Below the pieces are notes generated by a model. That model did not search any database. It had not been told where the DNA came from and saw only the letters and a program-made list of their open reading frames with translations. This document shows positions 1 through 33,253 of a DNA stretch of 33,253 nt, one piece after another. Location: positions 65,285 through 98,537 of the forward strand of contig NZ_JADWYU010000138.1 in assembly GCF_016786325.1 (NCBI RefSeq), given 5' to 3'. The position numbers and the translations under genes are program-made. Every line of letters starts with the position of its first letter. Positions within the stretch are counted from its first letter, which is position 1. Source of the DNA: Frankia nepalensis (lineage in GTDB: Bacteria; Actinomycetota; Actinomycetes; Frankiales; Frankiaceae).

Positions 1-179
1 ACCCGGACACGATCCGGGCCGCGGCCAACCTCGCGGCGACACTGCGCGGCCAGGGCGACCAGCTGGCCTCCCGCGCCCTGCTGGACGACACGCTCGCCCG
101 GTACCGACGGGTTCTCGGCGACGACCACCCGGAGACGATCCGCGCCAGAACGGCGTTGGCCGACCTGAACGAGAGGTAG
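1..179 (+). CDS. C-terminal end of a tetratricopeptide-repeat protein (partial)
   Basis: Only the last 58 codons are present; the frame is open from base 3 and stops with TAG at 177-179. The visible protein contains one and a half helical repeats of the kinesin-light-chain TPR type, with the recurring pattern HPxTIRAR..LA and a middle segment LARYRRVLGDDHPETIRA. Such repeats are protein-interaction scaffolds; in actinomycetes they often end large NB-ARC/TPR ATPases or signalling proteins. The N-terminal domain is outside the window, so the specific role cannot be given. The family assignment rests on the repeat pattern alone. Confidence 0.75.
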   Translation, partial: PDTIRAAANLAATLRGQGDQLASRALLDDTLARYRRVLGDDHPETIRARTALADLNER

Positions 180-425
180 TGGCGGACTCGTCGCCGCGGT
201 CCCCGCTGGCGCACGACGATTCCCGGCGTGCCCGGGCTTATCGCGCCGAATCGTTCAACAGCATCCCGCGGCGACAGCCGCCGCTGCCCTGATCGGAGAG
301 TAGGTCGTCGGCGCCGGTGGGGTTTTCTCCACCCCTTCTCGGGTTCCAGCACCACTGACCGCGTGCTGCCCGGCTGCGAGGTTGGCCATGACAGTGCTGA
401 CCGGTTGCCGACGAGGGAGTGCGAC

Positions 426-2000
426 ATGGCACGAAGCGTTTCCCGGCGTTCCTTGCTGGCCGGGATCACGGGCGGTATGGCGGGCGCGGCCGTGGGGGTG
501 ATCGGGTCGGCACCGGCTGGCGCCGCGAGCTCGGGGGCAGCCGGCGGTGCCGAGGACGTCGTCGCCGTGCGCGGAGTCACCGTGATCGACGGCGTGGGTG
601 GCGTTCGCCGCGACCAGAACGTGTTGGTGCGCGCCGGCCGCGTTCTGGACGCCGGTCATCACCACCGGGTCCCGGTGCCGCACGGCGCGCGCGTCGTCGA
701 CGGCAACCGCCGGTTCCTCATTCCGGGCCTGGCGGACATGCACACGCACGCCACCGAGATCGACCCCACCGACCCCGAGCTGTACGTGGTCAACGGCGTG
801 ACCACCACCCGCCAGATGTCGTCCAGCGAGGCCGTCCGCGGCTGGCGGCGCGACATCGACGCGGGCAGGCGGCTCGGCCCGTCGTGGACGGTGGGCAGTG
901 AGATCATCGACGGCGCGCCGTCGCTGTGGGAGGGCAGCGGCCTCGGGCACGCCGCCGTGGCCGACGCCGCGCAGGCCCGGGCCGCCGTGCGCCAGCAGCA
1001 CGCCGCCGGCGCCGACTTCATCAAGACGTACACCCGCCTGAGCCGTGAGTCCTTCCACGCGATCGCCGCCGAATCGAAGCGGCTCGGGATTGCGTTCGTC
1101 GGGCACGTGCCGGACTTCGTCCAGGTCACCGAGGCGAGCGACGCGGGGCTGGGCAGCATCGAGCATCTCTTCGAGTTCTGGTACGACATCTCGCGCGACG
1201 AGGAGCGGCTGCGCGCCGAGATCGCGCGCGTCCACGTCGCCGGGGGCGACTATGCCGGCTGGTTCACCGGAATGCACCCGTTCGAATATGCCGCCGCCCG
1301 CGGATATGACCGGGGCAAGGCCGCTCGGGTCTTCGACCGGCTGGCCCGAAACGGGACGCGGGTGACACCCACCCTCAGCGTGCACAGGACCTGCGACGTG
1401 CCGGATGACATCCCGCGCGACGACCCCCGGTTCCAGTACGTCAGCGCCGACACGCTGGGCTACTGGCAGTGGGCGACCGAGAACGTCTACCTGCGCGGGC
1501 GCACTCCCCAGGAGAGCACCGAACGCCGGGAGCTGTTCGGACGGCGGCTGCGGCTGGCCGGTGAGCTGGCGAAGGCGGGTGTTCCCCTGATGGCTGGCAC
1601 GGATCTCGGCACGTCATACCTGATCCCGGGTTTCAGCCTGCACGACGAGCTGGCGTTGCTGGTCCAGGCGGGGCTGACGCCGGCGCGGGCGCTGGGCGCC
1701 GCCACCCTGGAGCCGGCCCGCCACCTGGGCCAGCGCGACCGCGGCGCCGTCGCCCGGGGCAACGTGGCCGATCTCGTGCTGCTTGACGCCGACCCGCTGG
1801 CGGACATCCGCAACACGACCCGGATCAACAGCGTTTTCGTCCGTGGACGGCTGATTGACCCGGACGGGCGGCGGCGGATGCTCGCCGACATCAAGGCCGC
1901 GGTGGCCAGCCGGCCGGCGACGGGTGTGGTCCCGGCGGCCGCGGGCTGCGCCTGCCACGGCGTCCACCCGAGGCGAGCGGACGTCCCCAGGCTCACCTGA
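426..2000 (+). CDS. Tat-exported metal-dependent amidohydrolase (imidazolonepropionase/prolidase-like)
   Basis: A 524-residue hydrolase of the amidohydrolase superfamily (PF01979, COG1228-like). The ATG at 426 is chosen because GAGGGAG lies 6 bases upstream and because it opens a clear twin-arginine signal peptide: SRRSLLAG at about residues 6-13, then an Ala/Gly-rich hydrophobic stretch and an AxA-type site near residue 33. This predicts export of the folded, metal-loaded enzyme. Visible metal and active-site positions are H106 and H108 (DMHTH), K200 (FIKTY, candidate carboxylated lysine), H227 (VGHVPD), H247 (IEHLF) and D393 (AGTDLG). In this family these residues hold one or two metal ions for hydrolysis of a cyclic amide or a dipeptide. 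The substrate is unknown. The gene stands alone; a hairpin at its stop codon probably terminates it. Confidence 0.88.
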   Translation: MARSVSRRSLLAGITGGMAGAAVGVIGSAPAGAASSGAAGGAEDVVAVRGVTVIDGVGGVRRDQNVLVRAGRVLDAGHHHRVPVPHGARVVDGNRRFLIPGLADMHTHATEIDPTDPELYVVNGVTTTRQMSSSEAVRGWRRDIDAGRRLGPSWTVGSEIIDGAPSLWEGSGLGHAAVADAAQARAAVRQQHAAGADFIKTYTRLSRESFHAIAAESKRLGIAFVGHVPDFVQVTEASDAGLGSIEHLFEFWYDISRDEERLRAEIARVHVAGGDYAGWFTGMHPFEYAAARGYDRGKAARVFDRLARNGTRVTPTLSVHRTCDVPDDIPRDDPRFQYVSADTLGYWQWATENVYLRGRTPQESTERRELFGRRLRLAGELAKAGVPLMAGTDLGTSYLIPGFSLHDELALLVQAGLTPARALGAATLEPARHLGQRDRGAVARGNVADLVLLDADPLADIRNTTRINSVFVRGRLIDPDGRRRMLADIKAAVASRPATGVVPAAAGCACHGVHPRRADVPRLT

Positions 2001-2007
2001 GCCTGGG
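1986..2007 (+). terminator. Hairpin overlapping the amidohydrolase stop codon
   Basis: A perfect 10-bp inverted repeat, CCCAGGCTCA / TGAGCCTGGG, with a 2-base centre. The TGA stop codon lies in the right arm. There is no following T-run, as is common for actinobacterial terminators. It could alternatively stabilise the 3' end of the mRNA. Confidence 0.55.
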
Positions 2008-2041
2008 ACCAACGCCGGCCCCACCAAGGTTCACCCTGCCT

Positions 2042-2153
2042 CGACGCCGGACATGATCGCCGTTTCTGCCCTCCAGAGGTCGTGATCTGGCCCTGTCCAC
2101 GACCTCCAGAGGGCACTATCGGCGATCACGTGTAGCAGGCCAACGTTGGCGTC
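2042..2153 (+). repeat. Dispersed hairpin element, copy 1
   Basis: About 112 bases that match the reverse complement of 12853-12966 nearly base for base. The element contains an outer stem (ATGATCGCCG / CGGCGATCAC with one mismatch), a 3-by-3 internal loop, an inner stem of about 19 bp (GCCCTCCAGAGGTCGTG / CACGACCTCCAGAGGGC, two internal mismatches in this copy) and a 13-base loop. One end carries the palindrome CCAACGTTGG (2140-2149). No reading frame fits. It sits between the convergent ends of the amidohydrolase and pepN. It may be a non-autonomous mobile (MITE/REP-like) element that also acts as a terminator; mobility is inferred from the second copy. Confidence 0.85.
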
Positions 2154-2300
2154 GCGGCACTGGTTGCGAGGCAGCCTGATCCTCGATATAGCGCCGTCGA
2201 GCGGCGCTGTTCGTCGAGGCCCACAAGATAGTCAACGATGTTGACGTGCTGGCCGCGGGAGCTTGATCAAATTTTTCCCGCGGCCGGTCAGGCAACCCGG

Positions 2301-4784
<2,484 letters not shown>

Positions 4785-4887
4785 CGTCCCACCCTAGACG
4801 AGCAGCTCCTCGCGGCTCCGTGGCCGTGCCGATCGCGGCAGCGGAGCCGGTGCCCCCGCTGCCGCTCCGCCGGGTCAGGGTCTGTTC

Positions 4888-6141
4888 TTAGCGGCCAGCC
4901 GTAGCGATCTGCCTATTGAGCTTGATTGGCGGCGTGTGGAAGTCGAACGGTGGCTTGGGTACGAAGCTCTGGATGACGCCCGGCTCGAAGATCAGGCAGT
5001 GTGTGGAGCCGCCGTACTGGAAGTAGCCGATCTCGTCGCCCTTGTTCACGTGCTGTCCCTCCCGGACTCCGAGAACGCAGGACGAGATCTCGGCCATGCC
5101 TACGAAGACGCAGGCCACGCTGCCCACACGCTGGTCGTCGCAGTCGATCACGATCACCGCCCGGGTGGCCACCTGGCTGATGTAGCCCTGGGAGTCGTTG
5201 GGGCCGCCCGGGTCCAGGCCCTCCGCCTCGAGGTCGGAGTAGTACGTGCCGTCCACCAGGTAGGTGGTGGCGACGGTGCCGCTTACGGGCGCTGCCCAGC
5301 GGTGATAGTTGTAGGCGCTGAGGAATGCCTGATAGACGTCGCCGCCGGCGAATTTTTCGGCCAGTGTCTGGTGCGCGGTCGTGAAGATGTCCCGCAGGGA
5401 GTACGGTTGCGCCTTCATCCAGAAGCGATCCGTCAGCTGCGCGTTGGTCTGAATATTGTAGGGAGTGGCCTCGCAGGCGCTGACGACTACCGTGTTGTCG
5501 GTGGGCGCGTCCACTGGCCGGGCACCGGACTTGAACTTCCGGGTGAAGAAGTCGTTCCACGACGCGAAACCCCAGTACCGCTTGGTGTCGTCGTACACGA
5601 ATTCTGACATGCGGGTGTAGCTGATGGCCTCGGGGCAGAACCATCCCGTGGGTGGGTCGGTGGTGAGGAAATTCCGTGAGTCGGGTCCGCTCAGAAAGTC
5701 GCACCAGTACCGCAGCACAGCCTTGAACTTCGCGTTGAGCTCCGGCGAGCGGAACAGCGCGAACCCGGCCGGCATGCACATGGGCCAGTCGAGCAGCGCG
5801 TTGAGAGGACAGCCCACCAGCTCCGTCTTGTCGAACGGCGGAGCGTAGGTCATGAGCTCGTCAATCAGGACCATCAGTTCGTCGACGTTGGTGTAGCCGA
5901 GCTGGTACCCGGCCTGCAGCGCCTGCTCGATGGCCAGGGTGAAGTACATGCGCAGAACAGGATCGGAATCCACGAGAGACGCGAGGTCCTGCACGGGGGG
6001 CGAGAGCCGCACGCCGGGCGCCCGCTTCTTTGCCCGCTCCGCCAGGGTTGTCCGAAAGGCCGCGAGCGTCTCTTCGCTGACGGGCAGCCATCGACCACGC
6101 CGGCTGGCTTGGAGCGCGATGGTGTCCACATCGTTATTCAT
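4888..6141 (-). CDS. Pyruvoyl-dependent decarboxylase, PSD/PsiD-like, with an active-site His replaced by Ala
   Basis: A 417-residue protein with an N-terminal PSDC-type domain (PF12588, about 10-150) followed by a phosphatidylserine decarboxylase core (PF02666). The architecture matches PsiD-like L-tryptophan decarboxylases rather than membrane-bound bacterial PSD, and no membrane segment is seen. The self-cleavage motif is GGST at 377-380; S379 should become the pyruvoyl group and release an alpha chain of about 39 residues. Matching segments include SWNDFFTRKF, FVGMAEIS and EGQHVNKGDEIG. The conserved YHRWH motif reads YHRWA here (H280, A283), so the second histidine, equivalent to His147 of E. 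coli PSD, is lost. The ATG at 6141 is the only suitable Met, with AAGGA about 10 bases upstream. The gene looks less G+C-rich than its neighbours, hinting at transfer. The substrate (tryptophan, other aromatic amino acid or phosphatidylserine) is open. Confidence 0.88.
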   Translation of the reverse strand: MNNDVDTIALQASRRGRWLPVSEETLAAFRTTLAERAKKRAPGVRLSPPVQDLASLVDSDPVLRMYFTLAIEQALQAGYQLGYTNVDELMVLIDELMTYAPPFDKTELVGCPLNALLDWPMCMPAGFALFRSPELNAKFKAVLRYWCDFLSGPDSRNFLTTDPPTGWFCPEAISYTRMSEFVYDDTKRYWGFASWNDFFTRKFKSGARPVDAPTDNTVVVSACEATPYNIQTNAQLTDRFWMKAQPYSLRDIFTTAHQTLAEKFAGGDVYQAFLSAYNYHRWAAPVSGTVATTYLVDGTYYSDLEAEGLDPGGPNDSQGYISQVATRAVIVIDCDDQRVGSVACVFVGMAEISSCVLGVREGQHVNKGDEIGYFQYGGSTHCLIFEPGVIQSFVPKPPFDFHTPPIKLNRQIATAGR

Positions 6142-7103
6142 GTATGAGTCCTTCGCCTTCCTGATGGTAAGGGGACGGCCTGTATTGCCCGCGACCGGTG
6201 TGATCGCTGTTCCGGATGCCAGGATGGTCGATGGTTGCGGTTTTCTCGGTTGTTTGCGATCTGGTCGCGCGGCGTCTGAGGCTAACATGGAATGAATGGC
6301 CGGGGATTCTGGAACTCGAAATGATGGTCGTCGCCTGAGGGTGTACCCGCCAGGGCGAATTGTGGCCGGTCGGGTGTTCTCGGGTGTCCTGGGTTTTCCG
6401 ATGGTGAACTGGCGATGTCGAAGACCTGGCGCCTTGTCATCCCGACCACCGTGGCGGGTCGAGTCCCCGGCGACGGATGGCGCGTCACGCGGCGCCGCGG
6501 CGACTGCTCGCATGGACCTGACCGCTGCTCATTCGCTGCTCACGCGCGCCGCCAGTCGCTCGTCTGTACCCGACGCCTACAGGCATGCCCCCCGCCCGTC
6601 GCGCGCCCCGTCGGATAGGCACCCGGTCTCCCAGTCGAGGGTGACCCCGCCAGGGGCCGCTGGTGCAGGTCACCGGCCTGCTGGCACTGCCCGATAACAG
6701 CCCGACTGGGTCCCACGAGAGTCAGGGAAATAGCCGGGGCGGGGGATGGCGGGCCTCGCGGGCGGCGCGGCTGAAAGCCGTCGGACTGGTATTCCTGTCC
6801 CGGAACTACGCCCTGCGACCACAGCCGCCGGCCTGCCCGCGACCCGCGTCCCGCCGCCCGGGCCATGGTCACCAGGACCTTCCGCCTCGACGGCCTCGAC
6901 GGCCTCGACGGCCTCGGCGCCTTGCGCGCGCTGGCGTGCCCGCGCTGGATGCGCGCGCCAGCATCTCGACCCGACCCGGCCATAACGCTGACATCGCGGT
7001 GAGATTACGGTGTTACTCTGCCGTTGACTGGTCGGATGAGGGTGGCCATGGAGTGTCGACGGATCACCCCGCCAGGTGCCGACCGGCCTCTTCGGGAGGT
7101 TCG
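6142..7103. other. Long intergenic region between divergent decarboxylase and CoA-ligase genes
   Basis: About 960 bases with no convincing gene. Open frames here have no ribosome binding site and no recognisable protein. The first 300 bases are visibly less G+C-rich than the surroundings, matching the decarboxylase gene. The region must contain promoters for both divergent genes, but no clear -35/-10 pair was identified. A 9-bp tandem repeat occurs at 6883-6918. Confidence 0.6.
6883..6918 (+). repeat. 9-bp tandem repeat, four units
   Basis: Four adjacent units of the form GGCCTCGAC (first unit CGCCTCGAC, last GGCCTCGGC). It is non-coding as far as can be seen and likely a slippage-prone microsatellite. 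Confidence 0.8.
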
Positions 7104-8666
7104 ATGCTCGACGTTCACCAGCCCGTGCTGGGGCCCGACCTGTTAGCGACGGCGCTGAACCGCGGCGGCGCGCATCCGGCCGTCCATCTCGATGATCGCG
7201 TGGTCAGCTACAGCGAGCTGCGCGACGCGATCAGCTGTTACAGCCAGGCGTACGCGGCGGCCGGGCTCGGTCGCGGCAGCGCGGTCGCGATGCTGTCGAG
7301 CAACCGGGTCGAGGTGCTGTACGCGATGGGCGCGAACGCGATCTCCGGTTGCCGGGCGACGCCGCTGCATCCACTGGGTTCGCTCGACGACCACGCCTAC
7401 GTGCTGGAGCACGCCGAGATCGGCACCCTGCTCTACGACCCGACCCGCTTCGAGGAGCGTGCCGGCGAGCTGCGCAAACGGCTGCCGGATCTTGCGCTGC
7501 TCGCCCTGGGCCCCGGCGGCGCCGGTGAGGACCTGACGGCCGCCGCGGCACGGTTCACTCCGGCGGCTCTCGTGCCGCCCAAGGTGAGCCCCGACGACTC
7601 CGGAAGCCTGGGCTTCACCGGGGGCACCACCGGGAAACCGAAGGGGGTCGTCGGCACCTACCGGTCCGCCGCGGCGCTCGCGCAGATCCAGATGCTGGAG
7701 TGGGAGTGGCCGGCCGAGATCCGGTTCCTGCTGTGCACCCCGCTGAGCCATGCCGCGGGCGCGTTCTGGCTGCCGGTGCTGCTGCGCGGTGGTTCGTTCG
7801 TCGTCCTGCCGTCGTTCACGCCCGACTCGTGGCTGGCGGCGGTCGAGAAGCACCGCGTCACCGCGACGATGCTGGTCCCGGCGATGCTCTACGCCATCCT
7901 CGATCATCCTGATCTCGACCGGCGGGACGTGTCGAGCCTGGAGACGGTCTTCTACGGTGCCTCGCCGGCGTCGCCGACCCGGCTGCGTGAGGCGATCGGG
8001 CGTTTCGGCCCGGTGTTCTTCCAGTTCTACGGGCAGAGCGAGGTGCCGATGTCCGTGACGGTGCTGCGCCGGGCCGAGCACGATCCCGACGACCTCGACC
8101 GTCTCGCGTCGTGTGGCCGGCCGGTGCCGTGGGTGCACGCCGCGCTGCTCGACGACGACCTGAACCCGGTCGCGCCCGGTGAGGCGGGCGAGATCTGCGT
8201 GCGCGGGTCGCTGGTGACGGACGGCTACTGGAAGCTGCCGGAGGCCACCGACGCCCTGTTCGCGGGCGGCTGGCTGCACACCGGGGATGTCGCGCGCGAG
8301 GACGAGCGGGGCTTCTGGACGATCGTCGACCGCAAGAAGGACATGATCGTCTCGGGTGGTTTCAACGTCTTCCCGCGTGAGGTCGAGGACGTGCTGGCCA
8401 GGCACCCGGCGGTCGCCGCCGTCGCGGTGATCGGCGTCCCCGACGAGAAGTGGGGCGAGGCGGTCAAGGCCGTGGTCGTCCCCAGGCCCGGCGCCGTGGT
8501 CGACGAGGCGGAGCTCATCGCGCTCGCGCGGGACGCCAAGGGCCCGGTCTACGCGCCGAAGTCGGTGGACGTGGTCGACGCGATTCCGTTGACGCCGGTG
8601 GGCAAGCCGGACAAGCCCGCGCTGCGGGAGCGCTACTGGGCGGGCCGGGGCCGGCGCGTCGGCTGA
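7104..8666 (+). CDS. AMP-forming acyl-CoA synthetase (class I adenylate-forming ligase)
   Basis: A 520-residue enzyme that activates a carboxylic acid to its CoA thioester through an acyl-adenylate. The phosphate-binding loop FTGGTTGKPKG is at about residues 171-181, YGQSE (A5) in the middle, TGDVAREDERGFW (A7) and DRKKDMIVSGGFNVFPREVE (A8 hinge) follow, and the catalytic lysine lies near the end in VGKPDKPALR. The ATG at 7104 is preferred because GGGAGGT lies just upstream; a longer in-frame extension has no ribosome binding site. It is the first gene of a plus-strand run with DUF35, thiolase and crotonase genes, so it probably primes the substrate of that pathway. Acid specificity (fatty, aromatic or steroid-derived) cannot be read from the sequence. 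Confidence 0.93.
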   Translation: MLDVHQPVLGPDLLATALNRGGAHPAVHLDDRVVSYSELRDAISCYSQAYAAAGLGRGSAVAMLSSNRVEVLYAMGANAISGCRATPLHPLGSLDDHAYVLEHAEIGTLLYDPTRFEERAGELRKRLPDLALLALGPGGAGEDLTAAAARFTPAALVPPKVSPDDSGSLGFTGGTTGKPKGVVGTYRSAAALAQIQMLEWEWPAEIRFLLCTPLSHAAGAFWLPVLLRGGSFVVLPSFTPDSWLAAVEKHRVTATMLVPAMLYAILDHPDLDRRDVSSLETVFYGASPASPTRLREAIGRFGPVFFQFYGQSEVPMSVTVLRRAEHDPDDLDRLASCGRPVPWVHAALLDDDLNPVAPGEAGEICVRGSLVTDGYWKLPEATDALFAGGWLHTGDVAREDERGFWTIVDRKKDMIVSGGFNVFPREVEDVLARHPAVAAVAVIGVPDEKWGEAVKAVVVPRPGAVVDEAELIALARDAKGPVYAPKSVDVVDAIPLTPVGKPDKPALRERYWAGRGRRVG

Positions 8667-8783
8667 ACCGCGCGCTGACCGCGAGGCGTGCTGACCAGGA
8701 CCACGACGGCGCCGTGGCGTTGATGACCACGCGTCGATCAGGCCGGTGTTCGGGACCTGCCATGCCGGCTGGATGGAGATGAC

Positions 8784-9740
8784 ATGACCACGTACGTCGA
8801 ATCGACCGTGCGTTTTCCCTACAAGAGGTCGTTGGGACCGGTGATCGGGCAGTTCATGACCGGGCTGACCGAGGCCCGGTTACTGGGAATCCGCGCCGAC
8901 GACCGGGTGATCGTCCCGCCGGTCGAATGGGACCCGGAGACGGGCGAGCAACTCGCCCACGAGTTCGTCGAGGTCGGCCCGGCCGGCACCGTGCGGTCCT
9001 GGTGCTGGGTCGAGAAGCCGACCACGCAGCATCCGCTCGACCGCCCGTTCGCGTTCGCGCTCATCGAGCTCGACGGGGCGAGCACCGGCTTCCTGCACGC
9101 CGTCGACGCCGGCCGGCGCGAGGCGATGACGACCGGGATGCGGGTCGTCCCGCGGTGGCGAACCGAGCGCCGCGGTCACATCACCGACGTCGAGGCGTTC
9201 GTGCCCGGTGACCAGCCGCTGCCCGTCGAGCGCGCCGAGCCGGCCGGCGAGCCGGTCACGATGATGACCTACGACGCCGAGGTCCACTACCTGACGCCGG
9301 TGACCGAGAACGAGACGCGGGTCGGTCAGGCGGCGGCCGAAGGCCGCTTCCTGGGGCTGCGGTGCCCGCGGTGCGCCCGCCTCTACGTCGGTGGCAAGAA
9401 CGACTGCCCCATCTGCGCCGTCGCGCTCACGCCACAGGACGAGGTGGACCTGCCGCAGCGGGGGACGATCACCAACTATGTGATCATCACGCCCGTCCAG
9501 TACCCGGGCCAGACGGAGACGGAGCCCTTCGCCCGGGTCCACGTGCTGCTCGACGGCGTCGACGTCGTGCTGATGTTCCAGCCGGTGGTCGACCTGGCCA
9601 ACGACGACGTCCGCCCCGGGGTGCGGGTCTCGGCGGTGTGGACGCCACCCGACGGCACGGGGAGGCGGGCGCTGGCCGGCTGGCGGCCGACCGGTGAGCC
9701 GGACGTCGACGACCCCGCTCTCGTGAATCGGATCCACTGA
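8784..9740 (+). CDS. Tandem OB-fold protein with one zinc ribbon (DUF35 family)
   Basis: A 318-residue protein. The C-terminal part (about 180-310) is a standard DUF35 unit: a rubredoxin-like zinc ribbon with C194, C197, C208 and C211 (RCPRC and DCPIC) followed by an OB-fold. The N-terminal 170 residues look like a second OB/hotdog-like unit without cysteines. DUF35 proteins bind thiolase-fold partners; ChsH2 does so with the aldolase Ltp2 in steroid side-chain degradation. Here the stop codon is followed after one base by the ATG of a thiolase-like gene, so the partner is probably that protein or the next one. GGAG lies about 5 bases before the ATG at 8784. The role as partner is inferred from family and context. 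Confidence 0.87.
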   Translation: MTTYVESTVRFPYKRSLGPVIGQFMTGLTEARLLGIRADDRVIVPPVEWDPETGEQLAHEFVEVGPAGTVRSWCWVEKPTTQHPLDRPFAFALIELDGASTGFLHAVDAGRREAMTTGMRVVPRWRTERRGHITDVEAFVPGDQPLPVERAEPAGEPVTMMTYDAEVHYLTPVTENETRVGQAAAEGRFLGLRCPRCARLYVGGKNDCPICAVALTPQDEVDLPQRGTITNYVIITPVQYPGQTETEPFARVHVLLDGVDVVLMFQPVVDLANDDVRPGVRVSAVWTPPDGTGRRALAGWRPTGEPDVDDPALVNRIH

Positions 9741-9741
9741 C

Positions 9742-10809
9742 ATGGCCGCGACCGAGCCCGTCGCGATCATCGGCTGGAGCGTCTCGCCGATGGAACGGCG
9801 TACCGACAAGACCGAAGCCCAGCTGCTCCTCGACGTCATCACGGACGCCACGGCTCATGCCGGCATCAGCCGCGCCGACGTCGACTTCACCTGCGCGGGC
9901 AGCTGCGACTACGTCGCCGGGCAGGCGTTCTCCTTCGTGCAGAACATCAACGCCATCGGCGCCTGGCCGCCCAAGCGGGACTCGCACGTCGAGATGGACG
10001 GCGCCTGGGCGCTGTACGAGGCCTGGGTCCGCCTCCAGCTGGGGGACCTCGACGTCGCGCTGGCCACCGGTTCGGGGCGCTCGTCGACCGCCGACCCGGC
10101 GACGATCTACCCGATGGAGATGGATCCCTACTACCTGGCGCCGCTCGGCGCCGACGCCGTGTCGATGGCGGCCCTGCAGGCCAGGGTCCTGCTGGACGCG
10201 GGTCTGGTGACCGAGCGCCAGATGGCGACCATCGCCGCGCGGACCCGCCGCGACGCCGTGGCGAATCCCCACGCGCAGGTGTCCGGCGAGTTCGACGTCG
10301 ACGCGCTGCTGGCGGGGGAGTACGTGCGGGACCCGCTGCGCCGCCACGACCTGCCGCCGATCACCGACGGGGCGTGCGCCGTCGTCCTCGCCCGCGGGGA
10401 GAAGGCCAGGGAGCTGACCGACCGGCCGGTGTGGATCACCGGGTTCGCGCACGTCGCCGAGGCCCACCAGCCCGGCGTGCGCGACCTGCGCGTGTCCACC
10501 TCGGCCGCCCGCGCGGCCAAGGCCGCCGGGGTGGCCGAGGGCGGCCCGATCGACGTCGCCGAGCTGCAGTCCGCGTTCACCCACGAGGAACCCGTCCTCA
10601 CGGCGGCGCTGGGGCTTGGGCCCGAGGTGGCGATCAACCCGTCCGGCGGCCCGCTGGCCGCCAACCCGATCATGGCAACCGGGCTGGTGCGGATCGCGGA
10701 GGCCGCCCGCCAGATCCGCGACGCGGGGAAACGCCGCGCGCTGGCCCATGCCACGTCCGGGCCCTGCCTGCAGCAAAACCTGGTCTGCGTGCTGGAGGAA
10801 GGCCGATGA
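9742..10809 (+). CDS. Thiolase-fold lipid-transfer-type protein lacking catalytic Cys and His
   Basis: A 355-residue member of the SCP-x/Ltp thiolase group (cd00829-like). The place of the nucleophilic cysteine reads VEMDGAW (about 83-89), without Cys. The usual NxSGG...GHP motif reads NPSGG...ANP at 299-309, with N308 instead of His. Ordinary thiolysis is therefore unlikely. Related proteins act as retro-aldolases (Ltp2) or dehydratase/aldolase partners when bound to a DUF35 protein, and a DUF35 gene is directly upstream. The C-terminal GPCLQQN segment keeps one Cys of uncertain role. The last bases (ATGA) overlap the start of the next gene, indicating translational coupling. Function as an aldolase-type CoA enzyme is inferred. 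Confidence 0.85.
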   Translation: MAATEPVAIIGWSVSPMERRTDKTEAQLLLDVITDATAHAGISRADVDFTCAGSCDYVAGQAFSFVQNINAIGAWPPKRDSHVEMDGAWALYEAWVRLQLGDLDVALATGSGRSSTADPATIYPMEMDPYYLAPLGADAVSMAALQARVLLDAGLVTERQMATIAARTRRDAVANPHAQVSGEFDVDALLAGEYVRDPLRRHDLPPITDGACAVVLARGEKARELTDRPVWITGFAHVAEAHQPGVRDLRVSTSAARAAKAAGVAEGGPIDVAELQSAFTHEEPVLTAALGLGPEVAINPSGGPLAANPIMATGLVRIAEAARQIRDAGKRRALAHATSGPCLQQNLVCVLEEGR

Positions 10810-11972
10810 GCAAGAACCCGTGCGCGATCATCGGGATCGGGCAGACGCAGCACAAGTCGCGGCGCTGGGACGTCTCCCTGGGCGGGCTCGTCCGGGAGGC
10901 GGCCAGCCGCGCGCTCGAGGACGCGCGGCTGACCTGGGCGGATGTCGACGCCGTCGTGCTGGGCAAGGCGCCCGACCTGTTCGAGGGCGTGATGAAGCCC
11001 GAGCTGTACCTCACCGACGCCCTGGGCGCGGCCGGCAAGCCGATGTTCCGCGTGCACACCGCCGGGTCCGTCGGCGGCACGACCGGCATCGTCGCCGCTC
11101 ACCTCGTGGAGACCGGCATCCACCGCACGGTGCTGGCGGTCGCCTACCAGAAGCAGTCCGAGGGCAACGCGCAGTTCGCGCTGGGCTCCGGCAAGGGAGC
11201 CTCCCTCGGGGCCGGCGGGGCGTTCGCGCCCTACATGCGCTCCTACATCCACCGGACGGGCGCCCCACTCGACGTCGGCCCGATGGTCGCGGTCAAGGAC
11301 CGGCAGAACGCGCTGAAGAACCCCTACGCCCACCTGAAGCTGGCCGACATCTCCCTGGAGAAGGTCAAGGCGTCGCAGATGATGTGGGACCCGATCCGCT
11401 ACCTGGAGTCCTGCCCGTCCTCGGACGGCGCCTGCGCCGTGGTGCTCACCGACGAGGCCGGCGGGCTGGCCGCCGCCGCCGACGGCCGCCCGCCGGCCTG
11501 GGTGCTGGCCTCGGCCGTGCGTTCCGAGCCGAGCTCGTTCCCCGGCCGGGACGCCGTCTGGTCGGCGGGAGCCGCCGACTGCGCCGCCGACGTCTACCGC
11601 CAGGCCGGCATCACCCGGCCACGCGAGCAGATCGACTGCGCCGAGCTGTACGTCCCGTTCAGCTGGTACGAGCCGATGTGGCTCGAAGCCCACCACATCG
11701 TCGGCCACGGCGAAGGGTGGAAACTGACCGAGCGGGGCGACACCGCCCTCGGGGGCGCGTTCCCGGTCAACATGTCGGGCGGCGTGCTGTCGACCAACCC
11801 GATCGGGGCGTCGGGCCTGCTGCGCTTCGCCGAGGCCGCCCTCCAGGTGCGCGGCATGGCCGGCGAGCACCAGGTCGACGGGGCGCGGGTCGCGCTCGCC
11901 CAGGCCTACGGCGCCTCCGCCCAGTACTTCAGCATGTGGCTGGTCGGCAGCTCGCCAGACCCGTTCGCGTGA
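10806..11972 (+). CDS. Second thiolase-fold (acetyl-CoA acetyltransferase-like) protein, atypical active site
   Basis: A 388-residue thiolase-superfamily protein, starting at the ATG that overlaps the previous stop codon by four bases. The nucleophile region reads VHTAGSVGG at 83-91, with no Cys, and the C-terminal motif reads NMSGG...TNP at 322-332, with N331 in place of His. The pattern is typical of lipid-transfer/SCP-x proteins that occur in pairs beside DUF35 genes. Two such proteins plus one double DUF35 protein suggest a hetero-oligomeric complex acting on a CoA-bound intermediate from the upstream ligase. Whether either subunit is catalytic cannot be decided here. Confidence 0.85.
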   Translation: MSKNPCAIIGIGQTQHKSRRWDVSLGGLVREAASRALEDARLTWADVDAVVLGKAPDLFEGVMKPELYLTDALGAAGKPMFRVHTAGSVGGTTGIVAAHLVETGIHRTVLAVAYQKQSEGNAQFALGSGKGASLGAGGAFAPYMRSYIHRTGAPLDVGPMVAVKDRQNALKNPYAHLKLADISLEKVKASQMMWDPIRYLESCPSSDGACAVVLTDEAGGLAAAADGRPPAWVLASAVRSEPSSFPGRDAVWSAGAADCAADVYRQAGITRPREQIDCAELYVPFSWYEPMWLEAHHIVGHGEGWKLTERGDTALGGAFPVNMSGGVLSTNPIGASGLLRFAEAALQVRGMAGEHQVDGARVALAQAYGASAQYFSMWLVGSSPDPFA

Positions 11973-12029
11973 CGCGGCCCGGTCACGCGCGACCAGGTCA
12001 CGAGACCCGACCACGAAAGCGAGATTTCC

Positions 12030-12842
12030 TTGCCTGAGACTGCCAAGCCGGCGGTCCTCGTCGAGGCCGACGGCCCGGTCCTGACCGTCACCCTCAACCG
12101 GCCGGAGAAACGCAACGCGACCAACGCGGAGGTGCTCTGCCGGCTGTACGACGCCTGGCGCCGCCTGGACCAGGACGACACCCTGCGCGTCGCCATCCTC
12201 ACCGCCGTCGGCCCCACCTTCTGCGCCGGCATGGACCTGGCCGAGATCGGCCGGCTGCGCGCCAGGGTGCGCGACAACGACTGGATCATCCGGCTCCAGG
12301 GCGAGCCGGACCTCGCCTATCACGCCTACCTGAAGACCTACCGGCCGGCCAAGCCGGTCATCCTGGCCGCCGAGGGGTTCGCCCGGGCCGGCGGCACCGA
12401 GATCCTGCAGGGGACCGACATCCGCGTGGCCGGCGAGAGCGCCGTGTTCGGGGTGACCGAGGTCCAGCGAGGGCTGTTCCCCATGGCCGGGTCGACCGTG
12501 CGCCTGCGCCGCCAGCTGGGCTACGCGGTGGCCGCCGAGATGCTGCTGACCGGTGACGACATTCCGGCCCGGCGGGCGTACGAGCTCGGACTGGTCAACC
12601 ACGTCGTCCCCGACGGCCAGGCCCTGGCGAAGGCCCGCCAGGTCGCCGACCGGATCGCCCGCAACGGCCCGCTCGCCGTGCGGGCCATCCTGGCGACCCT
12701 GCGCGAGACCGAGTGCCTCCCCGAACCGGCCGCGTTCGAGATCGAGCAGGCCCACGGCACCGGTGTGATGAAGTCGGCTGACGCGTCCGAGGGCCCGCGG
12801 GCGTTCCTGGAACGACGAGAGCCGGTCTTCACCGGAAGCTAG
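12030..12842 (+). CDS. Enoyl-CoA hydratase/isomerase (crotonase family)
   Basis: A 270-residue crotonase-fold enzyme. The start is TTG at 12030, the most upstream plausible codon giving a complete N-terminal strand; only a weak GAAAGCGAG lies before it. The first oxyanion-hole motif is FCAGMDLAE (about 68-76) and the second is ARAGGTEILQGTDI (about 118-131). An acidic residue lies in EVQRGLFP, where hydratases carry a catalytic Glu. The gene follows the thiolase pair by 57 bases and closes the plus-strand operon that starts with the CoA ligase. It probably hydrates or isomerises the enoyl-CoA intermediate of the same pathway; hydrolase or lyase activity is also possible in this fold. Confidence 0.9.
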   Translation: MPETAKPAVLVEADGPVLTVTLNRPEKRNATNAEVLCRLYDAWRRLDQDDTLRVAILTAVGPTFCAGMDLAEIGRLRARVRDNDWIIRLQGEPDLAYHAYLKTYRPAKPVILAAEGFARAGGTEILQGTDIRVAGESAVFGVTEVQRGLFPMAGSTVRLRRQLGYAVAAEMLLTGDDIPARRAYELGLVNHVVPDGQALAKARQVADRIARNGPLAVRAILATLRETECLPEPAAFEIEQAHGTGVMKSADASEGPRAFLERREPVFTGS

Positions 12843-12852
12843 TAGCTGCCGC

Positions 12853-12966
12853 GACGGCCAACGTTGGTCTGCTACACATGATCGCCGATAGTGCCCTGGG
12901 GAGGTCGTGGACAGAGCCAGGTCACGACCTCCCCAGGGCACAAACGGCGATCATGTCCGGCGTTGA
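12853..12966 (-). repeat. Dispersed hairpin element, copy 2 (inverted relative to copy 1)
   Basis: The intact copy of the element at 2042-2153, in the opposite orientation. Its stem is perfect: outer 11 bp (12877-12887 with 12945-12955, CATGATCGCCG / CGGCGATCATG), a 3-by-3 internal loop, an inner 19 bp (12891-12909 with 12923-12941) and a 13-base loop. CCAACGTTGG lies at 12858-12867. It follows the crotonase stop codon by about 10 bases and could end that operon. No protein is encoded. Confidence 0.88.
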
Positions 12967-13048
12967 GGCGGGCGAATCTTGGTGGGGCTGGTGTTGGCGG
13001 TCGCCGCGTGCGGCGCGGAAGGTTCTTGATGAGGCGGGAAGCGGAGAC

Positions 13049-13654
13049 ATGACCAGAGGCATCGTGAGCGAGCTCGGGTACGACGAGATCGTCTCCGCCG
13101 CGCTCGAGCTCTTCGAGGAGCGCGGCCTCGACGCGGTGAGCATGCGCTCGCTCGCCGCCAGGCTGGGCGTGTCCCCGATCCCGCTCTACAGCCGCGTCGG
13201 CAACAAGGAAGCACTGCTCGACGCGATGGCCGACCAGGTGCTCGCCGGCGTCGCCCCGGTCAGGGAGGACGGCGAGCCCTGGCAGGCCTACACCGCCAGA
13301 TGGGCCAGGGCGCTGCGGGACCGCCTGGTCACCACCCGGGACATCGGCCGCCTGCTGGGCACGCGACGGACGCCCTACCTGGCGGCGGCCGAGTCGTTGG
13401 TCGACGCGCTGACGTCGGCCGGGTTCACCCGCGCGACGGCGGGGGAGGCCTGCCAGCTCGTCATGTGGGCGACCATCGGCTTCTCCATCGTCGAGCCGGG
13501 CAGCGTCACGCCGAGCAGCCGCCGGCAGTCGAACCTGGCCGAGCTGGAACTGCGCAGCATGGAACAACGCGACGCTGACCGTCTCTTCGAGCTACACATC
13601 CGCTACCTGGTCAGCGGACTGGAAGAGGACGTGGAGAGCTCCCGCACCGCATGA
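13049..13654 (+). CDS. TetR-family transcriptional regulator
   Basis: A 201-residue regulator. The ATG at 13049 is used because the helix-turn-helix then starts at the normal place (VSMRSLAARLGVSPIPLYSRV, about 30-50) and GGGAAG lies about 7 bases upstream; the longer open frame runs back through the hairpin element and is not expected to be translated. The C-terminal ligand domain resembles the TetR_C class (WQAYTARWARALRDRL). It lies between two acyl-CoA operons and could control either the crotonase downstream or the ligase-thiolase operon upstream. No clear palindromic operator was recognised beside it. Confidence 0.88.
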   Translation: MTRGIVSELGYDEIVSAALELFEERGLDAVSMRSLAARLGVSPIPLYSRVGNKEALLDAMADQVLAGVAPVREDGEPWQAYTARWARALRDRLVTTRDIGRLLGTRRTPYLAAAESLVDALTSAGFTRATAGEACQLVMWATIGFSIVEPGSVTPSSRRQSNLAELELRSMEQRDADRLFELHIRYLVSGLEEDVESSRTA

Positions 13655-13805
13655 GGCCGGGTCGCCGCCAGCCCCTGGTGATCCATGCCTCCCGCGGTAC
13701 CTGCCCTCCGCGGTTCCATGCCTCCGGCAAATTCCATGGACGAGCCCGGGTGACTGGCTCACGCCGGCGCGTGTCGCACAGAGAGCAGAGAGAAAGGGAA
13801 ACGAC

Positions 13806-14621
13806 GTGCTGCAGACCCGGGACGACGGCCGGATCCGCGTCCTCACGCTTGCGCGGCCCGAGGCCCTCAACGCGTTCAACGAGGCGCTGTACGACGCGAC
13901 CACGGAGGCGTTAGCCGCCGCGGCGGCCGCGCCGGAGGTCGCCGTGGTGGTGCTGACCGGGACCGGGCGGGCGTTCTCCGCGGGCACCGACGTCGCCGAA
14001 CTGGCGGCGCGTACCGCCGACCCTGACAGCTTCAAGGCGGGGGCCCACGGCTTTCCCGGTCTCATCGACGAGCTGACCGCGTTTCCCAAGCCGCTGCTCT
14101 GCGCTGTCAACGGCCTGGCCCTCGGCATAGGCGCCACTCTGCTCGGCTTCGCCGACCTCGTGCTGATGTCGACGCAGGCCAGGATCCGATGCCCCTTCAC
14201 CGATCTGGCCGTCGCTCCGGAGGCCGCGAGCTCCTACCTGTTTCCCCTGATGCTCGGACGCCAGCAGGCCAGCTGGCTCCTGATGAGCTCCGAGTGGTTC
14301 ACCGCGGCGGACTGCGAGCGTATGGGCCTCGCCTGGCGGGTCGTGGCGCCGGACGACCTACTCGAGGCGACCCTTGCCGTCGCCCACCAACTCGCCGCGA
14401 AACCCATCGCGTCCCTCATCGAGACCAAGCGGACGATCGTCGCCGGGCACCGTGACGCCATAGCCGCCGCCCGGGCGCGGGAGAACGTCGCCTTCTCCAG
14501 GCTGCTCGGCGCGCCCGCCAGTCTCGAGGCGCTCACCGCGCTCGCCGCGCGGCGCCCGCCCGACTTCGCGGCGGTCGACGCGGCCCACCCCGTCGACGTC
14601 GCCCGTCATCGCGCCGACTGA
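13806..14621 (+). CDS. Enoyl-CoA hydratase/isomerase, delta3,delta2-enoyl-CoA isomerase-like
   Basis: A 271-residue crotonase starting at GTG 13806, with AAAGGGAA 5 bases upstream. The first oxyanion motif is FSAGTDVAEL (about 58-67) and the second is NGLALGIGATLLGFADLV (about 101-118). The segment APEAASS is characteristic of PECI-type isomerases, whose catalytic Glu sits at this place. It therefore more likely shifts a double bond in an enoyl-CoA than hydrates it. The gene is preceded by a TetR gene 150 bases upstream and followed by a hairpin and a convergent SDR gene. Confidence 0.9.
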   Translation: MLQTRDDGRIRVLTLARPEALNAFNEALYDATTEALAAAAAAPEVAVVVLTGTGRAFSAGTDVAELAARTADPDSFKAGAHGFPGLIDELTAFPKPLLCAVNGLALGIGATLLGFADLVLMSTQARIRCPFTDLAVAPEAASSYLFPLMLGRQQASWLLMSSEWFTAADCERMGLAWRVVAPDDLLEATLAVAHQLAAKPIASLIETKRTIVAGHRDAIAAARARENVAFSRLLGAPASLEALTALAARRPPDFAAVDAAHPVDVARHRAD

Positions 14622-14648
14622 GCACGCGGACCACCTGCTCGGTGTCCG

Positions 14649-14683
14649 GGCTCGGCCACGACGCGTGGGGCAGTGGCCGAGCC
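14649..14683. terminator. Inverted repeat between convergent crotonase and SDR genes
   Basis: A perfect 11-bp inverted repeat, GGCTCGGCCAC / GTGGCCGAGCC, with a 13-base loop, located 27 bases after the crotonase stop. Its position between convergent genes suggests a bidirectional terminator. Confidence 0.6.
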
Positions 14684-14825
14684 GGCCGTTCCGGATGCCG
14701 AGAGGGCGCCTCACACGCCGCCACCGCGGTTACCGCGGCCGCTGGCCCTGAGTACCCGCCGGGGACGCCACGCCAGCGCGCCGCGGGAGCCGACCATCGT
14801 CGCCTGGTTCGCCTCGACGGCGTGG

Positions 14826-15581
14826 TCAGTTCGTCCCTGAGCCGCCGTTGAGGTTGATCGTCTGGCCGGTCAGCCAGGAGGTCTCCTCGGAGGCGAGGAA
14901 GACGACGGCGGCGCCGACGTCGGTGGGGGTACCGAGGCGTCCGGTCGGCACCGCCGCGGCCAGGGCGCGGGTGACCTGCGGGTCGTTGTTGGCCGAGTTG
15001 TCCATCAGGCCCAGGGCGAGGGTGTTCGCGGTGACTCCGGTTCCGGCGACCTCCTGGGACAGGTGTCGGATGAAGCCCTCGATGCCGCTCTTGCCGGCCC
15101 CGTAGAGGGCGACGCCGATCTTCAGGCCCGTGCGCCCCGCGCCGGAGGAGATCTGCACGATCCGGCCCCAGCCCGCGTCGACCATGTCCTCGAGCACGGC
15201 GTGGATGCAGTGCAGCGACCCAAAAATGTTGATCTCTACCGGGCCGCGCCACAGCGCGGGGTCGAGCTGGCGGAACGGCCGGGCGACCATGTCCGAGTGG
15301 ATGCCGGCGTTGTTGACGAGGATGTCGACCGGCCGGCCGAACGCCGCGCGCGCGGCCGCGACGCCGGCCCGCACCGCCTCGGGGTCGAGCACGTCGAAGG
15401 GGACCGCGACCGCCTTGCCGCCGGCTGCCTCGATCTCGGCGCGCACCGCCTCCGCGCGGTCGGGTACCAGGTCGTTCACGGCCACCGCCGCGCCCTGCGC
15501 GGCTAATGCCCGTGCGGCGCCGGCGCCCATGTTCTGCCCGGCGCCGGTCACTAATGCCAGGTGCCCGTCAAGCTCGAACAT
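14826..15581 (-). CDS. Short-chain dehydrogenase/reductase (FabG-like)
   Basis: A 251-residue classical SDR. The cofactor motif is TGAGQNMGAG at 12-21, NNAG is at 90-93, and the catalytic set is S145/S146, Y160 and K164 (YGAGK). It probably oxidises or reduces a hydroxyacyl-CoA or another alcohol with NAD(P). The ATG at 15581 is chosen because GAGGAG ends 6 bases upstream; a TTG two codons earlier would leave no spacing. The usual TGxxxGIG is changed to QNMGAG, a variant seen in some subfamilies. A 33-bp inverted repeat lies about 40 bases upstream, so the gene is probably under its own operator. Confidence 0.93.
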   Translation of the reverse strand: MFELDGHLALVTGAGQNMGAGAARALAAQGAAVAVNDLVPDRAEAVRAEIEAAGGKAVAVPFDVLDPEAVRAGVAAARAAFGRPVDILVNNAGIHSDMVARPFRQLDPALWRGPVEINIFGSLHCIHAVLEDMVDAGWGRIVQISSGAGRTGLKIGVALYGAGKSGIEGFIRHLSQEVAGTGVTANTLALGLMDNSANNDPQVTRALAAAVPTGRLGTPTDVGAAVVFLASEETSWLTGQTINLNGGSGTN

Positions 15582-15620
15582 CGTCAACTCCTCGTCTGCG
15601 CGATGCCGCGGCTGGTCCCG

Positions 15621-15653
15621 CCCTCAACTGTATAATTTATGCACAGTTAAGGG
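15621..15653. promoter_or_regulatory. Operator-like inverted repeat upstream of the SDR gene
   Basis: Arms of 11 bases (15621-15631 CCCTCAACTGT and 15643-15653 ACAGTTAAGGG) pair at 10 of 11 positions around an AT-rich 11-base centre. The core is AACTGT-N11-ACAGTT. It is one of the most AT-rich spots in the window and overlaps the expected promoter of the minus-strand SDR gene. A TetR- or GntR-type repressor site is plausible; the regulator is not identified. Confidence 0.6.
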
Positions 15654-15732
15654 TGTGGCGGCCCGCGTCATCGAGTTTCCTCACCGCCGCGCCTGACGCC
15701 GCGGACCTGAAGGACTCCTGGGCAGACCCTGG

Positions 15733-16650
15733 CTAAGCCGACGCGGATGAGGAGTACCAGGTGGCCACGGGCGCGCCGGCGTCGTAGCGGTCCTGCCAGG
15801 TGCCGACGAAGGCGGGCAGCGGCTGGTGCTCGGGGTCGTGTCCGGGAAGCTGGGCGAGCAGGACGCGACGGCCCGCGGCGCGGCGCTCCCGTTTCGGGAT
15901 GAAGTCGAGGGCGGCGGGGGGCTGTTCGTGGGCGCCGCCGCGTCGGAGCCGCAGTTTCTGACGCATCCCGAGCCGGAATCCTTCGGCGGGGACCAGCGTG
16001 CGCGCGTCGACCTTCCGGTCCTCGAATGGGACGTGCTCGTTGAAGCCGGCCGCGACGAGCGTGATCAGGCGGTTGAGGTGCCGCACTACCCGGGGCAGCG
16101 CGCGCAGCCGGTAGGCCTCGCCGCCGAGGGCCCGGTAGATCCGCAGGCCCGAGCTGCGGTGCTCGACCTCCTCGGTGAAGTGCCACAGGAACAGGGACGC
16201 GACGCGGTCGTCGCCGGGCCGGAACAGCACGTCCTCGTGGTCGAGGAAGAGCTTGAAGGTCGGCGTGAAGGCCGACTCGAGGTCGGCGATGTAGGCCAGG
16301 TGGAACTTCAGCGGCCTGGTCTCGAGGAGTTCGTCGTACAGCGCGAGCGCGCCGTCGAGGGTGCCCTGGAGGCCGGGGTAGGTCCGGATCAGCGCCCTCA
16401 TGTGCTGCCGGTGGGCGCTGGCGTGCTGCGCCTCCTGGCGGAGGAACACGTCCGCCTCGGCGGCGGCGTCCGCGTCGGCGATCTGGGGGATCGCCTCCTT
16501 CATCGCCGCCACGATGTACTTCTCGAACGCGATCGCGATGATGCTGGTCGCGTTCATCTGCAGCGAGAAGTCCGGGCGCTCGGGATTCCACAGGAAGGGG
16601 ACGTCGGCGGCGAAGTCGAACGGCACGCGCCGCACCTGCAGGGTCGTCAT
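15733..16650 (-). CDS. Ferritin-like predicted metal-dependent hydrolase (PF10118)
   Basis: A 305-residue, mainly helical protein of the PF10118 family (predicted metal-dependent hydrolase, ferritin-like four-helix fold). Candidate metal ligands occur in the expected helices: FEKYIVAAMKE, RQEAQHASAHRQH, DLESAFTP and HFTEEVEHRSSG. The carboxylate/His pattern ExxH appears twice, as in di-iron carboxylate proteins. No substrate is known for the family. The ATG at 16650 has GGGAG about 5 bases upstream. The gene is divergent from a TetR gene with a perfect inverted repeat between them, so it is probably under that repressor. The C-terminal 70 residues are low in recognisable features. Confidence 0.75.
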   Translation of the reverse strand: MTTLQVRRVPFDFAADVPFLWNPERPDFSLQMNATSIIAIAFEKYIVAAMKEAIPQIADADAAAEADVFLRQEAQHASAHRQHMRALIRTYPGLQGTLDGALALYDELLETRPLKFHLAYIADLESAFTPTFKLFLDHEDVLFRPGDDRVASLFLWHFTEEVEHRSSGLRIYRALGGEAYRLRALPRVVRHLNRLITLVAAGFNEHVPFEDRKVDARTLVPAEGFRLGMRQKLRLRRGGAHEQPPAALDFIPKRERRAAGRRVLLAQLPGHDPEHQPLPAFVGTWQDRYDAGAPVATWYSSSASA

Positions 16651-16675
16651 GGTCTCCCGCGATCTCCGTAACGTA

Positions 16676-16702
16676 TCATACAAGATCACAAATCTTGTAT
16701 GA
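16676..16702. promoter_or_regulatory. TetR operator candidate, site 1 (divergent promoter region)
   Basis: A perfect 11-bp inverted repeat, TCATACAAGAT / ATCTTGTATGA, around the 5-base centre CACAA. It lies between the start codons of the PF10118 gene (16650) and the TetR gene (16815), closer to the former. Its outer half-sites, CATACA-N13-TGTATG (16677-16701), recur upstream of the amidohydrolase at 17568-17592. Confidence 0.8.
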
Positions 16703-16766
16703 CGCGGACCGGTCGTAGGATGCTGGACACGGCCGGTCAGGTCAAGGGATCGGCCGGGCCGGGGGG

Positions 16767-16807
16767 CCGGCTGTCGAGGACCGGCCGTCGCGGACCGGCT
16801 GTCGAGG
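16767..16807 (+). repeat. 14-bp tandem repeat, three units, just before the TetR gene
   Basis: Units CCGGCTGTCGAGGA, CCGGCCGTCGCGGA and CCGGCTGTCGAGG follow one another. The GAGG of the last unit, continued by GGC, provides the ribosome binding site of the TetR gene, so changes in unit number could affect its expression. Confidence 0.75.
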
Positions 16808-16814
16808 GGCGGCG

Positions 16815-17420
16815 ATGAGCAGGCGTGGTTGGGGCGGCACCCCGCCGGCCGACGACGACGACGCCCGCCGGATGATCGTGGATGCCGCGATCAGGTGCCT
16901 GGACCGGAACGGCCCCGCCAAGACCCACCTCGCCGACGTGGCCACCGAGCTCGGTGTGACGCGCCAGACGGTCTACCGGTACTTCCCGAGGATGGACGAC
17001 CTGCTCCTCGCGGTGACCGAGCGGGCCTACCAGAGCTTCATCGCCGAGCTGGACGTCCTGTTCGAGGGTGTCCGGGACCCCACCGAGTTCGTGGTCGAGG
17101 CCATGGCCTACGTCATCGAACAGCTGCCGAAGACCCCGCACCTCACCCTGCTGCTGACCGCCGGCACGGTCGACCGCTTCGAGCGGGCGGGGGTGGCCTC
17201 CGCGGTCATCGCCCGCAACGTCCGGGTGCTGCGCGACCGCACCGACGTCGACTGGTCCGCCGCGGGCTACGGCGAGCGGGAACTGTACGAACTGGTCGAG
17301 GTGATGCAGCGCCTTATCCAGTCGATGGTCGTGGCACCATCCGAGCGCCCCCGCGTCGGCGCCGAGCTCCGGGCCTTCCTGCGCCGCTGGATCGGCCCGG
17401 CCGTCGTCCCCGCGCGCTAG
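16815..17420 (+). CDS. TetR-family regulator of the PF10118 / amidohydrolase regulon
   Basis: A 201-residue regulator with an N-terminal helix-turn-helix at about 39-60 (HLADVATELGVTRQTVYRYF) and a helical C-terminal ligand domain. The ATG at 16815 is preceded by GAGGGG with 7-8 bases of spacing. Two copies of CATACA-N13-TGTATG flank the gene, one in the divergent promoter (16677-16701) and one before the downstream amidohydrolase (17568-17592). Family precedent says TetR proteins repress themselves and neighbours and are released by a pathway compound. Autorepression and control of both neighbours are inferred from site placement. Confidence 0.9.
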   Translation: MSRRGWGGTPPADDDDARRMIVDAAIRCLDRNGPAKTHLADVATELGVTRQTVYRYFPRMDDLLLAVTERAYQSFIAELDVLFEGVRDPTEFVVEAMAYVIEQLPKTPHLTLLLTAGTVDRFERAGVASAVIARNVRVLRDRTDVDWSAAGYGERELYELVEVMQRLIQSMVVAPSERPRVGAELRAFLRRWIGPAVVPAR

Positions 17421-17444
17421 CGGGACAGGCCGCCACCGGCCAGG

Positions 17445-17504
17445 GTGCCGCTGACCGGGGTGCCGCTGGCCGGGGTGCCGCTGATCGGGGTGGCGCTGAC
17501 CGGG
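17445..17504 (+). repeat. 15-bp tandem repeat, four units
   Basis: Four units of GTGCCGCTGACCGGG with one or two substitutions in the later units (GGCCGGG, GATCGGG, GTGGCGCTG). The repeat starts 25 bases after the TetR stop codon and lies before operator site 2. It is divisible by three but is not inside a credible gene. Confidence 0.85.
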
Positions 17505-17567
17505 GCGCCCGGGCGCCCGCCGGCGCGAGTTGTTGACCCGGCCACGATCGCGAGCTACAAACTCAGT

Positions 17568-17592
17568 CATACACAGATCGCGATCATGTATG
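17568..17592. promoter_or_regulatory. TetR operator candidate, site 2 (amidohydrolase promoter)
   Basis: Reads CATACA, 13 bases containing the palindrome GATCGCGATC, then TGTATG: the same outer half-sites and the same 25-base length as site 1. It is located 70 bases before the ATG of the amidohydrolase. Further flanking arms ACCCGGC (17536-17542) and GCCGGGT (17595-17601) enlarge the symmetry. Confidence 0.72.
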
Positions 17593-17661
17593 TTGCCGGG
17601 TATGCCTGGGGACGCCAGCGATCGGCCTCCGGTAGCGCGGCTCACGCTCCAGGAGGCCCCC

Positions 17662-19406
<1,745 letters not shown>

Positions 19407-19410
<4 letters not shown>

Positions 19411-20375
19411 CCGGCGCGCTCGGCTACGACCCCGCCCGCCGGCCCCCGCAGCCGCCGACCCCGCCGCCCGACGCCTTCAAGGTCCACCACGCGCACCTGC
19501 CCACCGGCGTGACGCTCGCCTACGTCCACGAGGGCGTCGGCGGCACACCGCTCCTGCTGCTGCACGGCTACCCGGAGACCAAACGGATCTGGTGGCGCAA
19601 CATCGGCCCGCTGGCCGACGCCGGGTTCGAGGTCATCGCGCCGGACCTGCGCGGCGTCGGCGACAGCGGACACCCGCCCGACGACCAGCACGACATCGCC
19701 ACCTACGCCAAGGACATGCATGCCCTGGTGGCCGACCATCTCGGCCACCAGGCGTGCGCCGTCGCGGCCGGTGACGTCGGCGGTGTCGTCGCCACCGACC
19801 TCGTGCACCGGTTCCCGGGGTTCGTCACCCGGCAGTGCGTCTTCAACACGGTCCCGCCCATGGGCGCGGCCGGCTACGCCGAGCGTGGCCTGGACATCCG
19901 CGCCTTCAGTGGCACCGGCGACGGCCCGACCGCCGACTACCGCGACCTGCAGGGCCGGCGCCCCGACGAGCTCGCCGCGATGCTCGGCAGCGACGACGCC
20001 CGGCGGCTGTGGGTGGCCGGGATGTACACCGCGCGCCTGTGGTCATCCCCAGGATCGTTCGACGCCGACGACATCGCCTTCATGACCGAGCCGTTCGGCG
20101 ACGAGGCACGGCTGCGCGCCGGCTGGGCTGTCTACCAGCTCGCCCACGGCCGCCCCTTCACCGAGCTGCCCTTCACGGATGCCGTGGCCGTCCCGACACT
20201 GATTCTCTACGGTCCGGACGACCACGCCGTGCGCTCCGACTTCCTCGCGTTCACCGAGGTGGCGTACACCAACCGGATCGGGCCCCTCGTCGTGCCCGGC
20301 GCCGGCCACTTCCTTCAGTGGGAACGCGCCGACATCTTCAACGCGATCGTGTCCGCCGTCCTCATCGACCGGTAG
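19407..20375 (+). CDS. Alpha/beta hydrolase, epoxide hydrolase/dehalogenase-like
   Basis: A 322-residue alpha/beta hydrolase. The oxyanion-hole motif HGYP is at 53-56. The nucleophile elbow reads AGDVGG with D123, so the nucleophile is aspartate, as in epoxide hydrolases and haloacid/haloalkane dehalogenases rather than esterases. A later acid is in GPDDHAV and the catalytic His in GAGHFLQWE near the C-terminus. It opens an epoxide or removes a halide through an alkyl-enzyme ester. A proline-rich N-terminal stretch (about 10-22) precedes the core. The gene is translationally coupled to the amidohydrolase and so probably shares the TetR site-2 promoter. Confidence 0.9.
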
Positions 20376-20403
20376 AAGACCGGATCGACCGGTGGAAGAC
20401 CGG
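20364..20403 (+). repeat. 20-bp tandem duplication at the 3' end of the hydrolase gene
   Basis: ATCGACCGGTAGAAGACCGG is followed directly by the same 20 bases with one change (A to G in TAG). The first unit contains the hydrolase stop codon TAG; the duplicated unit has TGG at that place. A recent slippage event is the simplest explanation. Confidence 0.85.
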
Positions 20404-20410
20404 CTCCGGT

Positions 20411-20442
20411 GCCCGCGCACCGGCCCGGGCCGGTGCGCGGGC
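20411..20442. terminator. 32-bp perfect palindrome between convergent genes
   Basis: Positions 20411-20442 form a perfect palindrome built from GCCCGCGCACCGGCCC and its complement. It ends at the stop codon of the minus-strand anti-sigma gene and follows the plus-strand hydrolase. A strong stem (up to about 14 bp with a small loop) can form in either transcript, as expected for a bidirectional terminator. Confidence 0.8.
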
Positions 20443-21350
20443 TACGCCGCGTGGCGGCGTCCGGCCGGTCGCAGCGGGGTGTCGCCACCGCGGGTCCGGC
20501 GCGCGACGGTGACGGGCTGGCGGGCTGGCATGACAGGTGGCTCGGAGCCTGGGCGGTGCCTGGACGGGTGCCGCGGGGCGGGCGTTCCGGCCTGGTGGGC
20601 GCGGTCGACGAGGTAGGCGAGCCCGAGCCCGAGCAGCAGCACGGCGTGGCTGGCGACGCGGGTGGGCCGCACGGAGGAGACGACGAGGTCGTAGACGGAG
20701 AAGCCGCCGAGCACGAGGATGGCGCCGGCGAGCGCGATGAGCAGGCCGGCGGCCCGGCGGGGCTGGAGGGCCGCCCAGAGCATGCCCACGCCGGCGGCGA
20801 AGTTCCAGGCGAGGGACTCGTTGAGCAGGTGCTCGGCGCTCGTCCCGTGTGAGGTCACGGCGTGGCCGGACAGCCCCTGGCTGTCGACCAGCTGCAGCAG
20901 GCCGAGGCCGAGCTGCAGCCACCCGACGGCGAGGAGCGCCAGCCGGGTCGTCGAGAAGGACGCGGCGGGGCGCGCGCCTGGGCGCCTGGCCGGCCGGGGA
21001 CGACGGCGCGGCCGGCGCCGGGCCGCGGCGACCACCGGCCGACGCGCGCCGCTGCCGGTGCCGATGTCGCCACAGGCGCCGGTGTCGCCGTGGGTGTCGG
21101 TGTCGCCGTGGGTGCCGGCGTCGCCGTGGGTGTCGGTGTCGGTGTGGGCGTCGAGTACCGCCGCGGTGAAGTCGGGTGTCGGGAAGACCGGCCCGAGCCG
21201 CAGCGACCGGGTCAGCGAGACCGCGCGGTCGTGCCAGTCCCGGCAGGCGGCGCAGGCGCTCAGGTGCTGGTCGACGGCCGTCGGGTCCATGGGCTCGGCT
21301 TCGCCGTCGATCCTGGCCGAGAGGGCCTCGCGGCAGATGATGCAGTCCAT
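20442..21350 (-). CDS. Zinc-finger anti-sigma factor with His/Asp-rich linker and membrane helices
   Basis: A 302-residue protein. The N-terminus has an anti-sigma zinc-binding pattern with H29, C33 and C36 (HLSACAAC, HxxxCxxC) plus C3/C6. A low-complexity linker (about 68-98) repeats THGDTDTHGD-like units rich in His and Asp. A basic stretch and four hydrophobic segments follow (about 130-250: LALLAVGWLQLGLGLLQL, a second in the WNFAAGVGMLW region, LLIALAGAILVLGG, AVLLLGLGLAYLV), so the protein is anchored in the membrane. The ECF sigma gene lies divergently 240 bases away, making it the likely partner. The linker could bind metal ions; that is inference. The ATG at 21350 begins the canonical short N-terminus MDCIICRE; a longer frame exists but is not needed. 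Confidence 0.82.
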   Translation of the reverse strand: MDCIICREALSARIDGEAEPMDPTAVDQHLSACAACRDWHDRAVSLTRSLRLGPVFPTPDFTAAVLDAHTDTDTHGDAGTHGDTDTHGDTGACGDIGTGSGARRPVVAAARRRPRRRPRPARRPGARPAASFSTTRLALLAVGWLQLGLGLLQLVDSQGLSGHAVTSHGTSAEHLLNESLAWNFAAGVGMLWAALQPRRAAGLLIALAGAILVLGGFSVYDLVVSSVRPTRVASHAVLLLGLGLAYLVDRAHQAGTPAPRHPSRHRPGSEPPVMPARQPVTVARRTRGGDTPLRPAGRRHAA

Positions 21351-21590
21351 TGCCCCACCGGTCGTCGTAGGAGTCCGCCGAGTTCCCGACCTTCGCGCTG
21401 TCGTCGCCGGCCCGCGGTCGCCACGATCAGACGGTGACGCCACGAGTATGCCTGGTCGCCCTCCTGGCCGGTCCGGTCGCGGGTTCGGCTACGGTTGTCC
21501 GGCGCCGGCGGCGCCGGGCCGCGCGGTGTCCGGGCTCGCGCGACCCGGCGCGGCCCGAATCCGCGACCCGAACCGAGGAGAGACCCGCCC

Positions 21591-22163
21591 GTGGCCACGG
21601 ACGACGAGACGGTCACCGCCTGGGCGTTGGCCGCCGGGCGTGGTGACCGGCAGGCGTTGGAGTCGTTCGTACGGGCCACACAGCGCGACGTGTGGCGTTT
21701 CGTCGCCTACCTCGCCGGTCCGGCGGCGGCGGACGACCTGGCGCAGGAGACCTACCTGCGCGCGTTGCGGAGCCTGCGGACGTTCGCGGCGCAGTCGTCG
21801 GCCCGGACGTGGCTGCTGTCGATCGCGCGGCACGCGGTCGTCGACGACGTCCGGTCCAGGATGCGCCGGCCGCGGACGACGGCAGCGGCGGACTGGGAGA
21901 CGGCGGCCGAGCGCGCCCAGGCGCTGGCACCGCCGGCGGCGGGCTTCGAGGACCTCGTCGAGACGAACGTGATGCTGGCGGCGCTGGACGCCGACCGCCG
22001 GGAGGCCCTCGTGCTCACCCAGCTGATCGGCCTGTCCTACGCGGAGGCCGCCGTGGTCTGCGGCTGCCCGGTGGGCACGATCCGCTCGCGGGTCGCGCGC
22101 GCCCGCGACGACCTGATGAGCTGGTCGCGGCCCGGCCTCGACGAGGGCGCCGGCGGGATCTGA
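21591..22163 (+). CDS. ECF-type RNA polymerase sigma factor
   Basis: A 190-residue group-4 sigma factor. Region 2 covers about 10-80 ([18 protein letters not shown] and [12 protein letters not shown], the core-binding helix), and region 4 covers about 123-175 with the recognition helix-turn-helix [26 protein letters not shown]. It resembles the SigC-like group of actinobacteria. The GTG at 21591 has GAGGAG 10 bases upstream. It is divergent from the zinc-finger anti-sigma gene and followed, after a 528-base gap, by a PepSY membrane protein that may be a target. The inducing signal is unknown; the SigC link to copper in mycobacteria gives one hypothesis only. Confidence 0.92.
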
Positions 22164-22691
22164 CCGCCTCCTGCCGGCGACCTCCCACCGCGGTGGACAG
22201 GCCGCGTCGGGGAGGCCGCCGCCAGGAAGCAGCCCGATGCCTGGGATCTGGCGCTGATCTCGGGTAGGCCAGGGCCCGGCCGTACGGTGATCGCCCGATG
22301 CCTGGGGAAACCGCGGGCGATGCCGCGTCGCGGCGACCATATCCAGGAGCAACTGGCGATCAAGGGTTGGCGCGCCGGGTCCAGGCTCCACAAGATCTGC
22401 GCCGGAACCGATGTCTGTTCGGTCGCCGTCAGCCGCCGCGCCCGTCGCCAGCCAGCCGGATGACAGGAAACCGCGGGCCGCGGCCCGGTGCTTCCCGACG
22501 GTCCTTACCCAGGGCGCCGGGCTGGCCCGTCGTCGGTGAGGGGTTCCCGGTTCCCGGCAGGTGCCGTGGCCTTGCCGACACCGGGCGGGGGAACTCGGCG
22601 AGCCGTGGACGCGACCAACGATGGACGCGCCGGCGCGGCGCGGCGGTGCCGCCTCGGGCGCACCGCGCCGGGTGCTGCTGGAGGACTGTTC
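22164..22691. other. Intergenic region between sigma factor and PepSY gene
   Basis: 528 bases with no gene that can be supported. It begins with an inverted-repeat cluster just after the sigma gene: the 12-bp palindrome CCACCGCGGTGG (22185-22196) inside imperfect arms CGGCGACCTCCC and GGGGAGGCCGCCG, a possible terminator. GCCCGATGCCTGGG occurs twice, at 22232-22245 and 22293-22306. The promoter of the PepSY gene must lie here but was not recognised. No riboswitch consensus was seen. Confidence 0.5.
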
Positions 22692-24215
22692 GTGACCGCA
22701 AGCGAGGAACCGCTGTCGACCGCGACGGTGGTCAAACCCGTCGACGCCGAGGCGGCCGCCAGAACCGGGCGTCCGGGCGAGGCGGTGGCGACGGAGGCCG
22801 ACGAGGCCCGCGGCTCGGTCCGCGCGCGTCGCTCGATCGCTCCGCTCCTGCTCCGGCTGCACTTCTACGCCGGCATTTTGATCGCGCCGTTCCTGGTCGT
22901 CGCCGCCGTGACGGGGCTCTTGTTTGTCTTCACGCCCCAGTTGGATCGCCTGGTGTACGAGGACGAGTTCTTCGCCGACGGGCGTGGCCAGCAGCGGCCG
23001 TTGGCGGAGCAGGTCCAGGCGGCGGTCGCCGCCCACCCGGAAGGCTCGGCCGGGTCGATGATCCTCACCGGCGAGGACGACCGGACGACCGGGGTCGTGT
23101 TCTTCGTCGACGCGCTCGGCGAGAAGCAGGACACCGTCTACGTCGATCCCTACACCAGCGAGATCCACGGCAGCCTGGTCACCTGGTGGGGTTCGACCCC
23201 GCTGCAGACCTGGTTCGACGACCTGCACCGCAACCTGCATCTCGGCGATCTCGGTCTGCACTACTCGGAGCTGGCGGCGAGCTGGCTGTGGGTCGTCGTG
23301 CTCGGCGGCGCGCTGCTGTGGCTGCGCCGCCTGCGCGCAGGCCGAGAGGGTCGGGGCCGGGCGGTGCGCCGCGCCTTGCTGCCGGACCTGTCGGCGCGCC
23401 GCGGCGTGCGGCGGACCCGCGGCTGGCACGCGACCACCGGGCTGTGGCTCGCCGCCGGCCTGCTCATCCTCTCCGTGACCGGGCTGACCTGGTCCCGCTA
23501 CGCCGGCGGCCACTTCGGCGACCTCGTCGACGCCGTGGGCGGCCACGCCGCCGAACTGTCCACCGAGGTCGAGCAGGCGCCGGCCGGCTCGGGCCATCAC
23601 CACGACGGGACGGGTGGCAATGCCACCGCTGTTGACCTCACCGCGATCGACCGGGTGGTCGCGACCGCCCGCGACGCCGGACTGGACGGGCCGATCGAGG
23701 TCGGCCTGCCCGCCGAGGCCGGCGCCGCCTGGACGGTCACGCAGACGGACAAGCAGTGGCCGGTGCGTTTCGACGCGGTCGCGGTCGACCCGACCGGACA
23801 GAAGATCACCGACCGGGTCGACTACGCCGACTGGCCGACGCCCGCCAAGCTGACCCGCCTCGGCATCAACGCCCACATGGGGACGCTGTTCGGCCTGGCC
23901 AACCAGATCCTGCTCGCGGCGCTCGCGATCGGCCTGCTGTGCGTGATCGTGTGGGGCTACCGGATGTGGTGGCAGCGCCGCCCGACCCGCGCCGACCGAA
24001 CCCGCCCGGTGGGCACCCCGCCAGCCCGCGGCGCCTGGCGCCACCTGCCGCCCTGGGCCCTGGCCGTCGGCGTCGTCGTGGCGGCCGCCGTCGGCTGGGC
24101 GCTGCCGCTGCTCGGCCTCAGCCTCGCCGCGTTCCTCGTCATCGACCTGGCCGCCGGCCCGCTCACCCGCGCCCGTGCCCGGCTTCGCGGGTTGCCCGAC
24201 CAGAACCGGGTATAG
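22692..24215 (+). CDS. PepSY-associated transmembrane protein
   Basis: A 507-residue membrane protein of the PepSY_TM family (PF03929). Visible segments are a first helix at about 57-80 (FYAGILIAPFLVVAAVTGLLFVF), an extracytoplasmic PepSY-like domain, a second helix (ASWLWVVVLGGALLWL), a third (GLWLAAGLLILSVTGLTW), a second external domain, a fourth helix (ILLAALAIGLLCVIVWGY) and one or two C-terminal helices. The conserved LHRNLHLG and RxWHATTG segments with membrane-side histidines are typical and may bind haem or metal. A GHHHDG motif lies in an external loop. Relatives act near siderophore, haem or copper systems as putative reductases. The GTG at 22692 has GGAGGA 6 bases upstream. Linkage to the sigma/anti-sigma pair is inferred. 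Confidence 0.87.
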   Translation: MTASEEPLSTATVVKPVDAEAAARTGRPGEAVATEADEARGSVRARRSIAPLLLRLHFYAGILIAPFLVVAAVTGLLFVFTPQLDRLVYEDEFFADGRGQQRPLAEQVQAAVAAHPEGSAGSMILTGEDDRTTGVVFFVDALGEKQDTVYVDPYTSEIHGSLVTWWGSTPLQTWFDDLHRNLHLGDLGLHYSELAASWLWVVVLGGALLWLRRLRAGREGRGRAVRRALLPDLSARRGVRRTRGWHATTGLWLAAGLLILSVTGLTWSRYAGGHFGDLVDAVGGHAAELSTEVEQAPAGSGHHHDGTGGNATAVDLTAIDRVVATARDAGLDGPIEVGLPAEAGAAWTVTQTDKQWPVRFDAVAVDPTGQKITDRVDYADWPTPAKLTRLGINAHMGTLFGLANQILLAALAIGLLCVIVWGYRMWWQRRPTRADRTRPVGTPPARGAWRHLPPWALAVGVVVAAAVGWALPLLGLSLAAFLVIDLAAGPLTRARARLRGLPDQNRV

Positions 24216-24262
24216 CCGCGACGCCACCGCGCACGAGCGGTCGCCTGTTGGAGGAGTCTCAG

Positions 24263-24433
24263 ATGAGCGTGGTCGACAAGGTCAAGAACACCCTGCAGCG
24301 GTTCACGGGCCAGAGCAAGCGCACGGCGGGCCGGGTCAGCGGTGACCCAGGGCTGGAGACGCGAGGTGCCGCGGAGAAGATCGGCGGGGACGTCAGGCAG
24401 GCCGGCGAGAAGTTGAAGGACACCACCCGCTGA
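24263..24433 (+). CDS. CsbD-family stress-response protein
   Basis: A 56-residue hydrophilic, Lys/Gly-rich protein of the CsbD family (PF05532). It has the characteristic pattern of amphipathic repeats: VDKVKNTLQRFTGQSKRTAG and AAEKIGGDVRQAGEKLKDT. CsbD-like proteins are general-stress proteins of unknown biochemical role. GGAGGAG lies 6 bases before the ATG, a strong ribosome binding site. The gene is 47 bases after the PepSY gene and could share its transcript. Confidence 0.9.
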   Translation: MSVVDKVKNTLQRFTGQSKRTAGRVSGDPGLETRGAAEKIGGDVRQAGEKLKDTTR

Positions 24434-24578
24434 AGCTGAAGCGATGAGCGCGGTGTCGCCGCCTGTCCGGACTCGCGAGGAGTTCGGGGGCGCGCGCCAC
24501 CGCGGCGGGTGGCTCTGTCCGTGAGCCCCGCCGGTCTCGCCGCCCGTAGATGTCGGTGGCGGGACCTATGGTCGGCTC

Positions 24579-24995
24579 ATGGCGCTCACAGTCGAAGACC
24601 GACAGAGTTTCCTGGCCGAGCCGCACATCGCCGCGCTATCCGTCGTGAACGGTGACCGCGGGCCGCTGACGGTTCCGGTCTGGTACCAGTACACCCCTGG
24701 TGGCGAGCCCTGGGTGCTCACCGCGGCCGACTCGCGCAAGGCCGAGCTCATCCGCGCGGCCGGCCGTTTCACGCTGATGGTGGAGCGCGTGGAGCCGACC
24801 GTCCGATATGTGACGGTCGAGGGCCCGGTCGCCCGGATCGACGAAGGCACCGACGACCACCTGGTGGAAATCACGAATCGTTATCTCCCACCCGAGAAGG
24901 CGGCGGAATATCTCACCTTCGCGCGCGCCGAGCTCGGTCCCCAGGTTCTGATCACGCTGCGTCCGGAACACTGGCTGTCGGCCGATCTGGGCTGA
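24579..24995 (+). CDS. PPOX/FDOR-class flavin- or F420-binding protein
   Basis: A 138-residue split-barrel protein of the pyridoxamine 5'-phosphate oxidase-like family. The pattern LAEPHIAALSVVNGDRGPLTVPVWYQY at the N-terminus and the segment TVEGPVARID are typical. Actinobacterial members often use F420, FMN or haem, and which cofactor applies here cannot be decided. The ATG at 24579 is the first of the frame. It lies alone between csbD and the convergent ABC operon end, 12 bases from the ATP-binding gene stop. Confidence 0.85.
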   Translation: MALTVEDRQSFLAEPHIAALSVVNGDRGPLTVPVWYQYTPGGEPWVLTAADSRKAELIRAAGRFTLMVERVEPTVRYVTVEGPVARIDEGTDDHLVEITNRYLPPEKAAEYLTFARAELGPQVLITLRPEHWLSADLG

Positions 24996-25007
24996 TGGGT
25001 GCGGGCT

Positions 25008-26063
25008 TCAGCCGGAGGCCGCGCCCTCGGGACTCGTGTCGGGGCCTTGACCCGGAGTGGGCTCGAGCGGGCTCGCCGGACCGGGGAGCCGAGGCACGGC
25101 GGCGAGCAGCGTCCGCGTGTAGGGATGGGCCGGGTTTGCCAGGACCTGGGCGGTGGGGCCCTGCTCGACGAACTCGCCGGCGCGCATCACCGCGACCTGG
25201 TCGCACAGCCGCGCCACCACGCCCAGGTCGTGGGACACGAGGATCAGACTCAGCTGACTGGCGATGGTCAGCTCGGCCAGCAGGTCGAGGATCTGCGCCC
25301 GTACGGAGACGTCCAGGGCGCTGACCGGCTCGTCGCCGACCAGCACGCGCGGGCGGGGCGCGAGCGCCCGGGCGATCGCGATCCGTTGCCGCTGGCCGCC
25401 GGAGAACTCGTGCGGGTAGCGGCCGCGTACCTCCGTGGGGAGGTCGACCGCGCGCAGGACCTCGTCCACCCGCGCGTCGTGGTCCTCCGCGACCCGCAGG
25501 CACTCCAGCGGCTCGGCGACGATCGCGCCGACCGTCAGCCGCGGGTTCAGCGAGGCGACCGGGTCCTGGAGGACCACCTGGACGTCGCGGCGCAGCCAGC
25601 GCAGGTCGCGTGGCCGGCCGGCGCGGACCAGCCGGCCGCGGTAGCGCACCGTGCCGGCGTCGGGCCGGTCGAGCCCGAGCAGCAGCCGCACCAGCGTCGA
25701 CTTGCCGGAGCCGGACTCACCGACGATCCCGAGGCTCGCGCCGGCGGGCAGCGTCAGCGTGACGCCACGCACGGCCTGCCGGGACGCGTGCCGGGAGGCC
25801 CGGCCGGCCCGCTTCCCGTCGCCCGGCTGGCCGCCGGAACCCGCGTCCGGATGACCCGGCCCGCGCCGGGCGGCGCGCGGCAGCGGGAACGACCGTGACA
25901 GCCCGGTGACCTCGAACGCCGCCTCCGCCGCCGCGCGCGCGGAACCAGGGTCCGACCGACCGGCCGCGTCCACCTCCCGGCGCGTCGACGCCGCCGCCGC
26001 GCGGGGAGCCGGGCGGGTACGAGCGATCTCGGCGGGCCGGTCCGGCTGGGTGGAGTGGGTCAT
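25008..26063 (-). CDS. Dpp/Opp-type ABC transporter ATP-binding protein (F-type)
   Basis: A 351-residue ATPase of the oligopeptide/nickel ABC group. Walker A is GESGSGKST, the Q-loop lies in VQVVLQDP, the signature is FSGGQRQRIAIARAL, Walker B is VLVGDEPVSALD, and the switch His is in LILVSHDLGV. The C-terminal oligopeptide-transporter extension (HPYTRTLLAAVP) is present. The N-terminal 90 residues carry two Arg/Pro/Gly-rich inserts not found in typical DppF. It is the last gene of the five-gene operon; its ATG overlaps the previous stop codon by four bases. Confidence 0.94.
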   Translation of the reverse strand: MTHSTQPDRPAEIARTRPAPRAAAASTRREVDAAGRSDPGSARAAAEAAFEVTGLSRSFPLPRAARRGPGHPDAGSGGQPGDGKRAGRASRHASRQAVRGVTLTLPAGASLGIVGESGSGKSTLVRLLLGLDRPDAGTVRYRGRLVRAGRPRDLRWLRRDVQVVLQDPVASLNPRLTVGAIVAEPLECLRVAEDHDARVDEVLRAVDLPTEVRGRYPHEFSGGQRQRIAIARALAPRPRVLVGDEPVSALDVSVRAQILDLLAELTIASQLSLILVSHDLGVVARLCDQVAVMRAGEFVEQGPTAQVLANPAHPYTRTLLAAVPRLPGPASPLEPTPGQGPDTSPEGAASG

Positions 26064-26914
26064 GGGCGCGCCGCCTCGGGAGTGAACGGGCTGGTCACGT
26101 CGCGACCGGGCGCCGGCGGCCAGGCCGTGGCGTGGGCGGCGGCGAGCAGCGCCTGGGCGTACGGGTGACGGGGGTGGCGCAGCACGTCGCCCGTGGCGCC
26201 GGACTCCACCAGCCGGCCCGCCCGCATCACCTCGACGCGCTGGGTGACGGTCGCGACGACCGCCAGGTCGTGGGTGATGAACAGCAGGGCCGCGCCGGTC
26301 TCGTCGACCAGCCGGGTCAGCAGCGCGAGGATCTCCGCCTGCACGGTGACGTCGAGGGCGGTCGTCGGTTCGTCGGCGAGGATCAGCGACGGCTGGCAGG
26401 CGAGCGCGACCGCGAGCCCGACCCGTTGGCGCTGCCCGCCGGAGAGCTGGTGCGGGTAGGCGCGGACCAGCCGCTCCGGGTCGGGCAGCCCGACCCGCTC
26501 GGCCAGCTCGACGGCGGCCGCGTCGGCGGCCCGCCGGGACAGCCCACGGTGGATGCGCAGCGGCTCGCCGATCTGCCGGCCGACCCGCATCAGCGGATTC
26601 AGCGCCGTCAGCGGCTCCTGGAAGACCATGGCGACCTCGTCGCCCCGGATCTTCGACATCTCCCGGTCCGTGCGGCCGAGAAGCTCGTGGCCGGCGAGCC
26701 GGATGCTTCCGCTGACCGTAGCCGCGTCGGGCAGCAGCCCGAGGACCGCGAGCGCGGTCAGCGACTTGCCCGAGCCGGACTCGCCGATCAGCCCTACCCG
26801 CTCGCCCGCGTCCACGTGGAAACCGACGCCGTCGACGACCGGTGCCCCACCGATCCGTACCCGCAGGTCGCTGACCTCCAGCAGCGGACCACCGGCGCTC
26901 GTGGATTCACTCAT
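26060..26914 (-). CDS. Dpp/Opp-type ABC transporter ATP-binding protein (D-type)
   Basis: A 284-residue ATPase forming a pair with the F-type subunit. Walker A is GESGSGKS, Q-loop MVFQEP, signature [15 protein letters not shown], Walker [13 protein letters not shown], switch His in [10 protein letters not shown], and the C-terminal [10 protein letters not shown] is conserved. The start is ambiguous: ATG at 26914 (MSESTS) or three codons earlier at 26923. The first is preferred because it keeps only a short overlap with the upstream permease gene. Neither has a good ribosome binding site, consistent with translational coupling. Confidence 0.93.
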
Positions 26915-28028
26915 CGAACACATCCAGCGGGCCGAGCCTCTTCGCGCCGAGCGCCGTGGAATCGAGCGTCGTGGAATCGAGCGTCTTCGGGCCCCGGGTC
27001 TCAGAAACGAACGCGTCGGCGAGCGTCACGGGAGCGGGCGTCGCCGGGCCGGGCGGTACGGGGTCGGCCACGGCCAGCTCGGGGTCGACCGGGCCGGAGC
27101 CCGCCGGCGGTCCGCCAGGTGTCGCCGCGGCCAGCGTCGCCGGGCCGGGCGTGGCGCGGGCCGGGTAGCGCAGGCGGGGGTCGGCGGCCTCGCGCAGGCC
27201 GTCGCCGAGCAGGTTGAAACCGAGGACGGTCAGCACGACGGCGAGGCCGGGCCAGAGCAGTACCAGCGGGCGCAGCGTCAGGTAGGGCTGCAGCTCGTGC
27301 AGGCTGCGCCCCCACGACGGCCGCGGCGACGGGGTGCCGAGCCCCAGGTAGGACAGCGCCGCCTCGGTCAGCACGACGATCCCGGCCATCAGCGACAGCT
27401 GGATGTACAGCGTCGGGGTGATGTTCGGCAGCAGGTGGCGGCGGATGATCCGCCACGTGCCGGCGCCGGCGGCACGGGCGGCGAGCACGTAGTCGCTGGC
27501 CAGCACCCGGCGGATCTCGCCGCGGGTGACCCGGGCGACCTGCACGCCGAGGCCGAGCCCGAGTGCCACCAGGATCGTCCACGCGCGGCCGGGATACACG
27601 GCCGCCAGCACCAGCGCGATCAGCAGCGGCGGGAACGCGATGAGGACGTCGAGGAGGTGGGCCACGCCCTCGCCGACCGGCCTCGAGGTCACGGTCGCGA
27701 GCAGCGCGAGCGCCAGCCCGACCACGGCGGCGAGCGCCGTCGCGCCGACGGCGACGAACAGCGTGACCTGGGCGCCGGCGAGCAGCTGGCTGAACAGGTC
27801 GCGGCCGAGCCGGTCCGCGCCCAGCCAGTGCCGCCCCGACATGGGCGCCCAGGAGTCCTCGGTGCTGACCTTCGTCGGGTCGTACGGCGTCCACACCAGC
27901 GACACCAGCGCCGCGACGACGATCAGGCTCGACAGCGCGGCGCCGAGCCGGCCGGACCGCGTCCGCAGCACCGCCCGCGCCGTCGTCACCGCGCCCGCCC
28001 CGAACGGGCGCGTGCCAGGCCGGCTCAT
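26907..28028 (-). CDS. Dpp/Opp-type ABC transporter permease (C-type) with long C-terminal tail
   Basis: A 373-residue inner-membrane permease (BPD_transp_1, PF00528) with an N-terminal OppC-like helix (about 26-46) and five further helices. The EAA loop, which contacts the ATPase, is around DYVLAARAAGAGTWRIIRRHLLPN. After the core ends near residue 298 (DPRLRYP) there is an unusual tail of about 75 residues rich in Pro, Ala and Thr, with a DNA-level 15-bp duplication giving DSTTLDSTAL. Typical DppC proteins stop soon after DPRLR. The ATG at 28028 overlaps the stop of the upstream permease gene (ATGA). Confidence 0.92.
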   Translation of the reverse strand: MSRPGTRPFGAGAVTTARAVLRTRSGRLGAALSSLIVVAALVSLVWTPYDPTKVSTEDSWAPMSGRHWLGADRLGRDLFSQLLAGAQVTLFVAVGATALAAVVGLALALLATVTSRPVGEGVAHLLDVLIAFPPLLIALVLAAVYPGRAWTILVALGLGLGVQVARVTRGEIRRVLASDYVLAARAAGAGTWRIIRRHLLPNITPTLYIQLSLMAGIVVLTEAALSYLGLGTPSPRPSWGRSLHELQPYLTLRPLVLLWPGLAVVLTVLGFNLLGDGLREAADPRLRYPARATPGPATLAAATPGGPPAGSGPVDPELAVADPVPPGPATPAPVTLADAFVSETRGPKTLDSTTLDSTALGAKRLGPLDVFDE

Positions 28029-28975
28029 CGCGCCTCCCGCAGCCGGGGGTCGAGCAGCCGGTGCCCCAGGTCGACCAGGAAGCCGATGACGAGCACCGCG
28101 ACCGTCACGAGCAGGACCGTGCCCTGCACCTTCACCAGGTCGCGGTTGCCGACGTCGGCGATGAGCATCTGGCCGAGGCCCGGCAGCGTGAACACGTTCT
28201 CGATCACCACCGCGCCCAGCAGCAGGCTCGCGAACTCCAGCCCCAGCACGGACAGGACGGGCAGGGCCGCGTTGCGCGCCCCGTGACGCAGCAGCGCCCG
28301 GCCCTCCGTCAGCCCCTTCGCCCGGGCCGTGCGGATGTAGTCGGCGTGCAGCACCTCCAGCGTCGCCGAGCGGGCGAACCGCAGCAGCACGGCGCCCTGC
28401 AGCAGTGCCAGGGTGACCACCGGCAGCACCAGCGAGCGGACGGCGGCGGCCGGGTCGGCCCAGCCGTCGCGCGGGAAGCCGCCCGCGGGCAGCAGCCGCC
28501 ACTGGACGGCGACCAGCGTCGTGAGCATCAGGCCGACCCAGAAGCTCGGCACCGCGATCCCCAGCTGGCCGGCGACGGACAGCGCGTGCCCGGCCGGGCT
28601 CCGGTGCCGGGAGCCGGCGAGGATCCCCAGCGGCACGCCGACCAGGACGGCGAGCAGGCTCGCGCCGGCGACCAGCGGCAGGGTGACGGTGAGCTTCTCG
28701 CCGAGCTGGCCGGACACCGAGACGCCGTTGAGCGCCGACGTGCCGAAGTCGCCCCGCAGCACGCCTCCCAGCCAGCTGAGGTACTGCTCGGCCAACGGCC
28801 GGTCGACGCCGAGCTCGTGGCGGATCCGCTCGACCTGCTCCGGCGTCGCCCGCGTCCCCGCGATCACCTGCGCGACGTCGCCGGGCAGCAGCCGCAGCAG
28901 CAGGAAGACGAGCACGCTCGCCACCAGCAGCGACAGCGCCAGCAGCCCGAACCGGCGCAGCAGGATCAGCGCCAT
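28025..28975 (-). CDS. Dpp/Opp-type ABC transporter permease (B-type)
   Basis: A 316-residue permease with six predicted helices, beginning with RRFGLLALSLLVASVLVFLLLRLLPGD as in DppB/OppB. The cytoplasmic EAA motif is around DYIRTARAKGLTEGRALLRHGARNA, and the protein ends in the usual DPRLR. The ATG at 28975 has GAGGAG 7 bases upstream. It follows the substrate-binding protein gene by 249 bases; that gap holds a 15-bp inverted repeat. It forms the channel with the C-type permease. Confidence 0.94.
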   Translation of the reverse strand: MALILLRRFGLLALSLLVASVLVFLLLRLLPGDVAQVIAGTRATPEQVERIRHELGVDRPLAEQYLSWLGGVLRGDFGTSALNGVSVSGQLGEKLTVTLPLVAGASLLAVLVGVPLGILAGSRHRSPAGHALSVAGQLGIAVPSFWVGLMLTTLVAVQWRLLPAGGFPRDGWADPAAAVRSLVLPVVTLALLQGAVLLRFARSATLEVLHADYIRTARAKGLTEGRALLRHGARNAALPVLSVLGLEFASLLLGAVVIENVFTLPGLGQMLIADVGNRDLVKVQGTVLLVTVAVLVIGFLVDLGHRLLDPRLREAR

Positions 28976-29142
28976 CGCGGGCTCCTCGGCCCGGCCCGGT
29001 GTCCGGCGCCGCCGAGCGGCTCGTCGCCGACCGACTTGTCGCCGGCCAGCCCGTGGCCCGCGGCGGTCGGCGCCCGCCGAGCGCCGGCCGGGCACGACGG
29101 CCCGGTCGGCGCCCGCCGATTCTTGAGCGGTCTGGTCACGAC

Positions 29143-29227
29143 TGAACCTTTTCCGTCGCCGGTTCGCTGTCGAGATCTCCAGGCACTCCAGGACGGCCAC
29201 CGAGTCCGGTGAGACGGAAAAGGTTCA
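29143..29227 (-). promoter_or_regulatory. 15-bp inverted repeat at the binding-protein/permease boundary
   Basis: TGAACCTTTTCCGTC (29143-29157) and GACGGAAAAGGTTCA (29213-29227) are perfect complements separated by 55 bases. The second arm contains the stop codon of the substrate-binding protein gene. Within the loop is CACCGGACTCGGTG, itself a small hairpin. A stem here could stop or pause transcription, or protect the upstream mRNA, so that more binding protein than permease is made. Confidence 0.65.
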
Positions 29228-30784
29228 CAGGGTGACGACGATCTTCGACGCGTCGAAGCGCGACGAGGTGTTGTTCTCCGGGTAGCCGCTGATGCCGGTC
29301 CTCGCGACCTGGATGGACTCGCCGAGGAGCAGCCAGTCGCTGACCGCCTTCTCGGAGACGAGCCGGGCGAGCGCCTTGAAGTTGGTGTCGCGCTCGGCGT
29401 CGGTCGTCGCGGTCACCGCCGCCTGGTAGAGCCGCTGCGCCTCGGGGTCGTTGTAGCCCCAGTAGTAGTTCGTCTTCGCGTAGTTGCCGAGGTCGCGCGG
29501 TTCGGCGTGGTCGACCAGGCTGAGGTCGTAGTCGTGGTTCGTGAAGACGTCGGTCAGCCAGGTCGGGAACTCGACCGAGCGGATCGTGACGTTGACCCCG
29601 ATCTCCTCGAGCTGCGAGACGATGTACTCGGAGATGGTGCTCGGGTAGATGTTCGGGACTGTCAGCGTCAGGTCCAGCCCGGAGGCAAAACCGGCGTCGG
29701 CGAGCAGCTTCTTCGCGTTCTCCGGGTTGTACTTGTCGATGCTGGTCAGGTCCTCGTACCAGGGGTCGAGCGGCGGGACGTCGCTGCCGATCCGGATGCC
29801 CTGGCCAAAGGTCTTGAGGAGCCCGTCCTTGTCGATGCCCTGCCGGATCGCGTGGCGGACCCGCTCGTCGGACAGCGGCGCCTTGGCGTTGTTGAACCCG
29901 AGCGTGAACTTGTCGGTCGTCGAGCCCTTGACGATCGTGAAGTTCGGGTCGCCCTCGTAGGCGTCGAGCAGGTCGCTGTCCAGGATCGCGCCGATGTCGA
30001 CCTGGCCCGTCTTCACCGCGTTGTTCTGCGCGTTCACGTCGGTGATGTAGCGGAAGACGACCTCGGCGACGCCGGCCTGGTCGCCCCAGTAGCTGTCGTT
30101 ACGGACCAGCGTGATGCTGTCGCCGTGCTTCCAGGAGTCGAACGTGAACGGCCCGGTGCCGACCGCGGTCTCGGCGAGGTCCGTCGCGCCGTCCTTGAGC
30201 ACGGCGCCGGCCGGGCCGGTCAGCCAGAAGGTGAAGTTCGCGTCGCGGCTCTTCAGCTTCAGCACGACGGTCTTCGGGTCGGGTGAGGTGACCGACTCGA
30301 GCGAGGCGAAGTCGCCGGCGTTCGGGTTCGTCGAGCCGGGAGCGATGACCTTGGAGAGCGACGCGACGACGTCCGAGGCCGTCAGCGGGGTGCCGTCGTG
30401 GAACGTGACCCCGTCGCGCAGCGTGAAGGTGTAGGTCAGCCCGTCGTCGGAGAGCTTGTACTCGCTGGCGAGCTTCGGGGTGATGTTCCCCTCGTCGTCG
30501 CGCTCCAGCAGTCCCTGGTAGACGTTGTTGAGCAGCACCTGCGCGATGGCGACGCCGGAGCCCGTGGTGATGTCGAGCGTGCTCGGCTCGAGGACCAGGC
30601 CGACGACGACCGTGGCGTTCGGGTCGGCCGTTCCGCCGCCGACGGCGCCGGCCGGGTCGTCGCTCGCCGCGTCACCCCCGCAGGCGGCGAGGACCAGCCC
30701 GGCGGCCGCCGCGACGGCGGTCAGCGCCAGCCTTCCTCGCCGGCGGCGTGCTCCCAGCCTCAGCGTGGGTGGTCGGACCTTCAT
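29225..30784 (-). CDS. ABC transporter substrate-binding lipoprotein (SBP family 5)
   Basis: A 519-residue extracytoplasmic solute-binding protein of family 5 (peptide/nickel/opine class). It has a lipoprotein signal: Arg-rich N-region, hydrophobic core ALTAVAAAAGLVLAAC and a lipobox LAAC ahead of GG, with the modified Cys near residue 35. Typical segments are EPSTLDITTGSG, LRDGVTFHDGTPLTASDVV and VRHAIRQGIDKDGLL. Family members bind peptides, glutathione, opines, nickel chelates or sugars, so the ligand is not given by homology. Context (a cysteine leader upstream and ssuD head-to-head) suggests an organosulfur ligand. The ATG at 30784 has AAGGAG 10 bases upstream. It is the first structural gene of the operon. 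Confidence 0.94.
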   Translation of the reverse strand: MKVRPPTLRLGARRRRGRLALTAVAAAAGLVLAACGGDAASDDPAGAVGGGTADPNATVVVGLVLEPSTLDITTGSGVAIAQVLLNNVYQGLLERDDEGNITPKLASEYKLSDDGLTYTFTLRDGVTFHDGTPLTASDVVASLSKVIAPGSTNPNAGDFASLESVTSPDPKTVVLKLKSRDANFTFWLTGPAGAVLKDGATDLAETAVGTGPFTFDSWKHGDSITLVRNDSYWGDQAGVAEVVFRYITDVNAQNNAVKTGQVDIGAILDSDLLDAYEGDPNFTIVKGSTTDKFTLGFNNAKAPLSDERVRHAIRQGIDKDGLLKTFGQGIRIGSDVPPLDPWYEDLTSIDKYNPENAKKLLADAGFASGLDLTLTVPNIYPSTISEYIVSQLEEIGVNVTIRSVEFPTWLTDVFTNHDYDLSLVDHAEPRDLGNYAKTNYYWGYNDPEAQRLYQAAVTATTDAERDTNFKALARLVSEKAVSDWLLLGESIQVARTGISGYPENNTSSRFDASKIVVTL

Positions 30785-31221
30785 GGTCGTGGTGCTCCTT
30801 GGACTCGTCAGGAAGCCGGAAGTGGGCGTTGCCGGCTGGCTGGGGCTGGGACTGTGGAACGGGCGCGTCGGCGAGCCGGTCGGCGAGGCCGCCGTGCTCA
30901 ACCGGCCGGCGCGGAATGACCGTCGCCGCGAGTGGTTCGTCGGGAGTGGTTCGTCAGGAGTGGGCCGACGGGAACGGGTCGATGGGAAAGGGCTGACGGT
31001 GGAAATGAACACGTTCCGGCGCCATCGAAAAAAGGGCATGACAAAACCCGTCGTTCTCGGCGGCCCCCGCTCGGTGTCGGCGTCAGGGAATACCGGGGCG
31101 GAGGCCGCGCCGCCGAACGGGTGACCCGAAGTCAGGGAGCGGCGGCGTCCTGGGCCGCGGCCTTTCGGGGTGACCGCCTGGCGCGCCGCCACAGGCCGCC
31201 CCGGGGATCGGAGGGCGACGT
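30785..31221. other. Long 5' untranslated stretch between leader hairpin and the binding-protein gene
   Basis: About 440 bases without a supportable gene. On the plus strand there is a degenerate 14-base repeat around 30930-30975 (GAGTGGTTCGTCGG variants). An A-run at 31029-31034 gives a T-run in the minus-strand transcript, but no strong stem was seen directly before it. The region is most likely the untranslated part of the transporter mRNA and may contain further attenuation or a second promoter. Confidence 0.5.
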
Positions 31222-31245
31222 ACGCGGCCCCGGACGGGGCCGCGT
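31222..31245 (-). terminator. Attenuator-like perfect hairpin at the leader-peptide stop codon
   Basis: ACGCGGCCCC (31222-31231) pairs perfectly with GGGGCCGCGT (31236-31245) across a 4-base loop. The stem begins at the last base of the leader stop codon, only six bases past its Cys codon. A ribosome paused at that Cys codon would cover the 5' arm and stop the hairpin from forming. No T-run follows, so termination may be Rho-dependent or the stem may only pause polymerase. Confidence 0.72.
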
Positions 31246-31373
31246 CAGCTACAGAGGCGGCTGGCGACCCTCATCAGATCCACCGCGCGCCGGCTGGTCA
31301 GCGGGACCGTGACCAGCGCCGATCCCCAGCCGGACGGCCGGGCGTGGCGGCGGGAGACAGGCGTCGGCTGCAT
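31245..31373 (-). CDS. Cysteine-containing leader peptide (attenuation uORF)
   Basis: A 42-residue open frame starting at ATG 31373 and ending in RRAVDLMRVASRLCS. The C-terminal pattern LTxRRxVDLxRVxSxLC matches the short putative leader peptides that precede sulfur-related operons in actinobacteria; I recognise this from the motif. The Cys codon TGT is the second-last sense codon, and a perfect GC hairpin starts at the stop codon. The frame is on the same strand as, and upstream of, the ABC transporter operon whose first gene begins 460 bases later. Ribosome stalling at Cys when cysteinyl-tRNA is scarce would relieve attenuation. The 5' leader appears very short, with no clear ribosome binding site. 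The start codon is less certain than the C-terminal half. Confidence 0.75.
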   Translation of the reverse strand: MQPTPVSRRHARPSGWGSALVTVPLTSRRAVDLMRVASRLCS

Positions 31374-31394
31374 GGCGCGCAGCGTACCCCACAT

Positions 31395-31423
31395 TCCCTA
31401 CTGACGTAGTTTCTTTAATGCAA
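31395..31423 (-). promoter_or_regulatory. Candidate promoter of the leader/transporter transcript
   Basis: On the minus strand TTGCAT (31423-31418) is followed after 17 bases by TAGGGA (31400-31395). The region is clearly AT-richer than its surroundings. Transcription would start about 15 bases before the leader ATG. The -10 match is only partial. Confidence 0.4.
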
Positions 31424-31844
31424 CCTGGCTGTAGCGATCCGCGTTCGCGGGCGCGTCGGGTGACGGTATGCGCGCGTTACCTGGGCACGGTCATTTTCGA
31501 GTAACAGTTGCGCAGCATCAATGCAGCGATTGCCGCGGCGGTTGACGTGAGTTGTGTGCCGGTGCGACGCTCGTCGAGCTGGGCCGCCGACCGCTGGTCG
31601 CGGCCGCTCCGGAAACTCGGCCGGTGCCCCGTGGTGCTTTCCGCGTACCCGGGAAAGCGCGGGGAGCCGACCGTCCGGGCTTTGCCGCTCCGTCGGCGCC
31701 GGTCACGAGATCCGGTTACCAGGTCCATTCACGAGCCATACCTGTTCCCGCCGCCAGCCTGCCCCGCCGGCGCGCCCCGCCCGCCAGGCGAACCGTCGGG
31801 CGGGCGCGCGGCCGGCCGCCCGAGACGAAGGAGAACCCCGCGCC
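31424..31844. other. Intergenic region upstream of ssuD
   Basis: About 420 bases with no supportable gene. It should hold the ssuD promoter. TTGACG at 31542 is a possible -35 but no matching -10 was found at the right spacing. A 25-codon frame at 31468-31545 encodes two Cys near its end but lacks the leader motif. Confidence 0.45.
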
Positions 31845-33038
31845 GTGCCCCTGCACCTGCACTGGTACCTGCCGACCAACGGCGACGACCGGGGCATCGT
31901 CGGTTCGGGTGACGGGGAGCCCCGCCACGGCGCCGAGGGCGCGGTCCGGTACTCGCGGTTTCGCGCGCCGACCGTCGGCTACCTCGGGCAGATCGCCCGC
32001 GCCGCCGAGCAACTCGGCTACGAGGCGGTGCTCACCCCGACCGGGCTGTGGTGCGAGGACGCCTGGATCGTCACCGCGGCGCTGTCCCAGGTCACCACCC
32101 GGCTGCGGTTCCTCGTCGCGTTCCGGCCGGGACTGATCTCCCCGACGCTGGCCGCCCATCAGGCGGCCACGTTCCAGCGGGTGTCCGACGGCCGGCTGGT
32201 GCTCAACATCGTCACCGGCGGCGACTCGGCCGAGCAGCGCCGGCTCGGTGACCATCTCGACCACGACCAGCGCTACGCCCGCGCGGACGAGTTCCTGGCG
32301 GTGCTGCGCGGCGTCGCCGGCGCCCGGCCGGCCTTCGACTTCACCGGCGCGCACTACGACGTCCGGGACGCGAGCGTCGACGTCGCCCCCTGGGGACCGC
32401 CGCCGGTCTTCTTCGGTGGCGCGAGCCCCGCGGCCGAGCGGGTCGCCGCCCGGCACGCCGACGTCTACCTGGCCTGGGGGGAGACCCCGGCCCAGATCGC
32501 CGAGCGGCTCGGCCGGATGCGCGAGCTCGCGGCCGCGGCCGGGCGAGAACGGGACCTGAGCTTCGGCATCCGCTTCCACGTGATCAGCAGGGACACCGCC
32601 GCCGAGGCGTGGGCCGAGGCCGAGCGGCTGCTCGACGGCCTCGACGACGCCCGGATCGCCGCCCACCAGGCGGTCTTCGCCGCCAGCGAGTCGGTGGGGC
32701 AGCGGCGGATGGCCGCGCTGCACGGCGGTGACCGCTCCCGGCTCGAGGTCCACCCGAACGTCTGGGCCGGCTACGGGCTGGTCCGCGGCGGCGGCGGCAC
32801 CGCGATCGTCGGCAGCCACGAGCAGGTCGCCGAGCGGATCGAGGAGTACCACGCGCTCGGCCTGGACCACTTCATCCTCTCCGGCCAGCCGCACCTGGAG
32901 GAGGCCTACCACCTGGCCGAGGGCGCGGCGGTCCTGCTGCGCGCCCGGGGCCTGCTGGCGCCGCCCGCGCCCGCGCCCGCGGCCCTGCCCGGCCCGCCGG
33001 CGCCACCGATCCCATCTGTCGCCGCGCCGGCCGGGTGA
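31845..33038 (+). CDS. ssuD: FMNH2-dependent alkanesulfonate monooxygenase
   Basis: A 397-residue luciferase-like (LLM) TIM-barrel enzyme that aligns closely to E. coli SsuD along its length. It oxidises alkanesulfonates with FMNH2 and oxygen to an aldehyde and sulfite, releasing sulfur for cysteine synthesis. SsuD positions are conserved: C70 in WCEDAW (E. coli Cys54), H245 in IRFHVISR (His228) and R314 in GLVRGGGGTA (Arg297). Other matching blocks are NIVTGGDSAEQ, VFFGGAS and SGQPHLEEAY. The GTG at 31845 has AAGGAG 11 bases upstream; residues from LHLHWYLPTNG fit the family N-terminus. A Pro/Ala tail of about 25 residues ends the protein. An FMN reductase (SsuE) gene is not in the window. 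The gene is head-to-head with the leader-controlled ABC operon. Confidence 0.95.
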   Translation: MPLHLHWYLPTNGDDRGIVGSGDGEPRHGAEGAVRYSRFRAPTVGYLGQIARAAEQLGYEAVLTPTGLWCEDAWIVTAALSQVTTRLRFLVAFRPGLISPTLAAHQAATFQRVSDGRLVLNIVTGGDSAEQRRLGDHLDHDQRYARADEFLAVLRGVAGARPAFDFTGAHYDVRDASVDVAPWGPPPVFFGGASPAAERVAARHADVYLAWGETPAQIAERLGRMRELAAAAGRERDLSFGIRFHVISRDTAAEAWAEAERLLDGLDDARIAAHQAVFAASESVGQRRMAALHGGDRSRLEVHPNVWAGYGLVRGGGGTAIVGSHEQVAERIEEYHALGLDHFILSGQPHLEEAYHLAEGAAVLLRARGLLAPPAPAPAALPGPPAPPIPSVAAPAG

Positions 33039-33109
33039 CCGGCGGCGCGGCTCGCGGCCGTAGCCGACCGTTCGTCCGCTTCCGACGACCCTACGAGGAG
33101 ACAGTGACC

Positions 33110-33253
33110 ATGGCCACGACCAGCGCGGTCAGCGATGACGCGACGCGGGCTCTCGGGCCCGCGGCCCACGCGGCCGGCGCCGCCTCGCCCGGGGCCCCCC
33201 CCCCCGCCCCCCGGCCCCCCCGGGCGCCCGCCCCCCCCGCCCGCCCGGGGGGG
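33110..33253 (+). CDS. Start of an unidentified protein (partial, poor sequence)
   Basis: ATG at 33110 with GAGGAG 9 bases upstream opens a frame that runs to the window end. The first 25 residues (MATTSAVSDDATRALGPAAH and on) are an unstructured N-terminus without a recognisable domain. It is 71 bases after ssuD and probably in the same transcript. From 33186 on the bases are only G and C, so the frame cannot be trusted there. Confidence 0.5.
   Translation, partial: MATTSAVSDDATRALGPAAHAAGAASPGAPPPAPRPPRAPAPPARPGG
33186..33253. other. G/C-only low-complexity contig end
   Basis: The last 68 bases contain no A or T and consist of C and G runs. Nothing else in the window looks like this. It is most likely base-calling or assembly error at a contig end rather than biology. 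Confidence 0.8.

Follow-up and report, generated by a model that had tools for sequence, protein, structure and literature searches.

A short upstream open reading frame (uORF) with a leaderless-type start probably senses cysteine supply for a five-gene importer operon of Frankia nepalensis, and the importer is probably a sulfur-supply system. We analysed a 33,253-nt stretch of DNA (the window; positions 65285-98537 of contig C99 in genome G000, which comprises 10.7 Mb in 398 contigs). Judged from sequence, the probability that the uORF (31373-31245) acts in this way on the operon (30784-25008) and that the importer serves sulfur supply is roughly 0.6. The reading builds on the frame and its conservation at the peptide level, a leaderless signature, a UGU codon that does not vary across the leaders read and the finding that every importer ortholog located has a cysteine leader upstream. 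The features concerned are listed in Table 1.

Table 1. Positions of the importer genes, the divergent gene and the leader elements within the window.
Feature	Coordinates	Strand	Remarks
Substrate-binding protein, SBP_bac_5 (Dpp/Opp/Gsi/Nik type)	29225..30784	-	
Permease, BPD_transp_1 type	28025..29200	-	extent as called; real start probably lies further in
Second permease	26907..28502	-	ORF as called; domain in later part
ATPase, Opp/DppD-like	26060..26923	-	
ATPase, Opp/DppF-like	25008..26063	-	
AAGGAG, Shine-Dalgarno-like	30795..30800	-	ahead of the binding-protein ATG
LLM flavin monooxygenase (luciferase-like), alkanesulfonate-monooxygenase-like	31845..33038	+	divergent to the importer; GTG start
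Leader uORF, 42 codons plus TGA	31245..31373	-	MQPTPVSRRHARPSGWGSALVTVPLTSRRAVDLMRVASRLCS, then stop; ATG at 31373, TGA at 31247-31245
TACGCT, -10-like box	31381..31386	-	7 nt ahead of the leader ATG; leaderless-type start
Conserved codons 25-42 of the leader	31248..31301	-	LTSRRAVDLMRVASRLCS; 7 silent, 0 replacement differences to G006
Single Cys codon TGT	31251..31253	-	motif position D+9; proposed sensor codon
Perfect 10-bp hairpin, loop of 4	31222..31245	-	first base is the last base (A) of the stop codon
C-rich, G-poor stretch in the leader-to-gene gap	30945..30994	-	24 C and 8 G in 50 nt

Profile matches identified the five minus-strand genes as an SBP_bac_5 substrate-binding protein, two BPD_transp_1 permeases and two ATPases with an oligo_HPY tail, the composition of a Dpp/Opp-type ABC importer; the oligo_HPY match in the first ATPase lay below its cut-off. 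None of the importer proteins reached the cut-off of a substrate-specific equivalog among the matches listed. The nearest solved relatives of the binding protein were mixed (an unnamed binding protein, 5u4o; AapF, 7kz8; AgaA, 6hlx; YliB, 1uqw), and the assignment of a substrate from its sequence was therefore dropped. Its closest named records came from Frankia canadensis, other Frankia strains and Protofrankia coriariae. Outside the Frankiaceae, the best relatives among the matches listed (L227-L298) were largely from Alphaproteobacteria and about 34-39% identical, which may hint at an old horizontal transfer of the importer.

The closest comparison was provided by genome G006, the sole ortholog region among the eight genomes of the genus, whose binding protein is 80% identical. 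In G000, G006 and F. canadensis the divergent neighbour of the importer is an SsuD-like gene; an SsuD homolog lies about 9 kb off on the other side in G012, G042 and G043, and about 15 kb in G048. Compared with TIGR03565 as a translation from 31842, one codon ahead of the GTG, the monooxygenase of the window scored 421 bits, below the SsuD cut-off of 518. Between the divergent genes, the block ATGCAACCTGGCTGTAGCGATC (window 31418-31439) is largely kept in G006 and its surroundings less so; it may be an operator or belong to the promoter of the SsuD-like gene. Elsewhere in the window, perfect inverted repeats at 16676-16702 (AT-rich, 11 bp) and 20411-20442 (GC-rich, 14 bp) are possibly terminators or an operator, and the contig end (33190-33253), with long C and G runs and little else, looks like poor sequence. 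No Rfam family matched the window at gathering thresholds.

The 42-codon frame ending RRAVDLMRVASRLCS that the original prediction had described is indeed present. An alternative in-frame ATG upstream, at 31394, would extend it to 49 codons; the start at 31373 was favored because it follows a TACGCT box with a 7-nt spacing that is conserved in G006. The same spacing was found in F. canadensis, with TATGCT as the box. The leader carries the leaderless signature, TANNNT 5-8 nt ahead of ATG or GTG, and its start is predicted to be leaderless. Of the promoter-like stretch proposed upstream, this box is what stood, since a simple sigma-70 scan of 30700-31850 gave no promoter-like site. Against the NCBIfam model NF042934 ("putative leader peptide") the leader scored 25.7 bits (E 6.2e-6), short of the cut-off of 27, and we regard it as a frame that would work like a member of this family, not as a curated member. 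The NF042934 core R-x-[HA]-[VI]-D-L-x-R-V with a Cys at D+9, as defined from the leaders read in this analysis, is present in it. The own genome gave ten NF042934 matches (E 7e-8 to 0.0012), which stand clear of the next match at 0.25.

Conservation between the window and G006 is concentrated in the C-terminal 18 codons (Table 1); codons 1-24 differ by four silent and nine replacement changes. When seven changes were placed at random, with all base changes equally likely, all 18 residues were kept in 5 of 200000 trials. The C-terminal part thus looks translated and selected for its peptide, with the front half free to vary. G006 retains the TACGCT box, the ATG 7 nt past it and, at the other end, the final 18 residues with the stop, and the flanking DNA is less conserved: the frame is kept where its flanks are not, the opposite of a frame lost amid preserved surroundings. 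The comparison with G006 and the gap in E values within the own genome confirm the leader frame as real, well beyond chance.

Orthologs of the importer, defined by a binding-protein match at E <= 1e-80, were found in 11 of the 35 Frankiaceae genomes searched. With an NF042934-like motif search alone, G000 and G006 were the only two of the first six to show a leader, and none of the eight named records did. The existence of orthologs without a leader, as this suggested, was overturned by a shuffle-controlled scan for any leaderless cysteine uORF (a frame of 6-70 codons starting 5-9 nt past TANNNT, with a Cys in the last nine residues, within 1.5 kb upstream). A cysteine uORF with a leaderless-type start and a UGU Cys codon near its end lay upstream of the ortholog in 11/11 genomes; 66 of 2200 dinucleotide shuffles (3%) and 1 of 11 reverse strands passed the same scan. 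The gap between leader and gene was 156-488 nt, with about 460 nt in the window. Eight Frankia and Protofrankia records among the 80 relatives listed agreed, each having a cysteine leader upstream, although at least five of them are the same contigs as genomes already counted and are not independent.

Three kinds of leader occur before the 11 orthologs: the window type in G000 and G006, a remnant in F. canadensis, and an unrelated peptide in the other eight. The F. canadensis remnant (G041, L219/L299) has 11 codons, MQPPSAGRRCS followed by a stop, with the same start and the same TGT-AGC-stop end but an in-frame gap between them; a second, longer frame that begins upstream ends at the same point. 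It has lost the RRAVDL-RV segment, so either the motif would be dispensable or this leader is decaying. The eight unrelated leaders share the peptide M(G/R)TG...ILDxFWxSRRAHHFDQ(I/V)C (FDQ hereafter) with a GTG start and several silently varied codons, and the first cysteine is TGT in all eight. Because a cysteine leader lies upstream of all 11 Frankiaceae orthologs found, the predicted assignment of the importer to sulfur supply appears well supported. That part of the original prediction, which had placed the whole Dpp-like importer under cysteine-responsive attenuation, also agrees with the alkanesulfonate-monooxygenase-like neighbour and with sulfur genes behind some sibling leaders; the part that did not hold is the hairpin as attenuator.

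Two FDQ peptides matched no model of NCBIfam 20.0, even at E 10. At E <= 0.1, a profile (A2) built from five FDQ peptides gave 21 matches in 14 of the 35 Frankiaceae genomes; in a sample of 296 genomes from the class, 17 had matches at E <= 0.001. Seven loci without the pattern FW..R..[HD].FD..C were dropped (L335, L336, L337, L343, L344, L351 and L353). Leaders with the pattern occur in 11/35 Frankiaceae genomes and in 15/296 of the class sample, eight of the 15 being Frankiaceae. Among the downstream genes examined are those of luciferase-like monooxygenases (L332, L338, L339), winged-helix proteins (L341, L347, L350, L352), a citrate synthase with another ORF before it (L333), a more distant MarR protein (L334) and, at L345, a cupin resembling cysteine dioxygenase followed by a rhodanese-like protein, both recognised by eye. 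Sulfur links are plausible for some but not all of these genes.

The sensor cysteine was encoded by UGU in 172 of the 172 distinct leaders read that have this residue, across both leader types. We read 90 Frankiaceae leaders of the NF042934 type (83 distinct), comprising the ten of the own genome, the G006 ortholog and 79 further ones among the matches listed, together with 68 leaders (all distinct) of 87 matches from other Actinomycetes. The D+9 codon was TGT in 82 of the 83 distinct Frankiaceae leaders, the exception (L142) having CGC and no Cys there, and in 68/68 of the others; the equivalent FDQ position was TGT in 22/22 distinct leaders. The FDQ pattern demands a cysteine and not its codon, and the leaders were found at the protein level, so the search carried no bias to TGT. 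Other Cys codons in the same leaders were mostly TGC (TGC:TGT 46:12 in Frankiaceae, 85:15 in the others, 8:6 in FDQ leaders), as were those of 16 genes of the window's genome (29 TGC, 4 TGT). G+C was at least 60% at 64 of the 68 non-Frankiaceae loci and 55-58% at the remaining four. Most of the remaining motif codons vary silently; the Ser at D+6 is AGC in 77/79 Frankiaceae leaders and in 26/33 elsewhere.

The constancy of UGU at this position, set against mostly UGC elsewhere, points to a dedicated sensor codon, and we infer slow wobble reading of UGU as the reason for its use. A wider reading is tentative, at somewhat under even odds: actinobacterial cysteine leaders would use one dedicated sensor codon, UGU fixed after a peptide motif and never UGC, and wobble reading, perhaps with sulfur-dependent modification of tRNA-Cys, would tune the pause. 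The preceding Ser would be AGC so that serine shortage is not mimicked. At least two unrelated peptides (R-x-x-V-D-L-x-R-V-x-S-x-x-C and FWxxRRxHxFDxxC) would have converged on this arrangement, and orthologous importers would swap them.

The other nine leaders of the genome head varied genes. The clearest sulfur links are those of C55 (a ThiS-like protein, then a cysteine synthase above the cysKM cut-off), one of the two C33 leaders (followed by a permease that resembles SsuC but scores below that cut-off, and later by an SsuD homolog) and C392 (an ORF that looks like an integral membrane protein, and a rhodanese-like protein; both were recognised by eye from translations). C221 precedes an ABC permease with a TcyN/EhuA-like ATPase, C264 a second SBP_bac_5 importer, and C343 a nitrite/sulfite reductase-like protein, matched best in NCBIfam by nitrite reductases at scores short of their cut-offs. 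The first gene is without evident sulfur link in three of the ten: a sugar-type binding protein of a Peripla_BP_4 ABC importer at C37 (21804-21860, locus L024), a ROK protein at C40, and a winged-helix protein followed by a flavin reductase at the other C33 leader. The C37 leader might indicate that a sulfur-bearing sugar is taken up. Behind cysteine leaders of both classes, in several genomes, stand winged-helix proteins with a Trans_reg_C domain (L030:2393-2956, L341, L347, L350, L352), which may be unrecognised sulfur regulators.

The tenth leader is that of the window, and its position before a Dpp-type importer recurs. At least 15 pairs of an NF042934-type leader and a same-strand SBP_bac_5 gene, including the window's, were found at distances of 181-467 nt; they were chosen by eye among the matches listed, and the count is a lower bound. 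The at least 14 pairs besides the window's have distances of 181-464 nt and are spread over 12 Frankiaceae genomes, the own genome included. Two peptides recur before SBP_bac_5 genes, LT[SAT]RRHIDLLRV[SAT]SAxC and SRRHIDLQRVTS[SC]LC.

The original prediction had also noted a perfect stem starting at the stop codon just past the Cys codon, and this stem exists, 5 nt beyond the TGT. When the 589-nt leader-to-gene region was dinucleotide-shuffled, 22 of 1000 trials gave a perfect stem of at least 10 bp with a loop of 3-8, and five places in the 33-kb window have one, so that the hairpin by itself is mildly unusual. Folded as 45 nt, the sequence at the stop gave -24.8 against -16.9 (sd 2.6) for shuffles. 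When the hairpin was sought upstream of the orthologous transporter in G006, it was absent, the fold at the same place being -13.0 against -13.7. For a survey of structure, 127 of 158 leaders were retained after thinning to <55% identity over 60 nt past the stop, and 45-nt windows were compared with shuffles. In the 65 Frankiaceae leaders, stop-codon windows folded better than shuffles by 2.16 ± 0.41 kcal/mol, the largest excess of the offsets tried; in the 62 others the excess at the stop was 0.88 ± 0.40 kcal/mol and the largest lay 60 nt upstream (1.67 ± 0.37). Structure at the stop is thus a modest average trend of the Frankiaceae set and not a conserved element of the window leader. A conserved downstream pairing partner for the TGT segment was rejected as well: the signal was weak (-0.89 ± 0.19) for the segment starting 9 nt before the TGT, and offsets -42 and +6 were as large.

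An intrinsic attenuator formed by the hairpin and blocked by a ribosome paused at the TGT is therefore quite improbable. Its stem lies within reach of the paused ribosome and the Frankiaceae leaders have the average structure excess just described, but the closest ortholog lacks the hairpin, which rules it out as a conserved attenuator, and structure differs from leader to leader. No intrinsic-terminator-like site with a T-run was found in 30700-31850, and no U-run stands behind the hairpin, as a classical terminator attenuator would have.

In the reading we favor, translation would begin at the AUG that forms the 5' end of the transcript and proceed through the conserved RRAVDLMRVASRL segment. 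A shortage of Cys-tRNA would make the ribosome pause with UGU in its A site, and this pause would switch the importer on. We infer that this switch is mainly transcriptional: RNA polymerase would stop early, probably in a Rho-dependent manner, in the leader-to-gene gap after the ribosome has come off at the stop codon, but would read through while a ribosome is paused. The importer would supply sulfur from a sulfur-bearing solute, used with the neighbouring SsuD-like monooxygenase. Leaderless starts were in frame in 61/156 leaders (19/88 Frankiaceae, 42/68 others), as against 3/156 and 2/156 for the other two frames. The skew of C over G in the first 50 nt from the stop was 0.145 ± 0.017 and 0.212 ± 0.018 in the two leader sets, compared with -0.006 and -0.025 at 200-100 nt upstream of it, a rise that would fit, in a reading we hold loosely, the loading of Rho once a ribosome has departed. 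Within the window, C:G is 24:19 and 20:20 in the two 50-nt bins nearest the stop on its downstream side, and stronger bins come later; the C-rich stretch in Table 1 is a possible Rho loading region and falls in the part missing from the shorter G006 gap. Because the skew of the window is weak at first and this stretch is missing in G006, it is the average over leaders that carries the Rho step. Further points against the favored reading are the score below the NF042934 cut-off, the segment lost in F. canadensis, the small share of Frankiaceae leaders with the leaderless signature (19/88) and the three sibling leaders whose first gene has no evident sulfur link.

Translational attenuation of the Mycobacterium smegmatis type is an unlikely alternative to such premature termination. 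The leader RNA would fold onto the Shine-Dalgarno sequence of the first gene, which would be opened by a ribosome stalled on the Cys codon, as Canestrari and colleagues reportedly described for the polycysteine leaders of that species. With the ribosome held at the TGT, the computed accessibility of the Shine-Dalgarno sequence was unaltered in the window (0.32 to 0.32), where unmasking thus has no computed support. It rose by at least 0.05 in only 2/11 orthologs (G043, 0.18 to 0.35; G021, 0.59 to 0.64) and was lowered in others, in a calculation in which the start and Shine-Dalgarno sites of relatives were picked automatically and the folding of long RNA is weak evidence. The length of the gap (156-488 nt) also argues against unmasking. 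On its side, translational control is reported for mycobacterial polycysteine leaders in two citing papers (PMC9031893, PMC13236596). Transcriptional control with premature termination is favored because the skew rises at the stop and the accessibility is unchanged in the window.

The leader could also be a true arrest peptide, with R-x-[HA]-[VI]-D-L-x-R in the exit tunnel stalling the ribosome on cysteine or a related thiol instead of uncharged tRNA. Conservation at the peptide level, free synonymous change at most positions, and a D and an R placed 9 and 13 residues ahead of the sensor codon are as such a peptide would have them. We nevertheless consider it distinctly unlikely, given that the leaders read encode the sensor residue, a Cys, by one fixed codon and that the F. 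canadensis remnant and the FDQ class are without the segment. It is hardly credible that the frame has decayed or fallen out of use and that the importer escapes cysteine control: the score below the NF042934 cut-off would fit, but codons 25-42 are under purifying selection and a leader precedes all 11 orthologs found.

If cysteine sensing by these leaders holds, a set of "peptide" importers of Frankia, which are nitrogen-fixing plant partners, is placed in sulfur supply, which makes sulfur compounds the place to look for their substrates. The FDQ peptides, of which the two tested match no NCBIfam 20.0 model, add a second class to the cysteine leaders. The UGU rule would narrow cysteine sensing by ribosomes to a single base, UGU versus UGC, with the peptide unchanged. 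The literature searched, in which coverage of subscription papers was small and the negative is accordingly weak, gave no report of the UGU rule or of an FDQ leader. The window leader is a variant of known actinobacterial cysteine leaders. Three points appear to be new and were not seen in that literature: the pairing of such leaders with Dpp-type importers, which recurs in Frankiaceae; the FDQ leaders, which take the place of the window type before orthologous importers; and the UGU rule.

Among known systems, the nearest is the NF042934 cis_reg_atten family, listed alongside the cysteine-rich leaders NF042933 (Ms5788A) and NF042936 (Ms4527A). It shares the core R-x-[HA]-[VI]-D-L-x-R-V-x-S-x-x-C near the C-terminus and the position at the head of operons; the window leader differs in its score (25.7 of 27 bits), its 42 codons with an unconserved front half, its one Cys, the Dpp-type importer and the 460-nt gap. 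The leaderless polycysteine uORFs of M. smegmatis are reported to be cysteine-responsive (Canestrari et al. 2020, as cited in PMC9031893 and PMC13236596) and have in common with the window leader a leaderless start, Cys codons near the stop and, as we read the system of the window, sulfur operons. The window leader has a single Cys codon instead of a run, a long gap and no computed effect of a stall on the Shine-Dalgarno sequence. Mycobacterial cysteine leaders were also found by ribosome profiling (PMC4633059).

Cysteine leaders in Actinobacteria were predicted as early as 2005, including one before cbs in Bifidobacterium longum (Seliverstov et al. 2005, PMC1262725). As described there, they likewise have no conserved terminator and Rho-dependent control is weakly predicted; they differ in having runs of Cys codons and in heading cys and cbs operons, not importers. 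The Rhodobacterales uORFC-8-2 before cysS is again a short uORF with cysteine codons ahead of a cysteine-related gene, but the published account (PMC8632094) gives it tandem Cys codons and an intrinsic terminator, where the window leader has one UGU and no U-run. UGC is dominant in these cysS leaders, which shows that cysteine leaders do not use UGU in general. In B. subtilis sinR, a serine-codon sensor, synonymous codon choice likewise decides ribosome slowing under amino-acid limitation: UCN and not AGC or AGU slows ribosomes under serine starvation (PMC3862929). That system concerns serine and lies within a protein-coding gene, and it is relevant here through the AGC at D+6 of the Frankiaceae leaders.
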